Assembly: GCA_015061665.1 (NCBI GenBank)
Contig: SUWC01000003.1
Span: 23,945 to 87,944 of the forward strand
DNA length: 64,000 bases
From: Lentisphaerota bacterium
Lineage (GTDB): Bacteria; Verrucomicrobiota; Kiritimatiellia; RFP12; UBA1067
Direction: 5' to 3'
In this document: one piece after another, positions 1-64,000 of the stretch
Layout of the letters: each line of letters starts with the position of its first letter
How positions within the stretch are numbered: the first letter of the stretch is position 1
Translations under genes and position numbers: made by a program
Notes under the pieces: generated by a model
Seen by the model: the letters and a program-made list of their open reading frames with translations, nothing else
Database searches by the model: none
Told to the model about the DNA's origin: nothing

Positions 1-129
1 GCATCGCTGGAAAAGGAGCTTGAGGACGCGGAGGGGTCGGACGATCCGCTCTTCGCGCGCATATTGGTGGAAACGTGCGCCTCCATGATGGGCGAGGAAA
101 TGCGGGAAAAACTTGGAGTACAGGCATGA
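1..129 (+). CDS. C-terminal end of an unidentified protein (partial, begins before window)
   Basis: Frame 1 is open from base 1 (ASLEKELEDAEGSDD...EKLGVQA*), with stop TGA overlapping the next ATG (ATGA). Confidence 0.5.
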   Translation, partial: ASLEKELEDAEGSDDPLFARILVETCASMMGEEMREKLGVQA

Positions 130-1163
130 ACGAAATATTCCAGGAGGAGTGGAAACTCTACAGGCGCGGCGTCGAAAGGCCGCAGCTGCGAGGCGAAAAG
201 CCTCGCGGCAGCGCCGCCTTCGATCCTGACGTCCGCCCAGGGGACATCCGCATATTCGCGGACACGAATATTCCGCTTACCGCGCTCGTAGTCGACGACT
301 GCGGTCTTTCAGGGCGCCGTATAGTCCCCGTGTCGCCTTTCAGCGTGCCGGCGTCTTCGCGCGAGATGACGGACGGCAGGCGCGTCTACCAGCTCTGGAA
401 CGCCACGCTCGTCTCCAGGCGCCTGACCGACCGCAGCTGGCTCGTCGAAAGGATTCCCGAGGACCTTCTTGCCGCAATCCGCGGCAGAATCGCCGCGGCG
501 GCCCCCGGAAGGCTGACGTCGGGCGACGGACCGCAGGCCCGCTACGAGCGCGAGTTCCTTCTGACGGGCGGAAGCCTGGTTCCACTTGCGGGAAGGCGCG
601 AGGCACCCGCCGCAGAGCGGTTCGGGGGGATCAGCGGCTGGGGGCTGGCGGCGTCCGTCGCGCTTCTCATCGGCATCGGAGCGACGATGGCGCTCTGGCG
701 CGGGACCGTCGCTGGCAACCGCGAATACGCATACGACGTCTTTGCGACGCAGGAGTACGAGACCGTGCAGCTCGTGGAGGCGGGGGACATGAAGCAGGAC
801 GACGCGCTGCGCGCGGAAGAGCCTTCCGTGGAGTTCGCGCTGGACGCCAGTGCGCCGAAGATCCCGAATCCGTCCGAGCCAAGGCAAGTCGAGGGGTTCT
901 TTTCGCTTTCGCGCCTGGCGGCGATCATGTCGAAGTTTCCCAACATCTTCAAGAACTCGCACTACGGCGAACAATATGAAAAGGAAGACGGCGTACTGCC
1001 ACTGGCAACGGCGAAGGACGGCGCGAAGGCGGGAAAACCCAAGCCCGTGGAGCCCGCCCCTGCTGCCGTTGCATCAGGGACGAACGTCCTGGACCACGCC
1101 AGGAAACCGCTCCTCAAGTCCGACACTTCCGACGACATACGCGTCGACGTCAACTTCAAGTAG
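126..1163 (+). CDS. Hypothetical single-pass membrane protein, possibly anti-sigma-like
   Basis: ORF MNEIFQEEWKLYRRG..., one hydrophobic segment (GWGLAASVALLIGIGATMALW), ATGA overlap with the upstream ORF. Confidence 0.5.
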   Translation: MNEIFQEEWKLYRRGVERPQLRGEKPRGSAAFDPDVRPGDIRIFADTNIPLTALVVDDCGLSGRRIVPVSPFSVPASSREMTDGRRVYQLWNATLVSRRLTDRSWLVERIPEDLLAAIRGRIAAAAPGRLTSGDGPQARYEREFLLTGGSLVPLAGRREAPAAERFGGISGWGLAASVALLIGIGATMALWRGTVAGNREYAYDVFATQEYETVQLVEAGDMKQDDALRAEEPSVEFALDASAPKIPNPSEPRQVEGFFSLSRLAAIMSKFPNIFKNSHYGEQYEKEDGVLPLATAKDGAKAGKPKPVEPAPAAVASGTNVLDHARKPLLKSDTSDDIRVDVNFK

Positions 1164-1220
1164 CGACCGGCGCTGCCGGGGCGGCGTAAAAGCTCCACCG
1201 ATGCAAAGGCACGCTTCTTG

Positions 1221-4200
1221 TCAGGACGCGTGCCACTCCTGCAGCGAGCGAGGAACGGAACCTTTCGCCGACGCGTCGGCCGCGATTCCACGGACAGCCT
1301 CGGCGAATCCTGCAAGCGTGGTCGTGACCGGCACGCCTGCGGCAACCGCCGCCGCGCGGATCTTCACGCTGTCGTGCGCAGCGCTCTCGCCCTCCTCGCG
1401 CGTGTTGACGATCCACTTCACCTTGCCGCGCTTTATCAAGTCGATTGTGTTGGGGCTCCCGAGCGGAATCTTGTAGAGCGCATTCGACTCGACGCCCGCG
1501 CGCCAGAGCGCGGTGGAAGTTCCGCGCGTCGCCCATATCTCGTAGCCCATCGCATCGAGCCGCTTCGCAAGTTCGACGACTTCGCCCTTGTCTTCGTCGC
1601 GAACGCAAAGGACGATTCCGCCCTGGCCCGGATGCGGCAGCGGACTCCCCGCCGCGGCCTGGCTCTTGTAGTACGCCGTCGCCGCGTCGACTCCGAACGA
1701 CATCACCTCGCCCGTCGACTTCATCTCCGGCGTGAGCGTGATGTCCGCGCCAGGGAACTTCACGAACGGGAAGACCGCCTCCTTGGCGCAGAAATACGGT
1801 TTGGTGGTTTGGTGGTTAGGTAGTTGGGTGGGCAGTTGCTCGCCCGCCATCACCCGCGACGCCACGCCCGCAAGCGACCAGCCGACAGCCTTCGAGACGA
1901 ACGGCACGGTGCGCGACGCGCGTGGATTCACCTCGATCATCCATACCTCGTTGTCTTTAACAGCCAACTGGATATTCATAAGTCCGACGACGTGCAACCG
2001 CTCCGCGAAAGTGCGGGCGATGCGTTCGACTTCGGCGATCGTCTCTTTCGATAGCGATACCGGCGGCGTAACCGCCGCGGCGTCGCCAGAGTGGCAGCCC
2101 GCCGCCTCGATGTGCTCGAGAATCGCGCCGACGACTGTCGTCTCTCCATCCGACACGCAGTCGACGTCGAGTTCGATGGCATTGGTGAGGAACTTGTCGA
2201 TGAGGATCGGACGCCCCTCCGATATCTTCACCGCCTCCTCGACGTATTCCCTGAGGCGCTCCTCGTGGTAGACGATCGCCATGCCGCGTCCTCCAAGGAC
2301 GAACGACGGACGCACGAGGACGGGATAGCCGATCTCCTGCGCGATCTTTAGCGCGTCGTCAACCGTGTGCGCGATGCCGCTCGGCGGCTGCTTCACGCCG
2401 ACTTCATTCACAAGCGCGCGGAAGAAGTCGCGGTCCTCCGCAAGCGCGATGTCTTTGGGCGAAGTGCCGAGGATGTTTACGCCCGCCGCTTCGAGTTTTT
2501 CCGCGAGGTTGAGCGGGGTCTGTCCGCCGAACTGCACAATCGCGCCGTCGCACTTCTCGCGCTCGTAGATCTCCATCACGTCCTCGAATGTAAGCGGCTC
2601 GAAGTAGAGCTTGTCCGAAGTGTCGTAGTCGGTCGAGACAGTCTCTGGATTTGAGTTCACCATCACGACCTCGATGCCCATCTTGCGCAGCGCGAACGCG
2701 GCGTGGCAGCAGCACCAGTCGAACTCGATGCCCTGTCCGATGCGGTTCGGCCCCCCGCCCAAGACCATGATCTTCTTTTTGACAGGATTTACAGGATTCA
2801 CAAGATTAGAAGAATTCGTTGGATGTGGTAATCTTGTAAATCTTGTTAATCCTGTCGAAAAACCGTAGCAGCTGTAGTAATACGGTGTCTTGGCCTCGAA
2901 CTCGCCGGCGCAGGTGTCGACTTCGCCGAACTCGGGCCTTATGCCGAGGGCGAGGCGATTGTTCCGCACCGTAATCTCGTCGGAGCCGATCGCCGCGGCG
3001 ATTTCCTTGTCGCTGAAGCCGAACACCTTGGCTTGGCGAAGGAGCAAGCTTGCTTCACGGTCTTTTTCGACAGGATTAACAAGATTTACATGATTATCTT
3101 TACTCATCAATCCTGTTAATCCTGTAAATCCTGTCAAAAGATTCTTCTGGCTCGCCAAGAACTTTCTGAACGCTTCGATTTCTTCGAGCTGCGCCCTGAA
3201 CCACGGATCGAAGCTCGCGACGTCGTGTCCGGCGAGCGGCGCCTCGAGCGAGCGGACTGCCTTGAGGTATGCCTGCTTGAAGGTGCGTCCGATTGCCATC
3301 GCCTCGCCCACGGACTTCATTTGCGTGCCGAGGCGCGTGTCCGCTCCGTGGAACTTCTCGAAGGTGAAGCGCGGCACCTTGACTACGACATAGTCGAGCG
3401 CCGGCTCGAAGCAGGCGGGCGTAACTTCGGTAATGTCGTTCTTCAGCTCGTCGAGAGTATAGCCCACGGCGAGAAGGGCGGCGATCTTCGCGATCGGGAA
3501 GCCCGTCGCCTTCGAGGCGAGCGCGGAGGAGCGCGAGACGCGTGGATTCATCTCGATGATGATGCGCCGCCCCGTCTTCGGATTGACGGCCCACTGGACG
3601 TTCGAGCCGCCCGTCGCAATTCCGATCGCCTCCAGGACGCGGATCGAGTCGTCGCGCATCGCCTGGTATTCGCGGTCGGTAAGTGTCTGTATCGGCGCGA
3701 CGGTTATCGAGTCGCCGGTATGGACGCCCATCGGATCCATGTTCTCGATGGAGCAGACGATTACGGCGTTTCCCGCCTTGTCGCGCATCACTTCCATCTC
3801 GAATTCCTTCCAGCCGATGAGAGACTCCTCGACAAGGACCTCGTGGTTGAGCGACGCCTCGAGCCCGCGCGAGACGATTTCGCGGAACTCGTCTGCGTCG
3901 TGCGCGATTCCGCCGCCAGTTCCGCCGAGGGTGAAGCCAGGACGGATGATTAGCGGCCATGTGCCGATATCCTTTGCGATCGCTTCCGACTCTTCGAGCG
4001 AATGTGCGCTCCCCGATTTAGGCATGTCAAGTCCGAGCTTGCCCATCGCCGCCTTGAAGAGATTGCGGTCCTCCGCACGGGCTATCGCGTCAGCATCCGC
4101 GCCGATCATCTCGACGCCGCATTCTTCGAGGACGCCGGAGCGCTTCAGCTCCATCGCGAGGTTGAGCGCGGTCTGTCCGCCGAGCGTCGGGAGGAGCGCG

Positions 4201-4448
4201 TCCGGCTTTTCCTTTCGGATGATCGCCGAAACCGAATCGACGGTAAGCGGCTCGATGTATGTCGCCTCGGCCATTTCCGGATCGGTCATCACCGTCGCGG
4301 GGTTGGAGTTCACGAGGACGATTTCGTATCCTTCCTTGCGCAGGGCCTTCACGGCCTGGCAGCCGGAGTAGTCGAACTCGCATCCCTGTCCGATGACGAT
4401 CGGACCCGATCCGATGACAAGTATCTTCTTCAAATCAGTGCGTTTCAT
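1221..4448 (-). CDS. carB: Carbamoyl-phosphate synthase large subunit with three in-frame repeat inserts
   Basis: [29 protein letters not shown]...[23 protein letters not shown]; duplicated ATP-grasp halves and MGS-like C-terminus. Confidence 0.96.
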
Positions 4449-6270
4449 TTTTCTTTTCCTTAAGTGCGGTCGAGACGAGGCCGACAAACAGAGGATGCGG
4501 CGCGGTCGGGCGGGATTTGAACTCGGGGTGGAACTGGCATGCGATGAAGTAAGGATGCTTCGACTGCGGAAGTTCTACAATTTCGACGAGCTTGCCGTCG
4601 GGGGATGTTCCGCTGACCACCAGCCCCGCGGCCTCAAGCGCCTTCCTTGCCTCGCTGTCGTATGCGAGTTCGTAGCGGTGGCGATGTCGTTCGGAGATAA
4701 CACCTGCGGAGTTGTTTTGTTTGACAGGATTTACAGGATTAACAGGATTGAGTGTCTGGGGGATATCCCCAGGTAATCCTGTAAATCTTGTTAATCCTGT
4801 CAAAACTATTTTATAGAGCTTTGCGGCTAGGGTGCCTTTCTTGAGAATGCATGGATAGGCGCCCAGGCGCATCGTGCCGCCTTTCTGCGTGATGCCGCGC
4901 TGCTCCTCCATAAGGTCGATGACGGGGTGCGTCGTACGTTCGTCGAACTCCGTCGAGTTGGCGTCCTTCCATCCGAGCACGTCGCGCGCGTATTCGATCA
5001 CCGTGCACTGCATCCCGAGGCAGATGCCGAGAAATGGGATCTTGTGCTCGCGCGCGTACTTTATCGCGGCGATCTTTCCCTCGACGCCGCGCGCACCGAA
5101 TCCACCAGGCACCAAAATGCCGTCGATATCCCTCAGCGGATTGTTTTTGACAGGATTAACAAGATTTACATGATTAGAAGACTTCGCCAATCCTGTTAAT
5201 CCTGTAAATCCTGTCTCCAACTCCTCGGATTCAACAGGAACAACTTCTACTTTGCAGTCCTTTGCCATGCCTGCGTGCTGGAGCGCTTCGTGCACCGACT
5301 TGTAGGCGTCGCGGATGGCGATGTACTTTCCGACGAGCGCGATGCGGCACTTCTTCTTCGGCTGCGTCGCCTTTCGCACGAGAGTGTCCCACACCGTGTG
5401 CTTTATGGGCCAGATGTCGAGGTGGAGATGGCGCAGAACCTGCTCGTCGAGCCCCTGCTTCCGGAGCTCCCGCGGCACGGCGTAAACGGAGTCCGTCACG
5501 TCCTTCTCCTCGATGACGCATTCGCGCTTCACGTTGCAGAAGAGCGCGAGCTTCTGGAGATGCTCCTCCGGAATCGTCATCTCGGTGCGGCAGACGAGGA
5601 TGTCGGGAATGATGCCGATGTTGCGCAACTGTCCGACGGAATGCTGCGACGGTTTTGTCTTGAGCTCGCCCGCCGCCTTGAGATACGGGACGAGCGTGAG
5701 GTGCACGAAGCACGCGTTCTCGGATCCGACCTCGAAGCGGAACTGCCGCGCCGCCTCGAGGAAGGGGAGCGACTCGATGTCGCCGGAAACGCCGCCTATC
5801 TCGCAGAGGACGATGTCGGGAGGGTCGGGCTCTGTCCCGACCATGGCCGACACGGAGGTCGGCCCTCCCATGCCCGCGCTCCTGATCGCCGCCTTGATCT
5901 CGTCCGTTATGTGCGGCACGACCTGCACCGTTCCGCCGAGGTATCCACCTGCGCGTTCGCGCGCGAGGACTGCGGAGTAGATGCGCCCTGAGGTGTAGTT
6001 CGACGCCTTCGTGCAGGTGACGCCGGCGAACCGCTCGTAGTGTCCGAGATCGAGGTCCGTCTCCGCGCCGTCGTCCGTCACGAACACCTCGCCGTGCTGG
6101 TACGGGGACATCGTGCCGGGGTCGACGTTGAGGTATGGGTCGAGCTTCTGCATGAAGACCTTGTAGCCGCGCGACTTGAGGAGAAGCGCGAGCGAGGCCG
6201 AGGTGATTCCCTTGCCGAGCGAGCTTACGACGCCGCCGGTGATGAAAACGTATTTGACTTGTTTTTTCAT
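4435..6270 (-). CDS. pyrG: CTP synthase with three in-frame repeat inserts
   Basis: [38 protein letters not shown]; GATase motif [10 protein letters not shown]-terminal ERHRHRYE. Confidence 0.96.
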
Positions 6271-7547
6271 GGCTTGCTGGTTGTGGCTAGTGCCATTTCC
6301 CTGAATTGGCGGAAGAGGTAGTTCGAGTCGTGCGGGCCGGGGCAGGACTCGGGGTGGTACTGCACCGAGAAGGCGGGGAGAGTCTTGTGGCGGATGCCCT
6401 CGATCGAATTGTCGTTGAGGTTTACGTGCGTCACTTCCAGGCAGTCCGGAACCGACTCGGGCACGACGGCGAAGTTGTGGTTCTGGCTGGTGATCTCGAC
6501 CTTGCCCGTCGCGAGGTTCTTCACCGGATGGTTGCAGCCGTGGTGCCCGAACTTGAGCCGCGCCGTCTTCGCGCCGCATGCGAGCGCGAGCAGCTGATGC
6601 CCAAGGCAGATTCCCATGATGGGGATGATTCTGTTTTTGACAGGATTTACAGGATTAACAGAATTTGGGTTTTGAGGGGTTGCCCCAGATAATCCTGTAA
6701 ATCTTGTTAATCCTGTCGAAAAAGACCTTAGTCCGAGGAACTTCTGAATATTCTCGATTGCGTATGTCACTGCCGCGGGATCGGCCGGACCGTTGGATAG
6801 AAAGACGCCGTCGGGATTCATCGCGAGGACATCCTCGGCGGGAGTCTTCGCTGGAACGACCGTGACCTTTGCCCACGACGCGAGCGAGCGGAGGATGTTT
6901 GTCTTTACGCCGAAGTCGTAGCAGACGATGTGGGGCAAGGACTTCGGACTTAAGGCTTCAGACTTCTGTTTTCGAAGTCCGAGGTCCGAAGTCTGAAGTC
7001 TAAACTCGTAACTCTTCTCGCAAGTCACCTTGGCGGCGTAGTCCTGTCCGTCAAGACCCTCCCATTCTCGCGCCTTGGCTATTGCCTCATCTTCCCCATT
7101 CCCCGTTCCCCATTCCCCAACACACAAATACGCCTTCCGGTTGCCGTGCTCGCGGAGGTGCAGCGTGAGCGCGCGCGTGTCCACGCCGTAGATGCCGGGG
7201 ATGCCATTCTCGCGGAGATATTCGTCGAGGCTCTTTTCGCTGCGCCAGTTGCTGGGCTCGGTCAGATCGGCTATTACTAGTCCAGACAGAAAAAGGGCGC
7301 GTCTTTCAGTGTCCGCGCTGTTTACTCCGTAGTTGCCGACTTCGGCTGTCGTGAGGGTGACGAACTGTCCGGCGTAGGATGGGTCGGTAAGTATCTCCTG
7401 GTAGCCCGTCATGCCGGTGTTGAACACGACCTCGCCAAGAGTGTCCTTCTTCGCGCCGAACGCGACGCCGTGGAAGACCGTTCCATCGTCCAGTGCAAGG
7501 AACGCCGCCCTTTCGCGCTCCGCTTTCCATTTCTTCTCGTAGTTCAT
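6267..7547 (-). CDS. carA: Carbamoyl-phosphate synthase small subunit with in-frame repeat inserts
   Basis: [15 protein letters not shown]...[16 protein letters not shown]...[14 protein letters not shown]...[18 protein letters not shown]; 4-nt overlap with pyrG start. Confidence 0.95.
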
Positions 7548-7562
7548 TTAATTTGCTCCATA

Positions 7563-9512
7563 TTAGTAAGATCTTTCATTCCTCTTGTCCAGGTAGTTCT
7601 CTAGCGCCTTGTGGAGAACCTTGTATCCGCCCGGCGTCGGGTAGTCGCCGGTGAAGTACCAGTCGCCGATGGAACTTGAAAGGACTTCTGACTTCGGACT
7701 TCCGACTTCCATTGCCGAGGTCGGATGTCCGAAGCCCGAAGTCAGGCACCTTCTGAGATCCTCGACGGTCTGATACACCACTTTCACCTCTGCCTTCATC
7801 CCGGGAGGGGTGAGAAGGCGCGCGATTTCCGCACAGTGCTGCTCCTCGGTAAAGCGAGAATAGAGGGGAGCAAGTGGATTCAACTGGGGACGGCGTGCGC
7901 GGCGCGCCCGCCCTACCAGTGCTTCGCTCAATTCCCGCTCCCCGCTCCCCGTTCCCCGTTCCCCATTCATAAGATTGACGAGGGCGCGGAACGCGACGAG
8001 CTCGCCGAGCGTGGACATGTCGATGCCGTAGCAGTCGGGGTAGCGGATGGGCGGCGCGGAGGATGCGATGACGATGCGCTTCGGTCCAAGCCGATCGAGC
8101 ATCGGGAGAATCGCGTTCTTCATCGTGTTGCCGCGCACGATCGAATCGTCAAGGACGACGAGCGTGTCATTCTCCTTGACGAGTCCGTACGTGACGTCGT
8201 AGACGTGCTTGTAGAACTCGCGCCGCGCCGCGGCGTCCGCGATGAACGTGCGGAACTTCGCGTCCTTCACTATCACCTCGCCGAAGCGGGGGATGCTTTT
8301 GACAGGATTTACAGGATTTACAAGATTTTTGGGGTCTGGGGGCATGCCCCCAGATAATCTTGTCAATCCTGTTAATCCTGTCGCAAAAACACGGGAGAAA
8401 AGTTCTTCCAGCAATCCGTGGAAGGCGATGCGCGCGGAGTTGGGGATGTAGCTGAAGAAGATGTCCTCCATCGTCGCGTCCGCCGCCTCGAGTATGCGCG
8501 GCAGGAGCGCCGCGCCGAGCGCCTTGCGCTCGCGGTGGATGTCGGCGTCGTTCGCGCGGGAGAAATAAATTCTCTCGAACGAGCAAGGGCGAGGACGAGC
8601 ATTGATGTCCGAACTCAGTTCGGACATCTGGACTTCGCCATCCGGCGAGACGACAAGCACCTCGCCCGGCGGCAGCTCCTTCACCGCCTCGGGCGGGACG
8701 TCGAACGCGGCCTGTATCGCGGGGCGCTCGCTCGCGACGACTACGACGCGCTCGTCGATGTAGTAGAAGCCCGGCCTTATGCCGTTCGGGTCGCGCGTCG
8801 CGAACGCCCAGCCGTCCCCCGTCGCGCCGCAGAGCGTCCATGCGCCGTCGGCGTTCTTCAATGCATTTGCAAGGGCGTCGGCAACGGGAGGGCCGGGCTC
8901 TGTCCCGGCCGCGGCCGACACGGAGGTCGGCCCTCCCAGTTCCTTCGCGATCAGCTCGCAGATGAGGTAGCCGTCGGCCCTGCTCGTCGGAAACGATCCG
9001 TGTCGCGCGTAGTCGTCGAATAGCTCGTGCGCGTTCGTTAGGTTGAAGTTGCCTGCGAGAAGGAGCGTATGGGATAGCTCGCTTGACTCGTGCACGAACG
9101 GATGACAGAACGCCACGTCGTTTTTACCGAACGTGGCGTAGCGAAGATGGCCGAGGAAAATCCTCTCAAATCTTGTGTGGACAGGATTTACAAGATTTAC
9201 AGGATTTTGGGGGGCTGATGCTGTGCTCACAGATAATCCTGTCAATCCTGTCTGAACCTTACACCGCTTCGTCAGCATCCCCAACAGATCTGCAAGAGGT
9301 GTAGCGGAGGCGGACTTGGCGATCCAGTATGGCGTTTTGCCTGGCTCGGGATTGGCCGAGAGTATCGCCGCGCCCGCACCGTCCTGTCCGCGGTTGTGTT
9401 GTTTTTCCAGTAGAAGCGAAAGCTTCGTTCCGCCAAAGTCCGCCGTAGACGACGGTGGCTTTCTAAGGACCACCATCGCCACGGCGCATTCATGCTTTAG
9501 TTCGTCTGACAT
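7563..9512 (-). CDS. purF: Amidophosphoribosyltransferase with multiple in-frame repeat inserts
   Basis: KLSLLLEKQHNRGQDGAGAA, FSYIPNSARIAFHGLLEELF, LVVLDDSIVRGNTMKNAILPMLDRLGPKRIVIASSAPPIRYPDCYGIDM. Confidence 0.93.
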   Translation of the reverse strand: MSDELKHECAVAMVVLRKPPSSTADFGGTKLSLLLEKQHNRGQDGAGAAILSANPEPGKTPYWIAKSASATPLADLLGMLTKRCKVQTGLTGLSVSTASAPQNPVNLVNPVHTRFERIFLGHLRYATFGKNDVAFCHPFVHESSELSHTLLLAGNFNLTNAHELFDDYARHGSFPTSRADGYLICELIAKELGGPTSVSAAAGTEPGPPVADALANALKNADGAWTLCGATGDGWAFATRDPNGIRPGFYYIDERVVVVASERPAIQAAFDVPPEAVKELPPGEVLVVSPDGEVQMSELSSDINARPRPCSFERIYFSRANDADIHRERKALGAALLPRILEAADATMEDIFFSYIPNSARIAFHGLLEELFSRVFATGLTGLTRLSGGMPPDPKNLVNPVNPVKSIPRFGEVIVKDAKFRTFIADAAARREFYKHVYDVTYGLVKENDTLVVLDDSIVRGNTMKNAILPMLDRLGPKRIVIASSAPPIRYPDCYGIDMSTLGELVAFRALVNLMNGERGTGSGERELSEALVGRARRARRPQLNPLAPLYSRFTEEQHCAEIARLLTPPGMKAEVKVVYQTVEDLRRCLTSGFGHPTSAMEVGSPKSEVLSSSIGDWYFTGDYPTPGGYKVLHKALENYLDKRNERSY

Positions 9513-9528
9513 TTCACGTCACTAACCA

Positions 9529-11658
9529 TTAGTACAGAAACAACATGTCGCGGTACTTCGGGAGCGGCCAGCGCGCGTCGGAGACGCGCTTCTCCATTGC
9601 GTCCACCGTAGTGCGAAGCGCCTTCATGGACGAAAGTATCTCGCCTTCGGCTGCTTCCGCGCACGCGGCCCTTCCGAGCGCGTCCTCGAGTTTGCCGATC
9701 TCGTTCCTGAGCGCGTCAAGCCCGGCACCGAGTTCGACGACGTTCTCGCGCAGCGCCAAGGTTCCTGACGCGATCCCCGCCTTGCCCGCCTTGCTGAACG
9801 CCTCGAGCGACTCGAGGTACTCCGCCTTGACGGCAGGGAAGATCATCTCGGACGCGATGTCGCGCGCGCATGCGCCTTCGATCCTGACTTTCTTCGCGTA
9901 TTCCTCGAGGAAAATCTCGTGGCGGCTTTCGAGCTCGCGCTTCGTCATGACGCCGAATTTCTCGAAGAGCGCCGCATTCTCGGGCTTTGCGAGCGCGGCG
10001 AGCGCGGAAGGCGTATCCGGCGCGTTGGGCAGTCCCCTTTTCTCGGCTTCCTTCGGCCACTCGGCCTCGTATCCGTTGCCGTTGAACACGACGCGCTTGT
10101 GGGCCTTGAGCGACGACTGAAGGACCTTCTGCAGGGTGTCGTGGAACCTGGCAGTGTGCTCGCCTGGCTTGATTGAAGCGACGAACGACTCCCCTCCAAG
10201 CTCCTTCTCCAGCTCGCACGCTATGCGGTCGACGGATTCCGCGACGATCGTGTTGAGCACGGTCATGGGACCCGAACAGCAGACGCTTGAGCCAGGCGCG
10301 CGGAACTCGAACTTATTTCCGGTGAACGCGAACGGCGACGTGCGGTTGCGGTCCGTCGCGTCCTTCGGCAGCGGCGGCAGGGTGTCCACGCCTATCTTCA
10401 GCGTGTCAGCCTTCTTTGCCTCGCCTGCGACGCCGCTCTCGATGCGGTCGACGACTTCTGCGAGCTGGTCGCCGAGGTAGATAGAGATCACTGCTGGCGG
10501 CGCTTCGTTAGCTCCGAGGCGATGGTCGTTGCCTGCGCCTGCGACGGAGGCGCGCAGGAGGTCCGCATGCTTGTCGACGGCTTCAATGACTGCGCAAAGG
10601 ACCGTGAGGAAGACGGCGTTCTCGTGGGGATTGGTGCCGGGGTCGAGCAGGTTCTTGCCGCCATAGGCGACGGACCAGTTGTTGTGCTTGCCCGAGCCGT
10701 TGACCCCTGCATACGGCTTCTCGTGGAGCAGGCACTTGAGCCCGTGCTTCTCCGCTACGCCCCTGAGCGTGTCCATGACGAGCATGTTGTGGTCCGAGGC
10801 GAGGTTGAGTTCCTCAAACTGCGGCGCAAGCTCGAACTGCGCGGGCGCGACCTCGTTGTGGCGCGTTTTCGCCGGTATGCCGAGCTTCCAGAGATCCTTC
10901 TCGACGTCGTTCATGAACGAGAGCACGCGGTCGGGGATCGTTCCGAAGTAGTGGTCTTCGAGCTGCTGGCCCTTCGCGGACGGCGCGCCGAAGAGCGTTC
11001 GGCCCGTGAGGACGAGGTCGGGACGCTTCTTCCAGTATTCCTTGTCCACGAGAAAGTACTCCTGCTCCGCGCCGAGCGTGCACGCCGAATGCGCCTCGGG
11101 GCGGCCGAACAGCTTCATGAGCCTCTTCAGCGACTTGTCCAGCGCCTGCATGGAACGGAGAAGCGGTGTCTTCTTGTCGAGCGATTCGCCGGTGTACGCG
11201 CAGAACGCGGTAGGGATGCACAAGGTCGCGCCGTTCGAGTGGCGCTTGATGAACGCAGGGGAAGTCGGATCCCACGCCGTGTAGCCGCGCGCCTCGAAGG
11301 TGGAGCGGATGCCGCCCGACGGGAACGAGCTCGCGTCCGGCTCGCCGACGATGAGGTTCTTTCCGCTGAACTGCATGATAGGTTCGCCGTCCTTGAGCTC
11401 AAGGAACGAGTCGTGCTTTTCGGCCGTAGAGCCGGTCATGGGAAGGAACCAGTGCGTGTAGTGAGTCGCTCCGCGGTCCATCGCCCAATGGCGGATTCCA
11501 TGCGCGACCTCGCCCGCGATTGACGGATCAAGCGGCTTGCCTTCCCGAATCGTCGCCTGCAGCTTCTTCGCCGTATCCTTGCTCAGATATGTCTGTATCG
11601 CCTCTTCGCCGAACACGTCGGCGCCAAAGTCTGTCGCCTTCTTTGTCTCTTCAGTCAT
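9529..11658 (-). CDS. glnA: Glutamine synthetase, type III (GlnN-like)
   Basis: MTEETKKATDFGADVFGEEAIQTYLSK...; AHSACTLGAEQEYFLVDKEYWKKRPDL; NDHRLGANEAPPAVISIYLG; length about 710 aa typical of GSIII. Confidence 0.93.
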   Translation of the reverse strand: MTEETKKATDFGADVFGEEAIQTYLSKDTAKKLQATIREGKPLDPSIAGEVAHGIRHWAMDRGATHYTHWFLPMTGSTAEKHDSFLELKDGEPIMQFSGKNLIVGEPDASSFPSGGIRSTFEARGYTAWDPTSPAFIKRHSNGATLCIPTAFCAYTGESLDKKTPLLRSMQALDKSLKRLMKLFGRPEAHSACTLGAEQEYFLVDKEYWKKRPDLVLTGRTLFGAPSAKGQQLEDHYFGTIPDRVLSFMNDVEKDLWKLGIPAKTRHNEVAPAQFELAPQFEELNLASDHNMLVMDTLRGVAEKHGLKCLLHEKPYAGVNGSGKHNNWSVAYGGKNLLDPGTNPHENAVFLTVLCAVIEAVDKHADLLRASVAGAGNDHRLGANEAPPAVISIYLGDQLAEVVDRIESGVAGEAKKADTLKIGVDTLPPLPKDATDRNRTSPFAFTGNKFEFRAPGSSVCCSGPMTVLNTIVAESVDRIACELEKELGGESFVASIKPGEHTARFHDTLQKVLQSSLKAHKRVVFNGNGYEAEWPKEAEKRGLPNAPDTPSALAALAKPENAALFEKFGVMTKRELESRHEIFLEEYAKKVRIEGACARDIASEMIFPAVKAEYLESLEAFSKAGKAGIASGTLALRENVVELGAGLDALRNEIGKLEDALGRAACAEAAEGEILSSMKALRTTVDAMEKRVSDARWPLPKYRDMLFLY

Positions 11659-11699
11659 TGTCGCGTTTTCCTTTCCGGGGCTTTCCCCGCAGAGCATGT

Positions 11700-11715
11700 A
11701 GCACACTCCGTGCCA
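11700..11715 (-). promoter_or_regulatory. Sigma-54 (-24/-12) promoter candidate for glnA operon
   Basis: Minus strand TGGCAC-GGAGT-GTGCT, matching TGGCAC-N5-TTGCW at all but one core position; 43 nt upstream of the glnA ATG. Confidence 0.7.
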
Positions 11716-11865
11716 AAGGCGTCCAAACGCAGCTTCAACGGAAATATATCGTTTTCTCCACCCCATCCTGACATTTTTTTGTCGAAAAGCAGGCAGTTCG
11801 TTACAAAAATTGTAATTGGCTGGTGGGATGCTGCCATAGACTCAAGCTATGGTTCGTCGAGCATG

Positions 11866-11905
11866 TTTCCGATTACCACTTCACCCGCCGGATTTGCGAT
11901 AATGT
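11866..11905 (+). promoter_or_regulatory. 40-bp conserved upstream element (copy 1), ends in GATAAT-type -10
   Basis: TTTCCGATTACCACTTCACCCGCCGGATTTGCGATAATGT; 29/40 identical to 23292-23331 without gaps. Confidence 0.55.
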
Positions 11906-11908
11906 CTG

Positions 11909-11950
11909 TGTTGTCCCCGCTCCACAAATCCCCACCCGGAGCGGGGCAAC
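11909..11950 (+). promoter_or_regulatory. Strong hairpin in 5' leader of the GCL-like gene
   Basis: GTTGtCCCCGCTCC...GGAGCGGGGCAAC inverted repeat immediately before the ATG at 11962. Confidence 0.5.
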
Positions 11951-11961
11951 CTAACTGAACC

Positions 11962-13356
11962 ATGAGAGAAGAAAATACCATAGTTTCGGCCGCGCTCGAC
12001 GCGCGCTTCTTCGCTCCTCTGCGGCGAGGGCGCACGCGGCGCGTTGGCGTCGAACTCGAGTTTCCGGTCTGGAATCTCGCGTCCGGAAGAGCAACCGACT
12101 TCGCCGCCGTTCACGAGGCGACCGGGGACTTCCTCTCTCGTTTTCCGTTTTCCGATCAGGTACGTGACGACCAGGGTGCCATATATCGCGCGACCGATCC
12201 GGCGACACGCGACGAGCTTTCCTTCGACTGCTCCTACAACACGCTGGAACTGTCGTTCGGTCCAGACGAGGACATAACCGCAACTCGCCGCCGCTTCATC
12301 GCCTACTACGCCGCGCTTCAGGAGGCGCTCGGACGCCACGGGCACGCCCTGACGGGAATGGGCATCAATCCGCGCTGGCGCGAGAACCGCCCCGAGCCGA
12401 TCGGGAACGGACGATACAGAATGCTCCTCCACCACCTCAAGTCCTACTCCAAGTACGGCGGCTCGCCGCAGTTCCACGACCATCCCGACTTCGGCCTCTT
12501 TTCCTGCTCTTCGCAGACACAGGTGGACGCGGACGAGGAGACGGTCGTCGCGACGATAAACGCCTTCAACCTCCTGGAGCCGTTTAAGGCGGTCCTCTTC
12601 GCGAACTCTCCCTTCGGACAGCGGCACGAGACGCTTTGCGGACGCGACAGCCTGTGGAGCAGGAGCCTCCACGGACTCAACCCGCACAACTGCGGCATGT
12701 ACGGCGTCACGATACGCTCGCTTTCAGACATCCTCGGCTATCTCGAGTCGACGAGCATCTACTGCGTCGAGCGCGGCGAAAAATACATCAACTTCCCGCC
12801 CGTTCCGCTGCGCGACTACCTCCGTCTCGGCGGCTTCTCCGGGGAGTACTGGGACGCTGCGGCGAATGTGCACCTTCCGTGCATCGTGCGTCCGCAGCCC
12901 TCGGACGTCGCCTGGCTGCGTCCGTTCAAGTTCGAGGACCTCACCCAGCGAGGTACAGTTGAGTTCCGTTCAGTCTGCGAGCAGCCCGTCCGCGAGGCGT
13001 TCGCATCCGCCGCGTTCCACGCCGGACTCGCCGAGCGCGTCGACGAGCTTCTCGCGCTGCTGTCCGAGGACACGGTCCTATACGGACACGGCTACGGCGC
13101 GACGGAGCTGCGAGGAATGATGATATGCCGAGCCTGGCCGTCGTTCGTCGACCGCGCGGACCTCACGGCGCAGCTTCATCGCATCCTAGATATCGCCGAA
13201 AATGGACTCGCGCTCCGTGGATTCGGCGAAGAGCCGCTTCTCGCCCCGCTGCGCGAGCGAGCCGATACGCTCGCAAGCCCCGCGAGGGAGCATCTCTCCC
13301 GACTCGAGCGCGGCGAATCGCTCGACTCGATCGCAGTGGATTACGGCAGTCTGTAG
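11962..13356 (+). CDS. Glutamate-cysteine ligase family protein (carboxylate-amine ligase type)
   Basis: RRVGVELEFPVWNLAS...FDCSYNTLELSFGP...ALTGMGINPRW...GTVEFRSVCEQPV; family-2 GCL-like pattern. Confidence 0.65.
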   Translation: MREENTIVSAALDARFFAPLRRGRTRRVGVELEFPVWNLASGRATDFAAVHEATGDFLSRFPFSDQVRDDQGAIYRATDPATRDELSFDCSYNTLELSFGPDEDITATRRRFIAYYAALQEALGRHGHALTGMGINPRWRENRPEPIGNGRYRMLLHHLKSYSKYGGSPQFHDHPDFGLFSCSSQTQVDADEETVVATINAFNLLEPFKAVLFANSPFGQRHETLCGRDSLWSRSLHGLNPHNCGMYGVTIRSLSDILGYLESTSIYCVERGEKYINFPPVPLRDYLRLGGFSGEYWDAAANVHLPCIVRPQPSDVAWLRPFKFEDLTQRGTVEFRSVCEQPVREAFASAAFHAGLAERVDELLALLSEDTVLYGHGYGATELRGMMICRAWPSFVDRADLTAQLHRILDIAENGLALRGFGEEPLLAPLRERADTLASPAREHLSRLERGESLDSIAVDYGSL

Positions 13357-13367
13357 GAGGCACCGCC

Positions 13368-14621
13368 ATGATAGACGTCAGACTTCCAGAGTTGCGGGCG
13401 TACGCGTTCGAGGGTAACTTCGGTCTCGAACGCGAGGCGCTGCGCGTGACGGGCGAGGGACGGATGGCGCACACGCCGCATCCGTTCTCCGCCGACCATC
13501 CGCGCATCGTCCGCGACTTCTGCGAGAACCAGACGGAGATCAACACGCGCGTCTGGCCGAGCGCAGAGGAGGCTGTGACGGAGCTTGAGGTGCTGAACGC
13601 GGACATGCTTCGGGAGATCGCCGCGAAGAACGGAGAGCTTCTGTGGCCGTTTTCGAATCCTCCTCCGCTCGGAGGCATTGAAGACGTCGTGCCCGCGAAG
13701 TTCACCGGACCGCTCGTCGGGAAGTCGGCGTATCGCGACTACCTTGCGGCGAAGTACGGACGCTACCTGATGACGTACTGCGGAATCCACGTCAACTTCT
13801 CCTTTGGCAAGCGCCTTCTCGCCGCGTCAGGTGTGGACAGAAACGCGCTTTATCTCCATGTCGCGTCCGAAGCGGTCGTCTGGGGTTGGATCGTCGTCGC
13901 CCTCACCGCGGCGAGTCCGGTTGCGGATTCGTCTCTGTTCCTTCTTGGCGGCGGAGGCGGCGATGTCTTCTCCGGCTTTGCGTCGCTGCGCTGCGGCGAT
14001 CTCGGATACTGGAACCACTTTGCTCCTGTATACGACTACTCGGACGTAAAGGCATACGCCGACGCGATACGCGAATATGTTCGCCGAGGACTCATAGCCG
14101 CGCCGAGCGAACTTTACTATCCCGTGCGCCTCAAGCCGCGCGGCGCGAACAGACTCGAGACCCTGGAGGCGGAGGGAATCGATCACCTGGAGCTCAGATG
14201 CGTAGACCTGAATCCTCTTGCGCACGGACTCGTCGACGCGCGCGACATAAGGTTCGTTCAGCTCTTTCTCCTGTGGTGCGCGGCGCGTCCGCAGGCGCGG
14301 CTCACCGAGTTCGTGCAGGTCCAGTCCGTGCGCAACTTCAAGAACGCCGCGCGCTACGACCTCGACCTCGCGAGCATCACGCTTCCCGACGGCGCGTCCG
14401 CGTCCGTCCGCGACACGGGGCTCAGGCTGCTCGACTCGATGGGCCGGTTCTTCGCGGACTTCCCGCGCAGCGAGGCGGCGGAGATAATTGCGTTCGAGCG
14501 CAGGAAGCTGGAGCACCCCAAAAGTCGCTACGCGGCGCAGGTCCTTGAGCGCTTCGGAGGAACGTATGCGGAAAAAGGGCTGGCGCTCGCCCGGAAGCTG
14601 ACGGAGGACGCCAATGTGTGA
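13368..14621 (+). CDS. gshA: Glutamate-cysteine ligase, GshAB N-domain type
   Basis: FEGNFGLEREALRVTGEGRMAHTPHPFSADHPRIVRDFCENQTEINTRVWPS; RYLMTYCGIHVNFSF; HLELRCVDLNPLAHG. Confidence 0.75.
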   Translation: MIDVRLPELRAYAFEGNFGLEREALRVTGEGRMAHTPHPFSADHPRIVRDFCENQTEINTRVWPSAEEAVTELEVLNADMLREIAAKNGELLWPFSNPPPLGGIEDVVPAKFTGPLVGKSAYRDYLAAKYGRYLMTYCGIHVNFSFGKRLLAASGVDRNALYLHVASEAVVWGWIVVALTAASPVADSSLFLLGGGGGDVFSGFASLRCGDLGYWNHFAPVYDYSDVKAYADAIREYVRRGLIAAPSELYYPVRLKPRGANRLETLEAEGIDHLELRCVDLNPLAHGLVDARDIRFVQLFLLWCAARPQARLTEFVQVQSVRNFKNAARYDLDLASITLPDGASASVRDTGLRLLDSMGRFFADFPRSEAAEIIAFERRKLEHPKSRYAAQVLERFGGTYAEKGLALARKLTEDANV

Positions 14622-15390
14622 GCTTCTTGGGTTTTCATCGCGTCGGCGCAGAAACGCCACGCCACTCCTGCGGGAGTTCTTCTCGCACGCCGAGCGGCAT
14701 CCGCACGGATGGGGCCTCGCGCGCTTCGAGAACGCGTCCGCTCCGCAGATCGAGAAGGAGCCGGTGAAGGCGACCGAGAGCGAGACTCTGCAGCAAATTC
14801 TAAACGAAGGCGTTGAGGCGCAAACGCTACTCGGGCACATTCGCCTCGCGACGGTCGGGACGATAGAATACGCGAACTGCCATCCGTTCTCAGAGGCGGA
14901 CAACTACGGACGAGTCTGGACGCTCGTCCACAACGGGACTATTTTCTCGGGCGCGGCGCTCAACGGATATCTTGGCGTACAGTTCGGCGAGACGGACTCG
15001 GAGCGCGTCCTTCTCCACTTCATCGCGCGCGTCAACCGCCAGCAGATCAGGCTGGGGCGTCCGCTCGACGAAAAAGAGCGCTTCGACGTCCTAGCCTCCG
15101 CAATAGCCGCGCTCGCGAAGGGAAACAAGCTCAACCTGCTGATATTCGACGGTGAGGTGATGTATGCGCACACAAACTACAAGGGGGCGCTTCATTTCCT
15201 GAAGGACGAAGACTCGATTGCTTTTTCCACGCAGCCGCTTTCCGACGGCGAATGGCATCCGGTGCCGTTCACCTGCCTCGTCGCGACGAAGGACGGGAGT
15301 GTCATCCGAGAAAGCGCGCCGCACGGAAACGAGTACATACACAATCCCGAAGACTATCAGATGGTATACATGAACTACTCGAGGCTGTAG
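14614..15390 (+). CDS. Class II glutamine amidotransferase (YafJ/EgtC-like)
   Basis: MCELLGFSSRRRR... with Cys2; HPHGWGLARFE; TLLGHIRLATVG...CHPFSE; WTLVHNGTIF. Overlaps upstream stop. Confidence 0.85.
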   Translation: MCELLGFSSRRRRNATPLLREFFSHAERHPHGWGLARFENASAPQIEKEPVKATESETLQQILNEGVEAQTLLGHIRLATVGTIEYANCHPFSEADNYGRVWTLVHNGTIFSGAALNGYLGVQFGETDSERVLLHFIARVNRQQIRLGRPLDEKERFDVLASAIAALAKGNKLNLLIFDGEVMYAHTNYKGALHFLKDEDSIAFSTQPLSDGEWHPVPFTCLVATKDGSVIRESAPHGNEYIHNPEDYQMVYMNYSRL

Positions 15391-15500
15391 TGCCATATAC
15401 CGAGCATTCGCCGCGTAAGATTACATTCTCTGAAAATCTTGTGTCACTTACGAACGCGCAAATGTAAGATGCGACGTACCATCAGTGCGATTAAACCTTT

Positions 15501-15516
15501 TGGCACAGTTTTTGCT
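15501..15516 (+). promoter_or_regulatory. Sigma-54 (-24/-12) promoter for glnK-amtB
   Basis: TGGCAC-AGTTT-TTGCT, exact match to consensus TGGCAC-N5-TTGCW; 16 nt from the -12 C to the glnK ATG. Confidence 0.85.
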
Positions 15517-15530
15517 AAGTGATGGGCATC

Positions 15531-15872
15531 ATGAAACTCATCATAGCATACATTCAGCCCGAACGACTCAACGCCGTCAAGCAGGCGCTGTGCACTCGGG
15601 AAATATACAAGATGTCCGTCACGAACGCACTTGGGTGCGGACAGCAGGGCGGCTACCTTCACATGTACCGCGGCGCCGTCGAGGAGGTGACGCTCCACAA
15701 GAAGATGCGCCTTGCGATCGGCGTGAACGACGAATACGTCGACAAGACGATCGAGGCCATAGTGGAAGGCGCTCGCACCGGCGAGATCGGCGACGGAAAG
15801 ATATTCGTCCTGCCGATGGACGAGTGCGTGCGCATTCGAACCGGCGAGCGCGGCCCGGCGGGGATAGGGTAA
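15531..15872 (+). CDS. glnK: Nitrogen regulatory protein P-II
   Basis: [21 protein letters not shown]...MYRGAVEEV...[42 protein letters not shown]. Confidence 0.93.
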
Positions 15873-15888
15873 ACAACAGAGAGTCTTA

Positions 15889-15949
15889 GACAGGATTCAC
15901 AGGATTTACAAGATTTTAGGACAATCCTGTTAATCATGTAAATCCTGTC
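15889..15949. repeat. GACAGGATT palindromic element (intergenic glnK-amtB)
   Basis: GACAGGATTCACAGGATTTACAAGATT...AATCCTGTTAATCATGTAAATCCTGTC. Confidence 0.85.
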
Positions 15950-15971
15950 AAAAAGAAGAAAGAACGAAAAC

Positions 15972-17267
15972 ATGGAACCTGAAATAACCACAGCAGCAGT
16001 CCAAACCAACCTCAACGTCGTCTGGACGCTTATCGCGGCAATACTTGTATTCACGATGCAAGCGGGCTTTGCGCTCGTCGAGACGGGCTTCACCCGCGCC
16101 AAGAACGCTGCGAACATCATGATGAAGAACCTGATGGACTTCGCTGCGGGCTCGCTCGCGTTCTACATCCTTGGCGCGGCGCTGATGTTCGGCGCAACTA
16201 AGGCGGCGGGATGGCTTGGATGGGGCGGACTCGGCATGCCGTCGCTCGCCAACGGCGAAGGCGTCTGGGACTGGACGTTCCTCTTCTTCCAGACTATGTT
16301 CGCCGCCACGGCCGCGACGATTGTCTCGGGTGCGGTCGCAGAGCGAATCGAGTTCAAGAGCTACCTCATCTACTCGGTCATCATCTCGGCCATAGTCTAT
16401 CCGATCAGCGGACACTGGATGTGGGGCTCGCTCGCGGGCGAGGCGTCGCAGGGCTGGATCGAGGCGCTCGGCTTCCACGACTTCGCCGGCTCGACCGTCG
16501 TCCACTCGGTCGGCGGTTGGATTGCGTTAGCGGGCGCGATCGCGCTCGGTCCGCGCATCGGCAAGTACCGCCACGACGGCAAGGCGAATCCGATCCCGGG
16601 GCACTCACTCGTCCTTGGAACGCTCGGCGTATTCCTTCTCTGGATCGGATGGTTCGGCTTCAACCCCGGCAGCTACACCCAGGGCATCGGCTCCATCGGA
16701 CGCGTCGCGATGACGACAAACCTCGCCGCCTGCGCCGGCACGATATCCGCGCTCGTCACCGCTTGGGTCATCATGGGCAAGCCCGACCTCACGATGGCGC
16801 TCAACGGCTCGCTCGCGGGGCTCGTCGCGATCACCGCTCCGTGCGACCTCGTGACGGCCAACGCCGCGATCGTCATCGGATTCGTCGGCGGCATATTCGC
16901 AGTCCTCTCGGTATTCGCGCTCGACAAGATGCACATCGACGATCCCGTCGGCGCCGTGTCGGTCCACTGCGTGAACGGCGTGTGGGGCACGCTCGCCGTC
17001 GGACTCTTCGCCGCGCCGTCAGCGGCGGGATACGGCAACGAGCTCGTCGGACTCTTCTACGGCGGCGGCTTCAAGTTCCTCGGCGTGCAGCTCCTCGGCG
17101 CGGGCGTCACCGCGGCCTGGGCGTTCGGCACGGGCGCGGCGATATTCTTCGCGCTGAAGAAGCTCGGCATCCTCCGCGTCAGCGCCACGACGGAACTGAA
17201 GGGACTCGACATCACCGAGCATGGACAGGACGCCTACGCCTCATTCCAGTTCTTCTCGAACACGTGA
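15972..17267 (+). CDS. amtB: Ammonium transporter
   Basis: TMQAGFALVETGFTRAKNAANIMMKNLMDF...FAGSTVVHSVGGWIALAGAIALGPRIGKY...GAVSVHCVNGVWGTLAVGLF. Confidence 0.96.
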   Translation: MEPEITTAAVQTNLNVVWTLIAAILVFTMQAGFALVETGFTRAKNAANIMMKNLMDFAAGSLAFYILGAALMFGATKAAGWLGWGGLGMPSLANGEGVWDWTFLFFQTMFAATAATIVSGAVAERIEFKSYLIYSVIISAIVYPISGHWMWGSLAGEASQGWIEALGFHDFAGSTVVHSVGGWIALAGAIALGPRIGKYRHDGKANPIPGHSLVLGTLGVFLLWIGWFGFNPGSYTQGIGSIGRVAMTTNLAACAGTISALVTAWVIMGKPDLTMALNGSLAGLVAITAPCDLVTANAAIVIGFVGGIFAVLSVFALDKMHIDDPVGAVSVHCVNGVWGTLAVGLFAAPSAAGYGNELVGLFYGGGFKFLGVQLLGAGVTAAWAFGTGAAIFFALKKLGILRVSATTELKGLDITEHGQDAYASFQFFSNT

Positions 17268-17313
17268 TGAAACTCCGTCATTCCAAATAGCACCTGTAAA
17301 CATTAATCGCAAA

Positions 17314-18120
17314 ATGAAAATAACCACAGCATCAATGGCCGCCGTCTCGCTCGCGCTATGCGCGGGCGCAGCGGAGACAAACGAACTCACAAGCGCCGAG
17401 TCGTCCGGCGGATTCAAGGCCTCCGCAACAGTCGACTTCGTAAGCGACGCCATGTGGCGCGGCATAATATACAACGACAACCCCGTCTGGCAGCCGTCCG
17501 CCACGATCGCCTACGACGCCGAGGAGCTCGGAACCGTCTCGGTCAATGTCTGGGCAAGCCTCGATCTGACGCACAAGCGCGGAACGATGAACAAGTCGCG
17601 CAGGTCCTGCGGACTGCAGGAGATCGACTACACGCTCTCCTACGCGAACAAGATTGGGCCCGTCGGCGTTGAAGCCGGACACATCTGGTACACGTTCCCG
17701 AACGACAACGGAGCATCCGACCAAGACCTCTACGCGACCGTCTCGTTCGACAACCCGGTGGCGACGCCATACGCGTCAGTCTACTGGAACTACTCGGACT
17801 CGTGCGGCAACGACACGTCCGCGGTATACTTCGACTTCGGCCTGTCGCGCGACTTCGAGCTGACCGAGGAGCTGACGCTCACGCCAAAGGCGACGCTTGG
17901 GTTCGGAGACCACGCGTACACCAACTCCAAGGGCGGGTCGGAGCTCACCGACCAGACGCTCGGCGTTGCCGCAAGCTACGCTATCACGGAAAACCTATCT
18001 GTCGGCGCGCAGGTCAACTACACGTGGACACCTTCGCACACCCTCCGCAAGGAAGGATACATGGGCGAAGGCAAGGACCAGATCCTGTGGGGCGGTGTAA
18101 GCGTCTCAGTTGAGTTCTGA
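17314..18120 (+). CDS. Outer-membrane beta-barrel porin-like protein (TorF-like)
   Basis: Signal peptide MKITTASMAAVSLALCAGAAET; amphipathic beta pattern; C-terminal aromatic ...VSVSVEF. Confidence 0.6.
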   Translation: MKITTASMAAVSLALCAGAAETNELTSAESSGGFKASATVDFVSDAMWRGIIYNDNPVWQPSATIAYDAEELGTVSVNVWASLDLTHKRGTMNKSRRSCGLQEIDYTLSYANKIGPVGVEAGHIWYTFPNDNGASDQDLYATVSFDNPVATPYASVYWNYSDSCGNDTSAVYFDFGLSRDFELTEELTLTPKATLGFGDHAYTNSKGGSELTDQTLGVAASYAITENLSVGAQVNYTWTPSHTLRKEGYMGEGKDQILWGGVSVSVEF

Positions 18121-18142
18121 CGCAGCCTTGAAACCAAATCTT

Positions 18143-18184
18143 GCCTGCGGCGGCGGTTTTCGTATTTGCACCGCCGCCGCAGGC
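18143..18184. terminator. GC-rich perfect stem-loop, probable terminator or boundary
   Basis: GCCTGCGGCGGCGGT-loop-ACCGCCGCCGCAGGC between convergent genes; no clear U tract. Confidence 0.5.
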
Positions 18185-18226
18185 TCTTACCTATATCTGG
18201 GCCGCGTTAAAAAGCGACGTAAGCGT

Positions 18227-18862
18227 TTAGCGGAAAGAGATGTTCGCCGCGAGCACAATGACTACGGCGGCAAGCATGATGGCGGAAACAAGCTTCAGCG
18301 TAGCCGTTGCCTTCACGGACCCGACGAGCTTCGAGCGAAAGAAGTCTGCGGCGACGATGACCGGGAGATAGACGAACGGGACAAGCGCACAAAAGAGCGT
18401 CCCTAAGAGAAGCGTCTGGACGGCGGGCGGGAAAGACGAACTCGTGGACGTGAAACTCGGCAGAAACGCCAGAAAAAAGAGAATGGTCAGCGGATTCGAC
18501 ATCGACATCGCGATTCCGCGAAGGACGAGGCGAAATCCGCGTGCCGTCGCGGGACGGAGGGCGTCAGGCGAAGAAGCTCGGAAGCTCCGAATGGCATCCG
18601 CGAATGAACAGTAGGCGAGATATGCGATATAAGCGGCGCCAACGACCTGTATTGCCGCCATTGTCGCCGGATGGGCGGTAAAGAACGAGGCGACGCCGGC
18701 AGTCAGCAGGAGTATCCAGAGCCAGCAGCCGGTCACAAGCCCCAGCATCAGCGTCGCGGCACGGGCCTTGCCGTCCGACAGCGCCGTCGCGATGGTGCAT
18801 GTAAGATCCGGCCCTGGCTTGACGATGAGCGCGAGCGAACCGATTATGTAGGTGGTCAGCAT
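18227..18862 (-). CDS. LysE/RhtB family amino-acid exporter
   Basis: MLTTYIIGSLALIVKPGPDLTCTIATALSDGKARAATLMLGLVTGCWLW; C-terminus LKLVSAIMLAAVVIVLAANISFR. Confidence 0.85.
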   Translation of the reverse strand: MLTTYIIGSLALIVKPGPDLTCTIATALSDGKARAATLMLGLVTGCWLWILLLTAGVASFFTAHPATMAAIQVVGAAYIAYLAYCSFADAIRSFRASSPDALRPATARGFRLVLRGIAMSMSNPLTILFFLAFLPSFTSTSSSFPPAVQTLLLGTLFCALVPFVYLPVIVAADFFRSKLVGSVKATATLKLVSAIMLAAVVIVLAANISFR

Positions 18863-18963
18863 ACAGTTATTTTGTTTTTTTAGACGCACATTATATCATA
18901 ATCCGCAGTGGTTTTGCTGCGATTCGCGAAAAACGAACTCCCCGGCGATGTTTAAGGAAACAC

Positions 18964-19100
18964 TATGCGCACATTCGACTATAGCCACATTCCTGACGAA
19001 TTGCGAGACAACGATGGAGCGCACCCTCAAGCAATTCCTCGACTCCGGCCTTATCCGCAAGATCGGCGCCGGTCGTGGCGCGGCGTACAGCAAGTCGTAG
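18964..19100 (+). pseudogene. Internally deleted Fic-family gene remnant
   Basis: Frame A MRTFDYSHIPDEL (Fic N-terminus-like) followed in a different frame by TMERTLKQFLDSGLIRKIGAGRGAAYSKS* (C-terminal winged-helix-like); catalytic core absent. Confidence 0.5.
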
Positions 19101-19289
19101 AAGGCTGAGCCGACCCACATTTTGCAAATTGTGGGCCAGCCCGATCACGCTACTTCACCGTCACGCGCAGGAAGAACACAGGTGCCATGCATTCTGCCAA
19201 CCGCCAACCATCATCGGGCAGGTGTAGGCAATTGTTACACGCTCAACAAGCAAGTGAACTCAAGCAATGACAAAGTGAAATACTAGGCA

Positions 19290-20771
19290 CTATTGGTTAG
19301 TGGATTCCGACTTATATAGCTCCTGTATCTCCTTCGCCGAAAGCGCCCGATTGAAAAGCCTGACATCGTCCATATCCCCAATGAAATATTCAGAGTTTAC
19401 CAGTGGATCGTAGCCGATAAATAAGCTACATTTGTTCGGCTGCAAATCTTTTCCAATCTGCCAAGCACCGATTAAAATGCCATTACGATAAAAGCACAAG
19501 CTCTTGCCACTTTCGTATATCAGCGCGATCTGCTGCCATTTGTTCAACTCCAACCCAAGTTGCCCGCACTTCGCTGATATTCCATTATGAATACCATAAC
19601 CTGATAGTGATACCACATTGGGCATCATACCGAATAGGTAGTTGACATTCGTTTTATCACCTTTCTGCATAACGACTATCCAATGATTGTACCAATTATG
19701 TGGCTTTATCCAAGCGGTCATCGTAACCGCATGAATCATGTTCAATGACTTCGAATGAGGCACTTCGATATAGCCAGACCCACTGAATCTATACGCCTTG
19801 TTGGCGTTTCCATGGCGGTCCTCTGTCTGGGTCACATCATGCAATATCCCATTGTTGCGGTTCTTTGTCGCATCCTTAGCGTTGCCGTCAAAGGGCCAAT
19901 ACCCGACAAGACCCCGTTGCAGCCCGGCGCCAAGGGCGGAAGGCGTCGTCCGCTTTTGAGGGGTTGCAATTTCCGCAATTGCTTCAACCTCCGCCATACG
20001 CTGCTCGGCAAGCGTCTTTTGAAGGCCCTTGAGTTCATCGCGATCGATTGCCTCGCGGTAAAGCGCGACGGCGTGACTACGGATTGCATCCTTAGCAGCG
20101 AGCTGCTGCGGCTTGTAGTTCCACCAAAAATCAGCCAACGTAGCGGTGGCGGCGGTACCATCAATCTCCTCTTGCGCCATCTTGCCTGCGACGCCACCGA
20201 GTTTCGCAAACAGGGAAAGTGCCCCTTCCCATTTTCCTGTTGCGGCAGTCAACTCCGCGCAACTGCGAACGAGCACCTTGTCAGTTGGATTCTTCTTGAG
20301 GTCGGACTCCATTGCCTTCAATGCCTTTGCCCCGTTCACCCGCGCCATAACCGAATTATGAATGGCGAATAGTCGAGGCGCAACCTTGGGGTTCACCACC
20401 CTCTTTGCGCGAGTGGCTATGTCTAGAAGAATCTCCGGCTCAATGTCCGGAAATTGCACCATGATCGACTCGATCGTGTCGGCGGCCTTGTCGTACGACT
20501 TGTCGCGGACGTAATACGAAACAGCCCCTTTGAGAAACAGGAATTTTGCAGCCTCTGTTTCAGCCTCGCCGGAGAACTCCACTGCCTTATCGCCAACCTC
20601 CGTAGCGGACATTGTTCTATTCTTTAGTTCCGTGATACAGGGCTTCATCAATTCATTTACAAGTGCCTGCTTCTGATCTAGCTCTTCTTTCGTGGGCATG
20701 GACAACGCGCCTATTACAAGCGCCACCACACCCCCAAGCGACAATACAGCCTTCTTCATGTTTCTTTTCAT
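19290..20771 (-). CDS. Secreted LamG/concanavalin-like domain protein
   Basis: Signal-like N-terminus MKKAVLSLGGVVALVIGALSMPT; GLVGYWPFDGNAKDATKNRNNGILHDV...IEVPHSKSLNMIHAVTMTAWIKP...GDMDDVRLFNRALSAKEIQELY. Confidence 0.8.
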   Translation of the reverse strand: MKRNMKKAVLSLGGVVALVIGALSMPTKEELDQKQALVNELMKPCITELKNRTMSATEVGDKAVEFSGEAETEAAKFLFLKGAVSYYVRDKSYDKAADTIESIMVQFPDIEPEILLDIATRAKRVVNPKVAPRLFAIHNSVMARVNGAKALKAMESDLKKNPTDKVLVRSCAELTAATGKWEGALSLFAKLGGVAGKMAQEEIDGTAATATLADFWWNYKPQQLAAKDAIRSHAVALYREAIDRDELKGLQKTLAEQRMAEVEAIAEIATPQKRTTPSALGAGLQRGLVGYWPFDGNAKDATKNRNNGILHDVTQTEDRHGNANKAYRFSGSGYIEVPHSKSLNMIHAVTMTAWIKPHNWYNHWIVVMQKGDKTNVNYLFGMMPNVVSLSGYGIHNGISAKCGQLGLELNKWQQIALIYESGKSLCFYRNGILIGAWQIGKDLQPNKCSLFIGYDPLVNSEYFIGDMDDVRLFNRALSAKEIQELYKSESTNQ

Positions 20772-20884
20772 TTTATTGCAACCCTTTCTTTTATTGTGTT
20801 TACCGCACGGCAGTCGAAACGAAAAGAAAACCTCTCTTCATATCTCTGGTGAGGCCGTGAGATTGCCTTGATGGAAATACGAAG

Positions 20885-20910
20885 AGAGGAAGTGCGTATG
20901 CACTTTCTCT
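20885..20910. terminator. Hairpin between LamG gene and repeat-bounded module
   Basis: AGAGGAAGTGC-GTAT-GCACTTTCTCT. Confidence 0.4.
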
Positions 20911-21058
20911 GCAATGTATCGTCCATCTAAAAACTTCTCACGGTTTCACCAGACGACTGCTTTGCAGCGATGCAAATTGTTTGCGGCGTTCGGGGGTGGA
21001 TCCGCCTCCGCCTTGCGGCTTCAGCGCGATGAACGAGGATGTCGGCTCACACGAAGTA

Positions 21059-21155
21059 GCTTGACGCTCCTGATCAGTTCCCGAACTATGGCTTGCCTGC
21101 GGGTGCTCACCCGAAGACATTCATACTATAGCAAAACCGCCACGCTTGAGTCAAG
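21059..21155 (-). repeat. 97-bp direct repeat copy 1 (promoter plus leader hairpin)
   Basis: GCTTGACGCTCC...GCAAAACCGCCAC...GAGTCAAG, nearly identical to 21868-21964; minus-strand TTGACT-N18-TATAGT. Confidence 0.85.
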
Positions 21156-21172
21156 TGCGGCGGTTTGGAGAT

Positions 21173-21568
21173 TTATAAAAAGTCGGCCATGTTTGATGGC
21201 GGTTGCGTCGGCTCTGGAGGCAAGGTGGCTGCGATTGCTTTCAATTTAACGTATGCATCTGGGATGTCGTTCTGCAGAATATCCCAAATGGTGTCATAGT
21301 CAATGTCAGCATAGTCATGCACAATCTTGTGCCTGACGCCAGACAGACCCTTCCAATTAAGTTCTGGATGTTTAGCCGCGAATTTCCTCGTCACGTTATT
21401 AGCCGCTTCGCCCACGATCATAAGGTTGAATAGTATACTTTCAGTCTTGCCTTCGTGCCGCTGCAATTGCCCCCTAGCCAAGCCTTCAGAGACATAGACT
21501 ATCCATTCAACCGCATCCAACATGTGTCGAACACGAGATTCGTCGCGATAGAGGGATGAGTCCTTCAT
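21173..21568 (-). CDS. hepT: HepT-like (DUF86) RNase toxin
   Basis: LFNLMIVGEAANNVTRKFAAKHPELNWKGLSGVRHKIVHDYADIDYDTIWDIL. Confidence 0.85.
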   Translation of the reverse strand: MKDSSLYRDESRVRHMLDAVEWIVYVSEGLARGQLQRHEGKTESILFNLMIVGEAANNVTRKFAAKHPELNWKGLSGVRHKIVHDYADIDYDTIWDILQNDIPDAYVKLKAIAATLPPEPTQPPSNMADFL

Positions 21569-21864
21569 ACAGGAACAGCCTCCCTACAGACGCGATGGGC
21601 AAAACCAAGAGAGCGCGGAAGAACCCGCGAGGAAACCAAGTCCACATTCCTTCCCAGAAGTGCTTTATAAGCTTCTGTCATAGAGCACTCATTTTGCCAG
21701 CTATATCCGCCAGGCTCCCATTTAACAAGGAAATCCACATCGCTATCAGGGCGCTCCTCCCTACGGGCGCAAGAACCAAAGACCCAAAGCTTTTCGGCTT
21801 TGTGCCCTCTTGCGATAGCACGAATTTCATCACGTTTCGCACGTATCTGGTCCAACATGCACAT
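21565..21864 (-). CDS. mntA: MntA-like minimal nucleotidyltransferase antitoxin
   Basis: KLWVFGSCARREERPDSDVDFLVKW (GS-x10-DxD NTase motif); 4-nt overlap with hepT. Confidence 0.85.
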   Translation of the reverse strand: MCMLDQIRAKRDEIRAIARGHKAEKLWVFGSCARREERPDSDVDFLVKWEPGGYSWQNECSMTEAYKALLGRNVDLVSSRVLPRSLGFAHRVCREAVPV

Positions 21865-21867
21865 CTG

Positions 21868-21964
21868 GCTTGACGCTCCCGATCAGTTCCCGAACTATGT
21901 CTTGCCTGCGGGCTCTCGCCCGAAGACATTCATACTATAGCAAAACCGCCACTGTAGAGTCAAG
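21868..21964 (-). repeat. 97-bp direct repeat copy 2, contains the mntA-hepT promoter and leader
   Basis: Minus strand TTGACT-N18-TATAGT then ATGTCTT-CGGGCgagaGCCCG-...-AAGACAT stem; same layout as copy 1. Confidence 0.85.
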
Positions 21965-22055
21965 GGTTGAGGTTTATTTGAGCAATTTACCGTACCCATG
22001 CAATACGCCCGAGTATAATTTACGTATTATGTAACAAATGGCAACGTTTCGGCAG

Positions 22056-22071
22056 TGGCACGTGAAATGCA
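22056..22071 (+). promoter_or_regulatory. Sigma-54-like promoter candidate upstream of nadE remnant
   Basis: TGGCAC-GTGAA-ATGCA, one mismatch to TGGCAC-N5-TTGCW. Confidence 0.5.
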
Positions 22072-22119
22072 TACAAAATCAAAAGCAAGACAACTGTCCA
22101 CTAGAGATGGAGGCAAGCT

Positions 22120-23265
22120 ATGAATGGATTCTTCAAAATTGCAGCGGCGACGCCGCGGCTGAACCTGGGCGATCCAGCGGCTAATGCAAAGGAACTCGCG
22201 CGCATCGCGAAGGAAGCCGCAAAGGACGGCGCTGCGGCCATCGTCTTCCCCGAACTGTGCCTTACGGGATACACGTGCGGCGATATGTTCTTCCGCGAAG
22301 AGCTGCTCCAGGCCGCGTCCGATTCCGCGAACGCATTCGCCGCGAAGACCGCAAAGCTCCCAATCGTCTCCATCGTCGGGCTGCCCATTGCCGAAGGCGC
22401 GGCGATATACAATGCCGCTGCTGTCGTTCACGGAGGGAAAATCGTCGGCATTGTGCGAAAGCGCGCGCTCCCGAACTACGGCGAATACTACGAGCGCCGC
22501 CAGTTCACGCCTGCGCAAGCCGACGAACCAGTCACCGTGTTCGACGTCGGCGGATTCAGGTTCGGTGTCGAGATATGCGAAGACCTATGGACGCCTATTC
22601 CCCCAAGTTCACTGATGGCCGGCGAAGGCGTGGACATGATTTTCAATCTTTCGGCAAGCACGGATTTCCTCGGCAAGTCGCAGAAGCGGAAATCCCTCGT
22701 AGAACAGCAGAGCCTGCGACTCGGCTGCGCATACGCAATGGCATGCGCGGGAACGGGCGAATCGAGTTCGGACGCAGTGTTCGGCGGCGGATCGCTTATT
22801 GCGGCCGAGGGCAAGACAGTCGCCGAAATAAAGCTTTTCAGCGGTTCGCCGAAAATCGTCGCGGCAAACGTAGACGTCTCCGCGATGCGGCACAGAAGGC
22901 GAAGCTCGTCGTCGGTCTACTGCGCACATTCCGTGCTGGGTGCGCAGCGCCGCGTTGTGTCTCTTCCTGTCAACCTTCCAGATTCCGCGCCTACAGATGT
23001 CTCCCGCTCTCCGTTCCTCGATGAATACGGAGAGGACCGCTGGTGGAGCAAAATCTTGGACATACAGTCCGCCGGACTCGCAAGGCGAATGGCGAGTGCT
23101 GTCGCCGGAAAGCTCGTCATAGGAGTTTCGGGCGGAGCGGACTCCGCGCTCGCTTCCTCGGCTCCGCAAGGGCAGCCGCCTACCTCAAGCTCGCCTCCGC
23201 CTTTATGCTCGCGGCGGTGTCGCTTGTCCTTCTCATGCAGGTCAGGCTCCCCTGACTGGGCATAG
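22120..23265 (+). pseudogene. nadE: Glutamine-dependent NAD+ synthetase truncated just after SGGADS
   Basis: Nitrilase domain complete (FPELCLTGY, RKRALPNYGEYYE, GVEICEDLW); ATP-PPase domain begins KLVIGVSGGADSALA and then stops matching. Confidence 0.85.
23160..23255 (+). pseudogene. 3' remnant of a second LysE-family gene fused to truncated nadE
   Basis: GSARAAAYLKLASAFMLAAVSLVLLMQVRLP* parallels GSVKATATLKLVSAIMLAAVVIVLAANISFR* of the gene at 18227-18862. Confidence 0.65.
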
Positions 23266-23291
23266 GCTTTTCCTATTCCCGTTTGCGTTTA

Positions 23292-23331
23292 TTTCCGATT
23301 ACCAGTTGCTTCCTGCGATGTGCGATAATAT
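23292..23331 (+). promoter_or_regulatory. 40-bp conserved upstream element (copy 2)
   Basis: TTTCCGATTACCAGTTGCTTCCTGCGATGTGCGATAATAT, aligns gaplessly with 11866-11905. Confidence 0.55.
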
Positions 23332-23362
23332 TGCCGTTGAACCAAAAGAAAGGAACGCAACC

Positions 23363-24244
23363 ATGAACAAGATCAACAGCAGCAACATCGTCCGCACCAT
23401 AGCCGCAGCAGCAACAGTCGTCGGAATCGCTTCCGCCGCCCATGCAGGGGTTCCGCTGAACAACCTGCAAGGTTCGGGAGGCATCGCCTTCAACCCGCTG
23501 GCGTATACATCCGGTCTGCCGTGGGACGGAGGCGATACGAACGCCCTCAACGACATCGTCAGCAGGCCCCAGGTCGGCGCGTGGTACGTGAACCTAAACG
23601 ACGCGGACATCAACTGGTACGCGGGGTCTGCGTCGCTCACGCTCTTCAAGCGCCTCGAAATCTCATACGGCTACGGGTTCATAAACGCGCACCGCTACGG
23701 GGACAAGTCCATCGAGACGCACAACGTCGGCGCCAAGCTTCGCCTTCTCGACGAGAACGCCTTCGACACGTCGTGGCTCCCCGCCATCGCAGTCGGCGGC
23801 GTCTGGAAGTACACCGACTCGAAGACCGTTGACGCGCTCAATCTTGACGACAACGGATTCGACGCGTACGTCGTCGCCTCCAAGCTCGTCACCCAGACTC
23901 CCGTCCCAGTGCTTCTCTCCGCAGGCCTACTCTACACGGACGAAGTGGTGAACGGCGTTGTCGGACACAACCACTACGACCTCGTCGCGTTCGGCAACAT
24001 CGACATCCTTCCCGCCGAGAACGTCGCAATCGGCTTTGAGTACAAACAGGGTGCGCGCGTCGGGGACGGAATCCGCAACCACGACTACTACGACGGACAC
24101 GTCGCCTGGTTCGTCAACAAGAACCTGACGCTCGTCGCGGCCTTCGCCGAAACAGGAGACAAGGACAAGTTCACGCGCGACGGCTCCACCAAGAACCTCG
24201 GCGTCGGCTCTGGCCTCGTGCTAAGCGTCCAGTACCAGTTCTAA
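23363..24244 (+). CDS. Outer-membrane protein, DUF3034-like
   Basis: Signal peptide ...[38 protein letters not shown]; beta-barrel pattern; C-terminal VLSVQYQF. Confidence 0.6.
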
Positions 24245-24264
24245 CCCTATCATCGGAGAGAGAA

Positions 24265-25137
24265 ATGAACGACAGGCAGGAACTGAACCGCAATCTCGCG
24301 CAAATGCTCAAGGGCGGCGTGATAATGGACGTCACGACGCCCGAGCAGGCGAAGATCGCCGAGCAGGCCGGCGCATGCGCGGTGATGGCTCTTGAACGCA
24401 TACCCGCCGACATACGTGCGGCGGGAGGCGTCTCGCGCATGAGCGACCCTGCGATGATCAAGGGCATACAGGCGGCGGTGTCGATTCCGGTTATGGCGAA
24501 GTGCCGCATCGGACACATCGCCGAGGCGCGCATCCTGGAAGCGATCGAAATCGACTACATCGACGAGTCGGAGGTGCTTTCCCCCGCCGACGACGTGCGC
24601 CACATCGACAAGAACAAGTTCAGCGTTCCGTTCGTCTGCGGCGCACGCGACCTCGGCGAGGCTCTTCGCCGCATCGGGGAGGGCGCGACGATGATCCGCA
24701 CGAAAGGCGAACCGGGGACGGGCGACGTCGTGCAGGCCGTTAGGCACATGCGCAAGATGCAGAGCGAGATTCGCCGCGTCGTGTCGCTCCGCGAGGACGA
24801 GCTCTACGAGGCGGCGAAGGAACTTGCCGCGCCGCTCGACCTCGTCAGGTTCGTACACGAGAACGGCAAGCTCCCCGTCGTGAACTTCGCGGCAGGCGGA
24901 GTCGCGACGCCCGCGGACGCCGCGCTCATGATGGAGCTGGGGGCTGAAGGCGTGTTCGTGGGCTCGGGAATCTTCAAGTCGGGCGATCCCGCGAAGCGCG
25001 CTTCCGCAATCGTGCAGGCCGTCACGAACTGGCAGGACTCGAAGCTTCTCGCGAAGCTCTCCGAGAACCTCGGCCCCGCGATGGTAGGCATCAACGCCGA
25101 CGAAATCGAAACCATCATGGAAGAGCGAGGGAAGTAG
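24265..25137 (+). CDS. pdxS: Pyridoxal 5'-phosphate synthase subunit PdxS
   Basis: [67 protein letters not shown]-like motif. Confidence 0.96.
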
Positions 25138-25143
25138 CTTTTT

Positions 25144-25213
25144 GACAGGATTTACATGATTTACAGGATTGTTGGTGGTTCATACTAATCTTGTGAATCC
25201 TGTTAATCCTGTC
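25144..25213. repeat. GACAGGATT palindromic element (intergenic pdxS-pdxT)
   Basis: GACAGGATTTACATGATTTACAGGATT...AATCTTGTGAATCCTGTTAATCCTGTC. Confidence 0.85.
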
Positions 25214-25232
25214 TGAAAACTGGTATGACGAG

Positions 25233-25787
25233 ATGAGAGTAGGTGTGTTATCTGTTCAGGGGGCGTTCGCCGAGATGGCGGCGCACTGGCGCGCGCGATG
25301 CGCGGAAGTGTTCGAGATCAGGCAGCTCGCCGATCTCGAACGCGCCTTCGATCTGCTCGCACTCCCAGGAGGCGAGTCGACGGTGCAGGGAAAGCTGCTG
25401 AAGGATCTGGGGCTCTTCGGTCCGCTCAAGGCTAAGATCGACGGCGGACTTCCCGTGTACGCGACATGCGCGGGGTTAATACTCCTTGCAGAGAAAATAG
25501 ACGATCCGGGGCGGCGCGACGACACACGACCCGAGATGTGGTTCGGCACACTTCCCGTCGAAGTCAGGCGCAATGCCTACGGACGCCAGCTCGGCAGCTT
25601 TGTGACGGTCGGCACGTTCGACGGCAAACCGGGCGTTCAGATGACATTCATCCGCGCGCCTGCGATCACCTCCGTCTTGTCGCCCGAAGTAAAGGTCCTT
25701 TCAACGTTCAACGGCTCGCCAACCTCCGTCCGCTGGCGAAACATTACCGCCTTCACCTGGCATCCCGAGCTTACCGGTTGTCCCTAA
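25233..25787 (+). CDS. pdxT: Pyridoxal 5'-phosphate synthase glutaminase subunit PdxT
   Basis: MRVGVLSVQGAFAEMAAHW...LALPGGESTVQGKLL...YATCAGLILLA...FTWHPELTG. Confidence 0.93.
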   Translation: MRVGVLSVQGAFAEMAAHWRARCAEVFEIRQLADLERAFDLLALPGGESTVQGKLLKDLGLFGPLKAKIDGGLPVYATCAGLILLAEKIDDPGRRDDTRPEMWFGTLPVEVRRNAYGRQLGSFVTVGTFDGKPGVQMTFIRAPAITSVLSPEVKVLSTFNGSPTSVRWRNITAFTWHPELTGCP

Positions 25788-25883
25788 GCCGTCAATGCGC
25801 GACGTTACAAGATTACAACCGCATAACCGAGAGAGATTACAAAAACTGTAAAAAGGTGAGCGGATAGACGTGGTTTTGCCCTT

Positions 25884-25899
25884 TGGCATAGGTTGTGCT
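25884..25899 (+). promoter_or_regulatory. Sigma-54-like promoter for gltD-gltB
   Basis: TGGCAT-AGGTT-GTGCT; -12 C to ATG is 16 nt, the same as at glnK; local context (TTTGGCA...GCTAAGT) matches the glnK promoter. Confidence 0.7.
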
Positions 25900-25913
25900 A
25901 AGTTGCATCCGAT

Positions 25914-27293
25914 ATGCAACGAATACACGACATCTACCGTCCGACAGAAGAACGTGCGCACGACTGGCGCGAAGTCGAGCGCATGCTGACCGAAGACGAA
26001 CTGAAAGCGCAGACTACGCGCTGCATGAACTGCGGGCAGCCCTTCTGCCACGCCTACGGGTGTCCGCTCGGCAACCGCGTCCCAGACCAGAACCGCGCAG
26101 TGGCCCAGGGCAACTGGCGCCGCGCGTACGAGCTTCTCGCGGCTAACTCGGACTTCCCGGAATTCACGTCGCGCATCTGCCCAGCGCTTTGCGAGGCGAG
26201 CTGCGTTCATGGACTCGACGAAGAGTCGGTTATGGTGCGCCAGTCGGAGAAGCGCATCATCGAGACAGCCTTCGCCAACGGATGGGTCGTGCCGCGTCCG
26301 CCGGAAAAGGAGAACGGCAAGTCCGTCGCCGTTATCGGCGCGGGGCCGGCCGGACTTTCCGCCGCCGTGACGCTGCGCCGTCGCGGATTTGCGGTTACGG
26401 TCTACGAACGCCGGGCCAACATCGGCGGACTCCTCCGCTACGGCATTCCATGCTTCAAGCTCGACAAGTCGCTCATCGACCGCAGACGTGCCGTGATGGA
26501 AGCGGAAGGCATCCGCTTCGTCACCGGATGCGAAGTCGGCAACGACGTCTCGGCGGAATGGCTCGCCAAGCGCCACGACGCCGTTGTCGTCGCGATTGGA
26601 ACGCCCGCCGCCCGCGATCTCAAGATACCTGGACGAGAACTCGGCGGCATACATCTCGCCCTGGAGCTGCTGGAAGGGCAAAACCGCTTCCTTACGGGAG
26701 AAATCGCGGAGCCGCCGATCAGCGCGAAGGGAAAGAACGTTCTGGTTATAGGCGGAGGCGACACAGGCTCGGACTGCGTAGGCACGTCAATCCGCCAGGG
26801 AGCGGCGAGCGTGACGCAGATCGAGATAATGCCGAGGCCGCCGGACGTGCGCGACGCCTCCACGCCGTGGCCGCTCTGGCCGTACATGCTGCGCACGAGC
26901 TCCAGCCACAAGGAGGGATGCGAAAGGCGCTGGAACTTGAACTCGCTGCGGTTCATCAGTAGGGACGCCGTTCCATCGGCGTTCGCATGCGTCACGGGTG
27001 TTGAAGTCGAGACTGTTGAATGGGAGCTCTCCCCGGAGGGTCGTCCGATGAAGTTCCAAAGCGTGCCGAACTCGAAGGAAGTCATCAAGGCCGACCTCGT
27101 ATTCCTCGCGATGGGTTTCACCGGCGTGCCGGCGGACAACCCTATCGTCAAGCAACTCAAACTCGCGCAGACTCCGCGAACCGCCTTGGTGCAGGACTCT
27201 TCGCGAAACATCTACTGCGCAGGCGACTGCGCATCGGGAGCATCCCTCGTCGTGAGGGCGCTCGCCAGCGGAAAGAACATACCCCTTAACTGA
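25914..27293 (+). CDS. gltD: Glutamate synthase small subunit
   Basis: CMNCGQPFCHAYGCPLGN...SRICPALCEASCVHG...VAVIGAGPAGLSAAVTLRRRGFAVTVYERR. Confidence 0.94.
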   Translation: MQRIHDIYRPTEERAHDWREVERMLTEDELKAQTTRCMNCGQPFCHAYGCPLGNRVPDQNRAVAQGNWRRAYELLAANSDFPEFTSRICPALCEASCVHGLDEESVMVRQSEKRIIETAFANGWVVPRPPEKENGKSVAVIGAGPAGLSAAVTLRRRGFAVTVYERRANIGGLLRYGIPCFKLDKSLIDRRRAVMEAEGIRFVTGCEVGNDVSAEWLAKRHDAVVVAIGTPAARDLKIPGRELGGIHLALELLEGQNRFLTGEIAEPPISAKGKNVLVIGGGDTGSDCVGTSIRQGAASVTQIEIMPRPPDVRDASTPWPLWPYMLRTSSSHKEGCERRWNLNSLRFISRDAVPSAFACVTGVEVETVEWELSPEGRPMKFQSVPNSKEVIKADLVFLAMGFTGVPADNPIVKQLKLAQTPRTALVQDSSRNIYCAGDCASGASLVVRALASGKNIPLN

Positions 27294-27305
27294 AGGACTA
27301 AGGAC

Positions 27306-30300
27306 ATGAACCAGCAAGCCAAATACGAACAGCAAGGGCTCTACAGGAGCGAATACGAACACGATGCGTGCGGCGTCGGAATGGTCGCAAACCTCTCCGG
27401 CGAGGCGAGCCACGACATTGTCCAGAAGGGAATGACGATTCTCAAGCGCCTGATGCACCGCGGCGCGACGGGGAACGATCCGGAGACTGGCGACGGCGCA
27501 GGGCTCCTCATGAAGATTCCGCATGCGTTCTTCAGGAAGGCTTTAGCCGCAAAGAACGCAAAGAACGAAGAGCCATTCGCCGTCGCGATGATCTTCGGCG
27601 GAGAAGGCGAAGAGGACAAGATCGAGGCGGCCGTCAAGGGCGAGGGGTGCAAGGTCCTCGCATGGCGCGACGTTCCGACAAACCCCGACGCGATCGGACG
27701 CGACGCGCGCAGCGTAATGCCGCGGATAAGGCAGGTGTTCATCGGGACTTCAGACTTCGGACCCAAGACTTCTGCTGCTGACGTCCAATGTCTGAAGTCC
27801 GAAGTCTCTTCCTTCGAACTTCAACTCTACGTCATCAGACGCCTGATAGAGAAAAACACCAAGAACACATACGTCTGCTCCTGCTCGTCGCGCACCGTCG
27901 TCTACAAGGGGCTTCTTCTTGCGACTCAGATCGAGAAGTTCTACCCCGACCTCTCCGACCCCGACTTCGTCTCGCCGTTTGCAATAGTGCACCAGCGCTA
28001 CTCGACGAACACCTTCCCGTCGTGGGAGCTCGCGCACCCCTTCCGCGCAATCGCGCACAACGGCGAGATCAACGCGCTCAAGGGCAACCTCAACGCTCTT
28101 GCGGCGCGAGAGCCGTCGCTCAGGTGGCCGGAAGCGGGGCGGCCGGAGTCCGCCCCCTACCAGGTGGACCTTAAGAAGATTCTGCCGCTGATCGACAAGG
28201 GGCAGTCCGACTCGGCTTCGCTGGACAACATCTTCGAGCTCCTGGTAGCGGCGGGACGCGACGCGCCGCACGCGATGATGATGCTCGTCCCGCAGGCGTG
28301 GGGCAGGAAATACCACATGGGACACGACGTGCGCGCGTTCTACGAGTACCACTCCGCGCTGATGGAGCCTTGGGACGGACCGGCCGCGCTCGCCTTCACC
28401 GACGGCATCAGCCTCGGTGCCGCCCTCGACCGCAACGGGTTGCGCCCTGCCAGGTGGACGCTTACAAGGGACGGCCTTTTCGTCCTCGCGTCGGAAACAG
28501 GCGTGCTTGACATCGCGCCCGAAAACATAGCGCGCCACGGCAGGCTGAAGCCCGGTTCGCTTCTCTGGCTCGACCTCGCGAAGCACCGCCTGATGGAGGA
28601 CGCCGAGCTCAAGACGTACTGCGCGCGCCGCAGACCATACCGCCGCTGGGTGAAGGAGAACCACATCCCCGTCACGGGACTATTCACCGAAATCGTGCCG
28701 TCGAAATTGGGGAATGGGGAATGGGGAATGGGGAATGGGATTGCACGCGAACAAAACCGCTTTGGCTGGACGCTGGAGGACATCGAGCTAATTCTCCGCC
28801 CGATGGCGGAAACGGGACACGAACCGGTTGGCGCGATGGGAAACGACGCCGCGCTTGCGGCGCTCTCACGCAAGCCGCGCATTCTCTTCGACTACTTCCA
28901 CCAGCTCTTCGCTCAGGTCACGAACCCGCCGATCGATCCGATCCGCGAGGAACTCGTGATGTCGATCATGACCTACATCGGAAACGAGGGGAACATACTC
29001 GCCGAGACTCCGGCGCACGCTCGTCTCGTGAAGATGACGCGACCGGTCCTGACCGACGACGAACTCGCGCGACTCAGGAACATCCCCGATTTCCCTGCGA
29101 AGACGCTTTCAATGTGCGTCGGGGAATGGGAAACTGGGAATGGGGAACCGGGGTGGCTGAAGGCCGCGCTTGACAGGCTTGCCGCCGACGCGATTGAAGC
29201 AGTGAAGGAAGGCGCGAAGATAGTTATCCTTTCCGATAGGAAATTGCTTTCGCCGCTGGGAGATAAGGAGACTAGGAGTTTGGGAGATTCTGAGGAAAGA
29301 TCTCCAAGTCTCCCAAACTCCAAAACTCCAAGTAGCGAAAGCAAAAAGCGAATCCCGTCCCTCCTCGCGGTTGCCGCGGTGAACAAGGCGCTCGTCGAAG
29401 CGGGGGCGCGTCCGTCAGTCGGCATCATCGTTGAATCCGGCGAGGTGCGCGAAGTGCACCACTTCGCCGTCCTGCTCGGCTTCGGCGCAACGGCCGTCAA
29501 CCCGTGGCTTGCCCTTGCGACAGTATCCGAGATCGGGAAGTCCGACACAGTGAAGGCAGCTGCGAACTACGTGTCCGCAGTCTGCAAGGGCCTGATGAAG
29601 ATCATGTCGAAGATGGGCATCTCGACACTGCGCTCCTACCGCTCGGCGCGCATCTTCGAGGCCGTCGGCCTCGGTCCGAAGATCGTCGCCGAGTATTTCA
29701 CCGGCGTCACATCGCCCGTGGGCGGACTGGAGCTGGAGGATATCGAGAAGATAGCTGGAGTGAAAAGTTGGAGTTCGAGAAATGAAGAAAACAACTCCAC
29801 TCTCGAACTCCAACTCGAAACTCCAACTCTCCCTCCCGGCGGCGAGTATCGCTTCCGCAAGGGCGGCGAGGAGCATCTCTGGTCTCCGCAGCGGCTCGTC
29901 GACTTCCGCGAGTCCGTGCGCCACAATGACTACGCGCGCTTCCACCGCTATACCGACGACATTGACTCCAATAGCCATGTCACATTGAGATCTCAACTGG
30001 AATTTAAGAGTTCGACAGGATTTACAGGATTGGAAAGCGTAAACAATCCTGATAATCCTGTAAATCCTGTCAAAAACAACATCGAGTCCGTCGACTCCAT
30101 AGTGAAGCATTTCGTTGGCGGGGCGATGTCGCTCGGCTCGCTTTCCCCTGAGGCGCACGAGACGATCGCGCTCGCGCTGAACGGACTCAGCACGATGTCC
30201 AACTCCGGCGAAGGCGGCGAAAACCCAGAGCGCTTCGGCACGGAAAAGAACAGCGCCATCAAGCAGGTGGCGTCCGGACGCTTCGGCGTGACGATCGAGT

Positions 30301-31952
30301 ACCTTCGCAGCGCAAAGGACCTCCAGATCAAGCTCGCGCAGGGCGCGAAGCCGGGCGAGGGCGGACAGCTCCCCGCGCACAAGGTAAACGAGTTCGTCGC
30401 GCGCCTGAGGCATGCGAAGCCCGGCACGACGCTGATCTCGCCTCCGCCGCACCACGACATCTACTCGATCGAGGACCTCGCGCAACTGATATACGACCTC
30501 AAGTGCGCGAACCCCGCCGCGCGCGTCTCGGTGAAGCTTGTTTCCGAAGCGGGCGTGGGAACGATCGCGGCAGGCGTCGCGAAGGCGCACGCGGACGTAA
30601 TCGTGATATCCGGCTTCGACGGCGGTACGGGCGCCGCTCCGCTTACTTCGATGAAGCACGCGGGACTTCCATGGGAAGTCGGTCTTGCCGAGGCGCATCA
30701 GACGCTCGTAAAGAACAACCTGCGCGACCGCGTGAAGCTCCAGGTCGACGGACAGCTCCGCACCGGACGCGACATCGTCATCGCCGCGATGCTCGGCGCG
30801 GACGAGTTCGCGTTCGGCACCTCGATGCTCGTCGCGCTCGGGTGCGTGCAGTGCCGCAACTGCAACCTCAACTGCTGCCCCGTCGGAATCGCGACGCAGA
30901 AGGAGGAGCTTCGCTGCAAATTCGCAGGAAAGCCAGAACATCTGCAGTCCTACTTCCGCTTCCTCGCCGAGGAGGTTCGCGAGCATCTCGCCGCGCTGGG
31001 ACTGAAGTCGCTCGCCGAGGCACGCGGACGCGCCGATCTCCTGAAGGCGAAGGACGGCTCGAGATTTGACTTTGCCGCGCTGCTGGCAAAGGAAGGGACT
31101 TCAGACCTCGGACTTCAGACTTCAGTTGTCGAAAGTCCGAAGTCCGAGGTCTCGTGGCTTCAAAACTACGACTTCCGCGAGCTAATACCTGCGGTCGAGA
31201 AAGGCGAGACGCGACTCGAGCGCACAATCTCCAACAGCGACCGCTCCGTCGGCGCTGCGCTCTCGGGCTGGCTTGTCGCCAATCGTTGCTCCGATGGACA
31301 AGTTCCCAGTCCTGACGGTCGAACTGCGTTCGACCTATCCATAGCCTTCGCCGGCGTGGCCGGCCAGTCGTTCGGCGCTTTCCTCGCCAAGGGCGTAACC
31401 TTCGACCTCTCGGGCGAAGCCAACGACTACATCGGCAAGTCGCTCTCCGGCGGCGTGATAACGATAAGGCCGCCGAAAGGCGCGGCGTTTCCGCCAGAGG
31501 GCAACGTCATCGCGGGCAATGTGGTCGCCTACGGCGCGACGTCGGGCGGGATATTCGTCAACGGCCTCGCAGGCGAGCGCTTCGGCATCAGGAATTCCGG
31601 CGCGACGCTCGTCGCAGAGGGCGTTGGAGACCACGGCTGCGAATACATGACGGGCGGCAAGGTCGTGATCATCGGCCCTGTCGGCGTCAACTTCGCGGCT
31701 GGCATGACTGGCGGCGTAGCGTACGTCTACGACGAAAAGGCGACGCTCGACCTCAACTGCAACCTGGATTCAGTCGATCTCTTCCCCGTGGAGGAGAACT
31801 CCGATGACGAAGCGGCGCTCATCGCCCTTCTGAAGGAGCACTTCGTCCGCACAAGCTCTCCCAAGGCGAAGCGGATACTCGAAGACTGGGACACCGAGCG
31901 CCCGAAATTCGCCAAGGTTCTCCCTATCGCAACCGGGAGAAGTATGGTATAA
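27306..31952 (+). CDS. gltB: Glutamate synthase large subunit with about seven in-frame repeat inserts
   Basis: YEHDACGVGMVANLSG...FAIVHQRYSTNTFPSWELAHPFRAIAHNGEINALKGN...GEGGENPERFGTEKNSAIKQVASGRFGVT...CVQCRNCNLNCCPVGIATQ. Confidence 0.96.
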   Translation: MNQQAKYEQQGLYRSEYEHDACGVGMVANLSGEASHDIVQKGMTILKRLMHRGATGNDPETGDGAGLLMKIPHAFFRKALAAKNAKNEEPFAVAMIFGGEGEEDKIEAAVKGEGCKVLAWRDVPTNPDAIGRDARSVMPRIRQVFIGTSDFGPKTSAADVQCLKSEVSSFELQLYVIRRLIEKNTKNTYVCSCSSRTVVYKGLLLATQIEKFYPDLSDPDFVSPFAIVHQRYSTNTFPSWELAHPFRAIAHNGEINALKGNLNALAAREPSLRWPEAGRPESAPYQVDLKKILPLIDKGQSDSASLDNIFELLVAAGRDAPHAMMMLVPQAWGRKYHMGHDVRAFYEYHSALMEPWDGPAALAFTDGISLGAALDRNGLRPARWTLTRDGLFVLASETGVLDIAPENIARHGRLKPGSLLWLDLAKHRLMEDAELKTYCARRRPYRRWVKENHIPVTGLFTEIVPSKLGNGEWGMGNGIAREQNRFGWTLEDIELILRPMAETGHEPVGAMGNDAALAALSRKPRILFDYFHQLFAQVTNPPIDPIREELVMSIMTYIGNEGNILAETPAHARLVKMTRPVLTDDELARLRNIPDFPAKTLSMCVGEWETGNGEPGWLKAALDRLAADAIEAVKEGAKIVILSDRKLLSPLGDKETRSLGDSEERSPSLPNSKTPSSESKKRIPSLLAVAAVNKALVEAGARPSVGIIVESGEVREVHHFAVLLGFGATAVNPWLALATVSEIGKSDTVKAAANYVSAVCKGLMKIMSKMGISTLRSYRSARIFEAVGLGPKIVAEYFTGVTSPVGGLELEDIEKIAGVKSWSSRNEENNSTLELQLETPTLPPGGEYRFRKGGEEHLWSPQRLVDFRESVRHNDYARFHRYTDDIDSNSHVTLRSQLEFKSSTGFTGLESVNNPDNPVNPVKNNIESVDSIVKHFVGGAMSLGSLSPEAHETIALALNGLSTMSNSGEGGENPERFGTEKNSAIKQVASGRFGVTIEYLRSAKDLQIKLAQGAKPGEGGQLPAHKVNEFVARLRHAKPGTTLISPPPHHDIYSIEDLAQLIYDLKCANPAARVSVKLVSEAGVGTIAAGVAKAHADVIVISGFDGGTGAAPLTSMKHAGLPWEVGLAEAHQTLVKNNLRDRVKLQVDGQLRTGRDIVIAAMLGADEFAFGTSMLVALGCVQCRNCNLNCCPVGIATQKEELRCKFAGKPEHLQSYFRFLAEEVREHLAALGLKSLAEARGRADLLKAKDGSRFDFAALLAKEGTSDLGLQTSVVESPKSEVSWLQNYDFRELIPAVEKGETRLERTISNSDRSVGAALSGWLVANRCSDGQVPSPDGRTAFDLSIAFAGVAGQSFGAFLAKGVTFDLSGEANDYIGKSLSGGVITIRPPKGAAFPPEGNVIAGNVVAYGATSGGIFVNGLAGERFGIRNSGATLVAEGVGDHGCEYMTGGKVVIIGPVGVNFAAGMTGGVAYVYDEKATLDLNCNLDSVDLFPVEENSDDEAALIALLKEHFVRTSSPKAKRILEDWDTERPKFAKVLPIATGRSMV

Positions 31953-31959
31953 TCTTCAC

Positions 31960-32886
31960 ATGACTCTTCAGCAGCTAAAATACTCCGATGCTGTGGCGAC
32001 GTGCGGCTCGATAAGCGAAGCCGCGCGCCGCTGCTTTGTCACACAACCATCCCTGACCGAGGCGCTGCACGCGCTTGAAGAGGAACTGCGGATCGCGATC
32101 TTCACGCGCTCAAGCCGCGGAGTGACGATAACGCACGAAGGTGAGGAATTCCTGGCGTCCGCGCGCCAGATACTCGACGACGTCGCGCGAATCCAGGAGA
32201 AGTACACGGGCAAGGCCGTGCGCCGCCCGCAGTTTGCCGTATCCTGTCAGCACTACGCCTTTGCAGTCGAGGCGTTCATGGAGGTCGTGAAGTCAAACGA
32301 CGCAAAATCCTACGACTTCACGCTCCGCGAGACCGTTACAAGCGAAATAATAGACGATGTCGCACACCACCGCAGCGAAGTCGGGGTCCTATACCTCTCA
32401 AACAGGAACGAGCGCGCCATAAGGAAGCTCCTCCGGAACGAAGGTCTCCACTTCGAGGAACTATTTGCGTCGCATCCCCATGCATTCCTCGGCAGGCGGC
32501 ATCCGCTCGCCCAGAAAAGTTCCATTACCATAGGGGAGCTGGACGACTTTCCCTACATAACCTTCGAACAAGGGACTGAAAACGCCCTTTACTTCGCGGA
32601 GGAAATCGTGCCGGCGATCGACAGGCCAAAGAACATCCGGGTGCGCGACCGCGCGACAATGACAAACCTGATCCTCGGGCTGAACGGCTACACGATTGCA
32701 TCGGGGGCGCTTTCGCGCGAGCTCAACGGACCGGATGTCGTCGCCGTCGAACTCGAAAGCGACGACATCATCCACGTTGGCCTGATATTCTGCGCCGGAA
32801 TCGGGCGCTCCGTAGCATGCACCAACTTTGTTGATTCCATACGCAGATGCTGCGTCGACCGAAGCTTCGAGGACTCCGGTCTGTGA
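31960..32886 (+). CDS. LysR-family transcriptional regulator
   Basis: MTLQQLKYSDAVATCGSISEAARRCFVTQPSLTEALHALEEELRIAIFTRSSRGVTIT. Confidence 0.92.
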   Translation: MTLQQLKYSDAVATCGSISEAARRCFVTQPSLTEALHALEEELRIAIFTRSSRGVTITHEGEEFLASARQILDDVARIQEKYTGKAVRRPQFAVSCQHYAFAVEAFMEVVKSNDAKSYDFTLRETVTSEIIDDVAHHRSEVGVLYLSNRNERAIRKLLRNEGLHFEELFASHPHAFLGRRHPLAQKSSITIGELDDFPYITFEQGTENALYFAEEIVPAIDRPKNIRVRDRATMTNLILGLNGYTIASGALSRELNGPDVVAVELESDDIIHVGLIFCAGIGRSVACTNFVDSIRRCCVDRSFEDSGL

Positions 32887-32937
32887 CACCCGCCAGAGGC
32901 CCGTCCCCGCTACGGGGACAGGCCCTGGCTGTCGCCG

Positions 32938-35514
32938 TTACTTGGCGCTGACCCCGTTGCGAGTAGCCTTGATGAACGGAATCGAGCCGTCGGGGTTGCG
33001 GACGTAGCGCTCGATGCAGGCGCTGCGACGACAGTCCGCCCCGCCCTCAAGCGTCGCGTTGTGGTAAAGCAGGTACCACTCGCCCTTGAAAAAGACGCTT
33101 CCGCCGTGGATCGTGCCTGTTCCCTCGGCGCAGTCCATAATCTTGCCGCCGTACGTCCACGGGCCGTGGATCGACTTCGCGGTGGAATACGCCCAGTGCT
33201 CCGGCACTCCGCCTGCCGCGTACTCGAGATAGTACGTGTCGCCGAGCTTGTATATCCACGGAGCCTCCTCGAAGTTCGTGTCGATCGGCTTGCGCGCACC
33301 GGCGCCGCGCGTCTTCTTGAGCGGCTTTCCGAACGCGGACTCCTCCATCAGCCCGGGAATGGGCTTCACTTCGGAGGCGAGCTCGACCATGTTCTCCTTC
33401 AGCTCCGCGTACCAGCATCCGGGCGTGCCGCCGCAGTTGCCCCAGAAGAGATACGCCTTGCCGTCGTCGTCGATGAAGACCGAGGGATCGATAAATCCCG
33501 CGCCAGGTCCAACGAGCGGCTTTCCGATCGGGTCGGTCCAGGGACCCTCCGGTTTGTCCGCAACGGCAACGCCGATGCAGTCGCCGCGCGGATCAAGCCC
33601 GAATACCGCGACGTACCAGTACCACTTGCCGTCGCGCTTGATGGCCTGGCTGGCCCACGCGCGGTTGTTGCCAAGAGCCCACTTGAAGACCGCCGGAGTC
33701 ATCACGGGACCAAGATCCTCCCACTCCTGCATGTCCTTCGTGCGGACAACGCCCCAGTCGCGCATCGTGTAGCCGCCTGCATCGGGCTCGTCGTGTCCGG
33801 AGAACACATAGAGCCAATCGCCGTCGACGACCGCAGCTGGATCGGGGGTGAAGCGCGTCTTCACGATCGGATTGGATCCGTCGGACGTAAACGGCGCGTC
33901 GTCGCGCGGCGCGACGCGGAGATAGTCGAAGTCGGCGAAACCACCGACTCCTTCGGCGGACGTCGAGAAGCAGCAGAGTCCGAACCTGTAGCCGATGAAG
34001 TGCGGAATCGTGTAGACGAGGTCGAACGCATCGCCGAACGGCGTCCATCCCTTGCCGTCGAACGAGTAGTAGAACTTGCCCTTGTCGGTCGAAGCGGGAA
34101 TCCCGCTGTAGTTAAGACTATCGCCCGGCGTGAAATCGCACACGGCCTTGAGCCAAACCTTCGTCGCGCCGTCCGGCAGCGCAACCTTCTGGCGCTCGCG
34201 AACCGCGCGGTTGATGCGCACGTTCTGCTTGTCGCGGCTCGGCACGACGTCGGGCGACCAGAGGACAAGTTCCTTCTTTCCGCCGCGCACCCTGACCGCG
34301 ACGAGCCCGTAGAGCTTCTGTATGAGCGTAAGTCCCGCGACATCGCCTTCCCTGAGGCCGGAGACGTCGATGCACGTCTCGCCTTCGCACGCGGGGCCGA
34401 ACGTGCGCTGCGTAAGCGTGTTGCGCGCCTTGAGGAGATCGCCGTCTACGCGCCCCGCCCTGATGCGCATGAAGCCGGGCCTTTCGGAGAGCGACCAGTT
34501 GGCGTCGTCCGGATTGTGGTTCCACTGCCACTGGAGTCCGAGCGTCGTGCCGTCGAATTCGTCGCTCGCGACACATCCGGGAACCTTCGCGCTGGTATCG
34601 CCCGATGCGTCCCTGACCTCGCGCGGCTGCACGACGGGCCAGTCGTCGACCCACTCCGTCTCGAGGATGTACGGGATGCGTCCGACGGCTCCGCGGTCTC
34701 CGAAGAGAACCGCCACCCAGCTGCCGTCGGGACGGTCGATGAAGGAACCCTGCGCGATTCCCTCGCGCTCGAAGACGATGCGGCCCTCCCACGGTCCGTC
34801 GATCTTGCGCGAGCGGTGTACTATCACGCAGCGGCACGAGTTCTTCGGCCAGCCGATGTTGACGATGTAGTACCATCCGTTGCGCTTGAACACCTGCGTG
34901 CCCTCGCCGAGCCCGCTGCCTCCTGCGCAGTCCGTGACGTTGTCGAGGATGATCCGCCCGCCGTCGACGAAACCGGAGAAGTCCGGCTTCATCTCCGTGA
35001 GGCGCACCTTGTACGGACGCCCCGGAACCGTCGCGAAGACATAGAAGCGTCCATCCTCGATCCACAGCGACTCGTCGTACTGCTTGGGCGAGAGGCGGAA
35101 GAACTCCCAGTCGGACTTCGTCGGATCCTTCGTGCGGAAGAGGTACGTCGAGTTCACCTTGTTGTTGAAGCTCGTAACGTAGAAGAACCCGTCCTTCTCG
35201 TTGTAGCGTATCGACGACGCCCAGGTGCCGAGCCCGTAGTCGCTCGCGCCGTTCTCAAGCCTGTCCTGCGGACGGTCCTCGATCGTCTTGTAGCAGTAGC
35301 TTATGGTCTTCCAGTTGACGAGGTCCTTCGACGCCATCACCGGCACCCCGGGGTTGAAGTGCATGGTAGTGGAGACCATGTAGTACGTGTCGCCGACGCG
35401 AAGCGGCGCGACGTCGGGAACATCCGCCCACATCGCGGGCTCCAGCTGTGCCTGCGCCGTGAGCGCGAACAATGCGGACAAAGCCGCAAGAGAGGTTAGA
35501 ATTGTGTTTTTCAT
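32938..35514 (-). CDS. Secreted glycoside hydrolase with two GH43-type domains
   Basis: Signal peptide; WADVPDVAPLRVGDTYYMVSTTMHFNPGVPVMASKDLVNWK; second GH43-like unit ...DPAAVVDGDWLYVFSGHDEPDAGGYTMRDWGVVRTKDMQEWEDLG...GAGFIDPSVFIDDDGKAYLFWG. Confidence 0.85.
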   Translation of the reverse strand: MKNTILTSLAALSALFALTAQAQLEPAMWADVPDVAPLRVGDTYYMVSTTMHFNPGVPVMASKDLVNWKTISYCYKTIEDRPQDRLENGASDYGLGTWASSIRYNEKDGFFYVTSFNNKVNSTYLFRTKDPTKSDWEFFRLSPKQYDESLWIEDGRFYVFATVPGRPYKVRLTEMKPDFSGFVDGGRIILDNVTDCAGGSGLGEGTQVFKRNGWYYIVNIGWPKNSCRCVIVHRSRKIDGPWEGRIVFEREGIAQGSFIDRPDGSWVAVLFGDRGAVGRIPYILETEWVDDWPVVQPREVRDASGDTSAKVPGCVASDEFDGTTLGLQWQWNHNPDDANWSLSERPGFMRIRAGRVDGDLLKARNTLTQRTFGPACEGETCIDVSGLREGDVAGLTLIQKLYGLVAVRVRGGKKELVLWSPDVVPSRDKQNVRINRAVRERQKVALPDGATKVWLKAVCDFTPGDSLNYSGIPASTDKGKFYYSFDGKGWTPFGDAFDLVYTIPHFIGYRFGLCCFSTSAEGVGGFADFDYLRVAPRDDAPFTSDGSNPIVKTRFTPDPAAVVDGDWLYVFSGHDEPDAGGYTMRDWGVVRTKDMQEWEDLGPVMTPAVFKWALGNNRAWASQAIKRDGKWYWYVAVFGLDPRGDCIGVAVADKPEGPWTDPIGKPLVGPGAGFIDPSVFIDDDGKAYLFWGNCGGTPGCWYAELKENMVELASEVKPIPGLMEESAFGKPLKKTRGAGARKPIDTNFEEAPWIYKLGDTYYLEYAAGGVPEHWAYSTAKSIHGPWTYGGKIMDCAEGTGTIHGGSVFFKGEWYLLYHNATLEGGADCRRSACIERYVRNPDGSIPFIKATRNGVSAK

Positions 35515-35575
35515 GCCCCTATTTTAGCATTTTCGCACAATGCGAGCCACCCCCCATTTGGGGAGTACGCCAATT

Positions 35576-36196
35576 TCAGGAAAAATGCGCTTGCAGAGCG
35601 CCAAGAAGCCCGTCTAGCAGCTCAAGGGACTTCACGCCCGGGGATGTTTCGATTGAGCTGTTGACGTCAAGCACGTCCGCACCGGTCGCAGCCGCGTCGG
35701 CGATGTTGGCGGACGACAGTCCTCCCGCCAGGACGACGCGCCTGTTGGCGCGCTTCAGCTCCCCGACAAGCGACCAGTCCGCCCGCATCCCAGTCCCGCC
35801 GCAGCGCGCGCCGTCGCGTCCGTCAAGGAGAACTGCGTCTGCGGCCGTGTTCGCCGCGGCGTCCTGCGATTGAAGGAGCCAGACCTCATGGCCCCTCGAT
35901 TTCAGGAAAGCGACGTCTTCAGCCGTGTATTCGCCGTGGAGCTGTGCAACGTCCAACTTTACGGACGACGCGATTTCGGCGATATCCGATGCGGAATGCC
36001 TTACGAAAACTCCGACAAAGCGCGGCAGATCTGCCGCGGACGCTCGCACGGCGTCGACTATCCGCCGCGCCGCCTCGACGGAGACGCACCGCGGCGATTT
36101 TGCCGCGAAGATGAGCCCAAGGTAGTCGACGCCGCGCCGCGCCGCCTCGACTGCGAACGCGGCGTCGTTTATTCCGCACACCTTCAGGCGAGGCAT
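35576..36196 (-). CDS. trpF: Phosphoribosylanthranilate isomerase
   Basis: MPRLKVCGINDAAFAVEAARRGVDYLGLIFAAKSPR...VVLAGGLSSANI...VLDVNSSIETSPGVKS. Confidence 0.92.
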   Translation of the reverse strand: MPRLKVCGINDAAFAVEAARRGVDYLGLIFAAKSPRCVSVEAARRIVDAVRASAADLPRFVGVFVRHSASDIAEIASSVKLDVAQLHGEYTAEDVAFLKSRGHEVWLLQSQDAAANTAADAVLLDGRDGARCGGTGMRADWSLVGELKRANRRVVLAGGLSSANIADAAATGADVLDVNSSIETSPGVKSLELLDGLLGALQAHFS

Positions 36197-36945
36197 GGCT
36201 TCTTCCCGTCGGCTACGAGCTTCACCAGCGCGGAGCCGACAATGTATCCATCGGCGTGGCGCGAAACCTCCTCGCCCTGCGCCTTCGTCGAGATGCCAAA
36301 GCCGGCCGCGACGGGAAGGTGCGACACGGCGCGGATCGACTCGAGGCGAGACGCGAGGTCGGCAGGCAGCTCGGTTCTCGCGCCGGTCGTGCCCTTTACG
36401 GTGATCACGTACAGGAACGAGTTGTCGAGCCCCTTCTCGCTTTCCCTGACACGCTCAATAGGCGTATTCGGCGCGATGAGCGGAATGTATCCGATTCCGT
36501 ACGACCTGAGGACGCTCAGCAGCTCCTCCCGCTCCTCAAGCGGAAGGTCAACCGCGAGGACAGCGTCAACGCCAGCGTCCGCCGCGGCCTTCGCGAAGGT
36601 CTCGAGCCCCTTCGAGAAGATGAGGTTGTAGTACGAGAACAGGACGAACCCAGTCTCGGGATGGCGGGCGCGGAGCCGCTTCGTAAGCTCCAGCACTCCG
36701 TCCAGCGTCGTGCCCTGCTTGAGGGCCTCGTACGCCGCCGAGCGGATAACCCCGCCGTCCGCGAACGGATCTGAGAACGGGACGCCCAGTTCCACGATGT
36801 CGGCTCCCGATGCGATTACGTCGTCGATCGCCTGTTCGCTCTTTTCCATCGTCGGGAAGCCAACTGTGAGATACGCGACAAAGGCGCCGCGCCCTTCCGA
36901 CTTCGCCCTCGCGAAGGACTCTGTTATTCTCTGCTTCATGTTCAA
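36184..36945 (-). CDS. trpA: Tryptophan synthase alpha subunit
   Basis: AFVAYLTVGFPTMEKSEQAIDDVIASGADIVELGVPFSDPFADGGVIRSA. Confidence 0.94.
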   Translation of the reverse strand: MNMKQRITESFARAKSEGRGAFVAYLTVGFPTMEKSEQAIDDVIASGADIVELGVPFSDPFADGGVIRSAAYEALKQGTTLDGVLELTKRLRARHPETGFVLFSYYNLIFSKGLETFAKAAADAGVDAVLAVDLPLEEREELLSVLRSYGIGYIPLIAPNTPIERVRESEKGLDNSFLYVITVKGTTGARTELPADLASRLESIRAVSHLPVAAGFGISTKAQGEEVSRHADGYIVGSALVKLVADGKKPCLA

Positions 36946-36951
36946 ATTTCC

Positions 36952-38127
<1,176 letters not shown>

Positions 38128-38154
38128 AGTAACTGATCTAGCTGATTATTGTGG

Positions 38155-38961
38155 TTAAAACTTCTTTGCCATCTGCACCTGACTGATTAGTTCTTTGAGT
38201 TTGGCCCCTGGCCATCGCTCGCGCATCAGCGCGGTGCCGACAAGGAAGCCGTCCGCGCCGGCGTCCCGAGCGCGGGCTATCGCCTCGGCGGAGTGCATCC
38301 CCGACTCGGCGATCCTCACGCACGGGCGCGGGATGCGCCCGATGAAAGTCTCGAGCCGCGACACGTCGCACTTGAAGTTGCGGAGATTCCTGCAGTTCAC
38401 GCCGATCATCTTCGCGCCGACTCCGACCGCGCGGTCGATTTCGTTCTCGTCGTGCGTCTCCACCAGCGCCGCGAGCCCAAGCTCGTGCGCGAAGGCAAGG
38501 AGGTCAGAGAGCTTCGCGTCGTCCAGAACCGCCGCGATGAGCAGAACCGCATCAGCCCCCGCCGCGCGCGCAGCCGCGATCTGGTAGGGCGACGAAAGGA
38601 AGTCCTTGTAGAGGATCGGAAGACCGACGACGCCGCGCACCGACTTCAGGTAGTCCTCGCTTCCGAGGAAGCGGTGCGGCTCGCAGAGGACCGACAGCGC
38701 GGCCGCGCCAGCGGACTCAAGCTCCTTGGCAAGTTCAAGCGGACGGAAGTCTTCTCGGATCATCCCCTCGGACGGCGACGCGCGCTTCAGTTCCGAGATG
38801 ACGCGCGGCGTCCGCCCTTCGCCCCTGAACGCGCCGATGAAGTCGCACGGCGCCGGCGCGGCGGAAGCGCGGCGCATCATCTCGTCGAACGAGACCTCCG
38901 CCTCGCGCAGCTCCGCGTCCCTGCGGCGCATGGCCGTGAGTTCTTCGAGTATGTCGCTCAT
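38155..38961 (-). CDS. trpC: Indole-3-glycerol phosphate synthase
   Basis: RVISELKRASPSEGMIREDFRPLELAKELESAGAAALSVLCEPHRFLGSEDYLKSVR...IGVNCRNLRNFKCD. Confidence 0.94.
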   Translation of the reverse strand: MSDILEELTAMRRRDAELREAEVSFDEMMRRASAAPAPCDFIGAFRGEGRTPRVISELKRASPSEGMIREDFRPLELAKELESAGAAALSVLCEPHRFLGSEDYLKSVRGVVGLPILYKDFLSSPYQIAAARAAGADAVLLIAAVLDDAKLSDLLAFAHELGLAALVETHDENEIDRAVGVGAKMIGVNCRNLRNFKCDVSRLETFIGRIPRPCVRIAESGMHSAEAIARARDAGADGFLVGTALMRERWPGAKLKELISQVQMAKKF

Positions 38962-40568
38962 CGCATCGCCTCCAGCATCGCATGGAGCTTCGCGAAAGCG
39001 CGACCGGAGTCTACGGACTCCTTTGCCGCCGCAACGGAGTCCGCGTAGCTTGACGCCTTGTCCGCCACGAGAATCGCGGCAGCTGCGTTTTCAACCGCAG
39101 CGGCGCGGCGCGCCCCGCGGTCCTCGCCCTTCAGAACGCCCAGCAGGAGCTTCGCGTTCTCCTGCGCGTCGCCGCCCTTGATCGCGTCTAGCCCGAATCG
39201 CTCGCCGTATTGCCCGCCAGCGTCCAGAAGCGTGTTCTTGACGAGTCCGTGTTCCAGGGTGGAGACGAAGGTGAATCCGTCGGGGCTTATCTCGTCAAGT
39301 CCGCCCGACCCGCACACGACCATCGCGCGCTTCGAGCCGAGCCTCGCGAGCGCATTGGCGAGGACCATCGTGAGCTTCTCCTGCGGCACGCCGATCACGT
39401 GGCGTTTCGCGCCCGCGGGGTTCGTGAGCGGGCCAAGGAGGTTGAAGACCGTCCGGAAGCCGAGCGTACGCCGGACGGACGCGGCGAACCGCATAGCGGG
39501 ATGGAGATTGCGGCAGAAGAGGAACCCGACGCCCGTGCGCTTGACGCAGTCGGCCATCTTTTCCGCCCCCGCGGCAAGGTTGAGGCCGAGCGCGCCGAGC
39601 ACATCCGCCGAGCCGCACATCGAAGTGGACGCGATGTTGCCGTGCTTTGCGATCGTGACCCCCGCGCCTGCTGCGATGAACGCCGCGGTCGTGGAGACGT
39701 TGAAGGAGTTGGATCCGTCGCCGCCGGTCCCAACGATGTCGACGGCATCGAGTCCGCCGAGGTCGACTTTGACCGCGGCGTCGCTCATCGCCCGCGCCGC
39801 GCCCGCCAAAGCCTCCGGCGTAACGGGATTGCGCGCGATCGCCGTGAGAAAGGCGGCGAGTTCAGGCTCGCTGACCTCTCCGGAGAGAATGGACGCGAAG
39901 AAGCCCTCGGACTCCTCCTCTCCAGGCGTTGCGCCGTCGAGGGCTCGCGCGATCACGGCCTTGCGGACGGACTGCGTCAGCGTCTTGTGCGTGCGCCGGC
40001 CGATGGCCATCTCGAGAAAGTTGGCGAGCTGCTTCACGCCCTGGGGGGTGCCGATGGACTCGGGGTGGTACTGGAGCGACTCGATCGGCAGCGTCTTGTG
40101 GCGCAGTCCCATGATTTCGCCGTCCTCGCTTTCGGCGGATACCTCGAAGCAGTCGGGGAGCGTCGCGCGCTCGACCGCAAGCGAGTGGTAGCGCATGGCG
40201 GAGAAGCCCTGGTCGAGTCCGGCGAACAGCCCCTTTCCGTCATGGCGGATGCGGCTCGTCTTGCCGTGCATCAGGCGCTTGGCGCGGACTATGCGTCCGC
40301 CGAAGGCCTGGGCTATGGACTGGTGCCCCAGGCAGATGCCGAGGAGCGGCACCTTGCCGGCGAAAGCCTTGACCGCCTCGAGCGTCACGCCGGCGGAGTC
40401 CGGATTGCCGGGCCCCGGCGAGAAGACGATCGCCTGCGGGTTGAGCGCGGCGATTCCCGCCACGTCGATCTTGTCGTTTCTGACGACCTTCATGTCCGCG
40501 CCTAGCGCGCGTATCATCTGCACGAGATTGTACGTGAAGGAGTCGTAGTTGTCGATCATCAGTATCAT
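38958..40568 (-). CDS. trpGD: Fused anthranilate synthase component II / anthranilate phosphoribosyltransferase
   Basis: MILMIDNYDSFTYNLVQMIRALGADM...LGICLGHQSIAQAFGG...then VDIVGTGGDGSNSFNVSTTAAFIAAGAGVTIAKHGN. Confidence 0.93.
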   Translation of the reverse strand: MILMIDNYDSFTYNLVQMIRALGADMKVVRNDKIDVAGIAALNPQAIVFSPGPGNPDSAGVTLEAVKAFAGKVPLLGICLGHQSIAQAFGGRIVRAKRLMHGKTSRIRHDGKGLFAGLDQGFSAMRYHSLAVERATLPDCFEVSAESEDGEIMGLRHKTLPIESLQYHPESIGTPQGVKQLANFLEMAIGRRTHKTLTQSVRKAVIARALDGATPGEEESEGFFASILSGEVSEPELAAFLTAIARNPVTPEALAGAARAMSDAAVKVDLGGLDAVDIVGTGGDGSNSFNVSTTAAFIAAGAGVTIAKHGNIASTSMCGSADVLGALGLNLAAGAEKMADCVKRTGVGFLFCRNLHPAMRFAASVRRTLGFRTVFNLLGPLTNPAGAKRHVIGVPQEKLTMVLANALARLGSKRAMVVCGSGGLDEISPDGFTFVSTLEHGLVKNTLLDAGGQYGERFGLDAIKGGDAQENAKLLLGVLKGEDRGARRAAAVENAAAAILVADKASSYADSVAAAKESVDSGRAFAKLHAMLEAMR

Positions 40569-41995
40569 TACAGTTCCTCCGCAAACTTGACGGCCTCGAA
40601 GACGGCCTTGGACTTGTTGACTGTCTCCTCGTATTCCTTTTCGGGATCGGAGTCCGCGACGATCCCCGCTCCGGCGCGCATCATTATGCCGTCGCCTTCC
40701 TTGAGAAGGGTCCGGATGACGATGGCGAAGTTCATGTCGCCTGTAAGCGAGAAATATCCGGCGGCACCGCCGTAGACTCCGCGCGGGGACTTCTCGTACT
40801 CGGCGAGCAGCTCCATGGCGCGAATCTTGGGCGCGCCCGAGAGAGTCCCTGCGGGGAACGTCGCCTTGAGCAGGCCAAATGCATCGTACTCCTTGTCGAG
40901 CGTGCCGGAGACGTTGCTTACGAGATGCATGACGTGCGAGTAGCGCTCGACATGGGCGAGCCCCGAGACCTTGACGCTGCCCGTCTCGCAGACGCGCCCG
41001 AGGTCGTTGCGCCCGAGGTCGACGAGCATGACGTGCTCCGCGTTCTCCTTCTCGTCCGCCTTGAGTTCGCGCTCCAGCTCCGCGTCGAGCGCGGCGGTTT
41101 TGCCGCGCGGACGCGTTCCGGCGATCGGCGCGGTCGAGGCGGTGCGTCCGTCGAGCTTCACGAGCTCCTCCGGCGAGGAGCCGATCAGCGTCTTTCCGCC
41201 GAGGCGCATGAAGAAGTTGTATGGCGACGGATTGATCATCCTGAGTGCGCGGTACAGCGCGAGGTCGGAGACGGAAGAGCGCGCGAGGAACTTCTGCGAC
41301 GGCACGATCTGGATCACCTCGCCGGCCGCGATCGCCTCCTTGCACTTCGCGACCATCGCGCAGAACTCATCGCGCGTCATCTCGCTGACGAACTCCGATG
41401 CGGGGCCTCTTGAGGCGCGCGGCTTCGGAGCGCCTGCAAGGCGGGCGATAGAATCCGCGCTCAGCATCTTCGCGTAGATGCGCTCTATCTGCGCCATGGC
41501 GTCCGCATAGGCGCCATCCTTCGACGCGTCTGCGATGACTACGATCGTAACCGTTCCGCGGACATTGTCGAACACAAGGAACTTGTCGCAGACGAGGAAC
41601 GACATCAGAGGGGTCCCTTCGGCGCTCTTGGTCCTGATCCGAGGCTCGAAGATTCGTACTGCGTCGTAGGAGACATACCCGACCGCGCCGCCCTGGAAGG
41701 AAGGTATTTCGGGCGCGGGGTTGTAGCGCAGCGACGAAAAGCGCGCGCGGAGCTCCTCCAGCGCGGACTCTCCTTCAACGCGGCCGCACGGCTCGAGACC
41801 GAGGTAGGAGTAGCGTCCGCGCGTCTCCCCGCCGGCGACGCTTTCGAGCAGAAAGGCCTCCTCCGAGTCGTCGAGGCGCGAAAGCGCGGCGACTGGTGTC
41901 TCGCGGTCGGACAGGAACTCCTTGAATACCGCGACGCGGTCGGCATTCGCCGCGCGGCGGACGTATTCTTCTTCTGTAAGGATTTTCATGCTCAT
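40568..41995 (-). CDS. trpE: Anthranilate synthase component I
   Basis: FLLESVAGGETRGRYSYLGLEP...IVPSQKFLARSSVSDLALYRALRMINPSPYNFFMRLGGKTLIGSSPEELVKLDGR...GTLSGAPKIRAMELL. Confidence 0.95.
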   Translation of the reverse strand: MSMKILTEEEYVRRAANADRVAVFKEFLSDRETPVAALSRLDDSEEAFLLESVAGGETRGRYSYLGLEPCGRVEGESALEELRARFSSLRYNPAPEIPSFQGGAVGYVSYDAVRIFEPRIRTKSAEGTPLMSFLVCDKFLVFDNVRGTVTIVVIADASKDGAYADAMAQIERIYAKMLSADSIARLAGAPKPRASRGPASEFVSEMTRDEFCAMVAKCKEAIAAGEVIQIVPSQKFLARSSVSDLALYRALRMINPSPYNFFMRLGGKTLIGSSPEELVKLDGRTASTAPIAGTRPRGKTAALDAELERELKADEKENAEHVMLVDLGRNDLGRVCETGSVKVSGLAHVERYSHVMHLVSNVSGTLDKEYDAFGLLKATFPAGTLSGAPKIRAMELLAEYEKSPRGVYGGAAGYFSLTGDMNFAIVIRTLLKEGDGIMMRAGAGIVADSDPEKEYEETVNKSKAVFEAVKFAEEL

Positions 41996-42035
41996 GAGGT
42001 TTTCTTTGCCTTTTTGATTATGTCGTTTTTCGGAA

Positions 42036-42074
42036 AAACAAATCGGGCCGAGTCTCCTAGGAGATCCGGCCCGA
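42036..42074 (-). terminator. trp attenuator terminator hairpin with T-rich tail
   Basis: Minus strand TCGGGCCGGATCTCCTAGGAGACTCGGCCCGATTTGTTTTT between leader peptide and trpE. Confidence 0.85.
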
Positions 42075-42099
42075 GCTTTCGCGCTTACATGGATTTCAA

Positions 42100-42177
42100 C
42101 TATATGAGGAAGCGCACCGCAAGACCAGATCCGCAGTGGCGCCACCAGTAGTTGTAAACGCATGTTTTGTTCTTCAT
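42100..42177 (-). CDS. trpL: trp operon leader peptide MKNKTCVYNYWWRHCGSGLAVRFLI*
   Basis: Short ORF with tandem Trp codons (TGGTGG) directly upstream of the attenuator hairpin and trpE. Confidence 0.85.
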   Translation of the reverse strand: MKNKTCVYNYWWRHCGSGLAVRFLI

Positions 42178-42238
42178 GCCCTATATTGTAGCATTTCCCC
42201 GCGCAGAGCGCAATGGGGGTCCTGATAGTTTTTTTTTC

Positions 42239-43984
42239 TTATTCGGCGGCGACGGGCATTGGCGCGATGGCGTCAAAGTCGACGACGGACGAAACGTAGC
42301 CGCTCTTCGCCTTCGCGAGCTCGGCGCGGAACGTCGGGTACTTCGTCTTGAGCCAGTAGTCAAGCACGACCTTCTTCTCGGGGAACTTCGCCGCGAAGCG
42401 CACGAACAGCGCTCCGACGACGACACCGATTGCGCCGTCAACAAGCTGGCGCGCGTGCAGGTCGTGGTAGGTCTTCCCGTCGGGATGCGCCTTGACGAAC
42501 TCGACTGCGGAGTCGAGCTCGGCCGAAAGCGCGTTGACCTCCGCAAGCGCGGGAAGCAGGTCGGCGGGGATTTCGACGCCTTCCGTGATATCGGCGACGA
42601 CGTCCCTGTAGAGCCCTGCCATCACGCCTGCGATAGCGGCAACGACCTGAAGCTGCGAGGTGCCCTCGTAGATGGACGTGATGCGCGCGTCGCGCAGATA
42701 GCGCTCGACGGGATAGTCCTTCATGTAGCCCGAGCCGCCGAGAACCGCGACAGCGCCGTTGGAGACGCGCGTGGACATCTCGGAGGCGTAGTACTTCGCC
42801 ATTGGCGTGAGCATCTTGTTGAAGCCGGCGTACTTCTTCATGCGCTTGCGGACGTCCTGCGCCTCGGGAGAGCCCTTCATCGACTCGAACTTGCGCGTCA
42901 GGCCGTTTTCGAGGTCGACGGACTTCGAGGAATAGTAGGCGAGCGTGCGGGACGCCTGGAGGTCGACGGACATGTCGCTCATCAGCTCGCGGAGGGCGGG
43001 GAAGGTGTCGATCGTCACGCCGAACTGCCTGCGGCTCGCGCCGTATTCGCGCGCCGCGCGGTATGCGGCCTCGCCGATGCCCGTTCCCTGCGCGGAGATG
43101 CCGACGCGCGCGCCGTTCATAAGCGACATGACGTAGGTGATGAGTCCGCGCTTGCGCTGCCCGATCAGCTTCGCCGGCGCATTGTCGAACACCATCTCGC
43201 ATGTGGGCGAGCCGTTGATGCCGAGCTTGTGCTCGAGACGGCGAACGCGGACCTGCGGGCACTTCTCGACGAGCAGGCAGCTGAGTCCAGCGCCGTTCGT
43301 CGTGCCGGGTTCGGTGCGGGCGAGCACGAGAAGCACGTCGCCGCAGCCGTTGGTGATGAAGCGCTTAACGCCGTTGACGAACCAGTTGCCGTTCTCGTCC
43401 TGCCAGGCCGTGGTCTTGACGCTCTGCAGGTCGCTGCCCGCGTCGGGCTCGGTGAGGACCATCGCGCCGGTCCAAGTTCCGTCGCAGAGGTTGGGAACGT
43501 ACTGTTTCTTGATATCCTCGGACGCGAACTGGTTGATCGTCTCGGCTATGCCCTGGAGCCCGAAGATGTTCATGAGCGCGGCGTCAGCGCGGCTGACGAT
43601 GTCGTTGCAGGCCGTGAGGATCGTGCAGGGCATGTTGAGCCCGCCGAGGTAGTACGGAATCGTGCATCCGGAGAGGCGCGACGACCCGAGGAGCTTGACG
43701 GCCTGGGCGATGCCCGGGGTGTAGGTGACCGAGCCGTCCTCGTTCAGGACGTTGCCCAGCCTGTCCGTCTCCTCCGCAGTAGGCGCGATGCGGTTGCCGC
43801 AGATGTCCCCGCAGACGTCGAGAGCGCGCTTGTAGTTGTCGATCGCGTCCGCCGCGTCGGTCGGCGCAAAGTCGTATTCCTTCGCGTAGGAGAAGCCGTT
43901 TTCGAGAAGCTCGGCGACCTCTGAAAGGTCGAGCATGTCGATCGTCTTTGCGATATCCGGATTGTCTTTGTAGAAGTTGCTCAT
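42239..43984 (-). CDS. Acyl-CoA dehydrogenase family protein
   Basis: LCDGTWTGAMVLTEPDAGSDLQSVKTTA...GVKRFITNG...VMSLMNGARVGISAQGTGIGEAAYRAAREYGASRRQFG...ARITSIYEGTSQLQ. Confidence 0.92.
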   Translation of the reverse strand: MSNFYKDNPDIAKTIDMLDLSEVAELLENGFSYAKEYDFAPTDAADAIDNYKRALDVCGDICGNRIAPTAEETDRLGNVLNEDGSVTYTPGIAQAVKLLGSSRLSGCTIPYYLGGLNMPCTILTACNDIVSRADAALMNIFGLQGIAETINQFASEDIKKQYVPNLCDGTWTGAMVLTEPDAGSDLQSVKTTAWQDENGNWFVNGVKRFITNGCGDVLLVLARTEPGTTNGAGLSCLLVEKCPQVRVRRLEHKLGINGSPTCEMVFDNAPAKLIGQRKRGLITYVMSLMNGARVGISAQGTGIGEAAYRAAREYGASRRQFGVTIDTFPALRELMSDMSVDLQASRTLAYYSSKSVDLENGLTRKFESMKGSPEAQDVRKRMKKYAGFNKMLTPMAKYYASEMSTRVSNGAVAVLGGSGYMKDYPVERYLRDARITSIYEGTSQLQVVAAIAGVMAGLYRDVVADITEGVEIPADLLPALAEVNALSAELDSAVEFVKAHPDGKTYHDLHARQLVDGAIGVVVGALFVRFAAKFPEKKVVLDYWLKTKYPTFRAELAKAKSGYVSSVVDFDAIAPMPVAAE

Positions 43985-44083
43985 TGTTTATCTCCATGTC
44001 AGTGATACAGGCAGAACAACGAGCTGCCTCCCCACTACTTATCTTAATAGTATATCAAAAAATCGGCCTCAATGCAGAAACTA

Positions 44084-44418
44084 CGGCCAAAGCATTAAAA
44101 GCCGATCCTTCCCCTTCGGGGCCCCTGGATCGTTTTTAATGCGTTGGAAGTGTCTCAGCAACCATCAGCCAGTAGCGCAGTGTCCAATCCGAATGGTCGT
44201 GGCGCGTCTAGTGCGACCCTAGGACATACTAGGGGCAACAAATCGGCCGCGCCCGATGAATGCGCCTTGGACGCCTCCTGAAAGTCCAAGATGCGCGCCA
44301 CGACCGCCCGGATTGGGCGCTGATCGCTGGTTGTTGGCTGCTGAAACACTTCCAACGCATCAAAAATTCGTTCTACACCGCGTCAGCGGGGGGAAGGAAT
44401 TTTTGATGCGTTGGCCGT
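44084..44418. mobile_element. MITE-like composite palindromic element
   Basis: Termini CGGCCAAAGCATTAAAA / TTTTGATGCGTTGGCCG (imperfect inverted); flanked by direct repeats AATGCAGAAAC (44071-44081 and 44419-44429); nested long inverted repeats inside. Confidence 0.6.
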
Positions 44419-44640
44419 AATGCAGAAACCTAGCGAGGTGGGCGCATGGTGCTTCCAGAGACCTATGCGACAGGAAAGAGCGTTTCACCTGCATCGGACC
44501 AATCTGCGAGGCAGGTGAAAACTTCGTCCGAGGCGCGTAAAATCAAGTGTTTTGAGCCGGATCGGCAAAAGGTTTTGAGAACTCCGACGGTTGAAAAAAT
44601 CGGCTCCGTTACCACTTCGCCTTAGCTCCGCGTCGCGCAA
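44419..44640. repeat. Conserved structured repeat or candidate ncRNA, copy 1
   Basis: TGCAGAAACCTAGCGAGGTGGGCGCATGGTGCTTCCAGAG...GTTACCACTTCGCCTTAGCT, about 90% alike to 50279-50495. Confidence 0.6.
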
Positions 44641-44905
44641 CCACAATTTTGCCTCCGACTAGATTTCCTATATCTGGGGGCACCGCCCCCAGACCCCCAA
44701 AGCCGTCGCTGCAAATTTCATGCGGCTGAGCAGCGCGAAGCTCAGGGCGCAACGTTAGTGAAGCCTCTTTGCCAGCCGTCGGAGTTCCAATACCCTCCCG
44801 ACCCTTTATCCGCTTGATAGCCGCTTCGACCGCGGCCGAGCGCCGTGCAGCGCCCAACTCGTTCACCATCGCGCCCAGATGTTGAATACAGTAATCAACG
44901 TCCAA
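44609..44905 (-). pseudogene. Internally deleted copy of the 58527-59651 HEAT-like gene
   Basis: VDYCIQHLGAMVNELG joined directly to ARRSAAVEAAIKRIKGRE, residues that are far apart in the intact homologue. Confidence 0.75.
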
Positions 44906-44938
44906 ATGATTCTCTTCACGTCAATATACCCTATACCA

Positions 44939-45289
44939 TCACTTGTATTCCCGGGTTCTCATCGATGGAAACCAAACCGAAAACGCCCCTTTTGCGATGC
45001 GCCCTTCATGCAACGTCAAATACACAACAACACTGCTATCATAGCCACACAAACTCAAAATAGGCGATACTATCCGTTTTCTCCCAATCATCACAACCTT
45101 ACCCTTTCTTGATGCATTTCGTGGGAAGCGCTTATAAATTTCATTTTCAGATCGACCTTCCAGCAAAAGAGCCGCATGGACAAAATGCCTTTCCCTGTAT
45201 AAATCTAGAAAAAGTATACCTGCAAACAGCACCGACAGAAATGCTGTTGCCATTATGTACTTATTGCGGAATACATTCATGACATTCAT
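44939..45289 (-). CDS. Small hypothetical membrane protein
   Basis: Complete ORF MNVMNVFRNKYIMATAFLSVLFAGILFLDLYRERHF with a single TM. Confidence 0.5.
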   Translation of the reverse strand: MNVMNVFRNKYIMATAFLSVLFAGILFLDLYRERHFVHAALLLEGRSENEIYKRFPRNASRKGKVVMIGRKRIVSPILSLCGYDSSVVVYLTLHEGRIAKGAFSVWFPSMRTREYK

Positions 45290-45312
45290 AGGAGACCATA
45301 AAGCCTATTGCA

Positions 45313-45348
45313 TAAGTTAGCGGCATTCGGGTCAGAGCTTATTAATAC
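45313..45348 (+). repeat. 36-bp direct repeat, copy 1
   Basis: TAAGTTAGCGGCATTCGGGTCAGAGCTTATTAATAC, identical at 50241-50276. Confidence 0.85.
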
Positions 45349-45536
45349 AATCATTACACAACGATTTCTTTTCATAGCCAACGCCTTATTTCAAGCAACC
45401 GGCACAGCCCGTGGTGATCAGCGTGGGCGTAGCGGCGGACGCAGAGATTGCCGCGCGCGCCGCGGCTGCGGCAATCAAGACCGCAAACAGATTTTCATCC
45501 TTGCGAACACTGGTTCAACTCCGCAAATTTACCTCG

Positions 45537-48500
45537 TCACTTTTCACTTGATCCCGCCGCGGGAATACGGCGATAGCGGTAGCCGGAGAACGCCGTGTTT
45601 TTGAAGACTTTCCATACCGGATAAATCGTCCCGTCAGGGCGCACACGTTCCTGGTACAAGTCAATTCCCATGATCTCGTCCATGCTTGCCGAGAACACTT
45701 CATTGCCGTCGACAGTAATTGTCATCCGGTCCTTGCCCGCGGCAAGGCGGAAAGAGTGCGAATCCTTTTTCTCAAGATCCCCTTTGCTGACCACGAACTT
45801 CGGAGACCAACCCTCCTCGCTCTTGTCCTCGAACTTTACAGAATCCGGGATGGCAAGGTTCTTCCTTGTATACGATTCCACATGGTAGTGGTCACCAGAT
45901 TCGTCACGCCAAAACCTTATGTACGGGAATGCCCACGAGTTTGAATCCATGCAAAAACCTACATAGGGGTGCGACCAGCCCCACCCGATGTTCCAGTATT
46001 TCTGCTTCGGATCCTTGTCCTCGAAGTGGATCGTCGCCTCGTATTCATAGCCCAATCCTGGAAGAGGCGTCTGGATTCGGTAATACCCCCGCTTGTCATT
46101 GCGGAGCCGTGCACGGCCATCTTTAGCCGTTCCAGTCATTCCCCACCAGTTGACAGCCTCGTTTCCCGTGGGGGTCGGCATCGCATCCACCCATCCGCCG
46201 GCAGCCTCCTGCAGCGCCTTCCTCGCCCGGTAATAGCTGCGGGACGCAATCACGGATGCCTCCTCGCGAAGCCGTGGTGTATTAAGCATTTTCTCAGAAA
46301 TCTTGAACACAGACTGCATGTCGCCTTTAGACATCGACTCCCCTAGGCGCAAAACGTCTTCGCGGGTTCTGCTGTCAGCCAAGGCAAGGAACATGTTTAT
46401 CTGAGTCACATACTCTCCGTTTGGCGCGGCAAACCTCAGCCAGAGTGCGTCATGCCAGTCGAAGACGGATGCCTTGATCTGCGAAGCATAATGCCGTACC
46501 TTTTCCCAGTCGTCTAGCTGCATTGCCAGAGACATCGCCATGCTGCGGAATGTGTCGACGGACGGCATCAGCGGCTGCTCACCGGCCGCGATATACGCGT
46601 CGAACATCTTGAAAAGAGAATTTCGAAGTTCGGGTCCGATCACGTAGTCGCAGATGTTTGTATCGGTCGGGACGTGCTCAACTTCCCATCTATAAATGTT
46701 TTTCAACGCTGCTGCAGCTACCCGATACGAAAACGTCGAATCTGTACGGACGTTGGCAACTGCGTTCGAGGCGACGGAATATAGATACTCCGTCGACCCG
46801 CCCCAGCGCGTCGTCTGCCCTTGAAGAACATTCGACAGATTCCACACCGCGCCGTCGAGAGAGTTAGACACAGCCCTGTTAAACCACATCGCCCCATTGC
46901 CGCCACATCGAAAGCCGTAGTACTTAGCTAGCGCCATCATGGCGACGGCGCCGTCAGGCTTGATCTTCACAGCTTCAAGGAGGTTGGTCTCTCCACCGTC
47001 CTGTATTAGAGCCAGATACCTGTTTCCGACCTTCTCACCTGCCTTGGGGTCGGGACAACCCAGAGTGTCAAGCTTCTCCAATATGCGGCAGTCCGCCTCC
47101 TTGAACAACTGGGCGATCTTGTCAAACGCCGTTGCACGCTCGTCGAATATCGACTTGTAGCTTTCGGACTTCTCCCGCTTGTTCATGTCAAGCCGCTTGT
47201 ACACCCACTTGGCATGCCCCCAGCGCAACAGATAGCCCAACATCGGCTCTGCTCCGTCGTCATGCTTGGCAATCATCTCCTTGAACATCTTACCGCCCTG
47301 CCAGTATTGGGGCTCGCTCGCCATGCCCAAGTAACGAAGCAAACCGACCGCCGCATCGCGGCACTTGGCCTTGTTCCACAGTTTGTCCGCCTCTGCGAAT
47401 TCGGCACTAGTCGGGAACTCCTCGCGCGCCGTAGCAAGCTTGCGCACAAGCGCTTCGCGCACCTTGACGATGCTAGCCGCCGTCTTTTCGTCCATTCCCT
47501 CCGGCGCATGAAATGAATCCACAATGTGCTTGCGCCAGAACGGCACGGCGACTTTTTCGAAGAATTCGGCGTCAGTGTGGGCATCCTCCGGCTTCGGCGA
47601 AACGAAAACCGGGCCTCGCCTTACCGGTTCCTCTTCATCATCTTCGTCGTCTTCTTCCTCTCCTTCATCGGCGTCGAGCTTGCCGGACTTCTTCTCCTCC
47701 TCGAATGCCTTGAGGGCCGACTTGAGCATCTCGAAGCGCGCTTCCTGTTCGCCGACGAGCTTCTGCTTGCGCGCCTCCATGTGTTCAGGGACCTTCATCG
47801 CCTTCGCTTCGGCGAAAGCCCGGTCATAGAGAGGAACGTACTTGGAATAGACAGTGTCGAACAAGGCGATTTGCACTGCCTTCATCGCCTTGCGGAAGAA
47901 CTTGCGCTGTTCCGACTTGGATGCATTCTTGTCCGGCTGCGGCAGCGTCGCCCTTGCCTTTTCCATCGCCGCTTTCGACTCTTCTTCCATCTGCTTGTCG
48001 TAGCGGTTGAGCACGTCCTCGATGGGCTTGATGTACTTCTTGACGTCCGGCGCGTCGCGGATTTCCGCGTCGAGCTTTTCGACATACTTTTCAGGGCCGC
48101 CTTCCGCGTAGCCAAGCCTCGTCACCTCCTCGCCCTTGGCATCGAGCACGATGACGGTCGGGAATCCCGCAACACGGTACTTTTCGACGAGCTTCGGATT
48201 TTCCTCGGCGGCCTTCGGGGTAAGAAGCGCCTTGTCCATCGGAGAGTCGACCATCAAGAGGACGTACTTCTCGGCGGCGGCCTTGCGGAAGACTTCGGTC
48301 GCAAACACCTCCTTGTCGAGGCGCTTGCACCAGCCGCACCAGTCGCTGCCGGAGAAATCGGCGACGACGTGCTTGTTCTCGGCCGCAGCCTTCTTCAGCG
48401 CGGCATCGTAGTCGTCGAGCCAGCCCTCTGGCGTCGACGTCGCAGCAAAAGTCGCAAGCGAAAACATTGCGACGGACAATGCAGATATTGCTTTCATCAT
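45537..48500 (-). CDS. Large secreted protein with N-terminal thioredoxin-fold domain
   Basis: Signal peptide MMKAISALSVAMFSLATFAATS; GWLDDYDAALKKAAAENKHVVADFSGSDWCGWCKRLDKEVF; C-terminal LamG-like segment. Confidence 0.8.
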   Translation of the reverse strand: MMKAISALSVAMFSLATFAATSTPEGWLDDYDAALKKAAAENKHVVADFSGSDWCGWCKRLDKEVFATEVFRKAAAEKYVLLMVDSPMDKALLTPKAAEENPKLVEKYRVAGFPTVIVLDAKGEEVTRLGYAEGGPEKYVEKLDAEIRDAPDVKKYIKPIEDVLNRYDKQMEEESKAAMEKARATLPQPDKNASKSEQRKFFRKAMKAVQIALFDTVYSKYVPLYDRAFAEAKAMKVPEHMEARKQKLVGEQEARFEMLKSALKAFEEEKKSGKLDADEGEEEDDEDDEEEPVRRGPVFVSPKPEDAHTDAEFFEKVAVPFWRKHIVDSFHAPEGMDEKTAASIVKVREALVRKLATAREEFPTSAEFAEADKLWNKAKCRDAAVGLLRYLGMASEPQYWQGGKMFKEMIAKHDDGAEPMLGYLLRWGHAKWVYKRLDMNKREKSESYKSIFDERATAFDKIAQLFKEADCRILEKLDTLGCPDPKAGEKVGNRYLALIQDGGETNLLEAVKIKPDGAVAMMALAKYYGFRCGGNGAMWFNRAVSNSLDGAVWNLSNVLQGQTTRWGGSTEYLYSVASNAVANVRTDSTFSYRVAAAALKNIYRWEVEHVPTDTNICDYVIGPELRNSLFKMFDAYIAAGEQPLMPSVDTFRSMAMSLAMQLDDWEKVRHYASQIKASVFDWHDALWLRFAAPNGEYVTQINMFLALADSRTREDVLRLGESMSKGDMQSVFKISEKMLNTPRLREEASVIASRSYYRARKALQEAAGGWVDAMPTPTGNEAVNWWGMTGTAKDGRARLRNDKRGYYRIQTPLPGLGYEYEATIHFEDKDPKQKYWNIGWGWSHPYVGFCMDSNSWAFPYIRFWRDESGDHYHVESYTRKNLAIPDSVKFEDKSEEGWSPKFVVSKGDLEKKDSHSFRLAAGKDRMTITVDGNEVFSASMDEIMGIDLYQERVRPDGTIYPVWKVFKNTAFSGYRYRRIPAAGSSEK

Positions 48501-48603
48501 TTTTTCCCGATATGTCAGTGTTTAGTGGAATTGCCAATCTATTGGCTGAATATTATACCACAACTCGAGGCACTCCCTGCTGGCATTCGACGCCTGCGAA
48601 CCC

Positions 48604-48875
48604 TTACCAGAACGCCCAGTTCCCTGTCACGACAACTTGAATTCCGAGAACGAGATTCGTGACGGAATGGGCGACGATCGCCGGGACAAGTCCGCAGCGG
48701 ACGGCCAGCAATGCGTAGGCCGCGCCGGCCATCGCGCCCGCGAGCCAGCGATTGTGCTCCAAGGCGAAAAGCCCCGTCGTCCAAAGAAACGCCTGCCAGT
48801 CAAACCGCGTGGACGCGGAGTCCAGCCAGTCGCGATTCGCGATCCTCCTGTCTCCTCTCGCAACATTCCCATGAT
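48604..48875 (-). pseudogene. 5'-truncated CPBP/CAAX-type intramembrane protease remnant
   Basis: Frame reads ...DWQAFLWTTGLFALEHNRWLAGAMAGAAYALLAVRCGLVPAIVAHSVTNLVLGIQVVVTGNWAFW* with no start upstream. Confidence 0.7.
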
Positions 48876-48890
48876 CCTATTATATCAGAC

Positions 48891-49649
48891 TTATTTGTCG
48901 TCTGGAAGCTGGTCATTGATCTCTCGCTCGCTGTCAGTCAAGAAAATGAGTTCAGTTACGGTATCTTCGGCGCAACTCGTGAAGTTGGTGATGACGACAC
49001 CTTTTTCTTTGACCTTATACAGACTGACATAGTTGTTGGTCACAATCGAGCCATCTTCCTGAACGACGCCAATGAGTTGACTACTCGTTATCTCATCTCG
49101 TTCTCCGCATGTGATGGAGTTCGTCGACCGACAGTCAAGGCACTTCGCCTTCCCCTGTGCCATCGCCATTGCCCAGGCTTCAGTGGCCGGATCTTCGCTT
49201 ATGCATTTCCGCGCCAACTCTTCCGCCCGTTGCTGCTTAATGGCGAGATCCTCCGGACTCCCCGGTTCGATGCATCTAACTTCAACCCGAATCATAAACA
49301 CATTCATTAACGCGACAATCACAAGCAAGGCGATTGTCAGTGCCTTGCGCTGATACAACCGATGCTTGATATACCAATAGGAACAGGCAACACAAAGCGC
49401 CCAGACAGGGAATGGACAAACATATTGAAGCACCCACGAAGGGCACTGGTGCATAAACACCCCCCACACCAAGTCCTGCCAAACATCAAAGACACAGCAG
49501 ACAGGTGTTCCCCATGCAAGGCCTCCGAAGAAATGGTAAATCGTGGCGCAAGGCCGCAAAAGCGCCATCGCCATCACGACCATCCACAACCCAGTATTAA
49601 CGCTCCGCTGGGGAGACACCCCTTTCTCGCTGTCATTTTCTGTCGCCAT
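48891..49649 (-). CDS. Hypothetical membrane protein
   Basis: Complete 252-aa ORF with several hydrophobic segments. Confidence 0.5.
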   Translation of the reverse strand: MATENDSEKGVSPQRSVNTGLWMVVMAMALLRPCATIYHFFGGLAWGTPVCCVFDVWQDLVWGVFMHQCPSWVLQYVCPFPVWALCVACSYWYIKHRLYQRKALTIALLVIVALMNVFMIRVEVRCIEPGSPEDLAIKQQRAEELARKCISEDPATEAWAMAMAQGKAKCLDCRSTNSITCGERDEITSSQLIGVVQEDGSIVTNNYVSLYKVKEKGVVITNFTSCAEDTVTELIFLTDSEREINDQLPDDK

Positions 49650-49658
49650 ATTGCTCTT

Positions 49659-49961
49659 TTAGGGTCGTTTGGCGGTAATCGAGTGGATGTAGATATCCGT
49701 CGGATGTTCGCCGCCGAAGACGGTGTGCATGACATTGCAGAGCCAAGCGATCTGGACGCCTTCCTGTCCGGCGGCCTTGGTGTGCTGCGGGACATCTGCG
49801 AACCACTCCGTGCCGGAGCGGTAGAAGCGAATTTCCTTGCGAACGGTCGAAGTGTCGACGCCGGTCGTCCGCGAGCGCAGAAAACAGCACGCAAGAAGCG
49901 CGCCTATTACAACCGTTCCGACAACCGCGCAAACCGCAATACGCAACAATGATATTTTCAT
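49659..49961 (-). CDS. Small hypothetical membrane-anchored protein
   Basis: MKISLLRIAVCAVVGTVVIGALLACCFLRSRTTG... Confidence 0.45.
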   Translation of the reverse strand: MKISLLRIAVCAVVGTVVIGALLACCFLRSRTTGVDTSTVRKEIRFYRSGTEWFADVPQHTKAAGQEGVQIAWLCNVMHTVFGGEHPTDIYIHSITAKRP

Positions 49962-50240
49962 GGCTACATTATAGCACAATCCCACGCTGCGCGGCGAAGG
50001 AAAGTTGTATAATCTCGTGGGTCAAATTGGAAGGGCAAGCTGTCGAGGCAGCTCAAAAGGGTCTGAGCTGAATGCCGCTAACTTAAGGCGATAATTGGCG
50101 ATAATGTCGCAATAATCAATGATAGGTGAAAGCAAGCCGAGAAATGATTCGCATGCCTACAAAACCAGGTTCGTCTTCCATTTTGTGCTATGAACATTCA
50201 GATCCGATGAAATGTCGGCAAAAAATTCGTTCTTTTCGCT

Positions 50241-50276
50241 TAAGTTAGCGGCATTCGGGTCAGAGCTTATTAATAC
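50241..50276 (+). repeat. 36-bp direct repeat, copy 2
   Basis: Identical to 45313-45348; inverted partial copy at 50061-50085. Confidence 0.85.
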
Positions 50277-50278
50277 AC

Positions 50279-50495
50279 ACTGCAGAAACCTAGCGAGGTG
50301 GGCGCATGGTGCTTCCAGAGACCTATGCGGCAGGCGAGAGCGTTTCACCCGCATCGGACCAATCTGCGAGGCTGGTGAAAACTTCGTCCGAGGCGCGTAA
50401 AATCGAGGGTTTTGAGCCGGATCGGCAAAAGGTTTTGAGAACTCCGACGGTTGAAAAAATTGGCTCCGTTACCACTTCGCCTTAGCTTCGCGCAT
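50279..50495. repeat. Conserved structured repeat or candidate ncRNA, copy 2
   Basis: Near-identical to 44419-44640. Confidence 0.6.
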
Positions 50496-50619
50496 CACAA
50501 CCACACTTAGAGCCGTCACTAAAGTGTTTTGACCTGGGGCTCTGCCCCAGACCCCAACTTATCACATACACCACATGCGGCTGGAACGCGCGAAGCATAT
50601 GGCGAAACGTTAGTGAAGC

Positions 50620-50692
50620 CCTTTTTCAAGCCGTCGGAGTTCCAATACCCTCCCGACCCTTTATCCGTTTGATCGCCGCTTCAACCGCCCTG
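50620..50692 (-). pseudogene. 3' scrap of the HEAT-like gene family
   Basis: Minus-strand AVEAAIKRIKGREGIGTPTA, as in 44609-44905. Confidence 0.55.
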
Positions 50693-50816
50693 GGCAGCGC
50701 CCCTCGCACACCGCCATCCGGTAGGGCGCGATCACCGAGCGCGCCGCAACGGCTATGCCAAGTCCGCCTCGGCAACCGAAAAGCGACCGACTATGCTCAT
50801 ATCGACATCGCATGAA

Positions 50817-51254
50817 TTAATCACATTTATGACAAACAGGGAACCTATCTTTTACAATCGGTATTGGATCGCCTGTCCTCACAGCCTTCTGAAGACCAAG
50901 AGGAATCAGCGTAGGCTTATAGTGCTTCAGTTTCCCCTTTCGCTTTCCGCGCTTCATGCGCGTCTTTCCCGACTGCCGCTTAGCCTCAATCAGTTTCGCC
51001 GTGCGCCTGCGAAATTCATCGCGACTCTGCGATCTAATCCCCCATACAACTGCCAATATAATCAGTGCGGCGATGAACTGGCGCGGAAGCACAAAGAGCC
51101 ACACAATACAAACAATCAATAGAAGACCATAGCCCATCGCACGGTCTAGCCTATTGGCGACTTTAGCTTTATGTTTACGAGCAGGCATTGTTGCGGTTTT
51201 ATTACGTTTTATCTGTATTGTAATCACAGGCAATATAATTGTAAACTGCCACAT
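50817..51254 (-). CDS. Hypothetical membrane protein
   Basis: ORF with TM segment GYGLLLIVCIVWLFVLPRQFIAALIILAVVW. Confidence 0.45.
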   Translation of the reverse strand: MWQFTIILPVITIQIKRNKTATMPARKHKAKVANRLDRAMGYGLLLIVCIVWLFVLPRQFIAALIILAVVWGIRSQSRDEFRRRTAKLIEAKRQSGKTRMKRGKRKGKLKHYKPTLIPLGLQKAVRTGDPIPIVKDRFPVCHKCD

Positions 51255-51256
51255 CC

Positions 51257-51715
51257 CTACTCAGTTCCTCCTTGAAATCTATATTGAGGAGAAGTAATAA
51301 CTTGCCATTCATTATTTGTGACGCCATCACATAACACAACCTCGGCATAAAAAGCACATGTACTGATATCTTGCGGCATTAAAACTGAAAAGCGACATTC
51401 AGCGCCAGCTAAAACAATCAGCTTACCCTGATCAGAAGCCATCCCTCCAGATGAGCATCCACGTATCCATTCGCCTCCCTGCTTTATGTAAAAAACTAAA
51501 AATGGATGTTCCCTTCCTAGCAAGAATTTAGCAGTATTGGCCTTATTTGTAAATACGAACTCGCACTTGTATACGTCCGCCGCCTTAGAAACTTTTTCCA
51601 GCAACAAGCAATACTCTTTTTGCCGCGATGCACTCATTAACAAGGTTAAACACACCATAAGAACCGGTGCAACTACAAGAAGCGCTAGCGCAGTTCGCTT
51701 ACCTCGCCTTGACAT
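51257..51715 (-). CDS. Hypothetical exported protein
   Basis: MSRRGKRTALALLVVAPVLMVCLTLLMSASRQKEYC; directly downstream of the RHS fragment. Confidence 0.45.
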   Translation of the reverse strand: MSRRGKRTALALLVVAPVLMVCLTLLMSASRQKEYCLLLEKVSKAADVYKCEFVFTNKANTAKFLLGREHPFLVFYIKQGGEWIRGCSSGGMASDQGKLIVLAGAECRFSVLMPQDISTCAFYAEVVLCDGVTNNEWQVITSPQYRFQGGTE

Positions 51716-52673
51716 AGCGGAAATGCCTCCCCCCATTACCTTCGGTCTCCAGACTATATCCATTGTTTCTATACCAGCGAGCAAAACGTGAATCAAAATG
51801 CCGATAGTTGTAATAAATCAGAGATGTGTCATCGTCAGCATACTCGCTTGAGAATCGCCAGAAGTTGCGATACGCGCTTTCGCCGACAGCCTGCGACATA
51901 GCTCCGAATGGTGCGTATTCGTAATGAGCCTCAATCTTTTTGTCCGTATCGACGACCTCGCTTACATTCTTGTTGCCATCATGCGTATAGATCGATGATG
52001 CGCCACTACGATTCCAAACAAGCGGTCTGGTAGCGACGGGTTCTGTCGGATCCCAGATGAATAGTTGTGAGTTTGTAGCAGAAACATCAAAGCTGGCGAC
52101 CTGCAAATAGCCGTCATAGACAAACCGCTGGTTGTTCTTCGTCACGCGGCGGCCCTGACGGTCGAAGGACATGGAAATGAGTGTGGGAGTGGAGGAGTTG
52201 GGAGTGGAGGAGTTAATAAGGGTCCACAACACAGGACGGTTTTCGCCGTTGTACTGAACCTGCCAGATGCCGGTCGCGGTCTTGACGAGGGTCTGGTTGC
52301 CATCGTCGTCGAACTGGGGAGAAAAGCTGGAAGTCTGAAGTCCGACGTCTGAAGTCAAAGTCGTTATCGAGCAATACCAGTTGAGCTGATTTGCCACGTA
52401 GACGGCATTGGTGCCGCGCTCGGATGATGTCTCGCGATTGCCGATGTCGTCAAAGTCGTAGGCGTAGCGGTATTCAGCATCAATCGCCGCTACAGCATTC
52501 GTAAGCTCGCTGCGAGTGTTGTTGGCGTAGGCAAAACAGCCGTCCCACGCCGTGGCAGTCACCTGCCCGGCGAGATTTTCGAGCGACGTGCGCTTACCCT
52601 GTTCGTTGTATGTCATGCGGTTATACGGTATACGGTTCGTCACTGCAGACACTCTTCTGAATTTAAATTTCAA
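51699..52673 (-). pseudogene. RHS core C-terminal fragment (orphan RHS tip)
   Basis: YAYDFDDIGNRETSSERGTN...SMSFDRQGRRVTKN...YTHDGNKNVSEVVD...YEYAPFGAMSQAVG...YYNYRHFDSRFARW; parallels the 60696 RHS gene but lacks the N-terminal part. Confidence 0.75.
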
Positions 52674-52684
52674 TGCCTACGTTC

Positions 52685-53248
52685 TCATTCCTCAGACCAT
52701 TTGGATCTGCATGGAATGAAACATACTCCTTCATCGTCGCAGACACCTACGGCAACAGCCAAAAGCCCACCTAGAATACGCTCAATTTGAGCATAAGTAA
52801 CATTATCCCCTTTCATGAATTTGGATTCACCCCCTGAGATCAGGCACATAAGCATAAATCGGTTGGCTGTTTTAATCGTATTTGCAATTTGCACATCATC
52901 ACTTGACCCGTCTATAATATAAAAAATATCATCACCCGCAAATACCATAGCACTTTGTTCGAGAGCCATGCAAGGGTCATTCTTCTTAAAATCACATTCC
53001 CTGAAAAGACAAAATACGCCGTCACACTTCAGATTTCGCTTTATCTCAGACGCAAATGCCATCCACCCTCCACAAAACTGCTCGTCAGCAGGCAAACCAC
53101 AGGGAAAATCCCAGTCACGGGCTGCTTCTGGGAAAACTTTTGCTGCCGAGAAATCAAGCAAAGCTTTTCGGGCCAGCAACAGTTTTCCCAAAGGGCCACT
53201 TCCTGCAAGCGCCTCCAGCAGCCAAGTTATTTGATTATGCGACAACAT
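52685..53248 (-). CDS. Hypothetical protein
   Basis: MLSHNQITWLLEALAGSGPLGKLLLARKALLDF..., complete ORF. Confidence 0.4.
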   Translation of the reverse strand: MLSHNQITWLLEALAGSGPLGKLLLARKALLDFSAAKVFPEAARDWDFPCGLPADEQFCGGWMAFASEIKRNLKCDGVFCLFRECDFKKNDPCMALEQSAMVFAGDDIFYIIDGSSDDVQIANTIKTANRFMLMCLISGGESKFMKGDNVTYAQIERILGGLLAVAVGVCDDEGVCFIPCRSKWSEE

Positions 53249-53341
53249 GACCCATCCCCTCCTAAAGTTCAGTTGAACAGGACGCATTCTTCATAATCTT
53301 TTGAACCAGCTGATGGACTCGACAGCATAACAACACGGGAG

Positions 53342-53581
53342 CCAACAGGGTCAGACCTGATTGCCACAGTAAATTGCCACAGTAGGTTTTCCTTGTCATT
53401 GCGGCGCGCCCCTCTCGATCCATCCATTGCTTACCATAAAACGCGCGATAGGCAATGCGGTCGATCTGGCGACAGCATCGGTTAGGAAGATTTGCCCGGC
53501 TACGTCTCATGTCTAATATCACATCCCTATCTCTTGTTAGTGTGGCATTTTACTGTGCTAACCATGTCTGACCCTGTAGCC
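53342..53581. mobile_element. RAYT-derived mini-element A
   Basis: Ends CCAACAGGGTCAGACCTGATTGCCACAGTAAATTGCCACAGTAGG and ...TTTACTGTGCTAACCATGTCTGACCCTGTAGC are inverted; contains RAYT-like MRRSRANLPNRCCRQIDRIAYRAF. Confidence 0.6.
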
Positions 53582-53587
53582 CCCATT

Positions 53588-53926
53588 CTAGAAGTAAAAT
53601 GCATGCCCCGTATGATACCATATTCCGTTCTTAAGAGGGTCAGCCAAGAGTCTGCTGGCAATGTCGTTATCACCGTATATTTCCTTTTGTATCTCGGCTT
53701 CCGGAATAACACCACTCCAGTCATATTCTATTGCCTTTATTTTCGCCATTGGAATCTCCTTAAAAATATGTTCTTCTACCATTCCCTTTGCGGCATGAAG
53801 GGACTCTGCAGTGCAACCAAACTCCTGCACGAACCCAATCATTGGCTTAGCACTAACAAAGAGCATTCCCGAGATGTCCGTCATAGGCATCACAAATGAA
53901 ACATCAACATTTATATAATAAATCAT
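53588..53926 (-). CDS. Hypothetical protein
   Basis: MIYYINVDVSFVMPMTDISGMLFVSAKPMIGFVQEFG..., complete ORF. Confidence 0.4.
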   Translation of the reverse strand: MIYYINVDVSFVMPMTDISGMLFVSAKPMIGFVQEFGCTAESLHAAKGMVEEHIFKEIPMAKIKAIEYDWSGVIPEAEIQKEIYGDNDIASRLLADPLKNGIWYHTGHAFYF

Positions 53927-53927
53927 T

Positions 53928-54073
53928 TTAACGCACGGTGGGCGACGCGGCTTATCAGGTGATGGCATCGGTTTGGAAGACCTATCCTGCAACGCCTCAT
54001 GCCGAACAGTATATCATAAACTCCCGCTACTGTGGTAATTTACAGTGGTAACGATGTCTGACCCTGTAGCCTC
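53928..54073. mobile_element. RAYT-derived fragment B (one end only)
   Basis: MRRCRIGLPNRCHHLISRVAHRA reading plus the same CTACTGTGGTAATTTAC...GTCTGACCCTGTAGCC end as element C. Confidence 0.55.
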
Positions 54074-54133
54074 CGGCGAATGAGAAAAGCGCCAACGCGG
54101 CTATGTTAGCCGACAATTTCAGGCACCGGCCGT

Positions 54134-55015
54134 TCATTGTTTGCTGCGTTCAACCAGCATACGGCCTATCTCGGTTTTGAAATCATCCAGCCCGCTTATC
54201 GGCTCGAACAGCTCGGGATGGCGTTTGCAGAGCTCCGGATACTTCGAGACCTTGCCGTCCCGGTGCCAGAGCCAATAAACGATTTCGGAAATCTCGCGGG
54301 CGTTAAGAATCACATCCGATAAGTATATCTGTCTGTCCCACTTCTTTTTCACGATCCGTGCATTTGTGCCGACATTTTCGCCCACTAGACTTAGAGCAGT
54401 CGCATAGTCAACAATAAATCCTCCACCATCACACATCTTAAAAACACGCGCCTTAAACTCACTCATGAAATTATTTCTATTGATACTAAAAACATCAAAG
54501 AAACGTTCAAATGGCACTTTCGCTGCATTTAAGACATAATCGCTTTCGCTGAATCGCTCCTTAATTGGTGTTGTCTGCCTTTCAAGAAACACAATTCGAC
54601 AAATTCCATATTCAAAAATGGGAGAACCAACATAGCCTGAAGGCGGATGATTCAAATCGACCTTTGTATGTCTATCTGACTCATATACAAGCAATAGGCC
54701 AGGTTCTTGAGCAGGTGGAACTATATTGTCAAAAAGCCTCGAGTCTACAATGCTGTCGGTCTCTTCCAATCCAAACCGCCAGGCAAAAGGTATAACCGAA
54801 TCTGCCCTTGCAACGATGTTTGGTTTTTTCACTGTGATTGCAAACGTCACATTTGTTGCATATCGTTCAATAGAGTTTACCACAGACTCTCTCATGGCAC
54901 TCTCCAAAGTATCGAACAGCATGGCACCTGCCGCATAACGCGAAACGAGCACGCAGAGCAATGTGAACAAGAATCTATTGCGCATATGCGTGTAATTATC
55001 ATTGATACGCTTCAT
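54134..55015 (-). CDS. Hypothetical exported protein
   Basis: MKRINDNYTHMRNRFLFTLLCVLVSRYAAGAMLFD..., complete ORF. Confidence 0.45.
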   Translation of the reverse strand: MKRINDNYTHMRNRFLFTLLCVLVSRYAAGAMLFDTLESAMRESVVNSIERYATNVTFAITVKKPNIVARADSVIPFAWRFGLEETDSIVDSRLFDNIVPPAQEPGLLLVYESDRHTKVDLNHPPSGYVGSPIFEYGICRIVFLERQTTPIKERFSESDYVLNAAKVPFERFFDVFSINRNNFMSEFKARVFKMCDGGGFIVDYATALSLVGENVGTNARIVKKKWDRQIYLSDVILNAREISEIVYWLWHRDGKVSKYPELCKRHPELFEPISGLDDFKTEIGRMLVERSKQ

Positions 55016-55046
55016 GTTTTTCCCCAACTTTAGGGCATTTGATGAG

Positions 55047-55675
55047 AGCCAACAGGGTCAGACCTGATTGCCACAGTAAATTGCCACAGTAGGTTTTCCT
55101 TGTCATAGCGGCGCAACCCTTTCGATTCGCCGCCTGCCGTCCTTCGTCAAGACGTATTTCTGCTGCGGCGAGTTTGGGTGCACGGGGTCGCTGCGCTCAA
55201 TCAACCCCGTCTCCATCAGCGGACGGAGATACGCCTTCGTGAAGTACTCCCGGCTCGCGATACCAAGCGTCGTGCGCAGATATGCCGGCGACTTCGGCTC
55301 CCACTGAAGAAGCTGCATAAGCCTGACTGCGCGGACGTCGTCGCCCTTCGCGATGACCTGCGGTATATACCCCGGCGTCTCAATCCCAGCCGCAAATGTC
55401 TTGCCGCGCCAGTCCGGACGCTTGTTCGCCCGCGCCAGCTCGAATTCATGCCCGTCCGGCCAGTCCACAATCCCGGCGTTGACGGGGTTGGCGTCCACGT
55501 AACCGCTTTCCGCCAGCATCATTACGCACTCTGTGTACGCGCGCAGGTGATAGCAACGATTGGGAAGATTTATCCTGCAACGTCTCATGCCGAACAGTAT
55601 ATCATAAACTCCCGCTACTGTGGTAATTTACTGTGGCAACCATGTCAGACCCTCAACCATGTCAGACCCTGTAGC
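55047..55675. mobile_element. RAYT-derived element C with internally deleted transposase
   Basis: Inverted ends as in element A; ORF 55103-55588 (-) reads MRRCRINLPNRCYHL then YVDANPVNAGIVDWP, missing the central HUH region. Confidence 0.6.
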
Positions 55676-56576
55676 CTCCGGGTTCCTGACGACGGCCAGC
55701 GCGCGTCTCGGGGAGAAGGCACGCGAAAAGGACCGTCGAGCCTGCGGAGAGGCAGGAGAACGCACACAGCACCGCACCCGGCCCGAAGGCACGCGCCGCG
55801 GGCTGGTAGGCGGCGACGACGGCGCAGGACGCGACGTGGCTGCCAAGAGCCGCGAGCGCAAGCCCCCAGCTGCACGACTCCTCGGGCAGCAGCTCGCCAG
55901 GGACGAGCGCCGGAATCGCGACGGCCAACAGGACACGAGCGGAAGGCCGCGCACGGACGCCGTCTGCGGCGGGCTGCGCAACTGGCGCGGAATGCGGGAC
56001 GGACTTCGGAAGCCGCAAGGCGAGGAATCCGACAAGAACCGCAAACGGCACGGACGCGAGATAGTCCGCACGCCAGGCCGATTCCGAGGCGAGGAAGCGC
56101 GTCGCCGCAAGGCCGACGGCCGAACCAAGGGCGAGCCCTGCCGTAACCATCAACTGGAAGAAGACGCCGAGGCGCCCCCTGATTGCCTCCGGGCTTCTCC
56201 CAGCTATCATATACGGAAGGACGACGAATACGGCCCCAGCGCCCAGGCCGTGTACAAATCGTCCGAGCAGAAGCCCGGGGATCCAACCGCCCGAGAACGC
56301 CACCGCAATGCATCCCGCGACCGCGGCCGTCATGCCAACGACGAGAGTACGTCTATCTCCGATGCGCGGAAGGCACCAGCCCGTCCATGCGGTCGAAAGC
56401 GCAAGTCCGACGAGATAGAGCGCCATGAAGGCCGACTCTGCCTACGCCGAGAGTCCGGCTTCCGCACGTATTCCCGGAAGCGCCGCCCCGACAAGGCTTG
56501 AATCGATGCAGGCAAAAGCCCCCGCCGCGACAATCGTGAAAACAAACAACACCATGGGCATAAGCATCGGTTTCAT
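55676..56576 (-). pseudogene. MFS sugar-porter-like transporter with premature TAG and internal loss
   Basis: MKPMLMPMVLFVFTIVAAGAFACIDSSLVGAALPGIRAEAGLSA*AESAFMALYLVGLALSTAWTGW...GAVLCAFSCLSAGSTVLFACLLPET; in-frame stop after GLSA and fewer TMs than expected. Confidence 0.75.
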
Positions 56577-56638
56577 GCCGCATATTATACAATATTCGAA
56601 CCAATGGGGTCAAACGTCTGACCCTGTAGCCTCTTGAA

Positions 56639-57259
56639 TCAGCCGATCAGCGGTGGAATCAGATCCACGACAATCGACCTCCCTGGATGCGCGATGTGGT
56701 TGACAAGATACCGGACCGCACGACCGGCTATCCTCTTCATGTCTGGCACAATGCCCACGACTGTCGGGGACTGCTCCATGCCCGCGCAGTTCTCCGAGCC
56801 ATCTACGAAGAGCATCCCGACGGACTCGTAGACCATGCCCAGCGCGCCCATGGCGGCGAGATTCCTCACCGCCCTCCTCACTTCGGCGAACGTCTTCTGC
56901 CGGGACGGCGAGACGCAGTCATGCAGGGACAGCGAATAGCCGCGACTGGACACCGACCGCGCGATTTCGCCGCCAGCTTCGCGGAACGCCGAGACTGCGG
57001 CGCTGTCGCAGAGGACCGCCCCGATTATCCCAGAGCCCCTGCCCGCCTGCGGTGCAAGAAACGTCCCTGCGCCCCTGCGGCTTGCTATAAGGCCTGCCGA
57101 CTTCAGGCAGGACGTGGCCTCCCTTGCGGTTGCTCGCGAAACGCCGAACCGCTGCGCTATGTCACGGTCGCACGGGAATGAGAAATCGGACTTGAACACC
57201 CCAGCCCGTATTTCACACACAAGCTCCTTGACGACGTCTTCACTCTTGTACTTCAGCAT
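56639..57259 (-). CDS. GntR-family regulator, probably with shortened effector domain
   Basis: MLKYKSEDVVKELVCEIRAGVFKSDFSFPCDRDIAQRFGVSRATAREATSCLKSAGLIASRRGAGTFL. Confidence 0.7.
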   Translation of the reverse strand: MLKYKSEDVVKELVCEIRAGVFKSDFSFPCDRDIAQRFGVSRATAREATSCLKSAGLIASRRGAGTFLAPQAGRGSGIIGAVLCDSAAVSAFREAGGEIARSVSSRGYSLSLHDCVSPSRQKTFAEVRRAVRNLAAMGALGMVYESVGMLFVDGSENCAGMEQSPTVVGIVPDMKRIAGRAVRYLVNHIAHPGRSIVVDLIPPLIG

Positions 57260-57268
57260 CCCGGCCCC

Positions 57269-58573
57269 CTACCTCAATGCGACATGCAGCAAGATCGCGC
57301 CCAACACCGCGAAGACGACGCCGAGGGCGATCTTCGCGGGGATGACGTTGCGCGACGACCACTGCGCCATCTGGAAGGCATCGGTTGTTTTAGAAGCCAA
57401 GACGAACACTGCAACAAGAGGCGCGATGAAGGCGAGGTTGTAGACGACAAGGAGCACGAATGAACGCCACGCACCAGGCTCGCGCGAGATGAGCGCAAGG
57501 ACCGGCACATAGACCTGTCCAGTGCAGAGCGAATCGAGCAGCGTGATCAGGAAGCCGCAGCCTAGCCCTGCGAGAACGACAGTCGGACCGCTCCAGCTGG
57601 ACATCGCGATTTGTCGTATAAGATTCTTCACAGGTTCGGGCAGCTTCAGAGTTACGACGGAAAATACAGGTATCTTGCGGAACTTGACTGCGTCACGGAA
57701 GCTGAGGAACGAGAGAATGAAGAGCGAAAGAGCGAGAATGGCCGTCACGATGTCACGGACAACATGTAGCCCCGCCAAAGCTTTCAGTGCCTGCATAAGC
57801 CCGAGACCCATGAGCATGTAGGTAAGGAACGAGCCCACGCAAAAAGCAAGGCCACCCAATATGCGAGCGCGGCGTTTGCGTCCACCGATGGCGAGGATAC
57901 CGGCAAGCGAGATCATGATGGCGAACGAACACGGGTTGAATCCGTCGACGATACCGGCGAGGACGACAGTCGGCAGCGTCCATCGCGAGGCTGCGGTGAC
58001 CGACTCAGATTCAACGGCAGAGCCTGTAACGGGGATTACGTAGATTGGAGACTCTGGGTCATCGCAGTAGATGCGGACGGACTTCGAGAACTCTCCAGGC
58101 AGCTGCGGCTTGAGCGAGACCGAAAGCGTCGTAGTTGTGCCTGGAGCAATGCGCATAGCCGACAATGTAGCTTCCGCACCACAACATGGCTTAACCAGTG
58201 AAACTGCGATAGGCGCGGATGAGACGTTAAGAAGGTCAATAGACTTCTCCAGTGCCTCGCCTGCGGCAATCTCGCCGAACACCACGCCTTCAGGTGGGAT
58301 GGACAGACGTGATGATGCAATCGCAGAAAGGATTGAAAACCAAACTATGCAAGAGAAAACCGCTTTGCGCAGACTGCAGTTATCTGCGATGACTGGGGGA
58401 AGCGGCGTCCCGCCGCTTCGAGGCAGTACGAAAGAGTTCTTCGTTTCAGAAGCGGCGGGACGCCGCTTCCCCCAGTCAACACGGGCACTCCAGCCCTGTT
58501 GACAGTCATAGATGCCACTCATATTATTAGTGCTGATTCTCATTGTCTGAGCTAAATCCTTGTCTAAAAACAC
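57269..58573 (-). CDS. DUF1573 domain fused to DsbD/CcdA-like membrane protein
   Basis: FGEIAAGEALEKSIDLLNVSSAPIAVSLVKPCCGAE...then multi-TM VDGFNPCSFAIMISLAGILAIGG; start position uncertain. Confidence 0.7.
   Translation of the reverse strand: MFLDKDLAQTMRISTNNMSGIYDCQQGWSARVDWGKRRPAASETKNSFVLPRSGGTPLPPVIADNCSLRKAVFSCIVWFSILSAIASSRLSIPPEGVVFGEIAAGEALEKSIDLLNVSSAPIAVSLVKPCCGAEATLSAMRIAPGTTTTLSVSLKPQLPGEFSKSVRIYCDDPESPIYVIPVTGSAVESESVTAASRWTLPTVVLAGIVDGFNPCSFAIMISLAGILAIGGRKRRARILGGLAFCVGSFLTYMLMGLGLMQALKALAGLHVVRDIVTAILALSLFILSFLSFRDAVKFRKIPVFSVVTLKLPEPVKNLIRQIAMSSWSGPTVVLAGLGCGFLITLLDSLCTGQVYVPVLALISREPGAWRSFVLLVVYNLAFIAPLVAVFVLASKTTDAFQMAQWSSRNVIPAKIALGVVFAVLGAILLHVALR
58391..58477. repeat. 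Long palindrome in the N-terminal coding region of the DUF1573 gene
   Basis: GACTGGGGGAAGCGGCGTCCCGCCGCTTC...GAAGCGGCGGGACGCCGCTTCCCCCAGTC, about 29-bp arms. Confidence 0.85.
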
Positions 58574-59639
58574 CGACTTCCTCCCGACCCTTTATCCGCT
58601 TTATCGCCGCCTCGACCGCGGCAGAGCGCCGTGCGTCGCCCTTGAAGCGCTCTATAAGCGCGATGTCATCCGCGTTGCCAAGAAGCCCGATGGAGCCGAT
58701 GCAGACCGTGTCGAGAACGGCGTCGCGCTTTTCACCAGAAAGCGTCTCGCGCAAGACCGGCAGAACCTCGACGTATCCTCGCTGCCCCGCAAGCTGTATC
58801 GCCGCGATGCGCGCGCCGTTGTGGGCGCAAGGCTTGCAGAGCGCGAGCGTCAGCCGCTTCAGCACCCCTTCTTCCGCAGCAGTCGCTCGCTTGTCCTCCG
58901 CGAGCGAATAGAGCGCAGTCCCTGCGTATGGCTTAGTCTTCTCGCGTGCCGCCTTCACCAATACTCCGCGCACACGCGCCCGTCTTTCGTCATCCAACTC
59001 ATTCACCATCGCCCCCAAATGCTGAATACAGTAGTCGATCACAACCGGCGGATGTATGGTGTTACCCGGTAGGGACGGCGTTCCATCGCCGTCCGTATCA
59101 CGTGACCGCGCCGGTAGGGTCGCCGTTCCATCGACGACCGCGGCTGGCGATGGAACGCCAGCCCTACCCGGCCCGATATTTCCCTCTATCATCGCCATCA
59201 ACGTCTCCGCTAATCCTTCCACCATCGGCTCCTGACGCCGCAACAAATTCATCACGTCATTCTTAAGCGCAGCCACTCGCTCGACCCGCATCGCATCGTC
59301 CGCCCGGCGCAGATACGCCATCAACGCCGCGACATCATCTTTCGCCAAATCCCTCCGTCGCGCAATCGACCTGAGCGCGTCGTTCCGCGCCTCGTATCGG
59401 TAGGCAGTCGCGGAATCCGCCCCGCAGACGATTGCGACGGCAGCAGACGCTTCGACGACTTCATGATCCACCGTCTCCGTCTTCCGCTCCACCGCCTTGA
59501 CGCGCACCTCGGCGGGCGTCTGCGACACCGATGCTTCCGGCATCGGCAGTGCCGGCTGCCGCTCGCGAATCGCAACCACAACCGCCGCCGCAATCAGCAG
59601 CGCAGTCCCGCAGGCAATTACTGTTATCCGAAATTTCAT
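58527..59639 (-). CDS. HEAT-repeat-like membrane-anchored protein
   Basis: N-terminal TM MKFRITVIACGTALLIAAAVVVAIRE; repeated helical C-terminal half; contains palindromic insert 59068-59169. Confidence 0.6.
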   Translation of the reverse strand: MKFRITVIACGTALLIAAAVVVAIRERQPALPMPEASVSQTPAEVRVKAVERKTETVDHEVVEASAAVAIVCGADSATAYRYEARNDALRSIARRRDLAKDDVAALMAYLRRADDAMRVERVAALKNDVMNLLRRQEPMVEGLAETLMAMIEGNIGPGRAGVPSPAAVVDGTATLPARSRDTDGDGTPSLPGNTIHPPVVIDYCIQHLGAMVNELDDERRARVRGVLVKAAREKTKPYAGTALYSLAEDKRATAAEEGVLKRLTLALCKPCAHNGARIAAIQLAGQRGYVEVLPVLRETLSGEKRDAVLDTVCIGSIGLLGNADDIALIERFKGDARRSAAVEAAIKRIKGREEVGVFRQGFSSDNENQH

Positions 59640-59680
59640 CTTACAATTCATAAAGCCTCACAGCTCAACTTCTCAGCAAT

Positions 59681-60019
59681 CTACAGTCGAGCATATACAG
59701 TAAAACTTATACAGAAAAGCCCGACCCTTTTGTCTTCCGCAATCGACCTGAGCGCGTCATTCCGCGCCTCGTAGAGGTCTGCGGTCGCCTCGTCCATGCC
59801 ACACACGATGGCGACAGCGGCGGACGCCGCGGCCACCTCACCCTGCTCCACCGGCCCCGTCTTCCGCTCCACCGCCTTGACGCGCACATCGGCTGGCGTC
59901 TGCGCCACCGGCACCTCCGGCGACGGCAATGGTTGCCGGCGCTCGCGCAAAGCAACCACAACCGCCGCCGCAATCAGAAGCGCAATTCCGAATGCAACCA
60001 CTATCTTCCGTCTAATCAT
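59681..60019 (-). pseudogene. 5' duplicate of the 58527-59639 gene, truncated
   Basis: MIRRKIVVAFGIALLIAAAVVVALRERRQPLPSPEVPVAQTPADVRVKAVERKTGPVEQG... ending after LRSIAEDKR. Confidence 0.7.
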
Positions 60020-60114
60020 CTTGCTGTTCGCGCAATCCCAATAATGCCATCGCCTATAGTCAAGTATATGCAGTGATACTTATACAAAATGTTCTGACCT
60101 TTTCAGGCTATCAT

Positions 60115-60699
60115 TCACATGGTTAGCTTCGCACTATAGTACCTTCTGTCTACAACCCCTGTCATCTCGTACCCCCTCAAAAAGCCATATCCTCCGACAA
60201 CCAACCGGTTGCCATTCACTTCAATGACTCTAGTCGCATTCACAGACCCATTTGTCACACACATAGAAAATTCGTCATTAGTAATCCGCTCCACGACAGG
60301 ACAGGCTTCCCGGTTCGAGCTGGAATTATCCCGCCAATCGCATGTTATTCTAAACAATTCCCGCTCACTCTCTCGCGCAGTGTGCAAGGCAATTAGCGCC
60401 CCTTTTTGCGGAGTCCGCCACCAGATAGTGCTTCTACCATCATGAAACGACACGAGCAAATGAGTATGTGGATCGGACTTGCCGTCAGAGTCTCCGTGAA
60501 CAATGCTAAACGGGCAAACAATGCCTTGCTCGGATAGATACACTTCTTGATCGTAATAACTTTTCCCCATGAAATCAGGGTTGGGATTACCCTTCGTGTA
60601 TGGTAGTTTGCACCATGAGACGCGAATTGGATATTCCGGGGCTATTGGCTCATCGCAACCAATAATGAAAGCAAATGCCAAGATACATAACCGTTTCAT
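60115..60699 (-). CDS. Putative lipoprotein, candidate immunity partner of RHS toxin
   Basis: MKRLCILAFAFIIGCDEPIAPEYP (lipobox-like), overlaps the 3' end of the RHS CDS. Confidence 0.5.
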   Translation of the reverse strand: MKRLCILAFAFIIGCDEPIAPEYPIRVSWCKLPYTKGNPNPDFMGKSYYDQEVYLSEQGIVCPFSIVHGDSDGKSDPHTHLLVSFHDGRSTIWWRTPQKGALIALHTARESERELFRITCDWRDNSSSNREACPVVERITNDEFSMCVTNGSVNATRVIEVNGNRLVVGGYGFLRGYEMTGVVDRRYYSAKLTM

Positions 60700-63600
60700 T
60701 TCTTATCGCCTCCCTTAGCCGTTGAACTTGTCGGAGAGGGTGCCTTTAGTTCAACACCCCCTTTACTCAGCAATTGATCAGCCATATCCTTAGGATTTGG
60801 ACACTTTTGATTAGGGATAAAGATACTTACTTCAATCTCGCCCTCCCCTTTTGGAACATCTATGCCGTGTCCTATCAAGAACGTCACGGTCTCTGTAGTA
60901 CAATAAGTTGAAAGCGAAAAGTTGGGCTGATACCACTTAGCCATGCTATCTTTGATTGCTTTGCATTTTTTCGAATCAAGCGAATAGCATTTTTTCACAA
61001 CCTTATACTCCTTCAAATTAGAATATGTGGAAACATCCCAATAACCTGACGGAACACCTATTTCGAGAGCCTCCTTACTATTTCCTCCACTTATAGGACC
61101 GAATGAAAAAGTATTCTCCTCATCAACATCAACAAAACCATTTTCATCTGTATTACAACCCTCTACTTGGAACCAAGTATGGCCACTCCAGCCTCCGCTA
61201 AGAGAAAGAGGACCAGGGCCGGAGTGAGTTCGTTTAATAGCGGAATAAACACAAACTTTGCAACAGCAGTCTTCAAGGCCTAGCAAGTCGATTGAAATTG
61301 TATTTTTCACGAAAGCAATCAAATTCAACCCAGATGCCTCTCCCCCCGGATCCCTGCTTAACCACCTTCCCGCCACATGATCATATTGGCGATAGTTGTA
61401 GTAGACGAGGTAAAGGTCGGCTTCGGAAAATTCAGAACTGAAGCACCATGGATTCGCGGCGGAGGAATCTCCAGAGGAAAATATCACCGCGCCGAACGGA
61501 GCATAGTCATAGTGCGCCGTAGTTGTTCCGTTGACGTCGACCACATCACTCACGTTCTTGTTGCCGTCATGAGTGTAGAAGCTAATAGTTGGTGATTGGT
61601 GCTTGGTCCACGTGAGCGGTCGGGTTGCAACAGTCTCAGTCGGATCCCAGACATATGCATTGCCGTTGTTGTCTACGATCTGAAGGTAATCGTCATAAAC
61701 GAACCGCCTTTCGTTCTTCGCTACACGCCGTCCAATTCGATCAAAGGACATCGTGATGACGGCATCGCCGCTCTTCCAGCGCACCGGACGATTCTCGCCA
61801 TTGTAGGTGACTGACCAGATGCCAGTCACGGTCTTGATGAGGGTCTGGTTGCCATCGTCATCGAACTGGGGGATGAAATCATCGACGACAGTATACTGGT
61901 TAAGCGAGTTAGCCGTGTAGACGGAATTGGTTCCGCGTTCGGACGATGTCTCGCGGTTGCCGATGTCGTCGAAGTCGTAAGCGTAGCGGTAGTCTGAGTC
62001 AACGGCAGCTACGGCGTTTGTCAATTCACTGCGATTGTTGTAGCCGTACGAGAGAGTGTCGTTCTTCGCGAATGCGCTTCCGGACTTCCCGCAAGCGACA
62101 CGGCGACCAGCAGCATCATAGGTGTAATCGTACTGCGAAATGATATTGGTCGGAGTCGCATTGCAGACCTGAAGCAACAGGTTGTTGGCATCATAAGTCC
62201 AAGTGGCGGTAAGACCGTTGGGGTAAGCGAGGGAGGACTTGAGATCGGAGCCGTCAAGATAGTTCCACACAAACGAAGTTTCGCTTCCGTCGGCGAGCAT
62301 CGACGCGAGACGGCCGGTGGCGGAATCGTAGGCGAGGGTGGACTGGCGCTGCGGCTGGCAGGGGGCTGCCAGCCCTACCAAACTGTAGCCTTGTGAACGG
62401 CCATAGTTATCCCAATGGCGTATGATCGTGTTCGTGCCAGCGACGCCGATCACGGTTTCATTGGTAAGCGAGCCGAAGGAGTCATAGAGGAGGGTTGTCA
62501 CACCAGCTGCGTCATGGGCTTCTACTTGATGTCCCATTGCGTCGTAGAATAGCGAAACGGATGGGGTGTCATCGGAGTATACGGTGTTCGTAAGATTGTT
62601 CCAACCGTCGTACGTATAATCCGTCACGATTCCTCGCGCCCATGTGCGCCGAGAGAGTTTGCCATAAGGCGTATAGCTATACGTCGGGCCTTTACCGTCA
62701 GCGTAGACCTTGTTCGTCATACAACCAGAACCTTCATCGTAGAGCCAAGTAGTTAAATCACCTGAGTCAGGTCCTATCGACTCGTTGCGATAGGTCATCA
62801 TCGTGGTCTTGTTGCCGAAGATGTTGTATGTGTAGCGCACAGGGTAGGTTGCGCCACCTTCATAGGACTTGCGGCCACGGAGATCGTATTCGTAGATTGT
62901 GGCGTGGCCGAGAGGATCGGTGACCGAAGCGAGATTGCCGAACTGGTCGTAGGCGTAGGTTGTGCGGTTGCCGAGGGCATCGATGGATGCGGATTGTTGG
63001 CCAAGGGAGTTGTACTCGGTGTGGCGTGTGTTGCCACGACCGTCGGTGTGAGAGATTGCGCGGCCGAGAGAGTCGTAGGCGACTGTATTAGTGACGGCAG
63101 AAACGGAAACATCCATCATGGAGACACCATAACGGGAAACCGAAAGCGGCTTGTTGGTTGCGTATGGAAGCGTTTGCCGGGAGGCAACAATCGCCGAACC
63201 TATAAGAGTCTCGTTTTCAGTCACATTGCCGCGGATGTCAGTCGAACGCGAACGAGCGGGAAGCGCGGGGGTGAGGCCAGTGAGTTGGCGCTCGGAGGAA
63301 GTGAGGAGCGGCGCGATGGCGGCATCGGAACAGGAGACGATGTTGGTTTGCGTGAGCCAGACGATGGAGTCGTCGAGAATGAAAGAAGCGAGCGTTTCGG
63401 TTTTACGCCATTCCGTCTCGGCCGACACAGAGGTCGGCCCTCCCAGCGGCGCGCTGGGGACAGCGAGCCCTACCAAGCGTGTTGTCGCAGTGCGGTTGCC
63501 GAGAAGGTCGTAGGTGTACTTGGTCGTTGGCTCGTAGTCGGCAGAGGTTGAGACGAGGCGACCGAGGGAATCGTAGATGTGGGTCGTTGCAAGCACCGCG

Positions 63601-64000
63601 CCGCGGAAGCCAGAGCGCTCTTCGCGGATTGTCTGGCCGAGGAGGTTTTCGTAGCGACGCGTGAAACGGGGAGAATCAGCGGTTTCGCCCTGGACGGTGC
63701 GCGACCAGCGGGTGCCGTCGGGGAGGATGCCGTAGGTGTGGAACTCGGGGGTGACGGCGGTGCCGGTGATGGAGAGCGTGTCGCCAGAGACCGAGCGAGT
63801 GGTGATGCGGGTCGAGGTGTTGGGGTTACGGACGAACACGGTTCGCCCGTCTGGACTGTAGGTCGTGGAGGTCGTGTTGCCAAGCTGGTCGACACGGGCC
63901 TTGACACGGCCGAGCTGGTCATAGCGAGTACGAGTAACTGGGAGGCCGACTTGCGCGGCGTAGTTGGTCTGCCGTGTCGCCGTCTGGCGGCCAAGGTCGT
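60696..64000 (-). CDS. RHS-repeat protein with variable C-terminal toxin-like domain (5' end outside window)
   Basis: Many YD repeats (YDSLGRAISHTDGRGNTRHTEYNSLGQQ...), core YYNYRQYDHVAGRWLSRDPGGEASGLNLIAFVKNTISIDLLGLE then a unique C-terminus. Confidence 0.9.
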   Translation of the reverse strand, partial: DLGRQTATRQTNYAAQVGLPVTRTRYDQLGRVKARVDQLGNTTSTTYSPDGRTVFVRNPNTSTRITTRSVSGDTLSITGTAVTPEFHTYGILPDGTRWSRTVQGETADSPRFTRRYENLLGQTIREERSGFRGAVLATTHIYDSLGRLVSTSADYEPTTKYTYDLLGNRTATTRLVGLAVPSAPLGGPTSVSAETEWRKTETLASFILDDSIVWLTQTNIVSCSDAAIAPLLTSSERQLTGLTPALPARSRSTDIRGNVTENETLIGSAIVASRQTLPYATNKPLSVSRYGVSMMDVSVSAVTNTVAYDSLGRAISHTDGRGNTRHTEYNSLGQQSASIDALGNRTTYAYDQFGNLASVTDPLGHATIYEYDLRGRKSYEGGATYPVRYTYNIFGNKTTMMTYRNESIGPDSGDLTTWLYDEGSGCMTNKVYADGKGPTYSYTPYGKLSRRTWARGIVTDYTYDGWNNLTNTVYSDDTPSVSLFYDAMGHQVEAHDAAGVTTLLYDSFGSLTNETVIGVAGTNTIIRHWDNYGRSQGYSLVGLAAPCQPQRQSTLAYDSATGRLASMLADGSETSFVWNYLDGSDLKSSLAYPNGLTATWTYDANNLLLQVCNATPTNIISQYDYTYDAAGRRVACGKSGSAFAKNDTLSYGYNNRSELTNAVAAVDSDYRYAYDFDDIGNRETSSERGTNSVYTANSLNQYTVVDDFIPQFDDDGNQTLIKTVTGIWSVTYNGENRPVRWKSGDAVITMSFDRIGRRVAKNERRFVYDDYLQIVDNNGNAYVWDPTETVATRPLTWTKHQSPTISFYTHDGNKNVSDVVDVNGTTTAHYDYAPFGAVIFSSGDSSAANPWCFSSEFSEADLYLVYYNYRQYDHVAGRWLSRDPGGEASGLNLIAFVKNTISIDLLGLEDCCCKVCVYSAIKRTHSGPGPLSLSGGWSGHTWFQVEGCNTDENGFVDVDEENTFSFGPISGGNSKEALEIGVPSGYWDVSTYSNLKEYKVVKKCYSLDSKKCKAIKDSMAKWYQPNFSLSTYCTTETVTFLIGHGIDVPKGEGEIEVSIFIPNQKCPNPKDMADQLLSKGGVELKAPSPTSSTAKGGDKK

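Follow-up and report, generated by a model that had tools for sequence, protein, structure and literature searches.

What is the structured leader that flanks a toxin-antitoxin (TA) module in a Lentisphaerota bacterium, and how did the module come to lie between two copies of it? In the stretch of DNA analyzed here, 64,000 nucleotides in length (the window), a HepT/MntA-type pair is bounded by direct repeats, each with its own promoter. An earlier note on this DNA had proposed a cassette system in which each cargo carries its own promoter-leader and recombination between the repeats swaps the cargo. We therefore examined the repeats, the RNA to which they belong, and the genes found on either side of this RNA in related genomes.

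Two promoter-bearing repeats flank a HepT/MntA-like module

The repeats at positions 21059-21155 (copy 1) and 21868-21964 (copy 2) are 97 bp long and 92% identical (E 2.4e-34); the ungapped match covers 108 nt at 89%, and the copies lie 809 bp apart. On the minus strand both carry a left-reading sigma-70 promoter, TTGACT-N18-TATAGT, with an extended -10 and 10/12 matches to the consensus. The -35 and -10 elements are at 21154-21149 and 21130-21125 in copy 1, and at 21963-21958 and 21939-21934 in copy 2. A scan for the consensus found 6 against 1.5 expected, which taken alone is weak evidence. The promoter is followed by a hairpin, CGGGCgagaGCCCG in copy 2 and CGGGTgagcACCCG in copy 1, in which a C-G pair is exchanged for U-A. 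The repeats, their promoter and this compensatory change (C-G to T-A in the DNA) were thus recovered as the earlier note had described them.

Between the repeats, and also on the minus strand, lie an mntA-like antitoxin gene (21565..21864; 99 aa) and a hepT-like toxin gene (21173..21568; 131 aa), which overlap by 4 nt. The former encodes the GSx10DxD motif of MNT nucleotidyltransferases (GSCARREERPDSDVD) and matches Pfam Polbeta (1.3e-10). The latter encodes the HEPN RNase motif Rx4HxY (RHKIVHDY, in agreement with Rx4-6H) and matches Pfam HepT-like (1.5e-18). Motifs, domains and overlapping ends all fit the identity first given to the module; the scores stay under the NCBIfam equivalog cut-offs (MntA 39.9 of 60 bits, HepT 30.2 of 60 bits), and for this reason we call it HepT/MntA-like.

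The repeats belong to a leader RNA

The DNA to the left of copy 1 (20938-21058) had been taken for a short remnant. A covariance model run on the window gave a single convincing match, at 20817-20981 on the minus strand (173.5 bits), so that the supposed remnant is instead the continuation of a leader RNA of ~330 nt. The intact RNA extends from copy 1 to ~20817, shortly before a gene for a 493-aa protein with a LamG-like (Laminin_G_3) domain (19290..20771, minus strand), the cargo gene 3′ of the RNA. Copy 1 (21059..21155, minus strand) comprises the promoter and the first part of the 5′ domain. This domain (20982..21124, minus strand) contains hairpin 1, an outer stem GUUCGGG/CCCGAAC, an inner stem AGGA/UCCU that pairs the Shine-Dalgarno (SD)-like sequence, and a local insertion of ~36 nt. 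The 3′ domain (20817..20981, minus strand) contains a GNRA-like hairpin (GCUGCAAAGC), a covarying rod, an alternative terminator helix and a U-tract. A small protein encoded at 20938-21120 (a 60-aa open reading frame) was rejected: it had no Pfam match, and the stretch is RNA.

In 34 aligned copies from the genus, the rod forms six helices with 94.4% of cells paired, covariation is 0.505 relative to 0.193 ± 0.010 in shuffled alignments, and 21 pairs show double changes. Among 22 matches mostly from other genera or families, 33 of 37 pairs were double-changed and covariation was 0.719 relative to 0.230, in an alignment that was fitted to the covariance model and hence is biased towards the model structure. 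G-U pairs are conserved on one strand of the rod in the 34-copy alignment. The intrinsic terminator helix, which precedes the U-tract, and the tip and base of the rod are mutually exclusive. In the genus copies the terminator helix is 92.3% paired, with double changes in 5 of 13 pairs, and the alternative is kept in 20 more loci despite sequence divergence (mean z -4.3). In static folds the rod exceeds the terminator-forced fold in stability by ~18 kcal/mol, hence read-through may be the default state, and a trigger may be required for termination. Across its copies the 5′ domain has the outer stem GUYCGGG/CCCGRAC and, within it, a stem of GGGA(G) with UCCC in which double changes occur. In most 5′ domains, among them those of L205 and L193, a start codon with an immediate stop (GTG TGA or ATG TAG) lies in the loop of the hairpin that pairs the SD-like sequence, possibly by chance. 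Five loci (L184, L192, L010, L188 and L190) combine the same 5′ domain with a 3′ domain of variant sequence (GTAGCATCAACGCTACACGTCGTT...), which the model missed or scored weakly.

None of 12 loci matched Rfam 15 at the gathering threshold, and the window stretch gave only sub-threshold matches at chance level. Identity with the Rfam Pospiviroid family was rejected, the match being below threshold and reflecting the rod-like hairpin. In the open-access papers searched we found no earlier RNA of this kind, nor a TA leader, in Kiritimatiellae; a prior description may exist elsewhere. The leader RNA is absent from Rfam 15 and, so far as that literature shows, previously unlisted.

Distribution of the RNA

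The sequence left of copy 1 is present in 38 of the 61 genus genomes, in up to seven copies each. Across the class Kiritimatiellae the RNA was found in 117 of 346 genomes, frequently in many copies, the copy numbers being minima since at most eight candidates per genome were scored. A sample of the phylum gave matches in 35 of 388 genomes, 33 of them from this class. A pattern scan of 84,980 species returned 57 loci, nearly all titled Kiritimatiellae, Verrucomicrobia, Lentisphaerae or uncultured bacteria, and many of rumen or gut origin. E-values of the model are rough, the genomes are drafts or MAGs, and gene calls outside the window are simple open reading frame calls. Typical copies also occur in bins titled Clostridia and Bacillota (L137, L142), for which mis-binning is likelier than transfer. 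A phage-borne element was considered and rejected, the core pattern having no exact match in viral contigs.

In two distant families (G055, G115) a promoter-like stretch is followed by the RNA and then, where a gene could be called, by a large, often exported protein, with no TA gene at the RNA. In the family of the window, TA or similar genes often lie inside the RNA or just upstream of it. These loci are part of the 22-match alignment. The TA-free leaders, together with the kept covariation and terminator, suggest that the RNA first served as a leader and that TA genes became associated with it later.

Fusions of the leader to TA genes

When relatives were searched with a profile of the 97-bp part, 59 of the 115 genomes from this family matched, with different genes downstream; the repeat is thus not peculiar to this locus. 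In ~19 loci the leader is joined to the 3′ domain at 35-48 nt, and we conclude that the 97-bp part belongs to the 5′ domain of the RNA. Copy 2 (21868..21964, minus strand; promoter and hairpin) and the leaders of L179, L182, L187 and L191 are cut within the loop that tops the SD-pairing stem and have lost the UCCC strand. At all five, the spacing from GGGAG to ATG, as read from the sequence, is 11 nt; in copy 2 the SD-like GGGAG is at 21880-21876 (minus strand), 11 nt before the mntA ATG, and the strand that would hide it is absent. The cargo that follows is MntA-HepT, MntA or DUF3791-DUF3990, and these five fusions may descend from one event. The same cut point with another spacing is found in L178 (a PIN pair), in L183 (PIN, in another genus) and in L194 (an ABC ATPase). 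In the last (L194 1501-1593) the gene fused at the common cut point is that of an ABC transporter ATPase, not a TA gene. The DUF3791 gene of L179 opens with codons typical of MntA (ATGTGCATG), and its homologue in L128 lacks them, which suggests that one cargo was fused onto the gene start of another.

Because copy 2 is cut inside the hairpin that would hide GGGAG, it probably drives mntA-hepT through the leader promoter and the exposed SD-like sequence. The GGGAG of copy 2 was not clearly more accessible in static folds, and hence we infer SD release from covariation and anatomy only. TA units otherwise have their own promoters near the start codon. In L122 and L135, TA units are stacked with 5′ parts of the RNA that were cut at other points, and in L128 they are stacked head to tail, each with the tail CAATCTCAAATCGTGgAAACTGacAATGAAAGGAAC. 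In 35 distinct loci this tail comes after the upstream gene. In the longer form CAATCTCAAATCGTGgAAACTGacAATGAAAGGAAC...CAGTTAAAACGAT it stands after many unrelated TA genes, and also occurs free of the RNA between lysE and gltD (L169 12161-12178); it could itself be a site of exchange, or else an RNA element.

TA and cargo genes around the RNA

The gene order amt-porin-nadE is common in the genus. The gap between porin and nadE is empty in six relatives (L167, L169, L171, L173, L174 and L176) and filled in the window, in L165 (another contig of the same assembly) and in L164 (G011), with the RNA directed away from nadE. The window has LamG as cargo with HepT/MntA as TA, L165 a BspA-type LRR protein with Rpn-type nucleases, and L164 a zinc-ribbon protein with DUF3791-DUF3990. 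Over 68 loci, TA-type genes prevail among the upstream neighbours, which included PIN (11), HepT (10), ORF6N (4), Rpn and others of this type. Downstream neighbours have no family in common, the commonest being BspA-type LRR proteins (7/53), and no shared pathway was found among them.

Among ~74 loci, upstream DNA of at least 150 bp is common to 38 pairs, downstream DNA to 6 (one of these pairs being two elements on the same contig), and both to 1. Between L047 and L105 the upstream DNA is mostly 85-100% identical, and identity falls to 75-82% after ~40 nt of RNA. This uncoupling and the drop inside the RNA place the breakpoints in or next to it, and the differently filled porin-nadE site together with the pair counts supports cargo exchange around the RNA. 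The cassette proposal therefore stands in part. The leader does precede different genes, and unrelated TA families are fused to it at one point, but most cargo lacks this promoter-leader, and what stays constant is the 3′ domain of the RNA. Likewise, swapping of cargo agrees with the different contents of an orthologous site and with the uncoupling of TA and cargo DNA, but direct repeats flank the TA genes in a minority of loci only, and neither a dedicated recombinase nor an excised circle was seen.

Other features of the locus were noted. The nadE-like open reading frame of the window (22120-23265) is shortened and ends like the C-terminus of LysE (LLMQVR), suggesting a nadE-lysE fusion by deletion. 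The same assembly has a longer nadE on contig C166 (L165 10038-11903), beside a second amt-porin block; with two amt-porin-nadE blocks (C152 and C166), the assembly may be chimeric or represent two strains. An inverted repeat of 35 nt (15921-15955 and 25138-25172; CTTTTTGACAGGATTTACATGATTTACAGGATTGT), 97% complementary and 9.2 kb apart, encloses the whole locus.

Discussion

The reading that we favor, and hold to be probable, is that of a ~330-nt leader RNA acting as an attenuator before unrelated genes, into which TA modules were inserted, with TA and cargo genes exchanged by recombination at the RNA. Kiritimatiellae would place this multicopy leader before unrelated, often exported, proteins. 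The intact RNA of the window (copy 1 to 20817) is most likely a transcription attenuator for the LamG gene, in which the long rod, as antiterminator, and the intrinsic terminator would compete in vivo for the same strands, and a stem of the 5′ domain would pair the SD-like GGGAG. In the family of the window, TA modules appear to have been inserted many times into the leader or just upstream. At copy 2 the cut within the SD-pairing hairpin would leave a promoter and an exposed GGGAG from which mntA-hepT could be expressed and translated. TA units and cargo genes would then be swapped between loci by recombination in or beside the conserved RNA sequence. The dispersed RNA copies probably serve homologous recombination, for which a special enzyme would not be required, and it is plausible that the TA genes stabilize the neighboring cargo. 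A bolder version, possible but doubtful in our judgment, makes the RNA core the exchange point of an integrase-free cassette system, in which the switch sets cargo expression, the TA genes hinder loss of the locus, and the RNA may be a new class of riboswitch sensing a general signal.

A stand-alone, trans-acting small RNA gene, beside which neighbors came to lie by chance or by insertion selected next to a terminator, would account for the many copies, for the promoter and terminator of copy 1, and for downstream genes without a common family. We consider it unlikely, since the gene that follows almost always shares the strand of the RNA and in many cases begins at most ~120 nt past the RNA end; moreover, the competing helices are conserved over large divergence, and a cis-acting switch fits them better than a plain terminator does. 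Distinctly unlikely is a local tandem duplication of the promoter-leader, with mntA-hepT lodged between the copies and no exchange of cargo. The genome itself has only two close copies of the 97-bp repeat, and these, at 92% identity and 809 bp apart, are what such an event might leave. However, the relatives show no simple tandem duplication. At the orthologous site, L164 (G011) has one leader, another TA and then the RNA, and together with L165 and the empty porin-nadE sites it contradicts such an event. Other kinds of leader-TA fusion occur in other genomes and in one other genus, and across loci the upstream DNA is not coupled to the downstream DNA. The loci of G011 and G220 refute tandem duplication in large part.

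An integron-like cassette array, in which the structured element would be the site of recombination, is suggested by the TA units of L128, which stand head to tail and have an end sequence in common, and by the frequency of TA genes among integron cargo. Against it, the G-U pairs conserved on one strand and the terminator fit an RNA, and the units have their own promoters and are cut at several different points. The GTTRRRY core of attC was not found in element ends read by eye. No IntI-type integrase (TIGR02249) exceeded the cut-off in any of 59 genus genomes, all incomplete drafts, and on this absence the integron reading was rejected; we give it hardly any credence.

With the attenuator reading and exchange at the RNA, a bacterial class that has been little studied gains a large, covariation-supported leader RNA outside Rfam 15, and TA genes apparently come to use a regulatory RNA's promoter and ribosome-binding site as their own. 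Two questions become testable: how TA modules come to be expressed after landing somewhere new, and whether they guard adjacent accessory genes against loss.

With riboswitches and attenuators the RNA shares a long 5′ leader with covarying domains, a terminator helix with U-tract that, at the sequence level, is exclusive with an antiterminator, and many copies before same-strand genes. It differs from most riboswitches in that its downstream genes share no pathway and it matches no Rfam family, and from riboswitches and attenuators alike in that TA genes are inserted into it. The mntA-hepT pair resembles type VII (HEPN-MNT) HepT/MntA systems in gene order, motifs and Pfam domains, but it scores below the NCBIfam equivalog cut-offs, and its promoter and 5′ UTR are taken from an unrelated leader RNA. 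As in integron cassettes, stacked TA units with a shared end sequence lie beside a structured element, and the cargo is exchangeable; unlike them, the units have their own promoters and variable cut points, no integron integrase exceeded the cut-off in the 59 draft genomes, and the element appears to be a transcribed RNA with a terminator.
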